Of a stretch of DNA of 64,000 bases, positions 1 to 64,000 are shown in pieces. A program made the translations under genes and the position numbers. The notes under the pieces were generated by a model. It searched no databases. It was not told where the DNA came from and was given only the letters and a program-made list of their open reading frames with translations. Position 1 is the stretch's first letter; every line of letters starts with the position of its first letter. This DNA comes from Clostridiales bacterium (GTDB taxonomy: Bacteria; Bacillota; Clostridia; Saccharofermentanales; Saccharofermentanaceae): the NCBI GenBank assembly GCA_017617525.1, contig JAFZWA010000050.1, positions 1 through 64,000 on the forward strand. Direction: 5' to 3'.

Positions 1-91
1 CGATACTCTCTATGCACGTATCGACGGCCATGTTAAGTATGAGCGTATGGGCCGTGACAAGAAGAAGGTCAGCGTTTATCCGGCAGAGTAA
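1..91 (+). CDS. rpmA: 50S ribosomal protein L27, C-terminal end (partial)
   Basis: The frame from base 2 encodes the last 29 residues of ribosomal protein L27, a small protein of the large ribosomal subunit near the peptidyl transferase centre. The visible residues include the family's conserved tail (GRDKKKVSVYPAE). The start lies outside the window. The next gene is obg; the order rpmA-obg is standard in Firmicutes. A terminator follows closely, so most transcripts of the L27 unit probably stop before obg. The identification rests on the tail alone but the tail is characteristic. Confidence 0.93.
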   Translation, partial: DTLYARIDGHVKYERMGRDKKKVSVYPAE

Positions 92-145
92 TTCCTCGCT
101 CGGATATTTCGGGGACTTTCCCTTGGTAATGGAAAAGAATTGATC

Positions 146-1608
<1,463 letters not shown>

Positions 1609-1658
1609 TCGAAAAGCACCGGCCGGGAACACGCCCGCCGCTCCCAAAAGAAGAAAAC

Positions 1659-1699
1659 AAAATGACCGCCCGAGTGCTTTTCGAGCGGTCATTTTATTG
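1659..1699 (+). terminator. Rho-independent terminator after obg with octamer in its loop
   Basis: An 11-bp perfect stem (AAAATGACCGC at 1659-1669 with GCGGTCATTTT at 1685-1695) is followed by ATTGTT. The 15-nt loop contains a complete GTGCTTTT (1674-1681), the reverse complement of the window-wide repeated octamer. A second copy in the opposite orientation lies at 1612-1619, just after the obg stop. Confidence 0.88.
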
Positions 1700-1725
1700 T
1701 TATGGCAGAAGCGGCGGTCTATCCA

Positions 1726-1734
1726 TGATATAAT
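1726..1734 (+). promoter_or_regulatory. Extended -10 promoter for the HD-GYP gene
   Basis: TGATATAAT is a perfect TATAAT with an extended TG at the correct spacing, 38 bp before the ATG at 1772. No good -35 box is visible, which is common for extended -10 promoters. Confidence 0.6.
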
Positions 1735-1771
1735 GCACTCAGGGGTTTTAAATCGTAAGGGGGATAATACG

Positions 1772-3520
1772 ATGCTTTTGTACTACGAGATCTTACTCGC
1801 GCTATCCATACTGTTTTCACTGACGTATGCATTTATGTGGCACAAGCACTTCGACGTGAATATCACGCTGGTGTTTTTCCTTGTGCCTTTGAATATCCTC
1901 GCGCATGTCGGTGTCGCGGAATCCGGGACGCTGGACGAAGCGGTACTCGCGCTGAAACTCATCTATTTCGCGACTGTTTTCAGTATATTGTTTGTTACGT
2001 TCTCGATCTTCGATCTTTGCCATTTTAAGCTTCCGCGCATCGCGAGAGGATGTTTGATCTGCATCTCGATGATCATCTATCTTCCGGTCCTTACGATCGG
2101 CCGAAACGACATGTTCTATGAGTCGGTCGAGATGGCCACGCGAAACGGCATCACGGTGCTTACCGGAAAAGAATACGGCGTATTCCACACGATCCTTTAT
2201 CTTTGGATCTTCGCGTGCTTTGCATTCTGCGTCGGCGCCCTTATCTACAGCCACATCAAAAAGAGCGATGTCTCGCATAAGATCATCTATTTCCTGTTTA
2301 TCCCGGTCTTCATTTCGATGCTTTCTTTCTTCATCGGAAGGCGGATCACGTCCGATATCGAACTTGCCGCGGCGTCTTATGTTTTCGCGCAGTTCTTCTA
2401 CCTGCTGATCGTGTACCGGCTCGCGCTATATAACATCATCGAGTCAGGTATCGACACGTTGATTCAAAACGGAGACACTGCGTTTATCTCTTTCGATTAC
2501 CGCCTTCGCTACCTCGGAAGTAACGAGACCGCGAAGCAGTGGCTTCCTTTCTTAAAGGACCTTCACGTCGACGAATCCGTGCGCGACAACGAGAAGTGCA
2601 AGAGCACGATCATCGCGTGGATCAAGGCATTTAACGGCGGCGAGATCACCGACGATAATCCGATCCATTACCACAGTGAAGACGGCCAGAGGATCTTAGA
2701 TGTTACCGTCAATCACCTTTTCGACGGACGCAAGAACAGAGGCTATCAGTTCTTCATTACGGACGACACGGCGGACGTAAAGAACATCGAATTCCAGGAG
2801 AAATTCAACACGGTACTGCGCTTTGAAGTCGAGCAGAAAACGCAGCACATCCTCTTCATGAACAACCACCTTTTGATCTCCATGGCGACCATGGTTGAAA
2901 GCCGCGACCCGTTTACCGGCGGTCATATCAAGCGCACCAGTGAAGGTGTCCGCATGCTGGTCGAGGAGATGAAGAACGATCCTGAAGTCAATCTTTCGAA
3001 GAAGTTCTATGAGAGCGTCGTTAAGGCCGCTCCAATGCACGACCTCGGTAAGATCGCTGTTCCGGATGCCGTACTTCTGAAACCGGGAAGATATGAGCCG
3101 GAAGAATATGAGATCATGAAATCGCATTCGGCAGAAGGAGCGCGCGTCGTAAAAGAGATCCTTAGCGCCTCCGACGATATGGAGTTCCGTCGCATCGCGG
3201 AAAACGTCGCGCACTTCCATCACGAGAGATGGGATGGCAAAGGATATCCGAATCAGCTTTCCGGAAACGACATCCCGATCGAGGCAAGGATCATGGCAGT
3301 CGCCGATGTTTACGACGCGCTCGTAAGTAAGCGTGTGTATAAAGAAAAGATGCCGTTTGAAAAAGCGGATGCGATCATTTTGGAAGGCATGGGGACGCAG
3401 TTCGATCCGGCGCTTAAAAAGTACTACGAAGCGGCCAGAGCAAAGCTCGAAGCCTACTACGAAAGCCAACTGGAAGCTGACGCGACACAGAAAGAAGAAA
3501 AGGATCAGGGCAATGCCTGA
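1772..3520 (+). CDS. Membrane-anchored HD-GYP domain protein (probable cyclic-dinucleotide phosphodiesterase)
   Basis: A 582-residue protein with about seven or eight hydrophobic segments in the first ~230 residues, resembling the 7TM sensor region of some histidine kinases. A PAS-like stretch follows, then a C-terminal HD-GYP domain. The HD motif is HDLGK near residue 423, and the second signature HHERWDGKGYP lies near residues 481-491, so the metal-binding and GYP residues are intact. HD-GYP proteins hydrolyse c-di-GMP or related dinucleotides; the substrate here is inferred from the family. The ATG at 1772 is chosen over one 25 codons upstream because TAAGGGGG precedes it and the promoter lies between the two. 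It is a single-gene unit ending in its own terminator. What the membrane region senses cannot be told. Confidence 0.88.
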   Translation: MLLYYEILLALSILFSLTYAFMWHKHFDVNITLVFFLVPLNILAHVGVAESGTLDEAVLALKLIYFATVFSILFVTFSIFDLCHFKLPRIARGCLICISMIIYLPVLTIGRNDMFYESVEMATRNGITVLTGKEYGVFHTILYLWIFACFAFCVGALIYSHIKKSDVSHKIIYFLFIPVFISMLSFFIGRRITSDIELAAASYVFAQFFYLLIVYRLALYNIIESGIDTLIQNGDTAFISFDYRLRYLGSNETAKQWLPFLKDLHVDESVRDNEKCKSTIIAWIKAFNGGEITDDNPIHYHSEDGQRILDVTVNHLFDGRKNRGYQFFITDDTADVKNIEFQEKFNTVLRFEVEQKTQHILFMNNHLLISMATMVESRDPFTGGHIKRTSEGVRMLVEEMKNDPEVNLSKKFYESVVKAAPMHDLGKIAVPDAVLLKPGRYEPEEYEIMKSHSAEGARVVKEILSASDDMEFRRIAENVAHFHHERWDGKGYPNQLSGNDIPIEARIMAVADVYDALVSKRVYKEKMPFEKADAIILEGMGTQFDPALKKYYEAARAKLEAYYESQLEADATQKEEKDQGNA

Positions 3521-3528
3521 TCCTTTTT
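3501..3528 (+). terminator. Terminator overlapping the end of the HD-GYP gene
   Basis: AGGATCAGG (3501-3509) pairs with CCTGATCCT (3516-3524), followed by TTTT. The stem begins inside the last codons of the gene. Confidence 0.85.
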
Positions 3529-3709
3529 AGTTGTGACACGCGCTGTCACGCTTATGAAGACGCATCGCTTCCGTGCGCACACACGCTGCAGGAAAAGTGC
3601 TTTTCACATTGTCGTAATGTTCTTCTTAAATTGTTAACAAATGAGCCATAGTGAATACACTTTTCTTTTCTAAGATAAAGCCATAGAAAGAACAAAGGAG
3701 GACAGACCG

Positions 3710-3796
3710 ATGCAGGACGAACATACAACTCAGGCAACATGGTCGATGGAATCCTCCGGTTGTCTGAGTGAAGTTTTTAGTAGAGTTTCTCTCTAA
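3710..3796 (+). CDS. Possible 28-residue peptide minigene
   Basis: The reading frame ATG 3710 to TAA 3796 encodes a 28-residue peptide (MQDEHTTQATWSMESSGC followed by ten more residues) with one cysteine at position 18 and no membrane segment. It is preceded by a near-perfect AAAGGAGG 8-9 nt before the ATG and followed by a strong terminator (3839-3868), so it looks like an independent small transcription unit. A weak promoter candidate is TTGTTA at 3631-3636 with an AT-rich -10 near 3654. No known family is recognised. It could be a signalling peptide, a leader peptide, or part of a small RNA. The function is unknown and so is whether it is translated. Confidence 0.45.
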   Translation: MQDEHTTQATWSMESSGCLSEVFSRVSL

Positions 3797-3838
3797 GTTT
3801 TTGAGTTTGTAATTAGTCAGTTATGACGAAAAGATAGG

Positions 3839-3868
3839 CCCCCGATGAAAACTCGGGGGTTTTCTTTA
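3839..3868 (+). terminator. Strong terminator after the minigene
   Basis: CCCCCGA (3839-3845) pairs with TCGGGGG (3853-3859) around a 7-nt loop, followed by TTTTCTTT. Confidence 0.88.
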
Positions 3869-3880
3869 TGCTCGCAAATT

Positions 3881-4055
3881 GTTCTGCAAATCGTTCTACA
3901 AAAAGATGATTTGTAGAACAATATGCTGAACAAGAGCGATGTTCTACAATTCGTTCTACAAAAAGATGATTTATAGAACAATTTGTTGAACCTGAGCGAT
4001 GTTCTACAAAACGTTCTACAAAAGAAAGATTTGTAGAACACTTTGTAGAACAGGG
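3881..4055. repeat. Hairpin array A: three tandem 60-nt palindromic units
   Basis: Three near-identical units start at 3881, 3941 and 4001 (exact 60-nt period; the third is truncated). Each unit is an imperfect palindrome: a left arm of two GTTCTACAA-like words and a right arm of two TTGTAGAAC-like words around AAAGATGATT. The units differ at scattered bases, often so that pairing is kept. It lies between the minigene terminator and the convergent FtsX-type gene. Related arrays (62-nt period) occur at 7561 and 18270. It is not a CRISPR because there are no unique spacers. Function unknown. Confidence 0.85.
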
Positions 4056-4082
4056 AAGTGTATTTGGGAAAAAGCATGAAGA

Positions 4083-4116
4083 AGGGCCAGATCCGCGATG
4101 GGATCTGACCCTTTAT
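4083..4116. terminator. Terminator-like hairpin after array A
   Basis: AGGGCCAGATCC (4083-4094) pairs with GGATCTGACCCT (4101-4112) with one mismatch and is followed by TTTA. The A-poor flank favours the plus direction. A second smaller hairpin (CTTTTCG/CGAAAAG, 4141-4160) overlaps the octamer at 4138-4145 and lies just beyond the stop of the minus-strand permease gene. Confidence 0.65.
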
Positions 4117-4173
4117 CTGTCTTTGGAAATGGGACGAGTGCTTTTCGAGCGGACGAAAAGCCTTGGCGGAAAA

Positions 4174-6522
4174 TCACTCTTCCTTTAAGATACGTACCGG
4201 CTCGAGCTTGCTGATGGATCTACTGTTCAGCCAGCAGGTGACGACCGCGCAGGAGACGATGATGAGAAGTGTCACGAGGAACCACAGCGGATTGGTCGAG
4301 AGGTTCGACTTCGCGATACCGAAGGACGAAAGTCCGATGCCCATCATCTTGTTGTTTAATGTGATCTGCAGAACGAATCCGGCGAGAACTCCGATGACGA
4401 CGACCGGAAGGGTGCTCATGATCATTCTTCTGATCAGTTCGCCGGAGGTGTACCCGATCGCTTTGCTGACGCCGAGCTCGGATCGTTCTCTGATGATCTG
4501 GGATCTTGTCAGGAGGATCTCGGTCAGAATGACGACGAAACAGGTGAGGGCGACGAAGATGAAGCAGATCGCGCTCATGGCCGATACGAGAGTATCGATC
4601 GTGGATCCGATGAGATCATCGACCAGGATGAATGCTTCCTTCGGATAAAGCTTCGACCATTCTCTCTGGAAGTCTTTGACGGAGACACCTTCTTTCAGGA
4701 AGATCAGGCAGTCTACATATTTGTGCTCTGGATCGAGACGCTTGATACCCGCGTCGCTCAGCAGGGCTTTATTACCCATGTTATTGATCTTCTGGTCAAT
4801 GCCGCATACGGTATAAGGGATAGCTTCACCGGTCTGCGGATTGACGACATTGACGACGTCGCCGACCTTGGCGTCGAGTTTCTTCGAGTTAACGATGGTC
4901 AGCACGATCTCGTTTTCGTTTTGCGGAACTCGTCCTTCGAGGATGAATTCGTACTGGAGAGAGTCTACATCGTTATAAGCATCTATACCAAGTGAAGTAC
5001 TTTTTTCCGCGGAGCGTACCTCGATGTTTGACATACTTCTCATAAGAAGGGTGTGGTCTACACGAGGATCTGCGTTCAGAAGGTCGACGATCTCAGGATT
5101 CTCTACACAGGTGCACTGGACATCGGCAGCTTCGAATCCGACGAGCTTAATAAGAGATTCCTGCTCGAGCGCGAAGTTCTGATAGATCGTAAATCCCTGA
5201 AGTGTCGAGAAGGTAAGAAGAGCGATGATCAGCGCGATGAAAATGTTCTTCTTCGGTCTTCCGAGGATCTGCTTACCGGAAAGGGCAAGGCTCAGAGGGA
5301 GACTGCTCTTCTCAAGAGCGAAGTGATTCTTCTTGAAGTTGTGGTTCTGAATGCCGGATCTGAGAGATTCGAGAACTGTCAGCTTCTTATAGCTTCTGGA
5401 AGCTACGAGAGTTCCGAGGAATACGGCGACCGGGATACCGATCAGGGTCGCGATGAGCGCCGGAACGCAGATGCCGGAGAAAGCGGAAAGTCCCATCAGA
5501 GATCCTTCGAGAGCGTTCAAGGGTGTCGTGATCAGGCAGCCGAGGCCGATCGCGAGGGCAGTGGCCACACCGCAGATAAGCATTTCTTCCATCACACAGG
5601 AAAAGCGCAGTGCTTTTGCCGAATAGCCTGTAGCCTGAAGAAGGCCGATGTTCTGGATATTCATCTCGATGAAGTTCTTGATCGAGAAGTGCATGATGAT
5701 CAGTGCGAGACCGACCAGGATGATGGTGAACAGAAGAACGATCGCGGAAGCGATGTCTGCTGTGGCAAGAGTTGCCATTTCCATCAGAGGATAAGCAACG
5801 GTCGCAGGTGTCTTCTGTCCGTCAAAAAGATGCTGTACGGCCTTGTCATATGCGTCGATGTCAGTGCCTTCAGAAACCTGGCAGTAGATGAACGAACCTT
5901 TCATATCCTTCATGGCATTGCTTTCGAAGGTCTCGAAGTCATTGTGGCTGACGATGCAGTAGTATCCACTGACGTTCATGGCTGTCGCGAAATACAGGTG
6001 CTCGACATAACCTTTGACGGTGAATTCCTTAAAATCGGATCCGACCTTCATGTGGAGGGAATCTCCGACCTTGATGGTGTCCTTCAGGTAGTAAGGAACG
6101 CAGATCTCGGAATCATTGAGGTTTTCGAATTCTTTCGGGAAAGAATTGAGGTATGTGTTTCTGCTGGAGTCAGCGATGAAGAACTGATACGAGATCGCGT
6201 CTTCTTCGCTCTTGTTTCCCGTATAGTATTCGCCCAGGTGGTTGACGACCGGGATCGACTCGATCATTTCCGTCTCTTCGAGGGACTCGATCTTCGCCAG
6301 GGCTTCCGGAAGATTTTCATCCATCTCTGTCGTAGAGAAGACCAGAAGATCGGAAGTGTTGTACTTTTCGTTGTGTTCTTTAATGGCAGCAGGACCTGAG
6401 AGCATCAGGGAGAGACTGCAGAAGAGAAGAAGCGCTGCCAGGAAGATCAGGATGAAAAGGATCGTGACCTCACCCTTGTGCTTCTTGAGATTATTCTTAG
6501 CGATAAAAAACAGTGAAAACAT
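4174..6522 (-). CDS. ABC transporter permease with two FtsX domains
   Basis: A 782-residue membrane protein made of two similar halves, each with one transmembrane segment, a large extracytoplasmic region of about 200 residues, and three further segments. The predicted segments lie near residues 17-39, 258-370 (three), 428-446 and 650-775 (three). This is the duplicated FtsX/MacB-like permease layout, not the ten-segment BceB layout. Such mechanotransmission permeases work with an ATPase in peptide, lipoprotein or antimicrobial export or sensing. It lies 3 nt downstream of its ATPase gene in one minus-strand operon. The substrate is unknown. The divergent two-component system at 7818 could control it. 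Confidence 0.9.
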   Translation of the reverse strand: MFSLFFIAKNNLKKHKGEVTILFILIFLAALLLFCSLSLMLSGPAAIKEHNEKYNTSDLLVFSTTEMDENLPEALAKIESLEETEMIESIPVVNHLGEYYTGNKSEEDAISYQFFIADSSRNTYLNSFPKEFENLNDSEICVPYYLKDTIKVGDSLHMKVGSDFKEFTVKGYVEHLYFATAMNVSGYYCIVSHNDFETFESNAMKDMKGSFIYCQVSEGTDIDAYDKAVQHLFDGQKTPATVAYPLMEMATLATADIASAIVLLFTIILVGLALIIMHFSIKNFIEMNIQNIGLLQATGYSAKALRFSCVMEEMLICGVATALAIGLGCLITTPLNALEGSLMGLSAFSGICVPALIATLIGIPVAVFLGTLVASRSYKKLTVLESLRSGIQNHNFKKNHFALEKSSLPLSLALSGKQILGRPKKNIFIALIIALLTFSTLQGFTIYQNFALEQESLIKLVGFEAADVQCTCVENPEIVDLLNADPRVDHTLLMRSMSNIEVRSAEKSTSLGIDAYNDVDSLQYEFILEGRVPQNENEIVLTIVNSKKLDAKVGDVVNVVNPQTGEAIPYTVCGIDQKINNMGNKALLSDAGIKRLDPEHKYVDCLIFLKEGVSVKDFQREWSKLYPKEAFILVDDLIGSTIDTLVSAMSAICFIFVALTCFVVILTEILLTRSQIIRERSELGVSKAIGYTSGELIRRMIMSTLPVVVIGVLAGFVLQITLNNKMMGIGLSSFGIAKSNLSTNPLWFLVTLLIIVSCAVVTCWLNSRSISKLEPVRILKEE

Positions 6523-6525
6523 ATC

Positions 6526-7347
6526 TTACCACCCCATGTTCGAAAGGAATGTGCGGAGAGCGACGTGACGCTCTCTGTCCGGGCCGTTATATGGTGTCAG
6601 TTCGATTTCGTCGCAGATCACGCCGTCTCTTAAATAGAGGACACGGTTTCCGCGCTCGGCGGCCGCAACGGTATGTGTGACCATGACGATACTCTGGCCG
6701 CGGTTATTCATCTCAGTAAGTACATCGAGAACGGCGTTTGTGTTCTGGGAGTTCAGAGCTCCTGTCGGCTCATCCGCGAAAAGCACTTCCGGGTCATTGA
6801 TGACGGATCTTACGAGGGCAACTCGCTGCTGCTCACCACCACTGAGCTGGTTCGGGAATTTGCCGTAGCTCTTCTCGTCGAGGCCGACCTGGGCAAGAAG
6901 CTTTTTGGCTTTCTCGGCAAGTTCTTTTCGATTCTTATGCTTTAAGAGTCCGCTGACCATGATGTTATCCAGGACACTCATCGTGTCGTTTAAGTAGTTC
7001 TGCTGGAAAACGAATCCGCAGTGGTTTCTTCTGAAAAGCGCGAGCTTGTCGTTGCTGTACTTGGAGATCTCTTCGGCGCCGTAGGAGATCGAGCCGAGGC
7101 TCGGGCGGTCCATGCCGGAGAGTGCGTACATCAGCGTGGACTTACCGGCACCGGAGTCGCCCATGATGACCGTGAAGTCGCCTTTTCTGATCTGGATATT
7201 GAGATTCTTCAGAACGTGCTGCTGGATGCTCTCATTTGAGAAGGTCTTGCAGAGGTCTTTCGCCTGAAGGATCGTTTCTTTTGTAGGAAGGTTGGTTACG
7301 TCCTGCATCTTCGATGTGTTGTCTTTGACCTGAATCGTTGTCTGCAT
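6526..7347 (-). CDS. ABC transporter ATP-binding protein (MacB/LolD type)
   Basis: A 273-residue ATPase with Walker A GDSGAGKST near residue 63, a Q-loop, signature LSGGEQQR, Walker B VLFADEPTG and the switch histidine in VTHT. An N-terminal extension of about 25 residues precedes the ABC domain. It energises the FtsX-type permease encoded immediately downstream. The ATG at 7347 has TAAGGAG about 9 nt upstream on the minus strand. The leader ahead of it contains regularly spaced AAAAC elements (7371-7427), and the hairpin array at 7561 lies beyond that. Confidence 0.95.
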   Translation of the reverse strand: MQTTIQVKDNTSKMQDVTNLPTKETILQAKDLCKTFSNESIQQHVLKNLNIQIRKGDFTVIMGDSGAGKSTLMYALSGMDRPSLGSISYGAEEISKYSNDKLALFRRNHCGFVFQQNYLNDTMSVLDNIMVSGLLKHKNRKELAEKAKKLLAQVGLDEKSYGKFPNQLSGGEQQRVALVRSVINDPEVLFADEPTGALNSQNTNAVLDVLTEMNNRGQSIVMVTHTVAAAERGNRVLYLRDGVICDEIELTPYNGPDRERHVALRTFLSNMGW

Positions 7348-7370
7348 TTTGTTGTCTCCTTAAGTCATGT

Positions 7371-7427
7371 GTTTTTGTTCAACGGTTTTTCGTTTTATGG
7401 TTTTATGTTTTCCCGTTTTACAGTTTT
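7371..7427 (-). promoter_or_regulatory. Periodic AAAAC elements in the ABC operon leader
   Basis: Seven GTTTT pentamers on the plus strand start at 7371, 7385, 7392, 7400, 7407, 7415 and 7423. Spacing is 14, 7, 8, 7, 8 and 8 nt. On the minus strand these read AAAAC and would lie in the untranslated leader of the ATPase gene starting at 7347. Regular spacing of a short word suggests a multi-site RNA- or DNA-binding target, but no known site is matched. The remainder of 7428-7560 shows nothing I can name. Confidence 0.4.
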
Positions 7428-7560
7428 CTTTTTCGGATCTTTTACTCGGCGCGTCCGCCGGCTTTCTTTTCGATCTTACGATTCTAGTGTAAAGCTTCGG
7501 CCGGGGGAATGCTTTACATGAATCTTGTGCAATTCTTACTTGTTTCTTAACCGGGTGGGT

Positions 7561-7735
7561 GTTCTATGTTTGGTTCTATTTTGAGGTGACTTTTAGAACC
7601 AAACCTAGAACAAGGGGCAGATGTTCTATGTTTCGTTCTATTTTTCAGTGATTTTTAGAACCAAACCTAGAACAAGGGGCAGATGTTCTATGTTTCGTTC
7701 TATTTTTCACCGATTTTTAGAACCAAACCTAGAAC
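7561..7735. repeat. Hairpin array B: three tandem 62-nt palindromic units
   Basis: Units start at 7561, 7623 and 7685 (62-nt period; the last is cut at 7735). Each has a left arm like GTTCTATGTTTCGTTCTA and a right arm TAGAACCAAACCTAGAAC around a T-rich loop. Units are joined by AAGGGGCAGAT. The array is the reverse complement of array C at 18270. It fills the space between the divergent ABC operon and the response regulator gene and abuts the latter's -10 box. A period of 62 is not a multiple of three, which argues against coding. Confidence 0.88.
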
Positions 7736-7748
7736 AAATCGGAGATGG

Positions 7749-7754
7749 TATAAT
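7749..7754 (+). promoter_or_regulatory. -10 box for the OmpR-type two-component operon
   Basis: A perfect TATAAT lies 64 bp before the chosen start codon. The expected -35 position (about 7726-7731) falls inside the last unit of hairpin array B and does not resemble TTGACA, so an activator or the array itself may matter. Confidence 0.5.
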
Positions 7755-7817
7755 ATATAAGGCGGCAGGGGTCCGCGGGCACTCGACGCGCTCGAAATGA
7801 AGGAGAATAGTACTAAA

Positions 7818-8507
7818 ATGCACGTTAACTGTTTACTGATCGATGATGAAGTCGAACTTACCAAGATGACGAAGGAATACTTCGAGATGTTCGGTGTGAC
7901 CTGTGAGATCGCGGCCGATTCGGAGTCGTGCCTTGCGTTCCTGAAAGAAAACACGGCGGACATTTTCCTTCTCGACATAAACCTCGGAAACGAGAGCGGC
8001 TTTACGCTCTGCAAAAAGCTCCGTGAGGAGTACGACACGCCGATCCTTTTCATCAGCGCGCGCCAGAGCGATGACGACGTGCTGGTCGCTCTGAATATCG
8101 GCGGCGACGACTATATAAAGAAGCCATATACATTAAGTGTCCTTCTGGCCAAGGTAAAAGTGCAGCTCAAGCGCCTGGAGAACATGAAAGGTAATTCTGC
8201 GCAGAAAGCACCGGAGACGAGTGCTTTTGCCGTAGATGAAGCGACCATGAGCGCCATCGTGGAAGGAAAGACCATCCCGCTTAAGGCGAAGGAATTCCAG
8301 CTCCTGTCGTGTCTTTTTGAAAACAGGAACACGATCGTTACGAAGGAAAAGCTCTTTTCGGAGGTCTGGGGCGATTCGTTCTACACGGACGGAACTTTGA
8401 ACGTGCACATAAGAAGACTCAGAGAGAAGATCGAGACGGACCCGAACAATCCGAAGTGGATCAAGACGATCTGGGGCACGGGCTATAAACTGGAGATCCC
8501 CTCATGA
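7818..8507 (+). CDS. Response regulator, OmpR/PhoB family
   Basis: A 229-residue regulator. The receiver domain covers residues 1-115, with the acidic pair in LIDDE, the phosphoacceptor aspartate in FLLDINLG and the conserved lysine in KKPY. The C-terminal winged helix (about residues 135-228) has the usual VWGDSFYTDGTLNVHIRRLR type recognition region. It should bind DNA when phosphorylated by the kinase encoded next. The ATG at 7818 follows AAGGAG at 12 nt; an ATG at 7797 in the same frame lacks such a site. The gene overlaps the kinase gene by 4 nt. Its likely target is the divergent FtsX-type ABC operon (inference from position). Confidence 0.93.
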   Translation: MHVNCLLIDDEVELTKMTKEYFEMFGVTCEIAADSESCLAFLKENTADIFLLDINLGNESGFTLCKKLREEYDTPILFISARQSDDDVLVALNIGGDDYIKKPYTLSVLLAKVKVQLKRLENMKGNSAQKAPETSAFAVDEATMSAIVEGKTIPLKAKEFQLLSCLFENRNTIVTKEKLFSEVWGDSFYTDGTLNVHIRRLREKIETDPNNPKWIKTIWGTGYKLEIPS

Positions 8508-9751
8508 AGATTCGTTACCTGGCGATCCTATATATCATTGTGCTCGTCGTGACGGGCGCGTTTCTTTATCGCAGGATCGAGGACCGCGAAGTCTACGATA
8601 TCGATATGCTTGCCTTAAATACCGAGGCGTATGAGATCTCGCAGGAGCTTTCCGCGGGAACGGCTCCGGAGGCTTTGGAAGACAAATACGATTGTAAGAT
8701 CGTACTTTGCTCGGAAGCCCAGTACGAGTCCGAAAACAATCAGTTCATCAAAGAGGGCTATTCGGTCTTCGACTATGTAAAGGACGGCACGATTTCCGGA
8801 AAGATCGCGTTTGCCGCGAGAAACGAAGAATATATCAGCAGAGAAAATAATGAGAAGAGGATCCTTCTGACGATCCTTTCCGCGGTATTGCTTCTGGGTC
8901 TCGGCATCCTCTTTGTCGTGTGGTATTTCTTCGTGCGTCCGTTTAATGACCTCAAGGTCTTTGCCGAGCACGTTTCGAAAGGCAATCTCGACCTGCCTCT
9001 GAAGATGCGGAAACATAACTACTTCGGTGCGTTTACCGAGTCGTTCGACCGAATGCGCGAGGAGCTGAAGAAGGCATCCGAGCGCGAGATCGAGGCGAGC
9101 CGCAGTAAAAAGGAACTCGTCGCGGAGCTTTCGCACGACATCAAGACGCCGGTCGCAACGATCCAGGCAACGTGCGAGGTCATGGAAGTCAAGTATAAGG
9201 ACAAGGATCCGGATATCCTCGAAAAGGTCGAGGTCATTAAGGCGAAGGCGTCTTCGGTCGACCACCTGATCGACAACATGTTCAAGGCGACGCTCGACGA
9301 GCTCGAGGAACTCAAAGTCGAGCAGACGGAAGAGTCTTCGAAGATCCTTTCCGACATTATCTCCGAGCTTCGTTTCTACGGCACGGTCGAGCAGAAGACC
9401 GAGGTGCCCGAGTGCCTGATCTACGCGGATCGCCTGCGTCTCGAGCAGGTCATCGACAATATCGCCGGTAACTCTTTTAAGTACGCGGGCACGCCTCTCG
9501 AGATCGAGTTTCATTCCGACATGGACAATCTCCACGTGATCTTTATGGATAGAGGTCCGGGCGTTCCGGAGGAAGAGATCCCGCTTCTGACTTCAAAGTT
9601 CTATCGCGGAAGCCTCGCGTCCGGAAAGGACGGCTCGGGCTTAGGTCTTTATCTCGCGGCTATCTTTATGGAAAGAATGGGTGGCGGACTTGAAGTCCGT
9701 AACCGTGAAGGCGGCGGATTTGTTGTCGAGATCGTACTGAAGAAAGTTTAA
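8504..9751 (+). CDS. Sensor histidine kinase
   Basis: A 415-residue membrane kinase. Transmembrane segments lie near residues 5-22 and 123-145, enclosing an extracytoplasmic sensor region of about 100 residues. HAMP and coiled regions follow, then the phosphoacceptor box ELSHDIKTPVATI near residue 209. The ATPase domain has its N box (NIAGNSFKYA), DRGPGVP and GSGLGLYLA motifs. It pairs with the response regulator whose stop codon it overlaps. The signal is unknown. Proximity to an export-type ABC system suggests envelope stress or peptides, which is inference. Confidence 0.93.
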   Translation: MKIRYLAILYIIVLVVTGAFLYRRIEDREVYDIDMLALNTEAYEISQELSAGTAPEALEDKYDCKIVLCSEAQYESENNQFIKEGYSVFDYVKDGTISGKIAFAARNEEYISRENNEKRILLTILSAVLLLGLGILFVVWYFFVRPFNDLKVFAEHVSKGNLDLPLKMRKHNYFGAFTESFDRMREELKKASEREIEASRSKKELVAELSHDIKTPVATIQATCEVMEVKYKDKDPDILEKVEVIKAKASSVDHLIDNMFKATLDELEELKVEQTEESSKILSDIISELRFYGTVEQKTEVPECLIYADRLRLEQVIDNIAGNSFKYAGTPLEIEFHSDMDNLHVIFMDRGPGVPEEEIPLLTSKFYRGSLASGKDGSGLGLYLAAIFMERMGGGLEVRNREGGGFVVEIVLKKV

Positions 9752-9787
9752 GGGCAGCGCGGCGCGCGGTGCGCGGTGCTTTTCGAG

Positions 9788-9810
9788 CGGTCGGAATCGG
9801 CCGTTTTTTT
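9788..9810 (+). terminator. Terminator after the OmpR-type operon
   Basis: CGGTC (9788-9792) pairs with GGCCG (9799-9803) around a 6-nt loop and is followed by seven T. The octamer GTGCTTTT (9776-9783) lies directly upstream. Confidence 0.7.
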
Positions 9811-9863
9811 CATGAATATGACTTTAGTCATACCCCAAATCGTGCCTTTTTTCACTTATCCCG

Positions 9864-9892
9864 TTGACTGGAAATTGCTATGCTGTTATCAG
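9864..9892 (+). promoter_or_regulatory. Promoter of the ABC-2 transporter operon
   Basis: TTGACT (9864-9869), a 17-bp spacer and TATCAG (9887-9892) preceded by TG form a plausible sigma-A promoter about 85 bp before the start at 9978. A dyad ATGACT-TT-AGTCAT (9818-9831) lies upstream and could be an operator. Confidence 0.5.
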
Positions 9893-9977
9893 TGGAAGAC
9901 GGGATGCCGTAAAGTTCCTCCGAGTGGCACCCTCCTCCCGGCTTCCCGGCAAAAACACATCAAACGGAGTGAATCTT

Positions 9978-10730
9978 ATGGAAACGATTCTGGAACTTAC
10001 GGATCTGACGAAAAAGTATGGCAATAAGGTCGTTGTCGACAATCTCAACATCGAGATCGAAAAGGGCGAGATCTTCGGCCTTCTCGGACCGAACGGCGCC
10101 GGTAAATCCACCACCATGAACATGATCTGCAACATCGTCCGCCCGACACTCGGCTCGGTCGAATTCATGGGCAAGGATTTCCGAAAGAACAGAAAAGAAT
10201 TGAGCCGCCACCTCGGCTACATCCCGCAGGACCTCGCGATCCACGGACGACTGAAGGCCTGGGAGAATGTCGAGCTTTTTACTTCGCTTTACGGCATTAA
10301 GGGAAAAGAACTGAAAGAGAGGATCGACGAGTCTCTCGAGTACGTCGGACTGATCGATCGAAGAAACGACTACGCGAAAAACTTCAGCGGCGGCATGAAG
10401 CGTCGACTGAACATTGCCTGCGCGATCGGCCATCACCCGGATCTTCTGATCTTCGACGAGCCGACGGTCGGCATCGATCCGCAGTCGAGAAACTTCATCT
10501 TGAACCGCATCAAGGAAACGAATAAGAACGGCGCGACGGTCATCTACACGTCGCACTACATGGAAGAAGTCGAAGCGATCTGCACGAGGATCGCGATCAT
10601 GGACAACGGCAAGATCATCGCGATCGGAACCTCCGAAGAGCTGAAAAAACTCGTTGTCGACGACACGTCGAGCATCACGCTCGAAGAAGTCTTCCTGACA
10701 CTTACGGGAAAGAAACTGAGGGACATTTGA
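9978..10730 (+). CDS. ABC transporter ATP-binding protein (ABC-2 type)
   Basis: A 250-residue ATPase with Walker A LLGPNGAGKST near residue 36, signature NFSGGMKRRLNIA, Walker B LLIFDEPTVGIDP and a switch histidine in YTSHYMEE. The family drives ABC-2 exporters for drugs, peptides or polysaccharides. The ATG at 9978 is preceded by ACGGAG. A TTG further upstream at 9864 falls in the promoter and is rejected. Its stop overlaps the next permease start by one base, so the three transporter genes are translationally coupled. Confidence 0.95.
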   Translation: METILELTDLTKKYGNKVVVDNLNIEIEKGEIFGLLGPNGAGKSTTMNMICNIVRPTLGSVEFMGKDFRKNRKELSRHLGYIPQDLAIHGRLKAWENVELFTSLYGIKGKELKERIDESLEYVGLIDRRNDYAKNFSGGMKRRLNIACAIGHHPDLLIFDEPTVGIDPQSRNFILNRIKETNKNGATVIYTSHYMEEVEAICTRIAIMDNGKIIAIGTSEELKKLVVDDTSSITLEEVFLTLTGKKLRDI

Positions 10731-11914
10731 TGATTAGGTATTTGATCAAAAACAATGCCAAGCTCATGGGCAGGAGCTGGGTCAATGTTCTTCTTTTTGC
10801 ATTCTGCCCGGTGATCGTCTCCGCGGTCCTGATCAGTGCTTTTTCCAGCCTGATGGAAGGCTATAAAGAGCACGGCGAGATGCGATGCGGGTATTCGATC
10901 GAAGCGGGATCTCCGTGGGAGATGGCCGAAGAAGCGCTGAAAGCTTCCGGCGCGAACGCGGACATCACCTTCACCGAGTATGAGGGCGATGAACCCGAGG
11001 AGCTCATTTCCAATAACGACCTTTCGGGTTTCGTGAAGTTCGATGGTAAGAAGTACACGATCTATCGCGTTTCCGACCAGCCGACGCAGGGTGCGGCGCT
11101 TGAGTACTTTATGTCGATCTTCTGCGACGAAGCCATGAATGCTTCCGCGGCAAAAGCACCGGTCGACGGCGCCCCTGATGCCGCAGCTGCCGGCGACCCC
11201 GCAGCAGCCCCAGTCGACGCGGCCCCGGTCGACGCGGCAACCGCCACCCCCGCGAAAGATTACTCCTACGAAGACGTCAAACTCACCATCGAGCATCCGT
11301 CATTTCTGAAGCCCGTGGACTCCACCGGCTACTATGGGATCGTGTTCGTCCTTTACTACTCATGGTGCGCGATCATCTGCGCGTCGGGACTTCTGACGAG
11401 CGAGAAGAAGTACGGCATCCGGAGAAGATATGTCGTGTCTGCGCTTTCCGACACGCAGCTCTACTTAGGCAAATTCCTGCCGCTCGCGGTCGTCGTCTTT
11501 TTCGGCACGATCGGTGCCGCGATCATCAACTCGATCTGCTTCGGCACGAGCTGGGGAAACCTCCTTTACGCGGCATTTCTGTTCCTCATCATGACGGCGG
11601 CATCTTCCGCGCTGGGACTGATGTTTCAGAGCATCACGGACAACATGATCATCACGGTCATCCTGACCTTCTCGCTGGTCTGGATCGCGGGATTTTTCGG
11701 TGGCAGCTTTGAGACGTACATGTTCTCGAGCCAGCCGGAATACCTGAAAGTCCTTTCGCCGATCTATCACTGCAATCGCGCGATGGTCGAACAGGCATCG
11801 TCCGGCAGGACCGATTATTTTCCCAGCGCGATCCTTTACTGCGCAGGAATCGTCGTCGTATGCTCGTTGATCTCAGTTGCGGCAAATTCGATCAGAAGGA
11901 GGGGAAGAGCATGA
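10730..11914 (+). CDS. ABC-2 type transporter permease 1
   Basis: A 394-residue permease with one N-terminal transmembrane segment (about 17-37), a long extracytoplasmic region, then five or six hydrophobic segments from about residue 200 on. The extracytoplasmic part holds a low-complexity insert rich in Ala, Pro and Asp (about residues 140-180) encoded by repeated CC-GTCGACGCGGC-type units, absent from the paralogous downstream permease. The start at 10730 shares its A with the upstream TGA stop. It probably forms a heterodimer with the next gene product. Substrate unknown. Confidence 0.9.
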   Translation: MIRYLIKNNAKLMGRSWVNVLLFAFCPVIVSAVLISAFSSLMEGYKEHGEMRCGYSIEAGSPWEMAEEALKASGANADITFTEYEGDEPEELISNNDLSGFVKFDGKKYTIYRVSDQPTQGAALEYFMSIFCDEAMNASAAKAPVDGAPDAAAAGDPAAAPVDAAPVDAATATPAKDYSYEDVKLTIEHPSFLKPVDSTGYYGIVFVLYYSWCAIICASGLLTSEKKYGIRRRYVVSALSDTQLYLGKFLPLAVVVFFGTIGAAIINSICFGTSWGNLLYAAFLFLIMTAASSALGLMFQSITDNMIITVILTFSLVWIAGFFGGSFETYMFSSQPEYLKVLSPIYHCNRAMVEQASSGRTDYFPSAILYCAGIVVVCSLISVAANSIRRRGRA

Positions 11915-13161
11915 AAACACTTATCAAATCGAGTCTTAAACTACTTATGAGAAACAAGAGCTTCTGGTTCTTCCTGGTGATCGTTCCGCTCCTTTCCACA
12001 TTCGTTTTGAATATTCACCAGATGAATTCGATCTCGCTGTCGAAGCAGGCGGAAAATCAAATCGCCGAGCTCGATGACGTAGACGAAAAGGTTGCGTACT
12101 ATGCCAGCCAGGGCGCGTTCGTCGTCAAGGTCTATGACGCTTGCGGAAGCGAGCTTTCCGAGTACATGCTGAACAAAGTCGCGGGCAACGGTGCTTTTTC
12201 CGTCGTACGCGCCAAGGCACCGGACATGGATAAGGCCGCCGCCGACGCGAAGATCAAGCGCGACGGTGAATTCGACCGAATGGGCGCCGCGCTCTTCATC
12301 GACAAGAACTTCGATCAGCTCATGGCCGAGGGAAAAGAGACGGAGGCACTCACTTGCTACGTGCTTTCCGACGACGGGCGTTTCGAGATGCTCGACTATT
12401 CCTTGCGAAAAGAACTCGCCGGCATCAAACAGGCGATCGACGAAGCCGGCATCGCCAACGCGGCAAATGCGCTGAACGCAAGACTTGCGGCAGCGCCTGA
12501 AAAAGAAGTCGTCAAGATCTCGAGCGGCTCCACGAGAACGCTCACGACGGAGCAGGAAAACCGAAAGACCGCGATCGGATACGCGATCGCCTTCATGACA
12601 CTGGGCTATGTATTCACCGGGATCTTCATCGCCCACACGGTCATTAAGGACGAGCACGACAAGGTCCTCACGAGACTTCGCCTGACGGGCATGTCCTCAT
12701 TTAAATACTTCGCTTCGAAGTTCGTCGTCAGCGCGCTCGCGACTTTCCTGATGACCGTCGTTCTCGGCATCACCTCGTTCGCGATCGACACCGAAAAGTT
12801 CGGTATCGGAAGAGCGAAGTTTCTGCTGATGATGTTCCTCCTGGGATTGATCTTCAGCTCTATCAGCCTTGTGATCGGAGTCATCCTCGGAGATGTCATG
12901 AATGCCAACATCGCGGCGTTCGCACTCTTCTCGCTGTCTTCGCTTCTGGCGGGAACATTCTTCCCGATGGACGCGACATCGAGCCTCATCAAGGCACTGT
13001 CCTCGATGATGCCGCAGAAGTGGTTTCTGGACGCGACGGAGATGCTCTTCGTCGGCGACAGCAAAGCGTACTTTGTGCTATTATGTGTTACGTTAGCATA
13101 CCTCGTTCTGGCGCTGAGCCTGGGCGGTGTGGGGATCAAAGTCCGAAACGGCGAGGAGTAA
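11911..13161 (+). CDS. ABC-2 type transporter permease 2
   Basis: A 416-residue permease with the same layout as its neighbour: an N-terminal segment near residues 18-36, an extracytoplasmic region of about 180 residues, and six hydrophobic segments at the C-terminal half. The ATG at 11911 overlaps the previous stop (ATGA) and has AAGGAGGGG upstream. With the ATPase at 9978 it completes a two-permease ABC-2 exporter. A hairpin (AAGCGGC/GCCGCTT, about 13199-13218) separates it from the kinase gene but has no T-run, so read-through is likely. Confidence 0.9.
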   Translation: MKTLIKSSLKLLMRNKSFWFFLVIVPLLSTFVLNIHQMNSISLSKQAENQIAELDDVDEKVAYYASQGAFVVKVYDACGSELSEYMLNKVAGNGAFSVVRAKAPDMDKAAADAKIKRDGEFDRMGAALFIDKNFDQLMAEGKETEALTCYVLSDDGRFEMLDYSLRKELAGIKQAIDEAGIANAANALNARLAAAPEKEVVKISSGSTRTLTTEQENRKTAIGYAIAFMTLGYVFTGIFIAHTVIKDEHDKVLTRLRLTGMSSFKYFASKFVVSALATFLMTVVLGITSFAIDTEKFGIGRAKFLLMMFLLGLIFSSISLVIGVILGDVMNANIAAFALFSLSSLLAGTFFPMDATSSLIKALSSMMPQKWFLDATEMLFVGDSKAYFVLLCVTLAYLVLALSLGGVGIKVRNGEE

Positions 13162-13233
13162 TAGAAAGCGGCGTGACGCTGCTTATGGAAGCAATAGAAA
13201 AGCGGCGTTGAGGCCGCTTAGAGGAGAAGAATC

Positions 13234-14361
13234 TTGGAGCGCCTGAAGAACAATTATTTTGTGCTGGTACGGCTCTTCTTAATGGTGACCTTCAGCATAT
13301 ACGGAATAACCGAAGGAACGCGCGAGTCGGGAGTGTCCGCCTGGGTACTCCTGCTCGCTTCGCTGTATATCGCCGTCATGGCTTTCGGCGAGCTTGTGCC
13401 CGAAAAGTACCGGTTTGTCTGCGTGCTTCTCGGCATCGTCGTGTTTGCCGTTATGATGCTGCTTGGCGAAAAGAGCTTCATCCTTCTGGGCTTCTTCTCG
13501 GCATACGAGCTGCTGGCGCTTTTCAAGAATCTGAATCCGAAACTGTATTTTGTCCCGATCGCCGGGATCTTTATCCCGAGCCCGATCCCGCTCCTTACGA
13601 TGCTCATCGCGACGTCCATGATGACCGTCTGCTGCATCCAGCACAACTTCGTCATCCGCTCGTACCGAAAGCAGATGATGGAGGACACGATCACGGAGCA
13701 GAACCTAAAGCGCGACATCAAGGAGAAGGAGTTCGCCGCGAAGATGGAGCAGCGAAAGAGCATGCTCATGGCGGAAAACCAGATCCTCGAAGAAAGAGCG
13801 TCGCTTTCGCAGACGCTTCACGATAAGCTCGGTCACAACATCAACGGCTCGGTCTACCAGCTCGAGGCCGCGAAGGTCCTGCTCGAAAAGGACCCGAAGA
13901 AGTCCGAGACGATCATCCAGGCGGTCATCGACCAGCTCCGATCGGGAATGGACGAGATTCGCGTGATCCTCCGCAAGGAGCGTCCCGCGAAAAAAGAACT
14001 GGCCATGCTGCAGCTCTATAAGCTCTGCGAGGACTGCAACAACAAGGGCGTTAAGACGGAGCTTGTGACCGAGGGCGACACGGCCCTGATCCCCGATCCG
14101 ATCTGGGAAGTGATCCTGGACAATGCTTTTGAAGCGGTATCCAATTCCATGAAATACAGTAAATGCAGCAGTATCGATATCACGATCTGTGTCATGAAGC
14201 AGCGCGTGCGCGTTTCGATCGCCGATAACGGCATCGGCTGTACACAGATCGAGGACGGCATGGGCATTTCCGGTATGCGCCAGCGTGTGCGTGTCGCATC
14301 CGGAACGATCGACTTTCAGACCGATCCCGGTTTTACTGTGACGATGCTTTTGCCGATCTGA
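13234..14361 (+). CDS. Sensor histidine kinase, NarL-system type (HisKA_3)
   Basis: A 375-residue kinase with about five or six hydrophobic segments in the first 140 residues and almost no extracytoplasmic domain. A coiled linker follows, then the HisKA_3 phosphoacceptor site LSQTLHDKLGHNI near residue 197. A short ATPase domain has DNAFEAVSNSMKYS and GMGISGMRQRV. This intramembrane-sensing layout resembles the LiaS/DesK group. The start is a TTG at 13234 with AGAGGAG upstream; no ATG fits. It pairs with the regulator at 14475 and probably controls the ABC-2 exporter upstream (inference from position). Confidence 0.9.
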   Translation: MERLKNNYFVLVRLFLMVTFSIYGITEGTRESGVSAWVLLLASLYIAVMAFGELVPEKYRFVCVLLGIVVFAVMMLLGEKSFILLGFFSAYELLALFKNLNPKLYFVPIAGIFIPSPIPLLTMLIATSMMTVCCIQHNFVIRSYRKQMMEDTITEQNLKRDIKEKEFAAKMEQRKSMLMAENQILEERASLSQTLHDKLGHNINGSVYQLEAAKVLLEKDPKKSETIIQAVIDQLRSGMDEIRVILRKERPAKKELAMLQLYKLCEDCNNKGVKTELVTEGDTALIPDPIWEVILDNAFEAVSNSMKYSKCSSIDITICVMKQRVRVSIADNGIGCTQIEDGMGISGMRQRVRVASGTIDFQTDPGFTVTMLLPI

Positions 14362-14474
14362 TGAGATGCGCGTCCGCCCCTGCCGGCGATCCCGGCCACG
14401 GCCGCGCCGCGTCATTGAAACTGAAGAACCGCCGCGCGCCGCCGGCGCCCGCGCAAACGATAGGAGGAACGAAA

Positions 14475-15110
14475 ATGGAAAAGATTAAAGTCATCATCGC
14501 AGACGACAGTGATTTTGTCAGAGACGGCATGAAGATCATCCTCGACGTCGACGACGAATTCGAGGTCTTAGGCTGCGCGAGCAACGGCCGCGAAGCGATC
14601 GAGATCGCCGAGAAGAATAAGCCCGACGTGTTCCTCATGGACATCCAGATGCCCGTCATGGATGGCATTGACGCGACCGCCGAGATCGTTGAGAAAGACC
14701 TCGGAAAAGTTTTGATCCTGACGACTTTCGATGACGATGATCTCGTTCGAAAAGCACTTGGCAACGGCGCCAAGGGGTACCTCATCAAGAACCATACTCC
14801 GGATCATCTGAAGCAGATGATCAAGTCTGTCTATAACGGCACGAGCGTCATGGAAGAAAACCTCCTCGAATCAATCAGCAAGTCGGCGAATACTTCGCCG
14901 GCAGGGAAGGGCTTTGACGAAAGCGGCTACACCGAGCGCGAACTCGAGATCGTGCGAGCCGTCGCCGACGGTCTTTCCAATAAAGAGATCGCGAGCAAGC
15001 TCTACATCTCCGAAGGCACCGTGAAAAATTACATCACATCGATCCTCGCAAAAGAGGGCCTGTCACACAGAACCGCGCTTGCCGTGTATTACATCACGGG
15101 GAAGAAGTGA
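14475..15110 (+). CDS. Response regulator, NarL/FixJ family
   Basis: A 211-residue regulator. The receiver domain has the acidic pair IADDSD, the phosphoacceptor aspartate in VFLMDIQMP and the lysine in LIKNHTP. The C-terminal LuxR-type helix-turn-helix (about residues 150-210) has the typical TEREXEIV...GLSNKEIA...SEGTVKNYI pattern. The ATG at 14475 follows AGGAGG, about 110 bp after the kinase stop. An upstream in-frame extension is GC-rich Ala/Pro sequence with no ribosome site and is not used. It is the probable partner of the kinase at 13234. Confidence 0.93.
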   Translation: MEKIKVIIADDSDFVRDGMKIILDVDDEFEVLGCASNGREAIEIAEKNKPDVFLMDIQMPVMDGIDATAEIVEKDLGKVLILTTFDDDDLVRKALGNGAKGYLIKNHTPDHLKQMIKSVYNGTSVMEENLLESISKSANTSPAGKGFDESGYTERELEIVRAVADGLSNKEIASKLYISEGTVKNYITSILAKEGLSHRTALAVYYITGKK

Positions 15111-15151
15111 TCGAGCAGGGAAGGAGTGAACGTTAAGTTTCGGCCGGCAGC

Positions 15152-15880
15152 TCACCAGGTATAATCCCGCAAGAGAAAAACGGTCCCTGATTGTTCTTTG
15201 GATTCATACCTGAGCGTATCGATTTTACGCTTTTCATACATGCTCAGGTGGTAATAGCATTCGCATGTATTCTCTGCATTTTCAAAAGAGGTCTTATCCT
15301 TGCAACAGTAAATGTTGAATTCGCAGATCTCATCTCTGTCCTTGCAAATGTCGGTAATCTTTTTCGTCATGACTTCTGCTTCCGGAAATACGCCGCTTTT
15401 TCTGTATATGATGATGTCGACATACTTCATCTGCAAATAGTTTTGTACATATTCTTCTGCAGACAGATCTTTAACGGGCGAGGCTCTACGTAAGCTATTA
15501 TCTCTTACTTCACAATCATCGCATACAAATTTGTTGGTAAAATAATCGCGGAAATATTCTTCAGACTCTTTTTGGTATCGAATACTGTTGTAATTCGATG
15601 TGAGTTCATCACTCGGACCCCACACGAAGATTTCTTCATTCGGATATTTTTCTGATTTGACCCTTGCTTCATTTGCTGCCTGCCCACCTAGAATATCAAA
15701 GCCGGCCCCCTGGTATTCGAAATGGTCGTCAGGAAATGCTTCATTCATCTGCTCGACCCATTTCTTCTGTTCTTTTGCTTCTTGTTTGCTTATCATACAC
15801 CCGGTAAACAGAACGGCGCAGAACACCATGAGCAAGCCGAAGACAGCAACTTTCCTGATATAAAAACGATTAGGATTCAT
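15152..15880 (-). CDS. Putative lipoprotein of unknown function
   Basis: A 242-residue protein with an N-terminal lipoprotein signal (hydrophobic stretch then lipobox LFTGC, lipidated Cys28), so it should be anchored to the outer face of the membrane. The mature part is charged and rich in Asp, Glu and Tyr, with five further cysteines, several in the C-terminal half. No family is recognised. It stands alone, convergent with the NarL-type operon. Its lower GC and use of codons such as AAT, TAT and ATA, unlike its neighbours, suggest later acquisition. Confidence 0.8.
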   Translation of the reverse strand: MNPNRFYIRKVAVFGLLMVFCAVLFTGCMISKQEAKEQKKWVEQMNEAFPDDHFEYQGAGFDILGGQAANEARVKSEKYPNEEIFVWGPSDELTSNYNSIRYQKESEEYFRDYFTNKFVCDDCEVRDNSLRRASPVKDLSAEEYVQNYLQMKYVDIIIYRKSGVFPEAEVMTKKITDICKDRDEICEFNIYCCKDKTSFENAENTCECYYHLSMYEKRKIDTLRYESKEQSGTVFLLRDYTW

Positions 15881-15994
15881 CTTGTTTACCTCTTCTTACG
15901 ACACACACTTGAAAGATAAAACATTGCCTATTTGCTTTATACACAATCGGCGAAAAAGAAGCAAGTTGTTCATAGTGAATCTTTCTTCCTTGTC

Positions 15995-16003
15995 TGCTAT
16001 GAT
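15995..16003 (+). promoter_or_regulatory. Extended -10 promoter for the YczE-like gene
   Basis: TGCTATGAT is an extended -10 element 30 bp before the GTG start at 16033. No clear -35 is visible. Confidence 0.45.
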
Positions 16004-16032
16004 ATGGAAAGACTTACAGAGGTGCTTTTCAC

Positions 16033-16710
16033 GTGGCGGAAGAAAAGAAAAAAACGAATCGGAAAACGATCATCCTGGGATGGCTTCGGATCGTCCTGGG
16101 ACTTCTGGTCTTTTCGTTCGGTGTTCATCTGACGATCTACGCGAACATCGGGCTCGCGCCGTGGGACTGCCTCGGAATGGGCATCGCGAAACACACACCT
16201 CTTAACTACGGACTGTCCATGACCTGCATCGCGCTGACAGTGCTTCTCATCGACATCCTCATGAAAGAAAAAATCGGCTTCGGCACGATCATCGACGCCT
16301 GTCTTACCGGAAATTTCGTGCAGGCATTTAACTGCCTGAATCCGCTTTCAGAAAACGAGAATACATATCTCGGGATCGCGATCATGATATGTGGTTTTGT
16401 ATTCATGGCGCTGGGCATGTGGATCTACATGAAAGCCGAGCAGGGCTGCGGGCCGCGTGACGCGCTCCTTGTGGGCCTCGGGAAAAGACTTCCGAAGATC
16501 CCGATCGGTGTGGTGGAAGTCATGCTCTGGGCGGTCGTGCTTCTCGGCGGATATCTCCTCGGCGGCCCTGTCGGAATCGGCACCCTGATCAGTACATTCG
16601 GCGCGGGATTAGTCATGCAGTTCGTGTATAATATAATCAGGTTTGAACCGAGGAAACTGAAGCATCGGAGCGCCGCGGAAACGGCACGAGTGCTTTTCGG
16701 AAAGAAGTGA
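16033..16710 (+). CDS. YczE/YitT-like membrane protein
   Basis: A 225-residue integral membrane protein with five hydrophobic segments and the family pattern ANIGLAPWDCLGMGI near residue 38 and MKAEQGCGPRDALLVGL near residue 137. These match the YczE family, whose biochemical role is not established. The start is GTG at 16033; the purine-rich GAGGTG 8 nt upstream that should act as ribosome site overlaps one copy of the octamer (16022-16029). A second octamer lies at the 3-prime end (16690-16697). It is followed after 13 nt by the HD hydrolase gene, so the two probably form an operon. Confidence 0.85.
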   Translation: MAEEKKKTNRKTIILGWLRIVLGLLVFSFGVHLTIYANIGLAPWDCLGMGIAKHTPLNYGLSMTCIALTVLLIDILMKEKIGFGTIIDACLTGNFVQAFNCLNPLSENENTYLGIAIMICGFVFMALGMWIYMKAEQGCGPRDALLVGLGKRLPKIPIGVVEVMLWAVVLLGGYLLGGPVGIGTLISTFGAGLVMQFVYNIIRFEPRKLKHRSAAETARVLFGKK

Positions 16711-16723
16711 GGGAAGCGAAATA

Positions 16724-17338
16724 ATGGGTATTGAAGATTTTTTAAGTTCGGGTAATCCGAGGCTGGATCAGCAGCTGAAGTTTTCCGCGGAGATCGATAA
16801 GATGACGGAGGTCTATCGTCGCACGATGCTGATCTCCGGAGTCCGTAACGAAAACGACGCAGAGCATTCCTGGCACATCGCCGTTATGGCGCTTCTGCTC
16901 AAGGAGTATTGTGTCGAGGAACCGAACGTGGAACGCGCGATCAAGATGTGTGTCGTCCATGACCTCATTGAGATCTATGCGGGCGACACTTTTGCTTACG
17001 ATGTGGCAGGAAACGCCAGCAAGGCCGAGCGTGAAGAGGCCGCCGCCGATAAGCTTTACTCACAGCTCCCACCGGAACAGGGCGCCGAGCTTCGCGCACT
17101 CTGGGAAGAATTTGACGCGATGGAAACTACAGACGCTAAATATGCGGCTTGTCTTGACCGCACGCAGCCGCTTCTCCATAACACATTGACGGAAGGTCAC
17201 ACATGGCGCAACAACGGCGCGGTCAGATCGCAGGTCGAAGCCCGCGCGCAGATCATCAAGGAATTCATGCCGGAAGTGTACGCGTGGATCATGAAAAACC
17301 TCGACCGCGGTGTTGAGAAGGGATGGCTGAAAGAGTAA
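16724..17338 (+). CDS. HD domain phosphohydrolase (YfbR-like 5'-nucleotidase family)
   Basis: A 204-residue HD-superfamily hydrolase. Metal ligands are visible as H in DAEHSWHIA, HD in VVHDLIEIYAGD and a downstream Asp in CLDRTQP. YfbR-type enzymes remove phosphate from deoxyribonucleoside monophosphates; the precise substrate here is an assumption from family. The ATG at 16724 has a GAAGCGAA ribosome site. It ends 3 bp from the convergent nuclease-like gene. Confidence 0.85.
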   Translation: MGIEDFLSSGNPRLDQQLKFSAEIDKMTEVYRRTMLISGVRNENDAEHSWHIAVMALLLKEYCVEEPNVERAIKMCVVHDLIEIYAGDTFAYDVAGNASKAEREEAAADKLYSQLPPEQGAELRALWEEFDAMETTDAKYAACLDRTQPLLHNTLTEGHTWRNNGAVRSQVEARAQIIKEFMPEVYAWIMKNLDRGVEKGWLKE

Positions 17339-17341
17339 CTC

Positions 17342-18148
17342 CTACACGGATTTGCTTTGTGCCAGAATGGCACCGGCGATCTTTCCATATGCGGCATCAA
17401 TGTCAAAACCACCCTGTCCGAACTCTGTTGTGTAGATGATGTCGATGCCATCGCGGATCCCGGCTTTGTCGTATTGTTCCATTTTCGCTATTGCATCCAT
17501 GCGATAGCGAGCATCGCTTAGTAACCCCAGATGCTCAATAAAAAAGTATCTCATTGTTTCCGGACAGAGAACCGCAAAATCAGGGCGTCTTTCCGTTCCG
17601 CCGATCATTATCAGAGGTTCATATTTGTATTCTAATCCCAGCGCTTCTAATAGTTGCGCGATCATCAATTCTGATTTGGAACGGAATACGTGATTCCCGT
17701 GACGATACCCGTTTGTGATTCTCGGGTCGTTCCACTCGCTGAGAGAGAGCCATTCGTCGATGGAGAAGGAAAGTGACGACAGGTTGGGGGTGTTTACGTT
17801 TGTGTCAGGATCCGGGAAAGCCGGTTTTTCGGGAGTCTTGGAAATGCTTCTGATGGATTGAGTAACGAAAAGATCGTCTGACGAAAGCGCTGCGAGTGCT
17901 TTTCTAACAAGAAAAACTTTCTGGTTTGCCGTCAAAAGCTTCTTGCCTATGGGGGCAGTAATCGAATATTCAAAACACTTTTGCTTGCCGTTGATGGTTT
18001 TAAAAATGCGAATGACATGAACAGTCCGTCCATGAACGTTGTGCTTGCCAAGCGAAAGCTTCGGGGAATTCTGGTCGATGAGCTGGAGCGACGAAATGGC
18101 GCTCTTTCGAAGATGAATCGCGGATTCAATAATACGAGAAGAAATCAT
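17342..18148 (-). CDS. PD-(D/E)XK-like nuclease domain protein
   Basis: A 268-residue protein. The C-terminal half has the arrangement of a PD-(D/E)XK nuclease: a glutamate in FRSKSELMIAQLLEALG, then RRPDFAVL, then the IEHLG strand, followed by a KMEQYDKAGI helix. These residues fit E...D...ExxG core positions, so a fold of this class is likely; activity is unproven. The N-terminal half is unrecognised. The ATG at 18148 follows AGAGGTG. Starts at 18232/18229 also have a ribosome-site-like sequence, but a promoter-like TTGTTG-17-TATATG lies between them and 18148. Hairpin array C begins about 120 bp upstream. Confidence 0.65.
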   Translation of the reverse strand: MISSRIIESAIHLRKSAISSLQLIDQNSPKLSLGKHNVHGRTVHVIRIFKTINGKQKCFEYSITAPIGKKLLTANQKVFLVRKALAALSSDDLFVTQSIRSISKTPEKPAFPDPDTNVNTPNLSSLSFSIDEWLSLSEWNDPRITNGYRHGNHVFRSKSELMIAQLLEALGLEYKYEPLIMIGGTERRPDFAVLCPETMRYFFIEHLGLLSDARYRMDAIAKMEQYDKAGIRDGIDIIYTTEFGQGGFDIDAAYGKIAGAILAQSKSV

Positions 18149-18269
18149 GCTACACCTCTTGTTAGTGATATTTGCTCGATTCATATAATCAACATCTAAT
18201 ACCACAACAAAATTCGAGCATGTACACATCATATCACCTTTGCGGAAGGAAAAAAACAGATTTTTTGTT

Positions 18270-18444
18270 GTTCTAGGTTTGGTTCTAAAAAAGTGGTCAA
18301 AATAGAACGAAACATAGAACAAAGAGGGGATGTTCTAGGTTTGGTTCTAAAAATGCGGTCAAAATAGAACGAAACATAGAACAAAGAGGGGATGTTCTAG
18401 GTTTGGTTCTAAAAAGGTAGTCAAAATAGAACGAAACATAGAAC
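18270..18444. repeat. Hairpin array C: three tandem 62-nt palindromic units
   Basis: Units start at 18270, 18332 and 18394 (62-nt period). Each has a left arm GTTCTAGGTTTGGTTCTA and a right arm TAGAACGAAACATAGAAC around a short loop that varies most between units, with AAAGAGGGGAT as the joint. It is array B in reverse complement. It lies between the minus-strand nuclease-like and DUF4364 genes, i.e. upstream of the former. It is neither CRISPR nor coding. Confidence 0.88.
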
Positions 18445-18518
18445 AAGAAAGCACAACTACAACGTACGCGCTCAAAATTGCAACGTGTGAGCAAATCTGT
18501 TCATTCAAAATGTGGGGG

Positions 18519-19070
18519 TCACTTTTCTTCCGACAACAGTCGAAGGATTTCCATATAAGTCTCAGCAGTGGCTGTTTCCCAGCGCTTACATGTTCTCTCG
18601 GCAACTTCTTCGGAAGGCGCAGCCATGCGCAGAGCAAAAGTTGTCGAGCCGCGCTCGATCAGACGAAGATCGACGTACCATGTGCCCTCGTCATTCGGAG
18701 AATAATCGGCAAATACGCTTTGCGACTCATTCGTGTCGACCTGCCAGTTGCGCGAAGCGGAAGTCAGATAGGCACGGATCGCCGCAGGAACAGAAGGGAG
18801 AAGCCTTTCGAGGATCTCTTTTCCGGCGGGAGTGATATAGCAGGAAAGGACCGGCTTTCCGGTCGCATCTTTTCGAAGTTCGCCCTTTCGAATCATCTCA
18901 GTCATGAGTTTTTGGGCTACAAGTTCCGACTTGGCCTGGCTGAAGGAGAAGAAGTCCATGTATAAAGATTCCAGAGCACAATCCATCAATTGTGAGGACG
19001 AAATATCGTTCACTTTTGAAAGAATGTAAAGAATGATGATCTTGGAATTTGTAGAATCAGCCTTTTCCAT
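18519..19070 (-). CDS. DUF4364 family protein (winged-helix regulator-like)
   Basis: A 183-residue protein matching DUF4364, a Clostridia-specific family with an N-terminal winged-helix fold (residues about 1-85, ILYILSKVNDISSSQLMDC as first helices) and a C-terminal domain of unknown role. It is probably a DNA-binding regulator, but no targets are known. The ATG at 19070 follows AGGGGTA. It is transcribed toward hairpin array C. The gap 19071-19380 upstream holds one octamer (19155-19162) and the pgi promoter. Confidence 0.85.
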   Translation of the reverse strand: MEKADSTNSKIIILYILSKVNDISSSQLMDCALESLYMDFFSFSQAKSELVAQKLMTEMIRKGELRKDATGKPVLSCYITPAGKEILERLLPSVPAAIRAYLTSASRNWQVDTNESQSVFADYSPNDEGTWYVDLRLIERGSTTFALRMAAPSEEVAERTCKRWETATAETYMEILRLLSEEK

Positions 19071-19320
19071 GGGTACCCCTGTCTGTAATCGTGGTTCTCA
19101 TTATAATTCATAAAGTCAAAAGAATCCATTTTGAATTGGATCTTCATCCTCGCGAAAAGCACCTGCCCCTCTTAAAGAGCGCTGACGAAGCCATCCTAAC
19201 TTAACCGATTTCGACTTTCATTTTTTCTTGACAAATCATAAAAACCTACGATTTTCACGAAATTCTTAATGAAATCTGATGCATTTTCTGCGTTTCTATC
19301 CGTGCAATCCGCGTTATTCA

Positions 19321-19329
19321 TGTTATACT
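19321..19329 (+). promoter_or_regulatory. Extended -10 promoter of pgi
   Basis: TGTTATACT is an extended -10 element 52 bp before the pgi start. A TTGACA occurs near 19228 but is too far upstream to pair with it. Confidence 0.55.
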
Positions 19330-19380
19330 TAATGCGGTGTTGAGGACACCAATTTTCATAAAAGAATGAGGAGAATTTTT

Positions 19381-20727
19381 ATGATTAGTCTTGATACTTC
19401 CAACATTATGCCTTTCATTTCCGAAGGCGAAATGGAAAAGATGCTGCCACAGGTAGAAGTGGCACACAACATGCTTCACAAGAAGACAGGTCCCGGCAGT
19501 GACTTCCTTGGCTGGGTAGAGCTTCCGAGCAAGTATGACAAGAACGAGTTTATCCGTATCCGCAAAGCAGCCGCTAAGATCAGAAAGGATTCTGATGTAC
19601 TTCTGGTTATCGGTATCGGCGGTTCCTACCTCGGCGCAAGAGCTGCGATCGAGCTTCTGTCTCATTCTTTCGCGAATGTTGCCCAGAAGAAGGTAAGAAA
19701 AGCTCCGATGGTCCTTTTCTGCGGTAACTCCATCAGCGCTACTTATCTTGCTGACCTGATGGATCTTCTCGAAGGTAAGAGAGTTTCCGTTAACATCATC
19801 TCCAAGTCCGGTACAACAACTGAGCCGGCGATCGCTTTCCGTATCATCCGCGCTTACATGGAAGAAAAGTACGGTAAAGAAGAGGCAAGACAGAGAATCT
19901 ACGCAACAACAGATAAGGCGAAGGGAGCTCTTAAGGGCCTCGCAACTAAGGAAGGCTACGAGACATTCGTAGTACCGGATGACGTCGGAGGACGTTTCTC
20001 CGTTCTGACAGCTGTAGGTCTTCTGCCGATCGCTGTTGCAGGTATCGACATCCGTCAACTCATGACCGGTGCTCGTGACGCAAGCCGTGATTTCAAGAAG
20101 GTAGAAATGGAGAACGACTGCTACAAGTACGCGATCGCCAGAAACTGCCTGCTGCGCCGCGGTTACACAACAGAAGTCATGGTCAACTACGAGCCTTCTT
20201 TCCACTTCATGACAGAATGGTGGAAGCAGCTCTACGGTGAGTCCGAAGGTAAGGACGGCAGAGGTATTTTCCCGGCCGGCGTTGACAACACCACAGACCT
20301 CCACTCCATGGGTCAGTACATCCAGGACGGTAAGAGAATGCTCTTCGAGACAGTTGTTGTTATCGACAAGGCTCGTCGTTCTTTCAAGATCCCGAACGAT
20401 CCGGAGAACCTCGACGGTCTGAACTTCCTTTCCGGTATGGACATGAACGAAGTTAACCTCAAGGCGATGCAGGGTACAGTTCTTGCTCACGTTGACGGTA
20501 AGGTCCCGAACCTCATCATCCACGTTCCTGAGCTCAACGAGTACTGGCTCGGTCAGCTGATCTACTTCTTCGAGAAGGCTTGCGGTATTTCCGGTTACCT
20601 CAATTCCGTAAATCCGTTCAACCAGCCCGGTGTTGAAGCTTACAAGAAGAACATGTTCGCTCTTCTCGGAAAGCCCGGCTATGAAGCTGAGAAAAAAGCA
20701 CTGGAGAAGCGCCTGAAGAATAAGTAA
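19381..20727 (+). CDS. pgi: Glucose-6-phosphate isomerase
   Basis: A 448-residue glycolytic enzyme interconverting glucose 6-phosphate and fructose 6-phosphate. Sugar-phosphate-binding motifs [11 protein letters not shown] and [10 protein letters not shown] are present, and the C-terminal region carries the conserved [14 protein letters not shown]. The length matches the shorter Firmicutes form. The ATG at 19381 follows GAGGAG; an in-frame ATG five codons earlier lies too close to that site. It is a single-gene unit with its own promoter and terminator. Codon use (many ACA, GCT, GTA) is typical of a highly expressed gene here. Confidence 0.97.
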
Positions 20728-20743
20728 TTTCAAGTGATTCTTA

Positions 20744-20792
20744 AAGGCCCCGGAGGTTCTTTTGCTAAAGAACTTTCGGGGCTTGTTTTTTT
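20744..20792 (+). terminator. Terminator after pgi
   Basis: GCCCCG (20747-20752) and GTTCTTT pair with AAAGAAC and CGGGGC (20777-20782), followed by TTGTTTTTTT. Confidence 0.88.
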
Positions 20793-20837
20793 GCTGTAAA
20801 ATGAAGAACAGAAATCTAAGGAGCCCTTTATTGCGTC

Positions 20838-22862
20838 ATGAAGATCAATCCTGTCCCGCTTTCTAAATCGGACCTGATGTCGGTCGAAAGCCCCGCCAGA
20901 TATGTCGGCGGCGAATTCAATGCCGTCATCAAGGAAGACATGCTCGAAGAACTCGAAAAGACGGGCAAAACATCGTACGTCCGATTCGCTTTCTGCTTTC
21001 CCGATATCTATGAGATCGGCATGAGCAACCTCGCGCTTCAGATCCTGTATCACGTGCTGAACGAAAGTGATTTTGTCGCGTGCGAAAGAGCCTTTTCGCC
21101 GTGGCTCGACATGGATAAGATCCTTCGCGAAAAGAACATTCCCCTGTATTCTCAGGAGACAAAGACACCGCTTTGCGACTTTGATATCCTGGGCTTTACG
21201 CTCGGCTACGAGATGTGTTTTACCAACGTCCTTCAGATGATGGACCTCGGTAAGATCCCGCTTCTTCAAAAGGACCGTGGCGAGGACGATCCGATCATCT
21301 GCTGCGGCGGCCCGGTCGCGTATAACGTTGAGCCGATGGCGGACTTTTTCGATATCGCCATGATGGGCGAGGGCGAGGAAATGATCCTCGAGCTTTCTGA
21401 AAAGATCCGTGAATACAAGCTCTCGAAAAGCACAGAGCATCCGATGACCAGACAGCAGCTCCTTCGTAACTGCGATGAGATCGAAGGCATCTACGTGCCG
21501 TCGCTTTACGAGGTTTCCTATAACTACGACAAAAACTCCGATAAGCCGCTCGGCGCCAATATCCGACCGATCGAGGACGGCATTAAGACCACGATTAAAA
21601 AGCGCATCATCAGTGATCTGGATGCCTGCACATATCCGACGTCTCCGGTCGTATCGAATCTGCGTGTCGTTCATGACAGATCCTACCTTGAGGTCTTCCG
21701 CGGCTGTATCCGCGGCTGCCGTTTCTGCCAGGCAGGATTCATCTATCGCCCGGTAAGAGAAAAGTCGGTAGAGGTTCTTTGCGAGCAGGGAAGACAGCTT
21801 GAAAAGAACACCGGCTACGATGAGATGGGACTGCTGTCTTTGGCGACATCTGACTATACGGAATTCCCGAAACTTGCGGAGAATCTTCTCGAGACATTCG
21901 AAGGTCACCACACGAGCCTTTCGCTGCCGTCACTGCGACTCGATTCTTTCTCTCTGGATCTGATGGAAAAGGTCCAGTCCACGAGAAAGTCGGGCCTGAC
22001 GTTCGCGCCGGAAGCAGGCACGCAGCGCCTTCGCGACGTCATCAACAAGAACATCAAGGAAGAGGATATCTTCTCGGCGCTCCGCCTGGCCTTCATGGGT
22101 GGCTGGAGCACCGTCAAACTTTACTTCATGCTCGGCCTTCCGACCGAGACGGACGAGGATGTTCTCGGCATCGCCGACCTTGCGTCACGTATCGAAAAGC
22201 TCTACTACGACGTTGGCCGTGAGACGGGTCAGAAGATGAGAAGACTTGAGATCACGGTATCTACTTCGCTCTTTATCCCGAAGCCGTTTACGCCGTTTCA
22301 GTGGGAGCCACAGAATACGAAAGAAGAGCTTATCAGAAAGCAGAGACTTCTCAAAGACCACATCCGAAGCAGAAATATCCGCTACGCCTGGCATGACTTT
22401 GATTCGTCTGTCTGGGAAGTTGTTCTCGCAAGAGGCGACAGACGATTGGCGCCGGTAATTCTCGAGGGCTATAAGGCCGGCCATTACTTCGACGCGTGGG
22501 ACGATCACTTCCGCTTTGGCGAGTGGGTCGAGATCCTGGAAAAACACGGCCTGAAGATCGAAGATTTCGCAAGAGAATATTCCGAAGAGGAGATCCTTCC
22601 ATGGGACCACGTCAGCGTGGGTGTCAACAAGAAGTTCCTTCTTTCGGAAAGACATAAAGCACATGAAGAAACGACGACTCCGTCCTGCCGTGAGCATTGC
22701 TCGGGCTGCGGCGCCGCGACGTTCGGCGTAGGCGAGTGTTTCGCAAAGAGAAACACCGCGAGCGCCGGCACGACCTCGGCCGCGACCGAAAGCACATCTG
22801 CCGCCCCGGCCGGTTCAGGCGCTTCTTCAGAGGAAGGAGGTGCCGCAGATGCTGCAAAGTGA
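20838..22862 (+). CDS. B12-binding-type radical SAM protein (TIGR03960 family)
   Basis: A 674-residue radical SAM protein. The N-terminal ~200 residues resemble the B12-binding-like region of the family (FPDIYEIGMSNLALQIL). The cluster motif CxxxCxxC is GCIRGCRFCQAG near residue 297. The tail has a second cysteine cluster (SCREHCSGCGAATFGVGEC) and then about 40 residues of Ala/Ser/Thr/Gly-rich sequence that look disordered. The reaction is not established for the family. It is regularly paired with the DUF2344 protein encoded next, which overlaps its end by 14 nt. The family often sits near ribosomal L21/L27 genes, but here it is about 20 kb away from rpmA. Confidence 0.92.
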   Translation: MKINPVPLSKSDLMSVESPARYVGGEFNAVIKEDMLEELEKTGKTSYVRFAFCFPDIYEIGMSNLALQILYHVLNESDFVACERAFSPWLDMDKILREKNIPLYSQETKTPLCDFDILGFTLGYEMCFTNVLQMMDLGKIPLLQKDRGEDDPIICCGGPVAYNVEPMADFFDIAMMGEGEEMILELSEKIREYKLSKSTEHPMTRQQLLRNCDEIEGIYVPSLYEVSYNYDKNSDKPLGANIRPIEDGIKTTIKKRIISDLDACTYPTSPVVSNLRVVHDRSYLEVFRGCIRGCRFCQAGFIYRPVREKSVEVLCEQGRQLEKNTGYDEMGLLSLATSDYTEFPKLAENLLETFEGHHTSLSLPSLRLDSFSLDLMEKVQSTRKSGLTFAPEAGTQRLRDVINKNIKEEDIFSALRLAFMGGWSTVKLYFMLGLPTETDEDVLGIADLASRIEKLYYDVGRETGQKMRRLEITVSTSLFIPKPFTPFQWEPQNTKEELIRKQRLLKDHIRSRNIRYAWHDFDSSVWEVVLARGDRRLAPVILEGYKAGHYFDAWDDHFRFGEWVEILEKHGLKIEDFAREYSEEEILPWDHVSVGVNKKFLLSERHKAHEETTTPSCREHCSGCGAATFGVGECFAKRNTASAGTTSAATESTSAAPAGSGASSEEGGAADAAK

Positions 22863-23583
22863 ACGCGAAAAGATGATGACCATGCAGGAGCATCAGACGG
22901 CGTACGTGCAGCGCGCATCCTTCAGTAGAGAAGGCGCGACCGTATTCCTCGGCCACCTCGACCTGATGACCTGCTTTGAAAGAGCCGCGCGAAGAGCGGG
23001 CCTTCCGATCCTTTATTCGCAGGGCTATAACCCGCGTCCCATGATGGTCTTCGCGCTGCCGTTGGGTGTCGGTATCGAGACGCGTTGCGACTATCTCGAC
23101 GTCTCCCTGAAGTGCCCTTATGACGCGGATAAGTTCACCGAAGAACTGAACGCATATCTTCCGACGGGACTTCGGATCATCAAGTCCAAAGAGATCCCGG
23201 AGCCGAAGGACAGCATCATGTCGATCGTAACGACCGCGGCCTACCGATTCGGGGCCAAGGGCATCCGTGCCGCCATGGAAAAGGCCATGCAGGAGGAAAG
23301 CCTCATCGTCACGAAGATGGCCAAGGGAAAAGAAAAACAGACGGACATAAGACCGCTTCTGATCTCGCTGTCGCAGGCAAGTGACGGCGATCCGGACAGT
23401 GTGGATTTCTACGCTTTTGCGGGATCTGAAAGAAACGTACGACCTGACCTGATCTTAAGCAGTTTAAGTAAATACTGCGGTATGGATCCGCAAACGGCCG
23501 AGAACACAAGGGTAATACGACTGGGGCTTTTCTCGGGGGAATATCCGAGGATCATCCCGATCAGTGACGTCGAAGTCCGATAA
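22849..23583 (+). CDS. TIGR03936/DUF2344 radical SAM-linked protein
   Basis: A 244-residue protein of the DUF2344 family, the constant partner of TIGR03960 radical SAM proteins. The conserved region FLGHLDLMTCFERAARRAGLP lies near residue 36 and YNPRPMMVFALPLGVG near residue 62. A role in RNA or ribosome modification is suspected but unproven. The ATG at 22849 follows AAGGAGGTG inside the end of the upstream gene, so translation is coupled. Confidence 0.9.
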   Translation: MLQSEREKMMTMQEHQTAYVQRASFSREGATVFLGHLDLMTCFERAARRAGLPILYSQGYNPRPMMVFALPLGVGIETRCDYLDVSLKCPYDADKFTEELNAYLPTGLRIIKSKEIPEPKDSIMSIVTTAAYRFGAKGIRAAMEKAMQEESLIVTKMAKGKEKQTDIRPLLISLSQASDGDPDSVDFYAFAGSERNVRPDLILSSLSKYCGMDPQTAENTRVIRLGLFSGEYPRIIPISDVEVR

Positions 23584-23588
23584 GAACC

Positions 23589-23631
23589 GCCGACAGGTGC
23601 TTTTGCCAAAGTGCCTTCGGCATTGTTTTTT
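23589..23631 (+). terminator. Terminator after the DUF2344 gene, octamer in its loop
   Basis: GCCGA (23589-23593) pairs with TCGGC (23617-23621), with AGG/CCT possibly extending it, followed by ATTGTTTTTT. The interior contains a complete GTGCTTTT (23597-23604), as in the obg terminator. Confidence 0.65.
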
Positions 23632-23678
23632 AGCGAGGTTTCGTGTAAAATTTTGTTGTATGTGGGGAGGATTTGAGG

Positions 23679-24176
23679 ATGGAACCGCTTGAACAAGATT
23701 TCGCAGCAAGTCTTTTGAGTATTTTCGATAATGTTCTTTTGACCGAAGAAATGGCCCTTTCGAAGGGTTATTTTTCCGACCTTTCCATTGCCGAGCTTCA
23801 CACGATCAACGCGATCGGCCCCTATGAGGCCAGAACGATGACCGAGACGGCAAATATCCTCGGCATCACGATCGGTACGCTCACTGTAGCGGTCGACCGT
23901 CTCGTGAAGAAAAAGTACGTTGAGCGCCAGCGCGACACGAAGGACCGAAGGATCGTAAGGATCTCCCTGACACGTCAGGGCAAGCTTGCGTACCGCATGC
24001 ATTCCAAGTTCCACAGAGTCCTGGCAAAGCGCATTTTCGACCCGCTCAACGAACAAGAGAGAAAGATCCTAACCAAAACGATCGAAGAGATCGATTCCTT
24101 CGTCAAAGAGCAGTACAAGAAGTACAGCACCGGCGAACAATATAAGAAGATCGTCCGTGACGATACGGAGGTATAA
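23679..24176 (+). CDS. MarR family transcriptional regulator (FabT-like position)
   Basis: A 165-residue MarR-family protein. The winged helix spans about residues 40-110, with TETANILGITIGTLTVAVDRLVKKKYVERQRDTKDRR as helix-turn-helix and wing (residues about 55-92). Family members bind palindromic operators as dimers. Directly downstream is an acyl carrier protein gene, as with FabT regulators of fatty-acid synthesis, so a lipid role is inferred. The ATG at 23679 is 8 nt after GGGGAGG; a TTG at 23673 is too close. Confidence 0.88.
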   Translation: MEPLEQDFAASLLSIFDNVLLTEEMALSKGYFSDLSIAELHTINAIGPYEARTMTETANILGITIGTLTVAVDRLVKKKYVERQRDTKDRRIVRISLTRQGKLAYRMHSKFHRVLAKRIFDPLNEQERKILTKTIEEIDSFVKEQYKKYSTGEQYKKIVRDDTEV

Positions 24177-24178
24177 AG

Positions 24179-24490
24179 ATGGCAGTTTCCAAGAAAAAGG
24201 CATCGGATATGAATGAGTCCGAAGAGAAGGTTACTTCTGCAAAAGCACTTTCCCGCGAAGTGATCTTTGACACGCTTTCGGATATGCTTGCCGAGCTCCT
24301 TGAGATGAAGAAGTCGGACTTTTCCGAGGATACGATGATCTTTGAAGAACTGCCGCTCGACTCCCTCCAGCTCTATGAACTGGTTGTCGATCTCGAGGAG
24401 AGATTTGACCTTCAGATCTCGGACGAAGCGATCGAGAAGATCCGCTCGGTCGGCGATGTAGTGGACATGATCCACGATGCCGCGAACTGA
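24179..24490 (+). CDS. Acyl carrier protein
   Basis: A 103-residue acyl carrier protein with a 25-residue N-terminal extension beyond the usual ~78 residues. The phosphopantetheine serine is in LPLDSLQLYELVVDLEERF. It carries acyl chains as thioesters in the cytoplasm. It starts 2 nt after the MarR gene stop with CGGAGG upstream, so the two are co-expressed. Downstream lie lipid kinase, acyltransferase and acyl-CoA synthetase genes. The DSLQ motif and extension suggest a specialised ACP rather than the main fatty-acid one, which is inference. Confidence 0.9.
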   Translation: MAVSKKKASDMNESEEKVTSAKALSREVIFDTLSDMLAELLEMKKSDFSEDTMIFEELPLDSLQLYELVVDLEERFDLQISDEAIEKIRSVGDVVDMIHDAAN

Positions 24491-24519
24491 TAAAAACACA
24501 GCATTTGGGGATTTAGGCA

Positions 24520-25491
24520 TTGCAGTACATTTTCATAGTGAATTCGAATATTCATAAGAGAAGGAAGAAGGCTTTGGAAAAGGCCGTAGCTGCCCTTCCC
24601 CCGGATCTGCGTCACCGTTCGAAGATCTTTTATACCGAGCACGCAAGTCACGCCGAAGAACTCGCCATTACGAACTCCGAAAAGTACGGATCCGAGTGCA
24701 TCATTTTCGCGTGCGGCGGAGACGGCACGGTCCATGAGATCGCAAACGCGCTGGCTTTCAGAAACTCCCCGATGGCGGTCATTCCGCTCGGAACGGGAAA
24801 TGATTTCGCCAGAACTTTATATCCGAAAGATCTTTATAAGAATCCGCTCGATGTCTTAAAGCGCCTCGAAAGCCCGATGATCCATCCGATCGATCTTCTT
24901 CGTATCGACAGTTACGACTATCTCGGAAATCACCTGCCGTCCTGGAGCCGCTATAGCCTGAACATCGCATCGATGGGCCTCGACACTCTTGTACAGGCGA
25001 AGGCAAAGCGCATCGTGGCCAAGCACCCGAAGAGCCTTTTCTTCAGAAATAACGCGTATTCCTTCGCGGCGATCTCCTGTCTTATGAATGGCTGGAGATT
25101 TAAGATGGACTATAAGATCGAGCTGGAAAACGGCGAGATGATCGAGAAGAAGGGCATGGATTATTCCCTCGTCAGCATCTGCAACGGCAGATACTACGGC
25201 GGCGGATTCTGTCCGGCTCCGAACGCGTCGGTCAACGACGGTGTCCTGGACGTTTGTATCGTCGAGCACATGTCGAAGACAAAGGCGTTTTCCCAGCTGA
25301 TGAAATACAAAAAGGGTAAGCATATCGGACAGAAGGGTTTTACCTTCTATCGTTCCACAAGTGGTATCTTTAATTCACTGAACAGTAATCTGCAGATGCA
25401 GGGAAACTACGACGGTGAAGACTTCTTCGGACATAAGGTCCGTTACGAAGTCATTCCGAACGCGATCCAGATGGCGTTTTTTACGGAATAA
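24520..25491 (+). CDS. Diacylglycerol/lipid kinase (DagK/YegS family)
   Basis: A 323-residue lipid kinase with the nucleotide-binding motif CGGDGTVHEIANAL near residue 65 and IPLGTGNDFARTL near residue 88, both characteristic of the diacylglycerol kinase catalytic domain. It phosphorylates diacylglycerol or a related lipid to recycle it into phosphatidate. The start is TTG at 24520 with GGGGA 8 nt upstream; no ATG is available. It is 29 nt after the ACP gene and ends in a terminator shared with the convergent acyltransferase gene. Confidence 0.92.
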   Translation: MQYIFIVNSNIHKRRKKALEKAVAALPPDLRHRSKIFYTEHASHAEELAITNSEKYGSECIIFACGGDGTVHEIANALAFRNSPMAVIPLGTGNDFARTLYPKDLYKNPLDVLKRLESPMIHPIDLLRIDSYDYLGNHLPSWSRYSLNIASMGLDTLVQAKAKRIVAKHPKSLFFRNNAYSFAAISCLMNGWRFKMDYKIELENGEMIEKKGMDYSLVSICNGRYYGGGFCPAPNASVNDGVLDVCIVEHMSKTKAFSQLMKYKKGKHIGQKGFTFYRSTSGIFNSLNSNLQMQGNYDGEDFFGHKVRYEVIPNAIQMAFFTE

Positions 25492-25506
25492 AACAATGCA
25501 AAAAGA

Positions 25507-25531
25507 AGACCTGCCACGGGCAGGTTTTTTT
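25507..25531. terminator. Terminator between the lipid kinase and plsC-like genes
   Basis: ACCTGCC (25509-25515) pairs with GGCAGGT (25519-25525), followed by seven T. The minus-strand gene ends immediately beyond at 25533. Confidence 0.85.
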
Positions 25532-25532
25532 G

Positions 25533-26261
25533 TTATTGCAGGTTAACGTCCTTTTTCTCCATTTCTTTCATCCAGGTATAAGCCGCGTCCGTCATCTTGT
25601 GCGGGTCGCGCTCAAACTGATCCGGGTGCAACGGTGCGCCGAAATGGATAGTGATCCTTTTTCTTCTGTGATTTTTGTGATCCCATGTCTGCGGCTTTTT
25701 CATGTGACGTGACCAAGCCTGATATCCGCCTTCGATATAGACGGGCAGAAGCGGGACGTTTGCTTTGATGGCGATATATGCGGCACCGTCCTTAAACTCG
25801 CCGAGGTGTCCGTCGGAGGTTCTGGTTCCTTCCGGATGCACGAGGATGATGTTGCCGTTTTCAACTTCTTTTTTCGCTTTGATGAGACCTCTTACCGGGT
25901 TGCCGAAACGATCGACGGCGATACCTCTTCCGACGTGCATCATGACGCGTCCGAGACGACCGTAGTTAGTCTCAAGGTCAGATGCCGCGAGCGCGCAGAA
26001 TACCTTTCTGTGCTTTCTCGGGAGCATGCTCATGATCCACATGCCGTCGGCATAGGTCTGGTGATTGGAGCAGATAACATAAGGGGATTCGGAAGGGATG
26101 TTTTCCTTCTCGCCCGGACGAAGCTTGACGAGCATCTTCGTGATGGCCATGGAAACGTGGTACCAGAAAAAGCCCGTGAATCCACGCGGCGTCGGATACT
26201 TCTTATTCAGTTCTTCGACGGAATGTGTCGGTGCGGAAGAACCGCTTTCTTTCGATGACAT
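25533..26261 (-). CDS. plsC: 1-acyl-glycerol-3-phosphate acyltransferase (PlsC-like)
   Basis: A 242-residue acyltransferase with the HX4D active site (CSNHQTYADG, near residue 70) and the substrate motif VHPEGTRTSDG. It acylates lysophosphatidate to phosphatidate at the membrane. It starts at ATG 26261 after AGGAGAG. It converges on the lipid kinase, so phosphatidate metabolism is the common theme. The gap 26262-26524 to the divergent acyl-CoA synthetase holds one octamer (26362-26369) and a candidate promoter. Confidence 0.9.
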   Translation of the reverse strand: MSSKESGSSAPTHSVEELNKKYPTPRGFTGFFWYHVSMAITKMLVKLRPGEKENIPSESPYVICSNHQTYADGMWIMSMLPRKHRKVFCALAASDLETNYGRLGRVMMHVGRGIAVDRFGNPVRGLIKAKKEVENGNIILVHPEGTRTSDGHLGEFKDGAAYIAIKANVPLLPVYIEGGYQAWSRHMKKPQTWDHKNHRRKRITIHFGAPLHPDQFERDPHKMTDAAYTWMKEMEKKDVNLQ

Positions 26262-26429
26262 GACCCACTCTCCTATAACTATTACCTTCTCTTACGATAT
26301 GCTAGACTACAAAAGGTGGATTGTCAATTGAAATTTCTTTAGGTTTTTTGAATAGAGAAAAGTGCTTTTCACGGCGAAGACAAGGGCATTTTGACGAATT
26401 AGTTTGATTTTCAAAATATTTTCCGAAAA

Positions 26430-26468
26430 GATAGACGATTTGGCAAGAAAGTGGTATCATTCTAAATT
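26430..26468 (+). promoter_or_regulatory. Candidate promoter of the acyl-CoA synthetase-addBA operon
   Basis: TTGGCA, a 17-bp spacer and TAAATT lie about 60-90 bp before the start at 26525. Confidence 0.4.
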
Positions 26469-26524
26469 GCGTACAGTTGCGAGAATTTACATGTACGCGA
26501 TCCTATTGCCGCTACGGAGGACTT

Positions 26525-28366
26525 ATGTCGAGCATAGTCGGAAAACCACTGCATGAGGGCGTTCGTTACGAGACGTTCCGTGACCTGATCCTGGGTTCGA
26601 AAGAGAAATTTCCTACCCGTGATGCATTTGTATTCAGAAGAAAGCCTACTGAGGCAGAGATCCATAAGACCTATAACGATTTTGCGTCGGATATCGAGTA
26701 TCTCGTCGCGGCGATCGACAAGCACGGCTTTGCCGGCGGCCATCTCGGTGTGGTAGGTGAGAACGCCTACGAGTGGATGGTCTCCTATTCTGCGATCCTT
26801 TCTTCCGGTTCCGTCGGACTTCCTCTGGACAGACTCCTTCCGGAGCACGAGCTCGTCAGCCTCCTCGTTCGAGGCAAGGTAGAGGTGCTTTTCTATCATC
26901 AGAAGCATCACGAGATGATCCTGAATATCGCAAAGACAGCAGAAGAAAATGACGTCAAGGTCAAGAAGTACGTCTGCATGTGCACCGAATACATCGCGCC
27001 GAATCTCGAGTGGCCGAAAGATGATGATCGTTTCGTCGATATCCAGACCTGGATTTCCGAGGGAAAAGCACTTGTCGAGGAAGGCAAGAGCCTCATGCGT
27101 ACGGTCGAGATCGACCCGGAGGCAACGCGTATCATCCTGTTTACATCCGGTACGACGGCAATGAGTAAGGGCGTTATGCTCTCTCATAAGAACATCATGA
27201 CCAATGTCTACGCGATCAGCACGATCCTGACACTGAACGAAGGCGAGAGGATCTTCTCGATCCTGCCGCTTCACCATACTTTCGAAAACACCTGCGAATA
27301 CTTCATGCTCGCTCGCGGCTGCTGCATCTGCTTCTCCGACGGTCTCCGCTATATCGTCAAGAACTTGAATGAGTGGCACGTTGAGGCATGTATTTCCGTA
27401 CCGCTTCTTTTCGAAAACATCCACGGCAAGATCACGGCCGGTATCAAGGAATCGGGAAAAGAAGGACTCATCTCCGTCATGATCCCGGTCAGCAATTTCC
27501 TTAGAAAGTTTAAGATCGACCTTCGAAGAGTATTCTTCAGCTCGATCATCAAAAAGCTCGGCGGACACCTTCGCCTGATCGTTATCGGCGGCGCCGGTAT
27601 TGCCGAGAATTATATCCAGGACTTCAACAACTGGGGATTCGAGTTCCTCATGGGCTACGGCCTTACCGAGACTTCTCCGGTTATCGCGGTCACAACGACG
27701 AAGTACAACGTCTATGGTTCTGTCGGAAGACCTCTTACCGGCATTGAAGTAAAGATCGATACAGACAGTCCGAAAATTGGGACAGTTGGTGAGATATTAT
27801 CTAAGAGTGATTGTGTCATGCAGGGTTACTATGAGAATCCGGAAGCTACGGCAGAAGTCCTCGAAGATGACGGCTGGTTCCACACCGGCGATATGGGTTT
27901 CCTCGATAAGAAGGGGTGCCTGCATATCACGGGCCGTGTGAAGTCCATGATCGTTCTGACAAACGGTAAGAAGGCATTCCCGGAAGAGATGGAGTCCCTT
28001 CTGAACAATATCCCGGGCGTAAAGGAAGCCTTCGTCTGGGGTGCCAAGGACGATAAGGGAGCAGTCGATATCTGCGCCAAGCTCCTGATCGATCGTAAGA
28101 TCATCGGTGAGAACCTTCCGATCCCGGATACCACGGCCGGCGATAAGGCGGTCCATGAGTATCTGGCCGGTAAGATGAAGGAAGTCAACAGACAGATGCC
28201 GTCGTATAAATCGATCCATTACTTTGTCTTCTCGGAGACGGAGATGGTCAAGACTACGACTTTGAAAGTAAAGCGTCCTGCGGAGCAGAAGGTCATCGAA
28301 GATACTCTTTCTGCGGCAGAGACAACAATGAAAGCAGCGAACGGACAGAATCTGGATACCCTCTAA
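26525..28366 (+). CDS. Long-chain acyl-CoA synthetase (AMP-forming)
   Basis: A 613-residue adenylate-forming enzyme. The P-loop-like motif is ILFTSGTTAMSKGVML near residue 200. GYGLTETSPV, TGDMGFLD and GRVKSMIVLTNGKK follow in the correct order. It activates a fatty acid with ATP and transfers it to CoA or a carrier protein. The ATG at 26525 follows ACGGAGG. It is 18 nt upstream of addB, an unexpected operon partner. The nearby ACP leaves open an acyl-ACP synthetase role. Confidence 0.92.
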   Translation: MSSIVGKPLHEGVRYETFRDLILGSKEKFPTRDAFVFRRKPTEAEIHKTYNDFASDIEYLVAAIDKHGFAGGHLGVVGENAYEWMVSYSAILSSGSVGLPLDRLLPEHELVSLLVRGKVEVLFYHQKHHEMILNIAKTAEENDVKVKKYVCMCTEYIAPNLEWPKDDDRFVDIQTWISEGKALVEEGKSLMRTVEIDPEATRIILFTSGTTAMSKGVMLSHKNIMTNVYAISTILTLNEGERIFSILPLHHTFENTCEYFMLARGCCICFSDGLRYIVKNLNEWHVEACISVPLLFENIHGKITAGIKESGKEGLISVMIPVSNFLRKFKIDLRRVFFSSIIKKLGGHLRLIVIGGAGIAENYIQDFNNWGFEFLMGYGLTETSPVIAVTTTKYNVYGSVGRPLTGIEVKIDTDSPKIGTVGEILSKSDCVMQGYYENPEATAEVLEDDGWFHTGDMGFLDKKGCLHITGRVKSMIVLTNGKKAFPEEMESLLNNIPGVKEAFVWGAKDDKGAVDICAKLLIDRKIIGENLPIPDTTAGDKAVHEYLAGKMKEVNRQMPSYKSIHYFVFSETEMVKTTTLKVKRPAEQKVIEDTLSAAETTMKAANGQNLDTL

Positions 28367-28384
28367 TTAAAGGAGGTCGATACC

Positions 28385-31300
28385 ATGGCGTTTCATTTGC
28401 TATATGGCGAGCATCCCGTCTCGCTTCTTGATACCTGTCTTTCACGGATCAGTGAAGAGGCCGTGAAATGGCCGACGCGCCGCGGGTACATTATCGTTCC
28501 GGAAAAAATGAAAGCGGAAGTTGAGCGCCGCTACATCGAGATCCTGAAAGAGAAGAAGGGCGGAAAGACCGATTCTTCCTTCATGATGATCGACGTCGTC
28601 AGCTTTTCGCGTTTTGCCTATCGTATCTTAAGTGAGGTCGGTTCTTCCTCGGGAAAAGCACTTAGCCCTGCCGCTAGAACGATCCTTATACACCGTGTTC
28701 TTTCCGAAAGTAAAGAAGAATTCCCGGTCCTCGGGTCTTTTGCCGAGCGTGTCGGTTTTGTCTCCGAGATCGATGAAGTCTTAGGTGATTTCTACCGCTA
28801 TGGTATCTCCGGACAAATGCTCGAAGAGATGGACCTTTCGTCCGAAAATCCCCTGACCGCAGGCAAGATCCGTGATTTCGGACATCTTCTTACGAAGATG
28901 GATACCCTTCGAGAAGAACTGGGATACGCCCCCGAGCGTGATTCCATGAAACGCCTCGACGAGGTCTTAAGCCTTTTCATCCAGGACGCGCCCGAAACGA
29001 AGGAGTGGCCGCTTTCGCGACTTTCCTTCCTGCGCGATGCTTCGTGCTGGATCTTGGGCTTCGGAGAGACCCGAAACTTCACTCCCGAAGAGTATAACAT
29101 TGTTACAAAGCTCGCGTCTGTGGCCTCTTCGGTCACTCTGACCTGTGTCGCCGGTTCGGATAAGCCGGAGGACATGGGTGACGATATCTGCCACTTCGGC
29201 GAGAAGACGATCCGCTCGATCTTAAAAGAATTCCCTCTGGAATCGTCCGAAAAAGCAGGTCCTTCCGAAAAAAGAGATCCCGCGCTTTCGATCCTTTCTA
29301 CCGACTATGCGACCAGATCCTGTGTAGTCAGAAAAGACCTCGAGCTTCCTCTGGAAGTGAAAGTGTTTCATCAGATCTCCGATGAGCTCGAGTATGTGGC
29401 GGCGCGCATCAAGTATGCCGTGCAGTTCGAAAACATGCGCTACCGTGACATCACGGTCGTCATGTGCGATATGGAGCAGTATAGTACGAGCCTGCACGCG
29501 GCCTTTAAGCGCTTCGGCCTCGACGTTTTCGTCGATGACCGCCAGCCTCTGATGGGCACGATCTGGATGCAGTACTTAACTTCGATCCTGGATATGTCGG
29601 CGTTCCGCTGGGATATCTCTTCGGTCATTTCGTATCTCAAGTCCGGTTTCGTCACGATCGATTTCGACACGGTCCAGAAGTTTGAAAACTTCTGTCTGGC
29701 GCATGGAGTAAAGAACAAAAAGAAGATGCTTTCCTGCGATAAGTACGTCACGACCGTTTCCGAAAAGGAAGTCGTCAGCGTTGTCCTTCCGATCCTTCAA
29801 AAGACATCGGAAGAACTGGCCGTTTTGGAAAAAGCAAAGACCTGTAAAGAGCGCGCGATCGCTCTTCACGACATGGTCTGCGGCAACCGTCAGCTCGTCG
29901 AGTATTTCGTAGACGAATGGCAGAAGGCGGGAAACCAGCAGGCCGCTCTGGCGCTGGCAGTTTCGTATAACTACGCGGATGACGCGCTCGTTTCCATGGC
30001 GCAGGAACTCGGGGATTTTCCGATCTCGCTTAGTAACTTCCGTGATGCCCTGATGTCCGCGCTCGAAAGTAAGACGCTCGCGGCGATCCCTTCGTATGTG
30101 GATCAGGTAACGATCACGACACCGACGAACGCCTATCGAAGACCCTGTAAGATGATGTTCATCTGCGGTTCCGAAAGAAAGAACTTCCCGTTCACTTCTC
30201 CTTCGGAAGGTTATCTCAAAAACAAGGAAAGAGAACTCATCAGCGAGAAGCTTTCGATGGAGTTCCCGAACCACGCGAAGGATCAGTCCTATTCTGATTT
30301 CTTCACGGCATACGCGCTTCTGGACGCGCCTTCCGAAAGACTGATCTTCACGCTTCAGAATTCCGTTGAGCCTTCGTCGGTCATCCTCTTTTTCAAGGAG
30401 ACATATCCGCAGGTACAAAGTGAGGTCCTGGATCACCTTGATCTTTCTGACCCGCGTGTGCTGATCCGCGAGAAGATGGAAGACTATCTTAGGGAAGTGC
30501 TTTCCGGGCATAGAAAGGTATCGGACGAAGAGTACGATCAGGCCGTGTATATCTGGCAGAACTACTATTCCTGCGGAGATCTGTCCGTGGAAGAGCCTGT
30601 GGATACGGAGCTGACGATCCCGGAAAGCCTCATGAACGAGCGCTACGGCAACAGGCTTCTGATGAGCGTTTCCTCAGTCGAGAGTTATCTTTATTGTCCG
30701 TACAAGTATTTCTGCGAGAAGGTCTTAAAGATCGAAGAGCGCGCGGTCCAGCAGGTGCAGGCGACTGAGATGGGAACGCTTTCACATACGATCATGGAAA
30801 AGACATTGGAAGAATTCCGCGACGCGTATCTTGCGGCTCCGACGAAAGAAGAAAAGGATAAGGTCTTCGCGTTCTACAAAGAAAAGGACAAGCTCGAATG
30901 GAGCAAGAAGATCCTTCTTACCGCGCAGGCAGAGGAGCGTTTCGCGTACTGCGACGATCCCGCCTTGAAGATGGAAGCCGACACGAAGCTTCTTGCGGGA
31001 ACGAAAGAAACGCTCGACATGATCTTTTCGACTATGGATCCGGAAAAGGCGATGCCGACGGCTTTCGAGTGGCACTTCGGTGACGACAAGATCCCGGGCT
31101 ATGACATGATCCTTTCGGACGGACGCATCGTGACATTTAACGGAACGATCGACCGAATCGATGTCAACAATGAACAGAAGCGTTTCAACATCCTGGACTA
31201 TAAGACCGGAAACAAAACGATCGACTTTGATGACCTCTACGCAGGATCGAGCGTGCAGCTTCCTTCGTACATGCATGTGTATTCTTCCATGCATCCGGAT

Positions 31301-31732
31301 CTTTCCCCGGACGGCGTTTCGTATATCCACGTCAAGCGCGTAAAAAGATCGGCGACGGGCATCGCGGAAAGCTTTGACCCCGCTGTTGTTTCGAAGGATC
31401 ACCAGAAGGCGGTAGAAGAGACGTATCTTAAAAACTGCGGTCTTTCGGCCGATCCGGAAGACATGAAGCGCATGGGCGAATTCGCGATCTCCCGTGTGAA
31501 AGAAAAGTGCGAGGAGCTTTACGCCGGACACTTTGACGCAAGACCCGCGAAGATAAAAAAGAAGCCGCTTCTAAAGTGCGCCGACTGTGAGTATAACCAG
31601 ATCTGTAACGGTAACCCCGAGTCGCCGGATTATAACTATCTGCCGACGATGGCACCGAAGCTGAACGAAGAAGGCAAGGCGATGAAAAAGCCGGAGCTTT
31701 TCTTTACGACAATTAAGGGAGAGGAGGAGTGA
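28385..31732 (+). CDS. addB: ATP-dependent helicase/nuclease subunit B
   Basis: A 1115-residue AddB, the Chi-scanning and second nuclease subunit of the AddAB double-strand break resection complex. The nuclease core is GTIDRIDV...ILDYKTG near residue 920-945. The iron-sulfur staple cysteines are visible as YCPYKYFCEK (about 775) and CADCEYNQIC (about 1065). The N-terminal helicase-like region lacks a canonical Walker A, as expected for AddB. The ATG at 28385 follows AAAGGAGG. addA begins 2 nt after its stop, so both subunits are made together. Confidence 0.95.
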   Translation: MAFHLLYGEHPVSLLDTCLSRISEEAVKWPTRRGYIIVPEKMKAEVERRYIEILKEKKGGKTDSSFMMIDVVSFSRFAYRILSEVGSSSGKALSPAARTILIHRVLSESKEEFPVLGSFAERVGFVSEIDEVLGDFYRYGISGQMLEEMDLSSENPLTAGKIRDFGHLLTKMDTLREELGYAPERDSMKRLDEVLSLFIQDAPETKEWPLSRLSFLRDASCWILGFGETRNFTPEEYNIVTKLASVASSVTLTCVAGSDKPEDMGDDICHFGEKTIRSILKEFPLESSEKAGPSEKRDPALSILSTDYATRSCVVRKDLELPLEVKVFHQISDELEYVAARIKYAVQFENMRYRDITVVMCDMEQYSTSLHAAFKRFGLDVFVDDRQPLMGTIWMQYLTSILDMSAFRWDISSVISYLKSGFVTIDFDTVQKFENFCLAHGVKNKKKMLSCDKYVTTVSEKEVVSVVLPILQKTSEELAVLEKAKTCKERAIALHDMVCGNRQLVEYFVDEWQKAGNQQAALALAVSYNYADDALVSMAQELGDFPISLSNFRDALMSALESKTLAAIPSYVDQVTITTPTNAYRRPCKMMFICGSERKNFPFTSPSEGYLKNKERELISEKLSMEFPNHAKDQSYSDFFTAYALLDAPSERLIFTLQNSVEPSSVILFFKETYPQVQSEVLDHLDLSDPRVLIREKMEDYLREVLSGHRKVSDEEYDQAVYIWQNYYSCGDLSVEEPVDTELTIPESLMNERYGNRLLMSVSSVESYLYCPYKYFCEKVLKIEERAVQQVQATEMGTLSHTIMEKTLEEFRDAYLAAPTKEEKDKVFAFYKEKDKLEWSKKILLTAQAEERFAYCDDPALKMEADTKLLAGTKETLDMIFSTMDPEKAMPTAFEWHFGDDKIPGYDMILSDGRIVTFNGTIDRIDVNNEQKRFNILDYKTGNKTIDFDDLYAGSSVQLPSYMHVYSSMHPDLSPDGVSYIHVKRVKRSATGIAESFDPAVVSKDHQKAVEETYLKNCGLSADPEDMKRMGEFAISRVKEKCEELYAGHFDARPAKIKKKPLLKCADCEYNQICNGNPESPDYNYLPTMAPKLNEEGKAMKKPELFFTTIKGEEE

Positions 31733-31734
31733 TC

Positions 31735-34700
31735 ATGGGCCTGAGTAATGAACAAAGGATCATCGTAGAAGCACCTTGTGGCAATATCCTTGTCAGCGCG
31801 GCCGCCGGTTCGGGAAAGACGACCGTCATGACCGAAAGGATCGTCAAAAGGATCCTTGATCGCGAGCTCTCTGTCGAGAACGTTCTGGTAATGACATTTA
31901 CCAATGCCGCCGCGGCGAATATGAGCGCCAAGCTCGAAAAAAAGCTTCGTGAGAAGCTTTCCGAGACAACGGATAAAGAGACCCGAAAATACTTAAGTGA
32001 GCAGATCGCGGCGCTGCCGTCTGCTTACATTTCGACGATCGACTCTTTCTGCAGCCGAGTCATTTCCAACTTCTCCGCGCAGAGTCGAGATGAAAACGGA
32101 AATCTTCTCCTTGAGCCGAAGAGCATGATCCTTGATGAAGTGCACGCGACGAAGCTTCTGAACGAAGCTTTCAGCGAAGTATTCTCGGATGCGTATTCGC
32201 TCGCACAGAGGATCGAAGACGAACCGGAACTGAAGGATCAGATCGTGCCCCTGATGGATAAGGACAACCGGCTCGGAACTCTCATCACCGAGGATCTCAC
32301 ATACGAAGAATGGTCACGTTCTTTCCTTTCCATGGTTGCGTCTTTCGGCTCCGGTCGTGACGATACGGGACTTAAAGAAGATATGGCGAAAAAACTCGGA
32401 TATCTTCGAAGCCTTCCGGACTACTATAACTGGGTGAAAAAGGTCCTTTTGAAAAAGAAGAACGACAGCAGGGATTTCCTTTCTTCTTCGACACATGACA
32501 AGATCATCGAGATCACGAAGAAAACGATCGAAAAGCGCCTCGACGCGATCGTCAGGATGCGTGTCCTGATCCCGAGCATCGCGTTTGTTAAGAGCCAGAA
32601 AGATAATGCGGTAAGACAGCAGGATCTTCTGGAGTGGTGCACATTCCTCGAAGAAAGCGCAAGGAAGATCCTTTCTTATCCGGAGATCTCCTGGGATGAG
32701 ATCTGTGCTCTCAGTAAAAAGAGACCTTCAGATAAGATCCCGAATTACGCGACGAAATCCGAAGAGCCGGAAGCGCAGGAATTCCTTGAGATCGCGGGCG
32801 CTCTTCCGGAACTCGCCTACATTGTTTCGGGCTATCGAAAGTCGGATTCTTTCGTAAAAGAAATGTGGAGTGAGACACGTTATTTCTTCGGAAAGACTTT
32901 AGCGGAGATCACGGAAGAGCTGTCGGATATGTATCCGATCTACGAGAGATATTTCGAGTTGGTATTTGCCGCGGAAAAAGTCTATTCGCAAAAGAAAAAG
33001 CTCGAGCATGGCATGGACTTCCCGGATCAGGAGCAGGTCGCGCTCTTGCTGCTTTCGCATCCGGAAGTTTCCTCTTACTACAGAGATCTTTTCAGCGAGA
33101 TCTATATCGACGAGTATCAGGACAACAGTGGTGTTCAGGACGCGATCGTACAGTGCTTTGCCAATGACAACGTATTCTTCGTAGGTGACGTCAAGCAGAG
33201 CATCTACCGCTTCCGTCACGCCAAACCGCAGATGTTCCTCGACCGCTGTGATCTGTATCGCGGAGGAGAAAGCGGAACGCTCTTTACACTGAACAATAAC
33301 TTCAGAAGTAACCCCGGTATCCTTTCCGTGGTCAACAAGATCTTCGGAAGCATCATGAGTGAAGAATACGCGGATATCGAATACGATTCTTCGCACGCGC
33401 TGAACCCGGGACTTCCCGAAGAAGATTACGCACAGACATCCGGAGCGGATGTCACCGTGATCCTTGCCCGTGATACGGAAGAAGTGTCAGACACGGATGA
33501 GGATGCGCAGTCGGATATGGATCAGGTCCTCGATGTTAAAGAAGCGAAGGTCGTGCAAAAAGAAGCACTGATCATCGTCAAGAAGATCGAGGAACTCAAA
33601 AAACTCGGTAACTTCTCGTATGACCAGTGCGTGGTACTGACCACGTCGAACCTCAACGCGATGGCCGCGGCCGAGGTCCTGATGAAATGCGGTATCCCGG
33701 CACAGGGACCGAATCTCGGAAACATCCTTACCCAGCAGGATCTTCGCATCATGCTCGATCTGGCGCGCCTGACAGACAACGTCTATCAGGATATCCCGCT
33801 CGCCGGCGTGATGAAATCCAGGATCCGTCAGGCAGGTTTTACGGACGAAGATCTTCTCAAGATCTATCTGTTCTCGTCAAAGGGAAGTCTCCATGATCTT
33901 CCGTTCTGTGAGAAGGTCATCCGCTACGCGAAAGAAGCCGATACGGCGCTTTCCAAAAAGGTTTCGGATTTCCTGTCGTTCATCAACGACTTACGAACAC
34001 TGGCCATGCAGATGACGGTCACGAAGTGGCTCGAGCATGTCTATGCCGTGACGGACTATCCGGCTTTCGTGCTCGCGCAAAGTGACGGAGACGCGCGCTA
34101 CTACGCGCTGATGACGCTGGTCTCCTGGGCGACTCGTTTTGACATGGGAAGAAGATCCGGACTTCGCGCGTTCGTCGGCTATATCGATGAACTTGACCGC
34201 GACAAAAACAAGAACACCGAGATCGATCTTTCCGAACCTCTGGAGAATGTCGTCCGCTGTATGACGATCCACAAGAGTAAGGGTCTTGAGTTCCCGTACG
34301 TATTCCTGTGCGGAATTCAGAGCAGCCAGAGATCTTATGACACGAGCATGATCTTAAGTGAAAAAGGCGATCTCGCGTCCAAGCGTTTCTACGAAAAAGA
34401 AGGCGTCATTTACGAGCCTCACGACTACTATGTCCTCGCCAAAGAGGAGAAGAGAGAATCGGAAGCAGAGAAGATCCGACTTCTCTATGTCGCGCTGACC
34501 CGCGCGGAGAAAAAGGTCTTCGTGATCTCTCTTGTTAAGCGCACCGTGGATTCCGTGATCACATCCGGATCAAGCGTCATCGCCGCGTCGCAGCTTGGTT
34601 CGGGCAAGTTCCCGCCGGAGCTGATGATGAAACTGAATACGCATCTTCTGCGATTCCTCGGCGGCGTGATCCGTATCCCGGGATATCCACTTTCCGCGGC

Positions 34701-35631
34701 GATCCGTTCGACAGACCCGGTCTATGCGGGAGACCTGGATTTTTCCGGTGATACAAGGTCTTCGGACAGCACCGAAATGGCGATCGCATCTGACGATCTT
34801 CCGAACCTCGGACTCATGACGGTCCCGACACCTCGTCCGGTCGCGGAAGAATATGCCGCGGCAAGAAACAGAAATGTCAATGTCACGCTTTCCGAGAAGC
34901 AGGAAGCACAGCTCGGACTTTTGAAAAAAGACGTCAGCGAGTGGGCGAAGCTTGAACTTCTTCCGGCAAAGACCACGGTCAGTGAGATGAAGCGCATGCT
35001 TTCGGAAGAGCCGGACGAAGATGAAGACGAAAACGTCAAATTCCACGCGGTGAACATGCGTGTCAAAGAATCCGACCAGAAATGGAAGGACAAGGGATAT
35101 ACCGCGTCTCAGATGGGTACTCTCGTACACAGCGCGTGGCAGTATATCGATTTTACGGGCATGCTGAGAAAAGGAGAGACGCCTGACTGGAAGAATGTTC
35201 TGGAGCTTCTTTGCGGCCACGGCATGATCTCCAAAGAGCAGGCAGAGCTTCTCGTTCCGTTTACCGGAAATATGCAGACCTTCTACGAAAGTGAGATCGC
35301 TGCAAAGATGGCTCAAGCGGAGACCCGTCCGGAAAACGGTCCTTACCGCGAGATCCCGTTCGCGCTGGCATGGCCGAACGAGAACGATGAGTTCTCTCTG
35401 GTACAAGGTATGATCGACTGCTGGTTTATCGACAGCGACGGACAGGCCGTCCTGATCGACTATAAGACCGACCGAATCACGGGATCACGAGAAGAAAAAG
35501 AGGCAGAACTGAAGAGCAGATATCAGGTGCAGCTGGATATGTACGCCAAGGCGATCACCGCGGCGACGGGAAAAGCCGTGAAGGAAAAGATCATCTGGTT
35601 GATCCGTGACGGGATCGCGGTCAATCTTTGA
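31735..35631 (+). CDS. addA: ATP-dependent helicase/nuclease subunit A
   Basis: A 1298-residue UvrD-like helicase with a C-terminal nuclease. Walker A is SAAAGSGKTTVMTER near residue 25, Walker B IYIDEYQDNS near 460, followed by GDVKQSIYRFRHA and the late helicase motif LLYVALTRAEKK. The nuclease motif VLIDYKTDR is near residue 1243. With AddB it processes DNA ends for RecA loading. The ATG at 31735 follows GGAGAGGAGGAG. The 3-prime end overlaps the convergent tadA gene by 11 bp. Confidence 0.96.
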   Translation: MGLSNEQRIIVEAPCGNILVSAAAGSGKTTVMTERIVKRILDRELSVENVLVMTFTNAAAANMSAKLEKKLREKLSETTDKETRKYLSEQIAALPSAYISTIDSFCSRVISNFSAQSRDENGNLLLEPKSMILDEVHATKLLNEAFSEVFSDAYSLAQRIEDEPELKDQIVPLMDKDNRLGTLITEDLTYEEWSRSFLSMVASFGSGRDDTGLKEDMAKKLGYLRSLPDYYNWVKKVLLKKKNDSRDFLSSSTHDKIIEITKKTIEKRLDAIVRMRVLIPSIAFVKSQKDNAVRQQDLLEWCTFLEESARKILSYPEISWDEICALSKKRPSDKIPNYATKSEEPEAQEFLEIAGALPELAYIVSGYRKSDSFVKEMWSETRYFFGKTLAEITEELSDMYPIYERYFELVFAAEKVYSQKKKLEHGMDFPDQEQVALLLLSHPEVSSYYRDLFSEIYIDEYQDNSGVQDAIVQCFANDNVFFVGDVKQSIYRFRHAKPQMFLDRCDLYRGGESGTLFTLNNNFRSNPGILSVVNKIFGSIMSEEYADIEYDSSHALNPGLPEEDYAQTSGADVTVILARDTEEVSDTDEDAQSDMDQVLDVKEAKVVQKEALIIVKKIEELKKLGNFSYDQCVVLTTSNLNAMAAAEVLMKCGIPAQGPNLGNILTQQDLRIMLDLARLTDNVYQDIPLAGVMKSRIRQAGFTDEDLLKIYLFSSKGSLHDLPFCEKVIRYAKEADTALSKKVSDFLSFINDLRTLAMQMTVTKWLEHVYAVTDYPAFVLAQSDGDARYYALMTLVSWATRFDMGRRSGLRAFVGYIDELDRDKNKNTEIDLSEPLENVVRCMTIHKSKGLEFPYVFLCGIQSSQRSYDTSMILSEKGDLASKRFYEKEGVIYEPHDYYVLAKEEKRESEAEKIRLLYVALTRAEKKVFVISLVKRTVDSVITSGSSVIAASQLGSGKFPPELMMKLNTHLLRFLGGVIRIPGYPLSAAIRSTDPVYAGDLDFSGDTRSSDSTEMAIASDDLPNLGLMTVPTPRPVAEEYAAARNRNVNVTLSEKQEAQLGLLKKDVSEWAKLELLPAKTTVSEMKRMLSEEPDEDEDENVKFHAVNMRVKESDQKWKDKGYTASQMGTLVHSAWQYIDFTGMLRKGETPDWKNVLELLCGHGMISKEQAELLVPFTGNMQTFYESEIAAKMAQAETRPENGPYREIPFALAWPNENDEFSLVQGMIDCWFIDSDGQAVLIDYKTDRITGSREEKEAELKSRYQVQLDMYAKAITAATGKAVKEKIIWLIRDGIAVNL

Positions 35632-36112
35632 TCTTCTTCTGGCGAAGCTCCTTGAAGAATTTCTTCAGGAGCGCGCTGCACTCTTCTTCGAGGATGCCGC
35701 CCGTGTACTCCACGTGGTGGTTGTGGGGAAGGTCGAAGATCTTGTTCTGGGAACAGACGGCGCCGCCCTTGGGGTCAAAGGCGCCGAAATAGACATGGCG
35801 GATATGTGACTGTATAATGGCTCCGGCGCACATGTAGCAGGGCTCTAAGGTCACATAGAGGTCGCAGTCGAAGATATGCCACGCGGAAAGCTTTCTGCAG
35901 GCTTTGGAGATACAGACCATCTCGGCGTGAAGCGTCGCGTCCTGCTTTGTCTGGCGGAGATTGTGGGCACGGGCGATGATCTTCCCGTCCTTGACGATGA
36001 CGGCACCGATCGGGGACTCGTTAAGATCGTATGCTTTCTGCGCTTCTTTCAGCGCGGCGCGCATGCATTTTTCGTGAAAAACTACGTCATTTGCGGCATT
36101 TTGCTTCGTCAA
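35621..36112 (-). CDS. tadA: tRNA-specific adenosine deaminase
   Basis: A 163-residue zinc deaminase with HAE (ATLHAEMVCI) and PCxxC (TLEPCYMCAGAI) motifs. TadA converts A34 to inosine in arginine tRNA. The start is set at TTG 36112, which has AAGGAG 7 nt upstream and gives the usual family length. An ATG 60 nt further upstream (36172) has no ribosome site and would add 20 atypical residues. A guanine or cytosine deaminase relative cannot be excluded, but the sequence fits TadA best. Confidence 0.9.
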   Translation of the reverse strand: MTKQNAANDVVFHEKCMRAALKEAQKAYDLNESPIGAVIVKDGKIIARAHNLRQTKQDATLHAEMVCISKACRKLSAWHIFDCDLYVTLEPCYMCAGAIIQSHIRHVYFGAFDPKGGAVCSQNKIFDLPHNHHVEYTGGILEEECSALLKKFFKELRQKKIKD

Positions 36113-36180
36113 GGGGAAACTCCTTCGCAATGTTCCGAATATGGCGTGAAGAGAATCTTCAACATTGTGCATTATTTTGT

Positions 36181-36209
36181 TTGCACATCCTCCATATTGG
36201 ATATATAAT
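36181..36209 (+). promoter_or_regulatory. Sigma-A promoter of the zinc-ribbon gene
   Basis: TTGCAC (36181-36186), exactly 17 bp, then TATAAT (36204-36209). It lies 67 bp before the ATG at 36276. Confidence 0.7.
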
Positions 36210-36275
36210 GTACTTTGCCTATATGTGTGGGATTATACCCTTTTGTAGGTGAACTTGTAAAGGAAAAAGGAACGA

Positions 36276-37067
36276 ATGGCTACAGAACAAGGTATTTGTA
36301 AGAACTGCGGTTCACTCCTGATGGTGGACAGCAACGATGAATTGTGTGAATGTGTATTTTGCGATTGCGTATTCCCGAGTGCGGAAGCAATCGAGATCTA
36401 TAAGAACCCGGACGGAGTAGAATTCCCGAATCTTCCTCAGCCGAAACGTGAAGCTAAGGCAGCACGCCATGTGGTAACACCTGTTTTCGAGGACGTCGTA
36501 GAGAAGGCTGTAAAGGTTGACACAGCCCAGAACAAAGAGACGAAGAAGATCGAGAAGCTCTTTGAGATCTCCCCGGACGATATCAAAACACCTAAGAAAG
36601 TTAAGCTGGCCGTTTATATCACGACAGCGGCATGTATCCTGATCATCCTGGGTATCTCCATTCCGCTTTCCCTGATCCGCACCAAGCATAACACGAGCAT
36701 GGGCGAGAACATGGAAGCGTGCATCGCGAAGTCCGGTCTTTCCGTAAGCTCGGATGTAGAAGACGGATACGCTGTCGGATACAAGATCTTCGGCCAGAAC
36801 AACAATAACCTCGAACTCGTTTCCACAAAGGATGTAAAGAAAGAAGATGTCGTTAAGGCTTTTGATGCTTTCTGCGAGATACGCGGCGAGGAATACGGCT
36901 ACAAGGCCGGTGAAAGTGCTCACTACTACAAGGATGTAGTTGTTACTGTATATGCTCCGAATGGTAAGTTTACAATTGAAGGCAGCAAAGACGGCGCCGG
37001 TGTTGACCAGGTTGAGTTCGTCGAGCCTGTCGTGGAAGAGTCGGAAAGCACAGAAACAGAGAAATAA
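36276..37067 (+). CDS. Zinc-ribbon membrane protein of unknown function
   Basis: A 263-residue protein. An N-terminal zinc ribbon has CxxC (CKNCG, near residue 9) and a second pair CEC-VFCDC near residues 28-34. One transmembrane segment lies at about 111-133, giving a cytoplasmic ribbon and an outer C-terminal domain of about 130 residues that ends in Glu/Ser/Thr-rich sequence. No family is recognised. It sits just upstream of the sigma factor gene, probably in one transcript (70-bp gap without a terminator). Confidence 0.75.
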   Translation: MATEQGICKNCGSLLMVDSNDELCECVFCDCVFPSAEAIEIYKNPDGVEFPNLPQPKREAKAARHVVTPVFEDVVEKAVKVDTAQNKETKKIEKLFEISPDDIKTPKKVKLAVYITTAACILIILGISIPLSLIRTKHNTSMGENMEACIAKSGLSVSSDVEDGYAVGYKIFGQNNNNLELVSTKDVKKEDVVKAFDAFCEIRGEEYGYKAGESAHYYKDVVVTVYAPNGKFTIEGSKDGAGVDQVEFVEPVVEESESTETEK

Positions 37068-37136
37068 CTGACCTTTTGGTTTAGTGAGACAGAGTATTTA
37101 GAAGACACGTGAAATGCAAGGAGGATTGCATAACGA

Positions 37137-38204
37137 ATGGCAAATGATTTTTCAACCATCCTGCAGAAGCTTGAAAACCTGGCTAGCGCCAACAATAACA
37201 GCATTTCATCACTTGACGTGATGAACATCATCGAAGAACAGGACGGCGATCCGGATCTGGTAGATAAGCTCTTTGACGAGCTGGAAGCTAAAGGAATCGC
37301 CATCGTAGCGGAGACATCCGTAGAGGATGACGCGATCCGCGAAATGAACCTTGACGCAAACGTCGCGGACGGCGCGGGTATGGATGACCCGGTCCGCATG
37401 TACTTAAAAGAGATCGGTAAAGTTCCGCTTCTTACCGCAGAGCAGGAGCAGGAGCTCGCACAGCGCATGCTCGAAGGCGATGAGGACGCGAAGTCCCAGC
37501 TGATCGAGGCAAACCTTCGTCTTGTTGTTTCCATCGCGAAGCGTTATCTCGGACGCGGCATGCAGTTCCTTGATCTGATCCAGGAAGGTAACCTCGGTCT
37601 GATCAAAGCGGTTGACAAGTTCGACCACTCCAAGGGCTTTAAGTTCAGTACTTACGCGACATGGTGGATCCGTCAGGCGATCACCCGTGCGATCGCCGAT
37701 CAGGCAAGAACGATCCGTATCCCGGTACACATGGTCGAGACCATCAACCGTCTGGTTCGTGAGCAGAGAGCTCTCATCCAGGAACTCGGTCGTGAACCTA
37801 CCGTAGAAGAAATTGCCGAAAGAATGAATCTTTCCGTTGAGAAGGTCCGTGAGATCCAGAAGATCTCCCAGGAGCCGGTTTCTCTGGAAAAGCCGATCGG
37901 TGAAGAGGAAGACAGCCACCTTGGTGACTTTATCCCGGATGACGACGCGATGTCTCCTGCCGATCAGGTAGCTTATACACTTCTGAAAGAGCAGCTCCTT
38001 GACGCCATGAAGGGTCTGACCGCAAGAGAAGAAAAAGTACTTCGTCTGCGTTTCGGTCTCGATGACGGCCGTCAGCGCACACTCGAAGAAGTCGGTAAAG
38101 AGTTCAACGTTACTCGTGAGCGTATTCGTCAGATCGAAGCCAAGGCACTTCGTAAGCTTCGTCACCCGAGCCGCAGCAAGAAACTGAAAGACTACATCGA
38201 CTAA
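37137..38204 (+). CDS. rpoD: RNA polymerase primary sigma factor (RpoD/SigA)
   Basis: A 355-residue group 1 sigma factor. Region 1.2 begins at [18 protein letters not shown] (about residue 82). Region 2 has the [10 protein letters not shown] and [19 protein letters not shown] motifs with [10 protein letters not shown] (2.4). Region 4.2 has [20 protein letters not shown]. Region 1.1 is short, as in many Firmicutes. The ATG at 37137 follows AAGGAGGA. The rnf-like cluster starts only 27 nt downstream with no terminator between, so read-through is expected. Confidence 0.97.
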
Positions 38205-38231
38205 CAGGCTTCTTGTGCGAAAGGCAGGCAC

Positions 38232-39572
38232 ATGAAGAAACTAACTTTCAAAACAGGATTCATGCCAAAAGACGGGCTGGACTTTGTGCATCAACGCAAG
38301 TTTATGCGCGAAGCCCTGCTTGAAGTCTGCTCGCCGAGGGAAGTAACGATCCCGATGAAGCAGCATACGGGAACGGCATGCGATCCTGTTGTTTCTGTCG
38401 GGGACAGTGTCGCCATGGGCGATCTCATCGGTGTTCCCGCCGATATGCACGGCGTTCCCGTGCATGCCAGTATCTCCGGAACAGTCACGAAAGTCGACAT
38501 GATCCGCCTTCCGAACAAGGTCAGCTGCAAGGCCGTCACCATTAAAAACGACCTTCGCCGCCGTGTTTCAAACAAGATCCAGCCGAGAAAAGATATTTCG
38601 AAGCTTTCGCTTCCGCAGCTCAAGAAGCTCCTTTGGACTTCCGGCATCTGCGGAATGGGCGGAGAGGGGATCCCCACATACACCAAGTGCCTCCGCGCGG
38701 AAAAGTTCGGCGTTGATACTCTTCTTGTAAACTGCACGCAAAGTGAACCTTTCCTTTCCTGCGATCTGCACCACGTCCGCGTAAATCCGTCGAAAGTCCT
38801 TGAGGGCGCGATGGCGTTAAGCGGTATCTGCCGCGTAAAAAAGGTCATCTTCTGTATCGAGGAAACCTGGACGGACGAGATCGACGCGCTTTCCCGAGTC
38901 GTCAATAACGCAAAAGAACGCTACATGGACAGAAAGATCGAGATCCAGCTTTTTAAACCGCGTTTTCCGCAGGGCTGCCAGTCGCTTCTGATCAAGGCAC
39001 TTTACAAGGTCGAGCTTCCCATGGGAAAAGAACCGGAAGAGGTCGTAAAGGCGGTGCTTTTCAATGCGTCTACCTGCTACGCGTTTTCCGAGATGATCGA
39101 AAAGAACCAGCCGCTGACATCCCGTATCGTCACGATCTCCGGTGATACGATCACCGGCCACAACGTACTTGTCCCGATCGGAACGAGCGTTTCCGAGATC
39201 CTCGAAAGAGTTCCCGGCGCGCACACCGCGCAGCGAATCGCCTGGGGCGGCGCGCTTACCGGCGTTGCTTTAAGCAGCCTTGACGTTCCGATCATCAAGA
39301 CCACGACAGCGATCACGATCATAAGAAAATTCGAACCGCCGAGACTGAACTGCATCCATTGCGGAGCCTGCGTCGGCGCCTGCCCGGTCGGTCTTTCGCC
39401 GTTCCTACTAAACCGACTGATCGAGCTCGGTCAGACCGAAGAACTCTCGACTGAATCCGTCGAGCAGTGTATCGCCTGCGGCGCGTGCTCGTATGTCTGC
39501 CCGGCCGGTATCGAACTTTCGACCAATATCGCAAAAGCCGCCCACAGGGCGAGAAGGAGCGCTGCACGATGA
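38232..39572 (+). CDS. rnfC: Rnf electron transport complex subunit C-like protein
   Basis: A 446-residue RnfC homologue, the peripheral subunit that in Rnf complexes exchanges electrons with NADH. The N-terminal barrel-like region has PVHASISGTVTKVDM. The nucleotide/FMN region reads GMGGEGIPTYTK then NCTQSEPFLSCD, where the family usually has GAECEPYLT, so this part is divergent. Two ferredoxin motifs are intact: CIHCGACVGACPVG and CIACGACSYVCPAG. The ATG at 38232 follows AAAGGCAGG. The stop overlaps rnfD. See the findings for the whole cluster. Confidence 0.88.
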   Translation: MKKLTFKTGFMPKDGLDFVHQRKFMREALLEVCSPREVTIPMKQHTGTACDPVVSVGDSVAMGDLIGVPADMHGVPVHASISGTVTKVDMIRLPNKVSCKAVTIKNDLRRRVSNKIQPRKDISKLSLPQLKKLLWTSGICGMGGEGIPTYTKCLRAEKFGVDTLLVNCTQSEPFLSCDLHHVRVNPSKVLEGAMALSGICRVKKVIFCIEETWTDEIDALSRVVNNAKERYMDRKIEIQLFKPRFPQGCQSLLIKALYKVELPMGKEPEEVVKAVLFNASTCYAFSEMIEKNQPLTSRIVTISGDTITGHNVLVPIGTSVSEILERVPGAHTAQRIAWGGALTGVALSSLDVPIIKTTTAITIIRKFEPPRLNCIHCGACVGACPVGLSPFLLNRLIELGQTEELSTESVEQCIACGACSYVCPAGIELSTNIAKAAHRARRSAAR

Positions 39573-40537
39573 AAAGAAAACAGCTCGCTCCCCATATTCA
39601 CGCAGACCAGCCGGCAGCGGAAAGATACGTCTATGTTCTGCTCGCTCTTCTTCCGGCGCTTTTAGGCGCGATCTTCTACTACGGGATCCGCGTCCTGATC
39701 CTTGCCGCAGTCTCGATGTTCGTTTTCTTTATGACGGACTATACGATCTCGAGTAAGCTTTACCCTGAGATGCCTTTCCATGTGGACTATAGTTCCCTGG
39801 TTTCCGGATTCCTTCTGGCACTGATGGTGCCTTCTTCCACGTCTGTCTGGGCGATCATCCTGGCGGCGCTTTTCGGCTCCGTGCTGGTCAAGCAGGCCTT
39901 CGGCGGCGCGGGTGCGAACATCTTCAATCCGGCGTTTGCCTCGAGAGCATTTCTCGAGTTCGCGTTCCCGACACAGATGATCGCCAAAGAGGCTCCGTTT
40001 AAAGGACTTTGGAACCTGGCCACACTCTGGACGGGAAAGCCTTCCGCCGAATCCATGATCCAGCCGGTCACTTCGACAAAGTGGCTCGATATCTTCTCGG
40101 GAAGACTGGTCGGCATGGCGGGCGTTACCTCGATCGTGCTTCTTCTTTTCGGACTTCTGATCTTGGTGGAAAGAAAGCTCTTCCGCTTTGAGGCGCCGCT
40201 TGGGTATATCCTCGTGATCGTATTCGGATATGTCCCGTTCTACTGGGATTCTCTGAACTTCAGCTCATTCTTTACATGGCTTTCCGTCGGTGGCATCCTG
40301 TTAGTTGCGATCTTCGCGCTGAACGACTGTACGACGACGCCTATGGATCCGAGAGGAAGATTTGTTTTCGGACTGGACGCGGGACTTCTGACACTGATCC
40401 TTTACCGTTTCGGAAACAGCAATTACGCGATGGTCTTCCCGATATTGATGATGAATATGACCACACCGATCTTTGACCGGTATCTGCGTCCGAGAGTCTT
40501 CTCGAAAACAGCATGGCATCGGGAGGTGGAGAAATGA
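39569..40537 (+). CDS. rnfD: Rnf electron transport complex subunit D-like protein
   Basis: A 322-residue membrane protein with eight or nine hydrophobic segments and the C-terminal family pattern TPMDPRGRFVFGLDAGLLT and MMNMTTPIFDRYL. In RnfD an FMN is attached to a threonine in an SGATPL-type motif; the equivalent here reads VTSTKWL (about residue 170), keeping a threonine but not the surrounding residues. The GETS motif of the family is GVTS. The ATG at 39569 overlaps the rnfC stop by 4 nt. Subunit assignment is good; cofactor binding is uncertain. Confidence 0.85.
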   Translation: MKRKQLAPHIHADQPAAERYVYVLLALLPALLGAIFYYGIRVLILAAVSMFVFFMTDYTISSKLYPEMPFHVDYSSLVSGFLLALMVPSSTSVWAIILAALFGSVLVKQAFGGAGANIFNPAFASRAFLEFAFPTQMIAKEAPFKGLWNLATLWTGKPSAESMIQPVTSTKWLDIFSGRLVGMAGVTSIVLLLFGLLILVERKLFRFEAPLGYILVIVFGYVPFYWDSLNFSSFFTWLSVGGILLVAIFALNDCTTTPMDPRGRFVFGLDAGLLTLILYRFGNSNYAMVFPILMMNMTTPIFDRYLRPRVFSKTAWHREVEK

Positions 40538-41781
40538 CGCGTTCATTTTTTAAAGGCCTGACGATCCGTGCGGTTATCTGCGTGATTTTAAGTATGACGT
40601 TCCTTCTTTCGTGCCTTTGGTACACAAGAAGTGTCAACAGATCCAAAGAGCAGGACGCCTATAGAGAAGAATACGGAACGCTTCTGATGGCCGAAAGGTA
40701 TCGCGCACTCAATACGGATGTCCTGAAAAACCATAAGGATATCAAGTCTGTATACAGCGCCTATGACGAGACCGGGAAGCTCATCGGCTATATCGTTGAT
40801 GTCGAGACGGAAGTTTCTTCCGGCAAGATCCACGCGCAGATGAGCATCAGTGAAAACGGTGAGAACCTCATGAATATCCGTGTCGTTCAGGACGATCCGG
40901 AATATCTGACCTATACGGAAGATGAGATGAACGAACTTCGTCTTCAGCTGAAAGGCGCCCGTATCCCGGTCGCTGTCCGTCAGGATGTCGCGATCGATAC
41001 CCCGTATCAGGTGGACTATGACCCGCTTTTAGGCCTTCACGACGGAACCTTCTATGCAAGAAGCAAGGAAGCCGCAAAGGACGGATATGTCGATTATGTC
41101 GAGATCGTCGTCAAGGGCGGACGTATCGTCAACTGCTCCTGGGACGCGGAGGATGAATCTACGCACAAAACGCGTTCCGAAGATTCCATCAGCGGTGACT
41201 ATAAGACAAGCGGAGAGATCTGGGCCGAGCAGGCATATCGCGTTGCCAAGCAGATGGTCCTCGTGCAGGATCCCGTCAAGCTCGCGATGAAGTCCGACGG
41301 TAAGACGGAGATCATCGACGGCGTAACGATGGACATTTCGATGTTCGTGTCTCTTGTCGACCAATGCATCGAGAATTCCAGAAACTCCTACAGTAAAGAG
41401 CAGTATATGCATGACCATTCGGATGATAAGAAATCCGAAGGCGATGATAAGAAGAAAGATAACGAGAAGGACGAGACGACAAATGAGAATGAGGAGCTGA
41501 CTCCGACGCCCGCTCCGCAGCTCAATCCCTCGCAGGATCTTTCGCCGACTCCGATGCCGACAAGAGCGCCGTCTCAGATCGGTGTTATCGGCGGTGAAGA
41601 CGGCGTGGTCGCTTCCGGGGACGAGAATGTCCTTTCGGACAGCGTGGACGGTATCCCGATGAACGAGATCCGTACGAGGATCGACGGTCTTTCGGACGAC
41701 AAGGCAAGAAGCGCCGCTCTTCTGACGGCGGTCAATCAGGCATATAAGTTTATACGTGAATATTTGAACTGGGTAGGATGA
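40534..41781 (+). CDS. rnfG: Rnf subunit G-like protein with altered FMN-binding motifs
   Basis: A 415-residue protein with one N-terminal membrane anchor (about residues 10-30) and an extracytoplasmic FMN_bind-like region (about 70-290). Canonical RnfG has SGATxT, whose threonine carries FMN. Here the two best candidates are DSISGDYKTSGEIW (about 219) and IIDGVTMDISMF (about 264), neither canonical. A long acidic/lysine then Thr-Pro-rich linker (about 290-350) leads to a C-terminal ~65-residue region, making it roughly twice the usual RnfG length. The ATG at 40534 overlaps rnfD by 4 nt. Confidence 0.72.
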   Translation: MTRSFFKGLTIRAVICVILSMTFLLSCLWYTRSVNRSKEQDAYREEYGTLLMAERYRALNTDVLKNHKDIKSVYSAYDETGKLIGYIVDVETEVSSGKIHAQMSISENGENLMNIRVVQDDPEYLTYTEDEMNELRLQLKGARIPVAVRQDVAIDTPYQVDYDPLLGLHDGTFYARSKEAAKDGYVDYVEIVVKGGRIVNCSWDAEDESTHKTRSEDSISGDYKTSGEIWAEQAYRVAKQMVLVQDPVKLAMKSDGKTEIIDGVTMDISMFVSLVDQCIENSRNSYSKEQYMHDHSDDKKSEGDDKKKDNEKDETTNENEELTPTPAPQLNPSQDLSPTPMPTRAPSQIGVIGGEDGVVASGDENVLSDSVDGIPMNEIRTRIDGLSDDKARSAALLTAVNQAYKFIREYLNWVG

Positions 41782-41782
41782 T

Positions 41783-42910
41783 ATGAGCGAGAATCGGTGT
41801 ATTACATTAAAACAATATCGCATATTGCTTTCGTTCTCGCTGCTTCTGATCTTCACGACGAGTTCGCTTCCGGCGTTCTTTTCCGCCGCGGTCCAGGTCA
41901 TCCTTTTCTGCCTGATCGAGCTTTTCATCTTCTCGCACCTGAAGAACAAACGCGTCTGCTGGGCGATCTTCATGATCCTCGCGGCGGCTTTCGGCGAGGG
42001 CATGTATTTCCTTTCGGAATACCTCCCGGACAGCCTTTCGAGCGGCGGATTCTTCCTGCTTCCGGCGTCGACCTTCCTGTTCCTGATGGTGCCGATGTTC
42101 GATTATTTTTCCGAGGAAAAAGCACTTGCCGTGTCCGATCTGACGCATGGTCTGATGTTTTATGTCCCTGTAGGCTTCATGATCTCTACGATCCGTGAGA
42201 TATGCGGAAACGGCGCGGTCATGGGCGAACATTTCAACGCGCTCGACAAGGTGCATGTACATTTCTTCGAGCATACCGCGGGATCCGCGATGCTGGTGCT
42301 TTTCGCGCTGGTGTGCCTGCATGCCGTAAAAAATGACGGCTTGGATAAGACCTGGATCCTGGATACTACCGAACAGAAAATGAAGAAGTACCGCCCGATC
42401 TCGGGAAAAAGCGAGAAGAACTTTTTGACCCTTTCGATCTGCGTTCTTGTATATGACACGATCTTCGGTATTCTCGGGATCCTGTTCGTTCACAGTGTCG
42501 ATGCGGAGCTTCTGCGCCCGGCGCATTTTGTCCTGATTTCGGTCGTTACAACGATCATTCTTCTGACACCGCTCGTAAAGATCTTCCGTCTTTCGGAGAC
42601 GATGGACAAATACTTCTATGTGCCGCTTCTTTGCGTCATCACGACATCGATCCCGCTCGTTATCTACGCGAAATATCTGGAGGCGGCGGCACATCCGATC
42701 TCGGCAGAGCGCATCATCTGGTGGGCGATGCTCATGCTCGGTGTGTGGCTCTTTACGGCGATCGTCATCGCCTATACAAGATCGATCCAGGGACGTCTTC
42801 TTTTCGGAAAGCACCCGAAATGCCTGGAAGGGATCCCATTGATCGTTCTTCATGTGCTTCTTACCATGATCGTATTTATGCCCTGGACGGAAGTCCTTGA
42901 AAAGTTTTAA
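41783..42910 (+). CDS. Putative RnfE-RnfA fusion membrane protein
   Basis: A 375-residue integral membrane protein, about twice the length of RnfA or RnfE. The first half has TIREICGNGAVMG near residue 133, matching the IREILGxGxxxG signature of RnfE, preceded by a hydrophobic PMFDYFSEEKALAVSDLTHG stretch that parallels NCxILGRAEAFA...DGL. The second half has LLRPAHFVLISVV and VPLLCVITTSIPLV, which parallel the LR..F.LVI and PLITTNCAVLG parts of RnfA. The cysteines that bind the intramembrane [2Fe-2S] cluster in those families are not at the aligned places. It occupies the rnfE-rnfA position after rnfG, 1 nt downstream. The homology is inferred by eye. Confidence 0.55.
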   Translation: MSENRCITLKQYRILLSFSLLLIFTTSSLPAFFSAAVQVILFCLIELFIFSHLKNKRVCWAIFMILAAAFGEGMYFLSEYLPDSLSSGGFFLLPASTFLFLMVPMFDYFSEEKALAVSDLTHGLMFYVPVGFMISTIREICGNGAVMGEHFNALDKVHVHFFEHTAGSAMLVLFALVCLHAVKNDGLDKTWILDTTEQKMKKYRPISGKSEKNFLTLSICVLVYDTIFGILGILFVHSVDAELLRPAHFVLISVVTTIILLTPLVKIFRLSETMDKYFYVPLLCVITTSIPLVIYAKYLEAAAHPISAERIIWWAMLMLGVWLFTAIVIAYTRSIQGRLLFGKHPKCLEGIPLIVLHVLLTMIVFMPWTEVLEKF

Positions 42911-42927
42911 CCGGAGGAAATCTATTT

Positions 42928-44136
42928 ATGCAGATCGTGATCACTTGTCTTTTCGGACTGGAACATTATTGTGTTGAGGATCTGGAAAATATCGGATACT
43001 CAAAAGCGGAAATGACGGTTACGGACGGACAGATCCTTGTCGAGACATCCCCGCTTACGATGGCGGATGACTGCGCGCGTATCTGCGTCTGGATGAGAAG
43101 AGGCGAGCGCGTCCTTCTTTCCGTAAATACATTCCCGGCAGAGACATTTGAAGAATTCTTCGACGGGTTCGCTTCGATGCGCTGGGGCCAGTGGATCCCG
43201 AAGGACTGGGCGTTCCACTTAAACGGCTATTCCCGTGATTCCAAGCTTTTCGGTATTCCGGCGTGCCAGTCTCTCGCAAAAAAGGCGATCGTAAAAGCAC
43301 TTACTTCCGAGCGTCATATGCCGGACGGAAGCATGATCGAGGAAAATGAAAAGCTCGGCACCTGTAAGATTGTATTCGGTATCGTCAAAAACAACGTCCG
43401 CGTCATGATCGATGTCACCGGCGCCGGCCTTCACAAGCGCGGATACCGTCCGCTCATGCACGACGCGCCGATCAAGGAGACTCTCGCCGCCGGTATGGTA
43501 AGCGCGGCGCAGTATCGTTTCTTCGGTGAAGAAGCCCTTGTCGACCCGTTCTGCGGTTCCGGTACGATCGTGATCGAGGCTGCCATGATGGCCTTGAACA
43601 TCGCCCCCGGCCTGACTCGTCCGTTCCTTGGCGAAAAGCTCCCGTATATCGGCATCCAGGCATATGAAAAGGCAAAAAAGGAAGCCCGCAACATGCAGGA
43701 TCTTTCCCCGATGGACGATATCTATTTCTACGGATCCGACCTCGATCCGAAGGCAGTTGCCACGGCGCAGAGGAATGCCCGCGCGGCAGGAGTTTCCGAC
43801 TTCGTCAGATTCAGAGTCGCGGATTTTCGTGAGATGACGCCGAAGGCGCTTTACGGCTGGACACATTTAAGACGCCAGCTGATCCTCTGTAATCCCCCGT
43901 ACGGCGGTCGTTTGCTGACTCCGGAGAAGGCCAGGGAGATCTATACCGGCATCGCGTCGACTTATCTCGACAGGCAGGGTTTCTGCAAACCCGGTATCCG
44001 ACTTTCAGTTATCACTCCGGATGACTCTTTCGAAAATGCTGTCGTTCGAAAAGCAGATAAAAGAAGAAAACTGTATAACGGTTCCATTCGCTGTCAGTTA
44101 ACAAATTACTATCGTCTCCCGCCGAGAGATTCTTAA
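42928..44136 (+). CDS. THUMP-domain RNA methyltransferase (YpsC/RlmL-N type)
   Basis: A 402-residue SAM-dependent methyltransferase. An N-terminal ferredoxin-like and THUMP region (about residues 1-160) recognises RNA. The methylase domain has DPFCGSGTIVIEAAM near residue 198 and the NPPYGGRL catalytic motif near residue 325, typical of N2-guanine methylation. The family modifies 23S rRNA; the precise target is inferred. The ATG at 42928 follows CCGGAGG, 17 nt after the Rnf-like gene, so it is probably the last gene of that operon. A terminator follows. Confidence 0.92.
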   Translation: MQIVITCLFGLEHYCVEDLENIGYSKAEMTVTDGQILVETSPLTMADDCARICVWMRRGERVLLSVNTFPAETFEEFFDGFASMRWGQWIPKDWAFHLNGYSRDSKLFGIPACQSLAKKAIVKALTSERHMPDGSMIEENEKLGTCKIVFGIVKNNVRVMIDVTGAGLHKRGYRPLMHDAPIKETLAAGMVSAAQYRFFGEEALVDPFCGSGTIVIEAAMMALNIAPGLTRPFLGEKLPYIGIQAYEKAKKEARNMQDLSPMDDIYFYGSDLDPKAVATAQRNARAAGVSDFVRFRVADFREMTPKALYGWTHLRRQLILCNPPYGGRLLTPEKAREIYTGIASTYLDRQGFCKPGIRLSVITPDDSFENAVVRKADKRRKLYNGSIRCQLTNYYRLPPRDS

Positions 44137-44188
44137 GGAACGAAAGTCCACCGCTCACGGACACCGAAAATGTCAAATGACAAAAAAG

Positions 44189-44224
44189 CAAGCCCTGAAA
44201 GCCCTTGAAATCAGGGCTTTTTCA
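44189..44224 (+). terminator. Terminator of the rpoD-rnf-methyltransferase transcript
   Basis: AAGCCCTGA pairs with TCAGGGCTT around a 13-nt loop, then TTTTC. It is the first clear terminator after rpoD. Confidence 0.85.
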
Positions 44225-44330
44225 TGTCATGAAAACTTTTGACGTTTTTTCAAAAACCCCTTGACAAAAAAAGCACTCCCGAAAAATCGGCGTTTGAGAG
44301 GGGTGTTTTCCGCAAATGCTTGTCTTTGAG

Positions 44331-44418
44331 TTATCCACAGACTTTTCCACTTTTTCCACAGGTTTTTTGTTCACGGAAGAGGAGAAGTAGTGGAAAACTT
44401 TTCCCGAAAAGTGGATAA
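44331..44418. promoter_or_regulatory. Cluster of DnaA-box-like sites
   Basis: TTATCCACA at 44331-44339 is a perfect DnaA box. Near matches follow: TTTTCCACA at 44352-44360, and on the minus strand TTATCCACT (44410-44418) and TTTTCCACT (44389-44397). All fall within 90 bp of AT-rich, gene-free DNA. The 44226-44525 gap also holds one octamer (44269-44276) and the proA promoter. No dnaA or dnaN is adjacent, so an origin is not claimed; DnaA titration or regulation is possible. Confidence 0.5.
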
Positions 44419-44502
44419 AAATGTGCTTTCATTTTCTTTCATTTGCTTTTGAAACGAAAGTGCAAAAATCCTTGAAGTTCTCGGTCCGAACAGGGTGTAA
44501 TC

Positions 44503-44511
44503 TGCTATAAT
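44503..44511 (+). promoter_or_regulatory. Extended -10 promoter of proA
   Basis: TGCTATAAT is a perfect extended -10 element, 15 bp before the first in-frame ATG (44526) and 39 bp before the second (44550). Confidence 0.6.
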
Positions 44512-44525
44512 ATAGAGAATAATAT

Positions 44526-45830
44526 ATGGAACAAGTGAGAAGTTTAGGTATGACTGATTTTGAAACACGCGCAATGGAAGCCAAACAGGCCTCGTTTGCC
44601 ATGGCGGTTCTTCCTACTGAAGTGAAGAACAAGGCGCTGCTCGCGGTTGCCGACGCGCTTATCGCGAACAAAGAGGCGATCTTTTCCGCTAATGAAGCGG
44701 ATCTTAAGAACGCAAAGGAGACAGATCTCCCGATGCCGCTTCAGAAGAGACTCGTTTTCGACGATCACAAACTGCAGGATGTCGTCGCGGGCCTTAAGAG
44801 TCTTACTGAACTTCCGGATCCGGTAGGCCGTGAGCTGATGAAGACCGAACTTGATGACGATCTTATCCTGACTCGTGTATCCTGCCCGATCGGTGTACTC
44901 GGCATTATCTTCGAATCCCGTCCGGACGCGCTCGTTCAGATCGCGTCTCTGGCATTAAAGTCCGGTAACGCATGCTGCCTGAAGGGCGGAAGCGAAGCCG
45001 CGAACAGCAACCGCGCGCTTTTCGACGTGATCGAAAAGGCATCCGTGGAAGCAGGACTTCCGAAGGGCTGGATCGTTCTGATGGAAACAAGAAACGACGT
45101 TTCCGAGATGCTCCTTCTGGATCAGTACATCGACCTTATCATCCCGAGAGGATCCAATTCTTTCGTACAGTACATCATGCAGCACAGCTCGATTCCGGTC
45201 ATGGGTCACGCGGACGGTGTCTGCCACCTTTATATCCACGAGAAAGCCGATCTCGACATGGCACTTAAGATCGCCGTCGACAGTAAGACACAGTACGTCG
45301 CGGTTTGTAACGCTTGCGAGACGATCATGGTGGATGAATCGATCGCAGGTTCGTTCCTGCCGGTCCTGGCCAAGGCGCTTTCCGAGAAGAATGTCGAGCT
45401 TCACGGCTGTGAGAAAGTCAAGGCGATCCTGCCGGATGTTCTCCCTGTCGAAGAGTGGCATCACGAATATCTGGACTACAAGGTCTCTCTTAAGGTCGTA
45501 TCCGGTCTTAAGGAAGCGATCGCGCATATCAACAAGTACGGTTCCGGACATACCGATTCGATCGTAACAATGGATCCTGAGGTTGCCGAGGAATTCATGA
45601 ATGGTGTTTCTTCCGGTAACGCTTTCTGGAACTGCAGTACTCGTTTCTCGGATGGCTTCCGCTACGGATTCGGCGCTGAGGTCGGTATCAGCACATCTAA
45701 GCTTCACGCAAGAGGACCTGTAGGTCTCGACGGTCTTGTCACATACAAGTACAAGATCAGAGGTAACGGTAATATCGTTGCGGACTACGCCAGCGGCGCC
45801 CGCAAGTTTACACATAAGCATATTAAATGA
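44526..45830 (+). CDS. proA: Gamma-glutamyl phosphate reductase
   Basis: A 434-residue enzyme of proline synthesis that reduces gamma-glutamyl phosphate to the semialdehyde using NADPH. Key motifs are GNACCLKGGSEA, the catalytic cysteine in VAVCNACETIMV, and RGPVGLDGLVTYKY near the C-terminus. The start is uncertain: ATG 44526 would give an almost leaderless mRNA given the promoter, while ATG 44550 (nine codons in) leaves a 30-nt leader but only a weak ribosome site. proB is not adjacent. rpiB and upp follow closely. Confidence 0.93.
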   Translation: MEQVRSLGMTDFETRAMEAKQASFAMAVLPTEVKNKALLAVADALIANKEAIFSANEADLKNAKETDLPMPLQKRLVFDDHKLQDVVAGLKSLTELPDPVGRELMKTELDDDLILTRVSCPIGVLGIIFESRPDALVQIASLALKSGNACCLKGGSEAANSNRALFDVIEKASVEAGLPKGWIVLMETRNDVSEMLLLDQYIDLIIPRGSNSFVQYIMQHSSIPVMGHADGVCHLYIHEKADLDMALKIAVDSKTQYVAVCNACETIMVDESIAGSFLPVLAKALSEKNVELHGCEKVKAILPDVLPVEEWHHEYLDYKVSLKVVSGLKEAIAHINKYGSGHTDSIVTMDPEVAEEFMNGVSSGNAFWNCSTRFSDGFRYGFGAEVGISTSKLHARGPVGLDGLVTYKYKIRGNGNIVADYASGARKFTHKHIK

Positions 45831-45846
45831 AAAGGGGTTAAGAAAG

Positions 45847-46299
45847 ATGGTAGTTTCAATTGCTTCAGATCATGCAGGATATCCGCTTCGCAGAGACGTA
45901 GCCGATTATCTCAGCAAACAGGGTCACACAGTTATCGAAGGCGGTGCGACATCTGCCGATGTACCGTACAGTTATGTACTGGCCGGACAGAAAGTATCCA
46001 AAGACGTTTTGGAAGGAACAGCGGAGCGCGGTATCGTGATCTGCGGAACGGGCATCGGTATCTCGATGGTCGCCAACAAATTCCCGGGTATCCGCTGCGC
46101 ACTCTGCACCAATGAATTCATGTCCAGAATGTGCCGTCAGCATAACGACGCGAACGTCCTTTCCATGGGCGCTCGTGTTATCGGTAAGGGTGTGGCGTTC
46201 GGTATCGTTGATGCGTTCATGAATGAGCCTTTCGACGGCGGCCGCCACATGAGCCGTGTAAACGACATGAAGGAACAAGAGAAAGAACTTTTCAAATAA
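45847..46299 (+). CDS. rpiB: Ribose-5-phosphate isomerase B
   Basis: A 150-residue RpiB/LacAB-family sugar-phosphate isomerase with ASDHAGYPLR at the N-terminus and the catalytic cysteine region VICGTGIGISMVANK near residue 68. It interconverts ribose 5-phosphate and ribulose 5-phosphate. The ATG at 45847 follows AAGGGGTTAAG. It is 16 nt after proA and 21 nt before upp; rpiB-upp next to the ATP synthase operon is a known Firmicutes arrangement. Confidence 0.95.
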   Translation: MVVSIASDHAGYPLRRDVADYLSKQGHTVIEGGATSADVPYSYVLAGQKVSKDVLEGTAERGIVICGTGIGISMVANKFPGIRCALCTNEFMSRMCRQHNDANVLSMGARVIGKGVAFGIVDAFMNEPFDGGRHMSRVNDMKEQEKELFK

Positions 46300-46320
46300 T
46301 ATATTTCGGGAGGAATTACT

Positions 46321-46950
46321 ATGGCACAGTTTTTCTTATTTGATCATCCGTTGATCCAGCACAAGATCTCCATTCTCCGTGACAAGAACACTTCCACAAA
46401 AGAGTTCAGAGAACTGGTTCACGAGATCTCCATGCTCATGGCTTACGAGGTCACACGTGATCTTCCGCTCACAGAAAAAGTGATCGAGACACCGGTTGCG
46501 ACAACTACGGCAAAAGTACTTGCCGGCAAGAAGGTCGCTCTCGTACCGATCCTTCGCGCGGGTCTCGGCATGGTTGACGGCATGCTCGCCATCATCCCGA
46601 GTGCCAAGGTCGGACACATCGGTCTTTACCGTGATCCGAATACATTAAAGCCGGTCGAATATTACTGCAAGCTTCCGGAGGACATCACAGAGCGTGAAGT
46701 TATCGTTCTCGACCCGATGCTCGCGACCGGCGGTTCTTCTTCCGCGGCGATCCAGTTCCTTAAGGACCGTGGAATCAAGAACATCAAGTTCGTATGCCTG
46801 ATCTCCGCTCCGGAAGGAATCGAGAGACTGCAGAACGATCATCCGGACGTTCCTGTCTTCTGTGCCGCAAAAGACGAGAGACTGAATGATCACGCTTATA
46901 TCATCCCGGGTCTCGGCGATGCCGGTGACCGTCTCTTCGGAACAAACTAA
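46321..46950 (+). CDS. upp: Uracil phosphoribosyltransferase
   Basis: A 209-residue salvage enzyme making UMP from uracil and PRPP. The PRPP-binding motif is [15 protein letters not shown] near residue 130, and the C-terminal [13 protein letters not shown] is characteristic. The ATG at 46321 follows GGGAGGA. It is 19 nt upstream of atpB, so upp and the ATP synthase genes may share a transcript. Confidence 0.97.
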
Positions 46951-46969
46951 GGAGGCATTAAGTTAAGCC

Positions 46970-47857
46970 ATGTTGGTAGTACTTGCCGCTTCCTGGTGGT
47001 CTGAATTCTGGGAAGCATTTTGTGAGAAACTGAGCGAGCTCTTCGGGGTATTCACCGGTAAGGCGAATATCGGTGAAGAGATCCGCTCCGCTATTCTCCA
47101 GTGGAAGAGATTTATCCCCGGAACCGGGGAGACGATCCCGATCACGGACGCGATCATCGTCACATGGGTCGCGATGCTCGTCGGTATCCTTCTTTTCTGC
47201 TGGATGGGTGGACAGAAATCGAAGATCCCGTCCACGAGACAGGCGGTCATGGAATCCCTGATCGATGTCATGTTCGGTGTCTGCAGAGATTATGGTCTGA
47301 ACGAAAAACAGTCCGAGACGATCATCCCGATGGTCGGTACGATCGGAATCTTCCTGATCTCCTGTAATACGATCTCGATCTTCCATATCCCGCCGCCGGC
47401 GAAGAATATCGCGTTCCCGTTCGCCATGGCGATCTTCGCGATCATCTACGTCATCTTCATGTCGATCCGCTTCGTCGGAATCAAAGGTTTCTGCAGATCG
47501 TTTACCGATCCGAAGCCTTTCATGATCCCCTTTAAGATCATCGACTTTTTCATCAAACCGATCTCTCTGGCACTCCGTCTTTTCGGTAACGTATTCGGTG
47601 CGTTTATCCTGATGGAGTTCTTAAGTATCGTATGCCCGATCATCGTACCGGGTGCGTTCAGCCTGTGGTTCGATCTCATGGACGGTATCCTGCAGGCAGT
47701 CGTATTCTGCTACCTGACCATCTCCTATATCGGTGAGGTCGTTGAGAGCGCGCACGCGACAAATGAGAGAAATGAAGAAAAGAAGAAACTGAAAGAAAAA
47801 CTGATTGCAGAAAAGAATGCTGCCGAGGCTTCCAAGCAGGCCGAAAGCGCAGCCTAA
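46970..47857 (+). CDS. atpB: ATP synthase subunit a
   Basis: A 295-residue membrane subunit that forms the ion half-channels against the c-ring. The essential arginine is in SLALRLFGNVFGAFILM near residue 200. About five hydrophobic segments are visible. A charged coiled tail of some 35 residues (Glu/Lys/Ala-rich, from about residue 260) extends beyond the usual end. The ATG at 46970 lies after AGGAGG at about 14 nt. It is the first gene of the atp operon; no atpI precedes it. Confidence 0.94.
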   Translation: MLVVLAASWWSEFWEAFCEKLSELFGVFTGKANIGEEIRSAILQWKRFIPGTGETIPITDAIIVTWVAMLVGILLFCWMGGQKSKIPSTRQAVMESLIDVMFGVCRDYGLNEKQSETIIPMVGTIGIFLISCNTISIFHIPPPAKNIAFPFAMAIFAIIYVIFMSIRFVGIKGFCRSFTDPKPFMIPFKIIDFFIKPISLALRLFGNVFGAFILMEFLSIVCPIIVPGAFSLWFDLMDGILQAVVFCYLTISYIGEVVESAHATNERNEEKKKLKEKLIAEKNAAEASKQAESAA

Positions 47858-47878
47858 AGATAACAGGAGGAAGAGAAG

Positions 47879-48145
47879 ATGTTTAGTTTATCAAGAGTTT
47901 TACTGGATGCAGCGATTGACGCAAAAGGACTTGCCGGACTCGGCGCTGGTCTCGCGATCGGTCTCGGTGCTTTAGGTACCACGATCGGTATCGGTACCGC
48001 GGCAGGACGCGCGCTCGAAGGTGCCGCAAGACAGCCGGAGATGTACAGTAAGCTTCAGACACTGCTTCTGATCGCGATCGTATTCATGGAGTCCGTTGCC
48101 ATCTATTCGCTCGTCGTAAGTTTGCTTTTGATCTTTACGGTCTGA
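47879..48145 (+). CDS. atpE: ATP synthase subunit c
   Basis: An 88-residue c-ring subunit: two hydrophobic helices joined by the ARQPE loop (residues about 46-50). The ion-binding carboxylate is in [11 protein letters not shown]. The Glu-Ser pair and following Tyr are typical of Na+-binding c subunits, but helix 1 has [10 protein letters not shown] where Na+ types carry a Gln, so the coupling ion is not clear. The ATG at 47879 follows AGGAGGAAG. Confidence 0.96.
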
Positions 48146-48164
48146 TTTATCGAGGTGAAAAGAA

Positions 48165-48779
48165 ATGTTATTTGGACTTAAGATGCTTTCTATAGCGAAT
48201 CTTTCAAGCCTGACATCCTCGATCGTCCGTCTGGCGGAGGATGCGGAAGAGAGTAGTTCGCTTCTTTCCCCGGATCAGTTCGCGGGATATCTCGTAACAG
48301 GTATCGCGACGATCATCAACCTTCTGGTCGCTTACCTGATCTTGAAGTTCGCGCTCTTTAAGCCTCTGATGAAAGTCATGAAGGCAAGAAAAGAAGCCAT
48401 CAGCAAGCAGATCACGGATGCTGAGGAAAAAGAGAAGCAGGCAGAGGAAAAACTGGACGAAGCAACCCGACGTATGGATGCTTCCCACGAAGAAGCCATG
48501 CAGCTGATCGCCGACGCAAGAACGCAGGCGGAGAAACAGTCTGAGACGATCATCGTTACCGCGAAAAAAGAAGCGCAGGATATCCGTGATCGTGCAGAGG
48601 AAGATGCCAAGGGCACCAGAAAAGCTATGCTGGAAGAAATGAAGGACGAGGTCGCGGACCTTGCCGTATCGATCGCGGGCCGTGTGCTTGCAGGATCCGA
48701 TAAGGTCGCGGATGAAGCCGCTCTTCGTGAAAAGGCACTCCAGGAGCTTTCTTCGTCAGAGGTGAAGACCGGTGATTAA
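48165..48779 (+). CDS. atpF: ATP synthase subunit b
   Basis: A 204-residue peripheral-stalk subunit. A 40-residue N-terminal lead precedes the single transmembrane helix (about residues 45-65, [15 protein letters not shown]). A long charged coiled coil (about 70-170) follows. The C-terminus is ordinary and shows no delta domain. The ATG at 48165 follows GAGGTGAAAA. The end overlaps the next coding region by 8 nt, leaving no room for the separate delta gene that normally comes next. Confidence 0.93.
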
Positions 48780-50676
48780 TAACAGTGGTTTTGAAGTCAT
48801 AAGGATCGTTACCGCAAGTGACGACATGCCGCCGGAAAAGGTGGCGCTGATCGCCCGACGTTTTGCGGAACACCTTCAAATACAGGGATACACCATCGAA
48901 CAGGAGACAGATACGTCCCTGATCGGCGGTTACGTTATCTATGCCCAGGGCGCGAAGTATGACTACAGTGTCGCAGGTCAGCTTTCCCGTATCGCACGTC
49001 ACCTGAAGACGGATCGCGGCGATGACAAGGCTCCGGTCGACATCGATAATACTTCCGAGATCCACAGATCCCTTTCCGAATCGCTTTCCGACTTTAACGA
49101 AAGTCCGGCGATGCTTTTCGAGGATGATGATCTTTGGGAAGGCGAATCTCCTGAGCAGGCACAAAAAAGAGAAAAGATCCTCACCGATTTTGCCAAGGCG
49201 ACAGAAGTCGAGCAGATCGGTAAGGTACTGTCGGTATCCGACGGTGTAGCAAAGGTAAGCGGTCTTGAGAACTGTATGGCAAGTGAATTGATCATGTTCT
49301 CCGAGACCTCCTACGGTATCGCCATGAACCTCGAAAAAGACGAGGTCGGTGTCGTTCTTCTGAACGAATGCCGAGACGTTGTTGAAGGCGTTATGTGCCA
49401 CAGAACCGGCCTTACGGTCTCCGTTCCGGTCGGCCGCGGTATGCTGGGCCGTGTCGTGGATCCTCTCGGTAATCCGATCGACGGTAAAGGCATCATCCGT
49501 ACCACGAACAGAAGACCGATCGAGACACCGGCACCGAACATCGTTCAGAGATCTCCGATCTGCGAACCTTTGCAGACAGGTATCACCGCGATCGATGCCA
49601 TGACACCGATCGGACGTGGTCAGAGAGAGCTCATCATCGGTGACCGTCAGACAGGTAAGACGGCGATCGCTCTGGATACCATCATCAACCAGCGTGGTAA
49701 GAACGTGCTTTGCGTTTACGTCGCGATCGGACAGAAGATGTCCAATATCGTTTCCGTCGCAAAGACACTCGAACAGTATAACGCGATGGAGTATACCGTC
49801 ATCGTCGCGGCAAGCGCGTCGCAGCCGGCATCACTCCAGTACATCGCTCCCTACGCGGGATGCGCGATCGCGGAAGAATTCATGTACGGAGATCACGAGG
49901 ACGTTCTGATCGTCTACGATGACCTTTCCAAGCATGCGCAGGCTTACCGTGCGATCTCGCTTCTGCTTCGTCGTCCGCCGGGACGTGAAGCTTACCCGGG
50001 CGATGTTTTCTATCTGCATTCCCGTCTCCTTGAGAGATCCGCGAAACTCAGTGATGAAATGGGCGGCGGTTCCATTACGGCACTTCCGATCATCGAGACA
50101 TTGAGTGGTGATATTTCCGCGTATATTCCGACGAACGTCATCTCGATCACAGATGGTCAGATCTATCTGGAATCCGAGCTGTTCTTCTCCGGTCAGCGTC
50201 CTGCGATCAACGTAGGTCTTTCCGTATCCCGTGTAGGCGGTGCGGCGCAGACCAAAGCCATGAAGAAAGTCGCCGGACCTCTGCGTATCAGTCTTGCGCA
50301 GGCTCGTGAAATGGCGGCGTTCGCTCAGTTTGGTTCCGACCTGGATCCGAATACACAGAAGCAGCTGAAGCGCGGCTTGATCTTGAACGAGATCTTAAAG
50401 CAGGAGCAGTTCCACGCGATGCAGATGGACGAGCAGGTCGTTATGCTCTATCTGGCAACCAACGAAAAGCTCACCTTCCTCGATAAGGAAGATGCTAAGC
50501 AGTACGTTACGGAATTCCTCCAGCGTGTTTCCGTCCTGCATCCGGAGATCATGAAGAAGATCACCGATACGCGTGTTCTGGACGATGAGACGAAGCAGCA
50601 GATCGATGAACTCGAATCCGAGTATCATTCGATGTTCGTTGCCGAGCACAAGGAATATCAGCATCGTGAGGCGTAA
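48772..50676 (+). CDS. atpA: ATP synthase alpha subunit with N-terminal delta-like domain (fusion)
   Basis: A 634-residue protein, about 130 longer than a normal alpha subunit. Residues ~5-82 resemble the C-terminal domain of the delta (OSCP) subunit: [17 protein letters not shown], then [15 protein letters not shown] and [16 protein letters not shown], matching the delta pattern of a GG strand followed by D.S..G.L..L. An acidic linker (~83-140) leads to a complete alpha subunit beginning near [19 protein letters not shown], with Walker [14 protein letters not shown]. The start is GTG 48772 with AGAGGTG upstream, coupled to atpF. The six-helix N-terminal delta domain is missing. No other delta gene is in the operon. 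Confidence 0.9.
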
Positions 50677-50681
50677 GGACC

Positions 50682-51614
50682 ATGGAGAGTCTTAACGATA
50701 TCAAAAAGCGCATCAAGAGTGTCAATGATATTTCCCAGATGACCCATGCCATGCAGCTGGTAAGCGCGTCCAAGATGCGTAAATCCAAGCAGCAGCATGA
50801 GATGGTCAGTCCGTTCTTTACGCTCTGCGCGGAGAGCCTTATGGAGCTTCACGCAAACGCCAAGGACATAGACAACCCGTTTCTTACCATGCGCGAGCAC
50901 AAGATCGGCAGCACATGGAAGATCGCGTACTTTGTACTGACGGGTGATCAGGGACTTGCGGGCGCCTATAACTACAATATCGTTAAGATCGCCGAAGAGC
51001 ATATCCAGAAGAAGATCCTGGAGAATGCAAAAAAGAGCATTAAGACAGAATACAAGCTCTATGTCTTCGGTCACATCGGCGGTGAGAAACTGAAAAGAGA
51101 CGGATACGCCGTTGACCCGGACTTCTCGTTCCCGATCTCCGAACCGACGTATTACGAAGCTAGAAACGTAGCGAACATCATTCGCGCGAAGTACTTAAGC
51201 GGAGAATTCGATCTGGTGTATTTGATCTACACCAAGATGGAATCGGCGATCAGCATGAAGCCGGTCATCACAAGACTCGTGCCGATCGATACAAAGTCTT
51301 TGAAAGACTCTTTCGCGTCCGGCGCGGAAGACGCAGGTATCGCCGTTGAAGTCGGATCGAGCGTGGACTACTATCCGAACCCGGAAGCCGTGTTCTCGTT
51401 CCTTATCGACACAGGCTTAAACGCGGTCATGTACGGCGCGATGGTAGAAGCTTTCGCCTGTGAGCAGACTGCCCGAATGCAGGCAATGGATAACGCGAAC
51501 CGAAACGCGGATGAAATGATGAAGAAACTGACGATCGAGAGCAACCGTGCTCGTCAGGCCCGCATCACGAATGAACTCAACGAGATCGTGAACGGCGCCA
51601 GTCAAGTAGAATAA
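50682..51614 (+). CDS. atpG: ATP synthase gamma subunit
   Basis: A 310-residue central-stalk subunit. The N-terminal helix is MESLNDIKKRIKSVNDISQM and the C-terminal helix includes ANRNADEMMKKLTIESNRARQ, both diagnostic. The length is slightly above the usual 285-290 because of an enlarged middle domain. It starts 5 nt after atpA. Confidence 0.95.
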   Translation: MESLNDIKKRIKSVNDISQMTHAMQLVSASKMRKSKQQHEMVSPFFTLCAESLMELHANAKDIDNPFLTMREHKIGSTWKIAYFVLTGDQGLAGAYNYNIVKIAEEHIQKKILENAKKSIKTEYKLYVFGHIGGEKLKRDGYAVDPDFSFPISEPTYYEARNVANIIRAKYLSGEFDLVYLIYTKMESAISMKPVITRLVPIDTKSLKDSFASGAEDAGIAVEVGSSVDYYPNPEAVFSFLIDTGLNAVMYGAMVEAFACEQTARMQAMDNANRNADEMMKKLTIESNRARQARITNELNEIVNGASQVE

Positions 51615-51621
51615 GAGGTAG

Positions 51622-53016
<1,395 letters not shown>

Positions 53017-53025
53017 AGGTGAACC

Positions 53026-53484
53026 ATGGCATCTAAGGACCAGACAATCAAGAAAAAGATGACGCTCGAAGTGGTCAATCCCTACGAAGTTTTCTACGAG
53101 GGAAGGATCGAGCGTATCGTCATTCCTACGCTGGATGGCCAGTACGGCATCATGCCCGGCCATGCTCCTTTAGTCATTGCCGTTACCCCGGGAATCGCCA
53201 CATTTGAATGCGACGGTGAGAAGAAAACGTTCGCGATCTCGGAGGGATTTGCCGAGATCGGTCAGCACGTCGTCATTATCGTATGTAATGCCGCCGAATG
53301 GCCTTCGGAAATCGATTCTGATCGTGCAAAATCGGCTCTCGAACGTGCCCAGGCACGATATAACAATGTTACAAGTACCGAAGAACAGCGCATTTACGCC
53401 CGTCATGCGATGAAACGAGCAAAAGCGCGACTCGCGGTCTCCGCCGAGTGGAAAAAGGACAAAAAGAAGCATCTCGATCAGTGA
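53026..53484 (+). CDS. atpC: ATP synthase epsilon subunit
   Basis: A 152-residue subunit. The N-terminal beta sandwich includes TLDGQYGIMPGHAPLV, the hallmark of epsilon, and the C-terminal helices (about residues 100-150) are Ala/Arg/Lys-rich. A 12-residue lysine-rich extension precedes the domain. It is the last gene of the operon, and a terminator follows inside the end of the convergent gene. Confidence 0.94.
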   Translation: MASKDQTIKKKMTLEVVNPYEVFYEGRIERIVIPTLDGQYGIMPGHAPLVIAVTPGIATFECDGEKKTFAISEGFAEIGQHVVIIVCNAAEWPSEIDSDRAKSALERAQARYNNVTSTEEQRIYARHAMKRAKARLAVSAEWKKDKKKHLDQ

Positions 53485-54702
53485 TCACGACCCATTTTGG
53501 TGAACAAAATGGGTTTTATATTCTAATTCTCCTATCCCGAGAATGTCTCCTTCTTCAATATATGCTTTCTCATTCACAGCGATCCTTCGTCTGTTAAGAT
53601 ATGTTCCTTTCTTCTCCGAAAGCGCCTCCACAAAGAACCCCTGTACATCATGACCGAATCTGCAGTGGCATAGAGCAAGTGACGCATGGTCAATAAAGTG
53701 ATCACAATAATCCGCGTCACTTCCTAGGGTAAGCGCGTTTGTCCATACGGTAAAGGAATCCAGGTCCGGATCAGATCGTGAAGAAGAACTGATACGAAGA
53801 AACAGTACAGGGTCGGACGAAAGATCCAGGGAAGAAGGCTGATCATTATCCGAAGACGGGAAAAGGATCTGCGTGTTTCTTATCTTTCTCCTTTTGGTCT
53901 TTTCTTCGATCATGTTTTTCTTTTCCGTAGATTCATTCTTCAAGTGAAGGATGAGAAGCGTAACGACCGAGAGTGTGCTTATCAGAAAAAGCGTATTCGG
54001 AAGAGCAGCTAAAGAAGTGCCCGCGTATGCTCGTTCAATGAATCCGGAGGAAAAAACGTACACGATAAGGAAAACGGCCCACAAACGGCAGATCGTATTC
54101 AGTTTAGCGGGAAGAGAACGTGAATCCTCCCACATACCGTGCTGAATGTAATACAAAGCTGCAGCTTCATCATCAGAACGGAAGTAGTGATAGAGTTTTT
54201 CCATTGCCCTAACCGAGATCCAGTTATTCTTCATCGGAATATGCAGCAGCTCATCCATCGCGTGTTCCCTGATAGAGGAGGATAGAGCGGAACCGCCTTG
54301 AATGCGGGCTTTGAGAGGAAGATACAAACAGACGATCCTGCCTGTGATCCGGTTATAGAATAGCTTTTCTTCCAGATAGCAGATACCTTGCGGATCTAAA
54401 GAATAGTCGAGCGAGCGTAAGATCTCACACAGAAACTCGGAAATAAGTTTTTTGTAGTGACGATGAACATATACTTTCTCCTTCCCTTTCAGATCAGAAA
54501 GAGGCGTGCATGAACTGACATCAATGAGAAGATCCGCATCGTCATCGGATATGTAGACAGGAAGAAAACAGGGGAGGAGGTCTGCCTGCAAAATAGTAAG
54601 CGCGTGCAGACAGATCTCATCCTTGCTCTTCAGATGGATGACGTAACGTTGTCCAAGCGGACCGTTCTCATAGTAATCAGATAGATCGGATCCTGTGCTC
54701 AT
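53485..54702 (-). CDS. FHA domain protein of the Tad cluster (DUF6382-like N-terminus)
   Basis: A 405-residue protein. The N-terminal ~190 residues match the DUF6382-type region found in clostridial Tad loci. Two transmembrane segments lie near 205-225 and 235-252. The C-terminal FHA domain (about 315-400) includes a GSDADYC loop and GTYLNRRRI, the usual phosphothreonine-binding surface. It probably recruits phosphorylated partners to the pilus machinery. It is the last gene of the minus-strand Tad operon and abuts atpC tail to tail. Confidence 0.82.
   Translation of the reverse strand: MSTGSDLSDYYENGPLGQRYVIHLKSKDEICLHALTILQADLLPCFLPVYISDDDADLLIDVSSCTPLSDLKGKEKVYVHRHYKKLISEFLCEILRSLDYSLDPQGICYLEEKLFYNRITGRIVCLYLPLKARIQGGSALSSSIREHAMDELLHIPMKNNWISVRAMEKLYHYFRSDDEAAALYYIQHGMWEDSRSLPAKLNTICRLWAVFLIVYVFSSGFIERAYAGTSLAALPNTLFLISTLSVVTLLILHLKNESTEKKNMIEEKTKRRKIRNTQILFPSSDNDQPSSLDLSSDPVLFLRISSSSRSDPDLDSFTVWTNALTLGSDADYCDHFIDHASLALCHCRFGHDVQGFFVEALSEKKGTYLNRRRIAVNEKAYIEEGDILGIGELEYKTHFVHQNGS
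53490..53518 (+). terminator. Terminator of the atp operon
   Basis: ACCCATTTT (53490-53498) pairs with AAAATGGGT (53506-53514), followed by TTT. The hairpin lies within the last codons of the minus-strand FHA gene, so it may serve both directions. Confidence 0.8.
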
Positions 54703-54725
54703 GTTTTACCCCGGCTTTTTAGTCT

Positions 54726-54908
54726 TTAGATCTGGCCAATAACTTTACCTTCATCGAAAACGTAGTCCATAACGGAACTGGAATATTTCGCGAGCGCTGT
54801 TCTAAAAGTGAGCGCCAGCGCGACAAGAATAGCGATAATGATGACGACCTCGACAGTCCCCATTCCCAGGCGTGATTTAACGAGTGAATGTTTGTTCATC
54901 CTTTTCAT
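54726..54908 (-). CDS. Flp1-like type IVb pilin
   Basis: A 60-residue pilin. A 15-residue basic leader ends at a glycine followed by MGTVEVVIIIAILVALALTF, giving the glutamate at position 5 of the mature N-terminus and the hydrophobic helix expected of class IVb pilins. It is probably the major Tad pilus subunit, cleaved by a prepilin peptidase that is not in this window. It lies between the platform gene and the FHA gene. Confidence 0.9.
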   Translation of the reverse strand: MKRMNKHSLVKSRLGMGTVEVVIIIAILVALALTFRTALAKYSSSVMDYVFDEGKVIGQI

Positions 54909-54921
54909 AATGCGGTACCTC

Positions 54922-56508
54922 CTAGAACATTTGAAATGTATTTAGTGCCGGAGCAATGGATACAATGAGCACGGAAACAAAATCCAACATCATCGGGAGA
55001 ATCATATTGAATGCTTCGCGCTCGCGCTTTTTACGAGAAGCATTCCGGCAGAGTGCCCAGCAGGAAGAAGCCTGAAGACGTAAAAGACCCAAGACCTCAT
55101 TTCCGCCCGAGCGTTCATATCTTGCGGCAAGAAGCAGTGCGGATTGTGCTTCGGGAATACTGATGCGATGTGAAAAAGTTTCGAGTGCGTCAGCGGCGCT
55201 GATGCCACCTTCGATCTTCGAAAGCATGTGCTTTAATTCCTGACTCAAACAGCTCTGTTCCCGGAAAGCGTATCCACATGTGGAGAGTGCTTTCGGAAGA
55301 AGGATCCCGGACTCTAAAAGTGTCGATAGCATCGAGATGAAAAGAGGCAGATCTTCCATCAGGATCAATCGTCTTTTGTTCATGATCGACTGCTGATCTA
55401 CATGAAGTAAAACCAGGATCAAAGCGTCCATAAAAACGACAAGTATCAGCGGCAGATGAAGAAGAAAAAAGATGACTAAAAACAACGGTGTACATATAAG
55501 AATTCGTGATATGACTTTAAAGATAAAACAGTCAAAAGCATCCATTGTTGAGAACGAGATCTCGCTGCACCATTCAAGGACTCTTGTGGTGTACATCGAG
55601 GGAAGTGAAAGTCCGATCTTGTGTATCCTCTTTTTCCATTTATCTGGAATGTTTTCTGTATCGGAAAGATAGTTGAATCTGCTTCTGGACGGTCTTTCTC
55701 CAATGAGTGAAAACAGGTATGTACATGAAAAGACAGCGATGGTAAAAGCAACTGTCATCAGAAGTTTTCCGAGTCCTGTTTTCTGTGCCTGATTCAGATA
55801 CTCTCCACTTGTCATTGAAAGAAGATATGTGATTCCAAATGGCATCATACAGAGCATTAACGCTTCGGTGTTTTTACCTGAGTTATTTGCTTCTACTTCT
55901 GACGCTACGGAGTGGAGTTCCGAAAGCATCTGACAGCTGCTTCGGAGAATGGAAATGATCTGGTTTCCGACAGTCTTTTGTAGTGATAAAGCGTGTAGGA
56001 TCGGAAGCGTTTCATAGTAGTCCAGTTTATGGCAGAAATGGGTCATGCAACTGTCTAGGGGTTCATGTGCCTGAAGACGGTGTTCGACATCTTTTAAAGC
56101 ATGTGCGAAAGCCGCTCTTTTTCCGAATGCTTTTTCAATATCAACTCGCGCGCATAAAAAGGCGCGCTCGATCGAATATCCGTCTGAAACAGATGTGCAA
56201 AGAGACTGCATCAGGACTTTGTTCTGCGCGCGAAGTGTCGTCGTTCTTTTTCCGTACAAGACACGAACGCAGGAGATGAACGGGAAGATGCCCAGAGGGA
56301 TCGAGACGATCAGCTGTAGTTTTTCGTCAGCAAAGAATGCGCTCGAAAGAAGAAATACGATCGCGATACAAATCGGAAGAAGAGGAAGACACTTACTCAT
56401 GAAGATGAGATATGTCTTTCTGCTTAGTGCCCGGATCTCTTCGCTTTTGTTTTCCGGTTTTCCGTGAAGGAGAGTAGCTCCTTTTTCAAAAATGTCAGCA
56501 TTTAACAA
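54922..56508 (-). CDS. Fused Tad platform protein (TadB-TadC)
   Basis: A 528-residue membrane protein with two GspF/T2SF-type domains. The first half (about 30-290) corresponds to TadB and the second (about 320-528) to TadC; each has a cytoplasmic helical repeat flanked by transmembrane helices, e.g. PLFISMLSTLLESGILLPKAL then SGGNEVLGLLRLQ. In most Tad systems these are separate genes. The start is TTG 56508, with AAGGAGG 9 nt upstream and a 14-nt overlap with the ATPase gene. ATG codons further upstream would overlap that gene by about 95 to 150 nt and lack ribosome sites. Confidence 0.85.
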   Translation of the reverse strand: MLNADIFEKGATLLHGKPENKSEEIRALSRKTYLIFMSKCLPLLPICIAIVFLLSSAFFADEKLQLIVSIPLGIFPFISCVRVLYGKRTTTLRAQNKVLMQSLCTSVSDGYSIERAFLCARVDIEKAFGKRAAFAHALKDVEHRLQAHEPLDSCMTHFCHKLDYYETLPILHALSLQKTVGNQIISILRSSCQMLSELHSVASEVEANNSGKNTEALMLCMMPFGITYLLSMTSGEYLNQAQKTGLGKLLMTVAFTIAVFSCTYLFSLIGERPSRSRFNYLSDTENIPDKWKKRIHKIGLSLPSMYTTRVLEWCSEISFSTMDAFDCFIFKVISRILICTPLFLVIFFLLHLPLILVVFMDALILVLLHVDQQSIMNKRRLILMEDLPLFISMLSTLLESGILLPKALSTCGYAFREQSCLSQELKHMLSKIEGGISAADALETFSHRISIPEAQSALLLAARYERSGGNEVLGLLRLQASSCWALCRNASRKKREREAFNMILPMMLDFVSVLIVSIAPALNTFQMF

Positions 56509-57676
56509 GGCCGGTATCCTCCTTGTAAGAATAGATGTTTTCGATCTGAAAACGGTTGTCTTTAAGTGGTCGCATTTCGGTGATCTCATCGATAAATCTT
56601 CTTCCGTCTTTTCCTCTTGTGATATGCACCAGGATATCGACACCCATCGCGATCTGCCTTATGACCGCGTCGTATGGAAGCGTTGATCCTGCCATGACCA
56701 TTGTGACCAGACGGTCCAGCATCTCATAACAGGAATTGGCATGTCCCGTGCAAAGAGATCCCGGGTGTCCCGTATGTAGTGCGTGAAGCATATCGGCTGC
56801 TTCCGAGCCTCGTACTTCTCCAACGACGACTCTGTCCGGACGCATGCGAAGCGCCGTTCGGATCAGCTGACCGATATCGACGCCGCCATGTCCGTCAGGA
56901 CCCGGAAGACGGGATTCCAGTCGAACCAGATTCGCGACACCCTGAAGAGATAATTCCGCAGAATCTTCGATCGTTACCACACGTTCGCTCTTCGGAATAA
57001 ATCCGGATAAAACGTTGAGAAAAGTCGTCTTTCCGGAACCTGTACCGCCACAAAGGAAAATAGTCTTTTTGCTGACCACGGAATGTGACAGATAAAGCGC
57101 GGCGTCACGAGTGATAAAACCGCTCTTGATGAGTGAATGGATATCGGGTCGGATACCCGTGAATTTTCGTATCGTGAATATCGGTCCGTCGGGCGCGACA
57201 GGAGGTAAGACCGCGTTGGCACGAGACCCGTCCGGGAGACGAAGATCGGCGATCGGAAATGCTTCGTTTAAAGGACGGTTGGCAGAAGAGAAAAAGTGCA
57301 GGATCAGCTGTTCCAGATTCTCTCTGCTTTCGAAGCGAAGTTCGGAAGGAAAAAGCCTTCCGCCTTTTTCAAAGAAGATGTGATCGGGACCGTTGACCAT
57401 GATCTCTGTGACCTGTGGATCATCCATCAGCGACTGAAGGATGTCGAGTCTTCGCATACGGTTGAAAAGTGTCGCGGCAAGATGACGTTTTTCTTCAAGT
57501 GGAAGATCGGCGCACTTTTCCGACTGATTGATGCTGTCGGCGATGATCTCTCGAAAGGTGTGATCATCTACTTCGTCATAGCCATGCATCGACTGAAGGA
57601 TCAGTGTGGTCAATTCGGGGATAGAGATATTCATTTTTGAAGACTTTTTCTCTTTGGCCTTCATGCCGATAAACAC
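56495..57676 (-). CDS. cpaF: Tad pilus assembly ATPase (CpaF/TadA family)
   Basis: A secretion-type ATPase of up to 393 residues. Walker A is [16 protein letters not shown], with an Asp box TIEDSAEL, Walker [16 protein letters not shown] and His box [14 protein letters not shown]. It powers pilus assembly through the TadB-TadC platform. The start is uncertain: GTG 57676, ATG 57664 or ATG 57634. AAAGGAG is separated from the GTG by a perfect hairpin (CTGCCGGA/TCCGGCAG, 57676-57694). Confidence 0.93.
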
Positions 57677-57712
57677 TGCCGGAAGATCCGGCAGATACTC
57701 CTTTCAAAGTGG

Positions 57713-58639
57713 TCATATAGCTTTTTTCGTGATCTTAAACGGATAGTCCACATGCGTGGTTCCGACATGCTCTTTTTGCAGTTCATCGATCTCGTTACAG
57801 AGCATGTAATCCTTCTCCAGATGGAGAGGCGTGATGATCTCCAGATGGCGGAGTTTTCTGCTCAAAGTACGCATCCTTGTAAACGACAGTCCGTCACATA
57901 CCACGAGAAGAAGGGATGGCTCGGATAGAGTCGAAAGATATCTCACTGTTTTCTGGATAAGGATCAGGATCGTTCTGGAATGGCAGGTGATAAGATCGTC
58001 GGAATGCTCGGGCTTTCCGAAACGTAGATCACCATACGGATCCGGTTCCAGATAGGAAGGGATCGACTGTGGCGGGAACTTTCCCGTTTTCAGTTTGGAA
58101 AGAAGTTCCGTGATGCCGCTGGTCCTGTTTTTCTTTTCTTCTTCCCAGGAGGGTGGATCTTTCGGCATCAAGATGCCGGGCATAACATCAAGCCTTACGA
58201 TGTGGGCGAAGTTCGCCCCGCTTCGTTCGATCTGGGAAATGACATGCGCCTCCCTTTCCTTCGGGGGAACAAAGGAAAGGACGAGGCATGTCTGCACAGA
58301 AGAATCCGGAGAGGCCGGGATCCTTCCTAAACCGGCAAGAGTTTCCACTTCATGAGAGATCATCAGGACATCTTTTGGGGGATATGGTTTTGTGGTTTGA
58401 AGTAGGGGGACTAAAATTGGAGTGCGTCCTGAAACACAGTGAGATAGGATCTCTTTTTCCGTGATCTCATTTTGGTTGTAAAGCACGAAATCGCTATCCA
58501 GAAGAAGTTCTCTATGCGCCATCAGCATCTCTTGTGAAACAGGGAATGCCAGAAGTTCCGGCACATGTTTCTTAAGGCGCGATATGAGAAGGGATGTAAA
58601 ACAGATATCCGCATCTATGATTGCGATCGTGCGTGTCAT
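57713..58639 (-). CDS. TadZ/CpaE-like pilus localisation protein
   Basis: A 308-residue protein at the head of the Tad operon. The N-terminus (TIAIIDADICFTSLLISRL) resembles the receiver-like domain of TadZ/CpaE proteins. The rest has the strand pattern of a MinD-like fold (LLLVVCDGLSF near the end) but no Walker A, so it may be a non-ATP-binding member. The ATG at 58639 follows AGGAGG; a longer frame upstream runs through the divergent gap and is rejected. Assignment rests mostly on position and weak similarity. Confidence 0.6.
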   Translation of the reverse strand: MTRTIAIIDADICFTSLLISRLKKHVPELLAFPVSQEMLMAHRELLLDSDFVLYNQNEITEKEILSHCVSGRTPILVPLLQTTKPYPPKDVLMISHEVETLAGLGRIPASPDSSVQTCLVLSFVPPKEREAHVISQIERSGANFAHIVRLDVMPGILMPKDPPSWEEEKKNRTSGITELLSKLKTGKFPPQSIPSYLEPDPYGDLRFGKPEHSDDLITCHSRTILILIQKTVRYLSTLSEPSLLLVVCDGLSFTRMRTLSRKLRHLEIITPLHLEKDYMLCNEIDELQKEHVGTTHVDYPFKITKKAI

Positions 58640-58706
58640 TGTTTCTGAGACCTCCTTGCCGTGATGTGAGTCAATTAAAGCAGAAAGAAGCTTTGAAAAA
58701 CCCGAC

Positions 58707-58742
58707 AAAAAGTCGTAAAAACTACTAAGATTACGACTTTTT
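58707..58742. promoter_or_regulatory. Perfect 12-bp inverted repeat upstream of the Tad operon
   Basis: AAAAAGTCGTAA (58707-58718) and TTACGACTTTTT (58731-58742) form a perfect stem with a 12-nt loop, about 70 nt upstream of the tadZ-like start in the divergent gap to metK. Read on either strand it resembles a terminator, so it could be an attenuator for the Tad leader or an operator. Confidence 0.6.
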
Positions 58743-58805
58743 CGGCGAAGGCGCCTGCGGCTTCGAGGTCTTGGAAAACCGTGAAAAAATAAAGCGAAAA
58801 ATGCC

Positions 58806-58834
58806 TTGCCAAGAGGTGGAGCGAGTGGTATCAT
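58806..58834 (+). promoter_or_regulatory. Promoter of the SAM riboswitch-metK unit
   Basis: TTGCCA (58806-58811), 17 bp, TATCAT (58829-58834). Transcription would begin about 10-15 nt before the riboswitch. Confidence 0.65.
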
Positions 58835-58854
58835 ACTGCCAACAACTGAAATGC

Positions 58855-58957
58855 ATCTCTTATCAAGAGTGACGGAGGGATCTGGCCCTATGAAGTCCGG
58901 CAACCGCGGTAATGCAGCGGTGCCAAATCCAGCAGGTGTGACCTGAAAGATGAGGAT
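58855..58957 (+). ncRNA. SAM-I (S-box) riboswitch
   Basis: The leader has the S-box core in order: CTTATCAAGAG, GACGGAGGGA, CTGGCCCTATGAAG, CCGGCAACC, GGTGCCAAATCC and GAAAGATGAG. CTTATC at the start pairs with GATGAG at the end as helix P1. It senses S-adenosylmethionine and, by family behaviour, favours the downstream terminator when SAM is bound. It precedes metK, the SAM synthetase gene, giving direct product feedback. Confidence 0.96.
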
Positions 58958-58974
58958 AGTTTATATGATTTATC

Positions 58975-59014
58975 AAAACCTTTCCTCTGATGATTTCGGG
59001 AAAGGTTTTTATTT
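58975..59014 (+). terminator. Riboswitch-controlled terminator before metK
   Basis: AAAACCTTTCC (58975-58985) pairs perfectly with GGAAAGGTTTT (58999-59009), followed by TATTTT. It is the expression platform of the SAM-I riboswitch. Confidence 0.92.
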
Positions 59015-59037
59015 TACTTAACTTTAGGAGGTTCTTT

Positions 59038-60237
59038 ATGGACAGAAACAGACAGGGCAAATGGCTTTTTACATCCGAATCCGTAACAGAAGGACATCCG
59101 GATAAGATCTGCGATCAGATCTCCGACGCGGTCCTTGACGCGATCCTTACTGACGACCCGATGGCACGTGTTGCCTGCGAGACGACCTGTACGACAGGTA
59201 TGGTCTTCGTTATGGGTGAGATCACAACAAGCGCTTATGTAGATATTCCGTCGATCGTTCGTGACACCGTTAAGGAGATCGGCTATGACGGAAGTGATTC
59301 CGGATTCGACTATAAGACATGCGCGATCATGACATCGATCGACGAGCAGTCTCCGGATATCGCTCAGGGTGTTAACTGCTCCCTTGAAAAGAGAGAGCAC
59401 ACTGATGAGAGTGAGCTCGATACAGGTGCCGGCGACCAGGGCATGATGTTCGGTTACGCGAATAACGATACCGAAGAACTGATGCCGCTTCCGATCTCTC
59501 TGGCTCATAAGCTGACACGTCGTCTGACACAGGTCAGAAAAGAAGGCCTTGTCGATTTCCTCCGTCCGGACGGAAAGAGCCAGGTTACGATCGAGTATGA
59601 CGGAAGAACCCCGAAGAGAATCGAGGCTGTCGTTATCTCTACACAGCACAAGGATTCCGTTTCTTACGAAGAGCTTGCTTCCAAGGTAAAAGAACTGGTC
59701 ATCTATCCGGTTCTGCCGAAGGAGTTTGTCGATGAGAACACAAAGATCTTCATCAACCCGACAGGACGTTTCGTAGTCGGCGGTCCGCAGGGCGACAGCG
59801 GTCTTACAGGTAGAAAGATCATCGTTGATACATACGGCGGATATGCACGTCACGGCGGCGGAGCTTTCTCCGGTAAGGACCCGACGAAGGTCGACCGTTC
59901 CGCAGCATACGCAGCTCGTTATATCGCGAAGAATATCGTTGCTTCCGGTATTGCCGATGAGTGCGAGATCCAATTCGCTTACGCGATCGGTGTTGCTCGC
60001 CCGGTATCTGTCATGGTTGATACTTTTGGTTCCGGTAAGATCTCTGATGAGAGAATCACAGAGATCGTTAACGAAGTATTCGATCTGCGTCCGGCAGCGA
60101 TCATCCGTGATCTTGATCTTCGCCGCCCGATCTACAAGGCAACCGCGGCTTACGGTCACTTCGGAAGAAATGACGCCGGCTTCCCGTGGGAGAAGATAGA
60201 TAAGGCAGAGATCCTTAAGGCAAAGGCAGGCCTGTAA
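59038..60237 (+). CDS. metK: S-adenosylmethionine synthetase
   Basis: A 399-residue enzyme making SAM from methionine and ATP. Motifs include [12 protein letters not shown] at the N-terminus, [12 protein letters not shown] near residue 125 and [19 protein letters not shown] near residue 275. The length is normal. The ATG at 59038 follows AGGAGG. Control is by the SAM-I riboswitch and terminator directly upstream. The helicase gene follows after 31 nt without a terminator. Confidence 0.98.
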
Positions 60238-60268
60238 TATCAGGCAATAACCACTCTCGGAGTAATAC

Positions 60269-62029
60269 ATGGAAGGAATGTGTCTGGATCATTTTGTAAC
60301 GAATGAACTGATGCGTTCATTCGAGCGAATCCTCGGCAAAAACGGTCATACGTTTTTGCCGATGTCGTCATGGAAAGAAGAAGGCGAGAAGATCCTGAAA
60401 AACGCATGGTTTTCCACGGATTTTCAATCGCCTTGTTTCTTTTGTGACTACAAGGGAAAACCGGAGTGTATGGAGTACAGAAAGACCTTCGTCCAGAGCA
60501 TCGTTCCGAACTGGTTTCAGGAGCAGATGGACGCCGAGACGATCTCGCTTTGCTCATGGGAGGCAAAAGAATCCAAACTTCGCTTTTACAAAAAGTTCGA
60601 GCGTGCGATCAAGTCCGGAAAAGAGATCTGGGTCGCAGATGACCGCGCGATAAGAGCGGAAGCGGCGATCGCCCAGCGTCTGAAAAAGGCCGTTAAGGAT
60701 AGATCCGTAAATGAGCCGATCCTGGAAAAAGCACTGAGGTGGACCCAGGTCGGCGAGGAGTTCAAGCTTTCCAAAGAACAGGAAGCAGTCGTTCGAACCG
60801 CGCTAAGTAAAAACTTCGTTATCGTTGACGGTGGTCCGGGAACGGGCAAGACGACGATCCTTCGCGTGATCTACCAGTACTATCTCAACATCCACAGTGA
60901 CCATGTTTTCTGTTGCGCGCCGACAGGTAAGGCGGCGAAGAGAATGGGGGATGTGACGAACGCTCCGGCGCAGACACTTCACCGACTTCTCGGAGCGACG
61001 TATGACGAAGATTCGGACGAGAGTTATTTCTACTACACGAAGAACAATCATCACCCGGGAAAGGTTTTCCTCATTGACGAAGCGAGCATGATCGACTGCG
61101 TGATCTTTTCGCAGTTCCTCGAGGCGGTCGATGATGACGCCGTCATCGTTTTAGTCGGTGACTCCCACCAGCTGCCGTCAGTTGGCGCGGGACGTGTATT
61201 GGCCGATCTGATCGGTTCGGGAAGAGTGCCGGTCTGCACACTTGTCGAAAACTTCCGACAGGTCAGGAGCAGCATGATCGTCAAAAACGCTTCGAACATC
61301 CTTCACGGAAAAGAAATGGAGTTTCCGGAGGATGCTTCGGATATTCATTTTGTCTATGCCAAGCAAAATGAGGTCCTCGACTATGTCGCCGAGTGGATCC
61401 GAAAGAATAACCCCGACTGTCATATCGATGCGTGGCGCGATATGGCGATCCTCTGCCCGAGAAGAAACGGCCCGGTCAGTACCGACTCCATCAATGAAAT
61501 GATGCAGAAACTGACGTCGAACCGACGTGGCAGCCGTCCGTCTGCGATCCGCATCCGAGAGGGCGTAACGAGATATTTCTCAAAAGAAGACCGCGTTATC
61601 CAGGTCAAGAACGACTACCGTCTCTTATGTAAAGAACCGGACGGCTCTGAAGGCGAAGGTGTTTTTAACGGAGACATCGGATTTGTAAGAGATATCACGC
61701 CGACTTCGGAGTTCCCGCTCGATATCCTTTTCGATGACGGAAGAAGAGCTTCGTATCCTGTCGAAAGACTTACGGATCTCGAGCTTGCGTACGCGCTTAC
61801 GGTGCACAAGGCACAGGGCGGCGAGTGGAAGAAGGTCCTTCTGGTCCTTCCTTCGGAAAGAGGCCCGATCTTTAACCGGAACCTTCTTTATACGGCGGTC
61901 ACGCGCGCCAAGAATGAACTTTGGATCGTGGGAGATCAGAAAACGATCTCTTTCATGATCGCGTCTCAATACTCAGAAACGAGAAAAACCGCGCTTAGGA
62001 TCTTCCTTGAAGATCAGATCGAATCGTAA
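60269..62029 (+). CDS. RecD-like ATP-dependent DNA helicase
   Basis: A 586-residue superfamily 1B helicase. Walker A is GGPGTGKTTILRVIY near residue 195, followed by CAPTGKAAKRM, Walker B VFLIDEASMID, VLVGDSHQLPSVGAG and LAYALTVHKAQGGEW near the end. This matches RecD2-type helicases, but the N-terminal part is shorter than typical RecD2 (~720 residues or more). It carries CFFCDYKGKPEC near residue 56, which could bind metal. The ATG at 60269 follows CGGAG. AddAB is encoded elsewhere in this window, so this is a stand-alone RecD-like protein. Confidence 0.9.
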   Translation: MEGMCLDHFVTNELMRSFERILGKNGHTFLPMSSWKEEGEKILKNAWFSTDFQSPCFFCDYKGKPECMEYRKTFVQSIVPNWFQEQMDAETISLCSWEAKESKLRFYKKFERAIKSGKEIWVADDRAIRAEAAIAQRLKKAVKDRSVNEPILEKALRWTQVGEEFKLSKEQEAVVRTALSKNFVIVDGGPGTGKTTILRVIYQYYLNIHSDHVFCCAPTGKAAKRMGDVTNAPAQTLHRLLGATYDEDSDESYFYYTKNNHHPGKVFLIDEASMIDCVIFSQFLEAVDDDAVIVLVGDSHQLPSVGAGRVLADLIGSGRVPVCTLVENFRQVRSSMIVKNASNILHGKEMEFPEDASDIHFVYAKQNEVLDYVAEWIRKNNPDCHIDAWRDMAILCPRRNGPVSTDSINEMMQKLTSNRRGSRPSAIRIREGVTRYFSKEDRVIQVKNDYRLLCKEPDGSEGEGVFNGDIGFVRDITPTSEFPLDILFDDGRRASYPVERLTDLELAYALTVHKAQGGEWKKVLLVLPSERGPIFNRNLLYTAVTRAKNELWIVGDQKTISFMIASQYSETRKTALRIFLEDQIES

Positions 62030-62081
62030 TCTCATCCCAATCTCATAGAGCGCCGAAAGATCCTTTATTATGGAGGCTTCT

Positions 62082-62822
62082 ATGATGAAAACGACGATAA
62101 AAAAGGCAGTTCAGGCGACGCTGTCCTTTCTTTTTCCGTCTGTCTGCGTCATCTGCGGACGGGTCTTGGTGGAAGATGGAAACTGTGGAAATGAGACAAG
62201 AAAACTCCAGATATGTACTTCATGCCTTTCCAAGCTTCCTCTGAGGCTTTCCACGGAGCGCTGGTTTCCATGTCTTTCCGAGCCTTTCAGCGACGATCCG
62301 ATCCCCGAGTTTTCAGTGTGGGCACTTTTTCACTATGAAATGCCGGTGACGGCGCTTGTCAAAAGGTTCAAGTTCTTTTCTGAGATCTATTGCGGTGAGC
62401 TTCTTTCGGAACTTATGGGCAGGGAATTCCCGAAAAACACTCCCGTGAAGTGGGATGCCGTCGTACCGGTCCCACTTTCCGAAAAACGCCTGAAAAAGAG
62501 AGGGTATAATCAGGCGGAAGTGCTGGCAAAAGGGCTTTCGGAGCATCTTCAGATACCACTGTGTAACAATGTTATACGAAAGGTCAGACACACAAAACAG
62601 CAGAGCAGATACACCGAACCGCTGGAAAGAAGCAAAAATGTGGAGGGCGCATACGCGATCGATGAGTCCTGGGACATCACGGGGTGGAACATCATCCTGG
62701 TGGACGATATCCTGACGACCGGGGCGACACTTCATGAAGCCGCGAAAGTGCTTTTCGAAAACGGGGCGGCGACAGTCGTCGGAGCGGTGTGCGCCACACA
62801 TCGTGAAAACGTAGAAACCTGA
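62082..62822 (+). CDS. comFC: ComF family phosphoribosyltransferase-like protein
   Basis: A 246-residue ComF/GntX-family protein. The N-terminal zinc finger has CVICG and CTSC pairs. The C-terminal phosphoribosyltransferase-like domain has VPVPLSEKRLKKRGYNQAE and the PRPP motif VDDILTTGATLHEA. In naturally transformable Firmicutes ComFC takes part in DNA uptake; the biochemical role is unsettled. The start is ATG 62082 or 62085, both after GGAGG. The octamer AAAAGCAC lies in reverse near its end (62748-62755). Confidence 0.9.
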   Translation: MMKTTIKKAVQATLSFLFPSVCVICGRVLVEDGNCGNETRKLQICTSCLSKLPLRLSTERWFPCLSEPFSDDPIPEFSVWALFHYEMPVTALVKRFKFFSEIYCGELLSELMGREFPKNTPVKWDAVVPVPLSEKRLKKRGYNQAEVLAKGLSEHLQIPLCNNVIRKVRHTKQQSRYTEPLERSKNVEGAYAIDESWDITGWNIILVDDILTTGATLHEAAKVLFENGAATVVGAVCATHRENVET

Positions 62823-62888
62823 TATATTTTCGCCTTGGAATTGTTACAGTTTAGTAATTCCTTTTCGCTTCCCTTTTTGTAAGTATAC

Positions 62889-62897
62889 TGGTATAAT
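62889..62897 (+). promoter_or_regulatory. Extended -10 promoter of the 6S RNA
   Basis: TGGTATAAT is a perfect extended -10 element. Transcription would start near 62904. Confidence 0.6.
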
Positions 62898-62903
62898 AAA
62901 GAC

Positions 62904-63092
62904 AACCTAAAGCTGATGCTCATGTTTTTGAACCTTCATGACATAATCGGGAATCCGGTGTCGGTGCAGAGACGATCAAGCCTTACCGCTTCTTCGGAAG
63001 CGCTCCCGAGAGGAAGATCTTAGACTGCCGCAGGATACCCACCTGGCGATCGCTAGGTGTCAAAAGTGGGCGCGGTTTTGGGCTTTTATTTT
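62904..63092 (+). ncRNA. ssrS: 6S RNA (SsrS)
   Basis: The ~190-nt gene-free stretch after a strong promoter has the features of bacterial 6S RNA. The segment GATCTTAGACTGCCGCAGG (63018-63036) corresponds to the conserved TTAAACTGC region. It is followed by a stem CCCACCT/AGGTGTC and a 3-prime end ending in GGGCTTTTATTTT that can pair with AAAGC near the 5-prime end. 6S RNA binds the housekeeping RNA polymerase holoenzyme and regulates promoter use. Exact ends are estimated. The assignment is by pattern recognition; a covariance-model search would settle it. Confidence 0.72.
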
Positions 63093-63147
63093 CGACAAAA
63101 AGAACGGGAAGAAGAATGAGTCTTAAAAACGATTCAAAACCGGTTTT

Positions 63148-63190
63148 CAAGCGTGAGCCTGTGTCGACGGGCTCGCTTTTGTTTGTCAAT
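63148..63190 (+). terminator. Terminator in the gap before cysS
   Basis: GAGCC pairs with GGCTC, extended by GCG/CGC with a bulge, around a 9-nt loop, followed by TTTTGTTTG. It separates the 6S RNA region from cysS. The rest of the 63191-63384 gap shows no feature I can support; in particular no T-box signature (GGTGG and tRNA-like stems) is recognisable. Confidence 0.6.
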
Positions 63191-63384
63191 TTTCACCATG
63201 TTTTCGCAAGTCTTCCGGTAAGACAGTTCCTGTTCAGGATCGGCGCGAACGCGGCCGCTCCCGAGCGATGTTGTGCAGTCTGTACCTGCGTGTCAGGGCA
63301 GTAAGAGAAGCTTTGGCACAACTTCCGGCGGTATTTTGCGCCGGTTGAGAATTCATTTGATCGGAAAACCATGGAGGAAAAAAC

Positions 63385-64000
63385 ATGAAGATTTTTAATA
63401 CACTCACAAGAATGAAAGAAGAATTCGTCCCGATGGAGGAGGGCAAGGTCAAGCTCTACGCTTGCGGCCCGACGGTATATAACTACTTCCACCTCGGAAA
63501 CGCACGCCCGTTCGTAACTTTTGATACACTGCGCCGTTACCTCGAATACAGAGGCTACGACGTTACGTTCTGCCAGAACTTTACCGACATCGACGATAAG
63601 ATGATCAAGCGTGCCAACGAAGAAGGCACCACGGTAAAGGCGATCGCGGACAAATATATCGCCGAGTACTACAAGGACGCGGATGCGCTCGGCATCAAGC
63701 GCCCGACATATCAGCCGAGAGCGACAGAGACGATGGAAGAGATCATCGCTTTGATCACGGACCTCATGGACAAGGGCTATGCCTACATCATCGAGGGCGA
63801 CGGCGTTTACTTCGAAGTTCCGAAGTTCAAAGAGTACGGCAAGCTTTCTCACTACAACCTCGAAGACCTCGTAGCCGGTGCCGGCGAGCGTGGCGCTTCC
63901 TATGAGGGCAAGAGAAATCCCGCGGACTTTGCGATCTGGAAGTTCAAAAAGGAAGGCGAGCCTTTCTGGGATTCTCCGTGGGGCGAGGGCCGTCCGGGCT
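63385..64000 (+). CDS. cysS: Cysteinyl-tRNA synthetase (partial, 3-prime end outside window)
   Basis: The frame is open from ATG 63385 (after ATGGAGGAAA) to the window end, giving the first 205 residues. The N-terminal zinc ligand and ATP site are in [20 protein letters not shown] (HIGH signature as HLGN). [16 protein letters not shown] and the [20 protein letters not shown] region follow in the family order. It charges tRNA-Cys. The downstream KMSKS motif is outside the window. Confidence 0.96.

Follow-up and report, generated by a model that had tools for sequence, protein, structure and literature searches.

Gene organization of the cassette

The window, by which we mean the whole stretch of DNA analyzed, comprises 64,000 nucleotides (positions 1 to 64,000 of the forward strand of contig JAFZWA010000050.1, Clostridiales bacterium assembly GCA_017617525.1). 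It contains the tightly packed gene order rpoD–rnfC–rnfD–rnfG–P0001 gene, in which the P0001 gene is the last of four rnf-type genes and consists of an intact frame of 375 codons. The features of the locus are as follows.

37137..38204 (+): rpoD, encoding the housekeeping sigma factor; conserved neighbour on the upstream side, probably heading the transcription unit
38232..39572 (+): RnfC-like subunit, 446 aa; TIGR01945 310.9 bits, above cut-off; 7zc6_C E=2.1e-65
38739..38750 (+): QSEP replacing the canonical RnfC ECEP; Q in 34/35 cassette members
39348..39512 (+): RnfC ferredoxin domain, 2 x 4 Cys; from domain scan and residue counts
39569..40537 (+): RnfD-like subunit, 322 aa; PF03116 E=3.6e-66; residue numbering from 7zc6_D
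39926..39928 (+): RnfD Asn equivalent by alignment to Asn124 of C. tetanomorphum, riboflavin site; 32/34 members
40325..40327 (+): RnfD Asp equivalent by alignment to Asp248 of C. tetanomorphum, riboflavin and proposed Na+ site; 34/34 members
40534..41781 (+): RnfG-like subunit, 415 aa; one transmembrane (TM) helix, FMN-binding-like domain, PT-rich linker and conserved C-terminal segment
41317..41328 (+): DGVT where, by alignment, the SGAT flavinylation motif should sit
41783..42910 (+): RnfE-RnfA fusion (P0001), 375 aa; 11 TM helices predicted, N-in/C-out
41783..42331 (+): RnfE-like half, TM1-TM6, with the invariant RE of IREICGNGAVMG; from 7zc6_E and 9eri_E matches, class-wide rnfE and hhalign
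42332..42433 (+): K/R-rich linker, predicted cytoplasmic; mean of 6.8 Lys/Arg in the TM6-TM7 loop, more than in any other loop
42434..42907 (+): RnfA-like half, corresponding to RnfA TM2-TM6 with TM1 absent; from profile versus 9eri_A and hhalign
42791..42838 (+): GRLLFGKHPKCLEGIP, matching the RnfA cytoplasmic loop before the last helix (RxRxxxxxVPxxLxGxP); in five genera, Gly does not vary and Pro hardly varies

The rnfC-like and rnfD-like genes overlap by 4 bp, as do the rnfD-like and rnfG-like genes, and the P0001 gene starts 1 bp past the rnfG-like stop codon. No terminator-like site was found in the 27-bp gap between rpoD and the rnfC-like gene. Promoters and terminators predicted inside the operon were rejected, as they were no more than expected by chance. 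A gene for an rRNA methyltransferase lies downstream of the P0001 gene. There is no rnfB beside the cassette in the window, nor between rpoD and the fusion gene (EA) at the other cassette loci, and no extra subunit such as NqrF was found in the cassette operon, either in the window or at the other loci. The same genome carries, on another contig, a complete canonical rnfCDGEAB operon with its cofactor motifs; the window cassette is thus a second, diverged system. Separate rnfA and rnfE genes belonging to this cluster would, according to the first-pass annotation of this DNA, have refuted a fusion. Such genes exist, but they are those of the canonical operon and not of this cluster.

The N-terminal half of P0001 corresponds to RnfE

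The identity of P0001, which contains IREICGNGAVMG, LLRPAHFVLI and PLLCVITTSIPLV, was missed by automatic annotation and by single-sequence searches and was recovered by profiles of its homologues. P0001 alone matched nothing in Pfam or NCBIfam, and neither P0001 nor any of 21 homologues, searched as single sequences, matched the Rnf-Nqr family PF02508 (RnfA/RnfE/NqrD/NqrE) at its curated cut-off. A profile of the 21 homologues searched against the Protein Data Bank (PDB) up to E=10 returned just two matches, 7zc6_E (0.012) and 9eri_E (0.074), both of which are RnfE and are in register along the first half of P0001. Searched against 391 genomes of the class, the fusion profile hit 73 at E<=1e-5. 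Except for P0001, the matches cover the first half and belong to open reading frames about 200-317 codons long. The best three (E 1.5e-11, 1.4e-9 and 4.4e-9) were found by reading to be rnfE of canonical operons, and the neighbouring rnfA in these three operons was not matched by the fusion profile.

Comparison of profiles with hhalign pointed the same way. Against 63 RnfE sequences, the N-terminal half gave P=2.4e-7 across 172 columns, as compared to 0.097 against RnfA, and no reversed decoy fell below 0.07. In the alignment, the invariant RE of IREICGNGAVMG pairs with the RE located after RnfE TM5. The proposed resemblance of the first half to RnfE was therefore borne out by both the profile comparison and the PDB search. 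In the sister genus, g2, the RnfE half alone was not detected by HMM-HMM comparison, and the g2 fusion is tied to the family only through its shared position, its 11-TM plan and its C-terminal half.

The C-terminal half resembles RnfA without its first helix

When a profile of the C-terminal half built from five genera was compared with the PDB, the top match was Acetobacterium woodii RnfA (9eri_A, E=1.8e-4, residues 39-183), followed by chains of the unrelated YnaI channel at E of about 5e-3, which is a warning about composition. The alignment spans RnfA TM2 through TM6. In HMM-HMM comparisons, the C-terminal half from the window genus (g1) and genera g3-g5 gave P=8.6e-5 against RnfA versus 0.017 against RnfE, and that from g2 gave 1.1e-4 versus 0.39; reversed decoys gave at least 0.03. 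The most conserved piece of this half is a segment of the type R(R/L)xxFxKxPxxxEGxP (RLLFGKxPxxLEGxP), which corresponds to the loop preceding the last helix of RnfA. Judged by these alignments, it is this C-terminal segment that provides the best evidence for RnfA. The RnfA-like nature proposed for the second half thus stood, but not on the motifs quoted in its support.

The evidence for the RnfA half, as read from these comparisons, is of moderate strength and weaker than that for the RnfE half. One may therefore ask whether only the N-terminal half derives from Rnf, the C-terminal half being an unrelated five-helix segment whose likeness to RnfA reflects hydrophobic convergence. The weak scores, the compositional matches to YnaI and the restriction of the similarity in g1/g3-g5 to the last 40 columns are compatible with this. 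However, the g1/g3-g5 and g2 profile sets each favour RnfA over both RnfE and the reversed decoys, with the C terminus in register, and the segment adjoins an RnfE half, occupies the position of rnfA in an rnfE-rnfA gene pair and has matching loop charges. We consider convergence quite unlikely.

RnfA and RnfE are the textbook case of homologous membrane proteins of opposite topology. From averaged hydropathy and counts of Lys and Arg in loops, RnfE was predicted to have six TM helices with both termini inside, and RnfA six with both termini outside. For the fusion, 11 helices (6 + 5) in an N-in/C-out arrangement were predicted in both the g1/g3-g5 and the g2 sets, in which the C-terminal half is only about 9-15% identical with that of P0001; positive charge is strong in the TM6-TM7 linker and in the loop between TM10 and TM11. 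A protein that ends inside cannot be joined directly to one that starts outside, so one helix must be gained or lost. According to the alignments, the helix lost is RnfA TM1. Its loss moves the start of RnfA from the outside to the inside, and RnfA can thus follow RnfE, whose end is inside. TM1 is one of the two RnfA helices with a cluster cysteine (Cys25 in C. tetanomorphum; PMC9588780). The first-pass annotation had proposed a fusion of inverted-topology homologues, which agrees with the 11 predicted helices, except that the first helix of RnfA is missing, as inverted topology requires; the criterion of six helices per subunit that characterizes the RnfA/RnfE family is consequently unmet.

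At every canonical locus examined, RnfE and RnfA were encoded separately, and no full-length homologue of the fusion was found outside the host family among 391 genomes of the class. Open frames of 400-450 aa that suggested further RnfE-RnfA fusions were rejected, since each fetched locus contained two separate genes. An AlphaFold2 model of P0001, built from three sequences only, had a mean pLDDT of 40 and provided no confident structure. As separate observations, strongly diverged yet separate RnfE/RnfA pairs occur at L130:5630-6893 and L133:4175-5480 (genus g14), L188 and L189; L130 and L133 also have RnfD with SGATP, and the four loci may represent further Rnf variants. Canonical RnfE with a Cys-rich C-terminal extension (CGVAGDSSDCLSCGGCSLCKG; CLAGDCSGCSLSSAC) was seen at L127:9100-9981 (G000:C42) and L192:1432-2187, a possible extra metal site. 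To our knowledge, such an extension is not part of the usual RnfE.

Distribution, ancestry and selection

The cassette hosts belong to one family of rumen and gut Clostridia and cover all five of the five genera sampled. Homologues of P0001 without internal stops were present in 28/59 related genomes, down to 21% identity; they occur in g1 and in the same-family genera g3 and g5, whereas the versions in genera g4 and g2 are more diverged and 380-445 codons long. The order C-D-G-EA was found in all 34 loci examined, among which L112 and L114 have the EA frame in position with a score under the profile threshold, and L131 has it cut by the contig end. In the five genera, rpoD is directly upstream of rnfC at every retrieved cassette locus long enough to include this position (L122 starts too near rnfC to show it). 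In a tree of RnfC, the cassette sequences form one clade with a support of 100, separated by a long branch from canonical RnfC, including the copies in the same genomes, which points to a single origin and long divergence of the cassette.

The dN/dS of EA was 0.19-0.27 with respect to relatives at 86, 58 and 37% identity, and RnfC is under tighter constraint, with lower values. The cassette is under purifying selection. The open frame of 375 codons, its homologues in related genomes and these ratios together confirm the claim of a single 375-residue gene after rnfG.

Among 78 genomes of g2, 76 encode an RnfD of the cassette type, none RnfA/E and one the flavin transferase ApbE; RnfB was not seen above cut-off in any of 38. 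The sole ApbE (G161:C27:16024-16833, L165) could be a gain or contamination. Two further irregularities were seen among the cassette loci. A g1 genome has two EA copies (G012:C28:17540-18664 and G012:C145:3756-4880), about 55% and 53% identical to P0001, which are either paralogues or the product of a mixed metagenome-assembled genome. In g2, RnfC and RnfD of one cassette form a single frame of 808 codons (L109:4348-6774, G160), which looks like a C-D fusion unless it is a sequence error.

Cofactor sites lost and retained

Residue roles were taken from PMC9588780 and PMC12174285, and numbering was transferred from 7zc6 by alignment. Both cluster cysteines were present in 63/63 canonical RnfE and in 63/63 canonical RnfA sequences, whereas the fusion family has no conserved cysteine at the aligned columns. 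The four cysteine ligands of the [2Fe-2S] cluster are gone, as an alignment by eye had suggested, and no Cys or His that might replace them is conserved family-wide in the fusion.

RnfC is better preserved. The eight cysteines of its [4Fe-4S] clusters are kept in 35/35 cassette members and the glycine-rich GGxGxPTxxK loop is largely conserved; the Q of QSEP takes the place of an E found in all canonical RnfC compared. In RnfD, the riboflavin-site residues are kept (Asn124 equivalent in 32/34 members, Asp248 equivalent in 34/34). The Thr that carries FMN is present at its column in only 2/34 members, and the equivalents of Asn90 and Glu185 in 0/34 and 1/34, respectively, so that the alignments indicate a loss of residues on the extracellular side of RnfD. 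One cassette RnfD (L131:1647-2681, G024) still has the flavinylation motif SSATP and is a possible intermediate in cofactor loss; given this protein, loss of the FMN of RnfD may not be universal.

At the aligned site of RnfG, SGAT occurs in 0/35 members; the window copy reads DGVT, and some relatives have R, K, V or E instead of the Thr of this motif. The RnfG-like protein has new invariant residues, and no full-length G-like protein was found outside the host family among 299 genomes of the phylum. A profile of 25 members matched 2kzx_A (E=9.3e-28) and 3o6u_A (E=1.8e-5), and the protein matched the NCBIfam PplA model with E=2.2e-4. This membership in the same family as flavin-binding lipoproteins raises the question of extracellular electron transfer, in which electrons would pass from RnfC-D to an RnfG-like domain with a non-covalent flavin and on to an outside acceptor; half-Rnf/Nqr systems for one-way electron export are indeed known (PMC8238504). 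The defining feature of the known export systems, however, is a flavinylation cluster in which NqrB/RnfD is fused to NqrF. With the Thr for FMN lost from RnfD in 32/34 members, SGAT lost in 35/35 and ApbE missing from g2 apart from one genome, a gap would remain between the riboflavin and the outside. Electron export thus appears unlikely. Since g2 is nearly without ApbE, flavinylated D and G could not be made there by the known route, which is independent support for the loss of the covalent flavins.

The g2 genomes also bear on the proposal of a working Rnf with unusual parts, in which the canonical operon would supply RnfB or the missing cofactors and EA would conduct through another cofactor. 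The window's genome does contain a complete canonical rnfCDGEAB, and RnfC and the riboflavin site are kept in the cassette. This proposal is nevertheless largely refuted by g2, which keeps the cassette despite the absence or near absence of RnfA/E, RnfB and ApbE, and it finds no conserved residue in the fusion that could replace the cluster ligands; we regard it as very improbable. The many cofactor sites that are gone could alternatively mean that the cassette is a decaying, non-functional leftover of a duplicated rnf operon. The dN/dS values of EA and the lower ones of RnfC, the intact frames, the synteny fixed in five genera, the presence of RnfD in nearly all g2 genomes and the new invariant residues of G speak against decay, and selection together with retention leads us to rule this reading out, with next to no residual weight.

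Proposed origin and function

We favour the explanation that P0001 is a single-chain RnfE-RnfA within an Rnf-shaped complex that keeps its redox end and is not a pump, and we assign a probability of roughly 0.6 to this explanation as a whole. The homology of both halves, the 11 predicted helices, the C-D-G-EA operon behind rpoD and the losses and retentions of cofactor sites are established at the level of sequence; the steps below are inferred.

The ancestor of the family would have possessed a diverged rnfCDGEA operon without rnfB, in which rnfE and rnfA were joined in frame and RnfA shed its first transmembrane helix. The four proteins would still assemble into an Rnf-shaped complex, an inference for which there is no biochemical evidence. 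Electrons would enter at RnfC, with NADH or NADPH as the likeliest cytosolic donor, and would pass to the riboflavin near the inner face of RnfD, leaving the chain NAD(P)H-FMN-2[4Fe-4S]-riboflavin; donor and chain are inferred from motifs only. The electrons would be unable to cross the membrane to the FMN of RnfG or to come back via the [2Fe-2S] cluster. With no wire left to carry electrons from riboflavin outwards and back, the complex would not be a ferredoxin:NAD+ pump. The residues rule the cassette out as an ordinary Rnf pump, and since it fails several features that define Rnf, it should not be annotated as an Rnf complex. The suggestion in the first-pass annotation that a fusion would fix the pairing of the two subunits is not likely to be the point for a working Rnf, with RnfB and both covalent FMN sites missing as well.

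The near-universal retention across the sampled genomes implies that the cassette probably does a new, unknown job. Most likely, the redox end drives or gates a conformational change of D, EA and the extracellular domain of G, providing an ion path under redox control or a signal across the membrane, or else the complex works as an NAD(P)H dehydrogenase with a membrane-soluble acceptor reduced at RnfD. Sequence data cannot decide between such a conformational device and an acceptor-reducing dehydrogenase. We tentatively propose, with somewhat less than even confidence, an Rnf-derived class without electron flow across the membrane, in which an NAD(P)H-reading RnfC-RnfD, EA and an extracellular domain form a redox-gated ion path or signaller, and which would be the sole Rnf-like system of g2.

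Models of the Rnf/Nqr pump disagree on whether the D or A-E modules can act in the absence of cross-membrane electron flow. The cassette splits Rnf, retaining the redox end in the cytosol and the scaffold in the membrane and losing the trans-membrane wire, and whether these modules can act, for example by gating ions, without such flow is now directly testable. A natural RnfE-RnfA fusion that solves the problem of orientation by dropping one helix is in addition a clean evolutionary experiment. There is also a consequence for annotation: as RnfC and RnfD score as Rnf, g2 genomes may be wrongly credited with an Rnf pump, and the fused gene is left unnamed automatically.

Comparison with known systems

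No RnfA-RnfE fusion was found described in the open-access literature that we searched. The closest system is Rnf itself (RnfABCDGE; C. tetanomorphum 7zc6 and A. woodii 9eri), with which the cassette shares the order C-D-G-E-A, the two [4Fe-4S] motifs of RnfC, the riboflavin-site Asn and Asp of RnfD and, by profile, RnfE and RnfA. It differs in that E and A form one 11-TM chain without RnfA TM1 and without the four cluster cysteines, and in the absence of the FMN-Thr in D and G, of RnfB and of the Asn90 and Glu185 equivalents of RnfD.

The NQR/RNF-like flavinylation clusters (Meheust 2021, PMC8238504) are likewise partial Rnf/Nqr systems with one arm of the electron path, but they have an RnfD/NqrB-NqrF fusion and flavinylated proteins; the cassette has neither, and ApbE is almost absent from g2. 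The PplA-type flavin lipoproteins of extracellular electron transfer contain the same type of domain as the RnfG-like subunit, in which the flavinylation Thr motif is unconserved. A precedent for the proposed origin is Na+-NQR (NqrABCDEF), which likewise goes back to a duplication of the rnf operon with loss of rnfB (PMC4014512). Na+-NQR keeps separate NqrD and NqrE, the [2Fe-2S] cluster and both covalent FMN and adds NqrF, none of which applies to the cassette; conversely, NqrA lost its cofactors, whereas the cassette RnfC keeps its cluster motifs.
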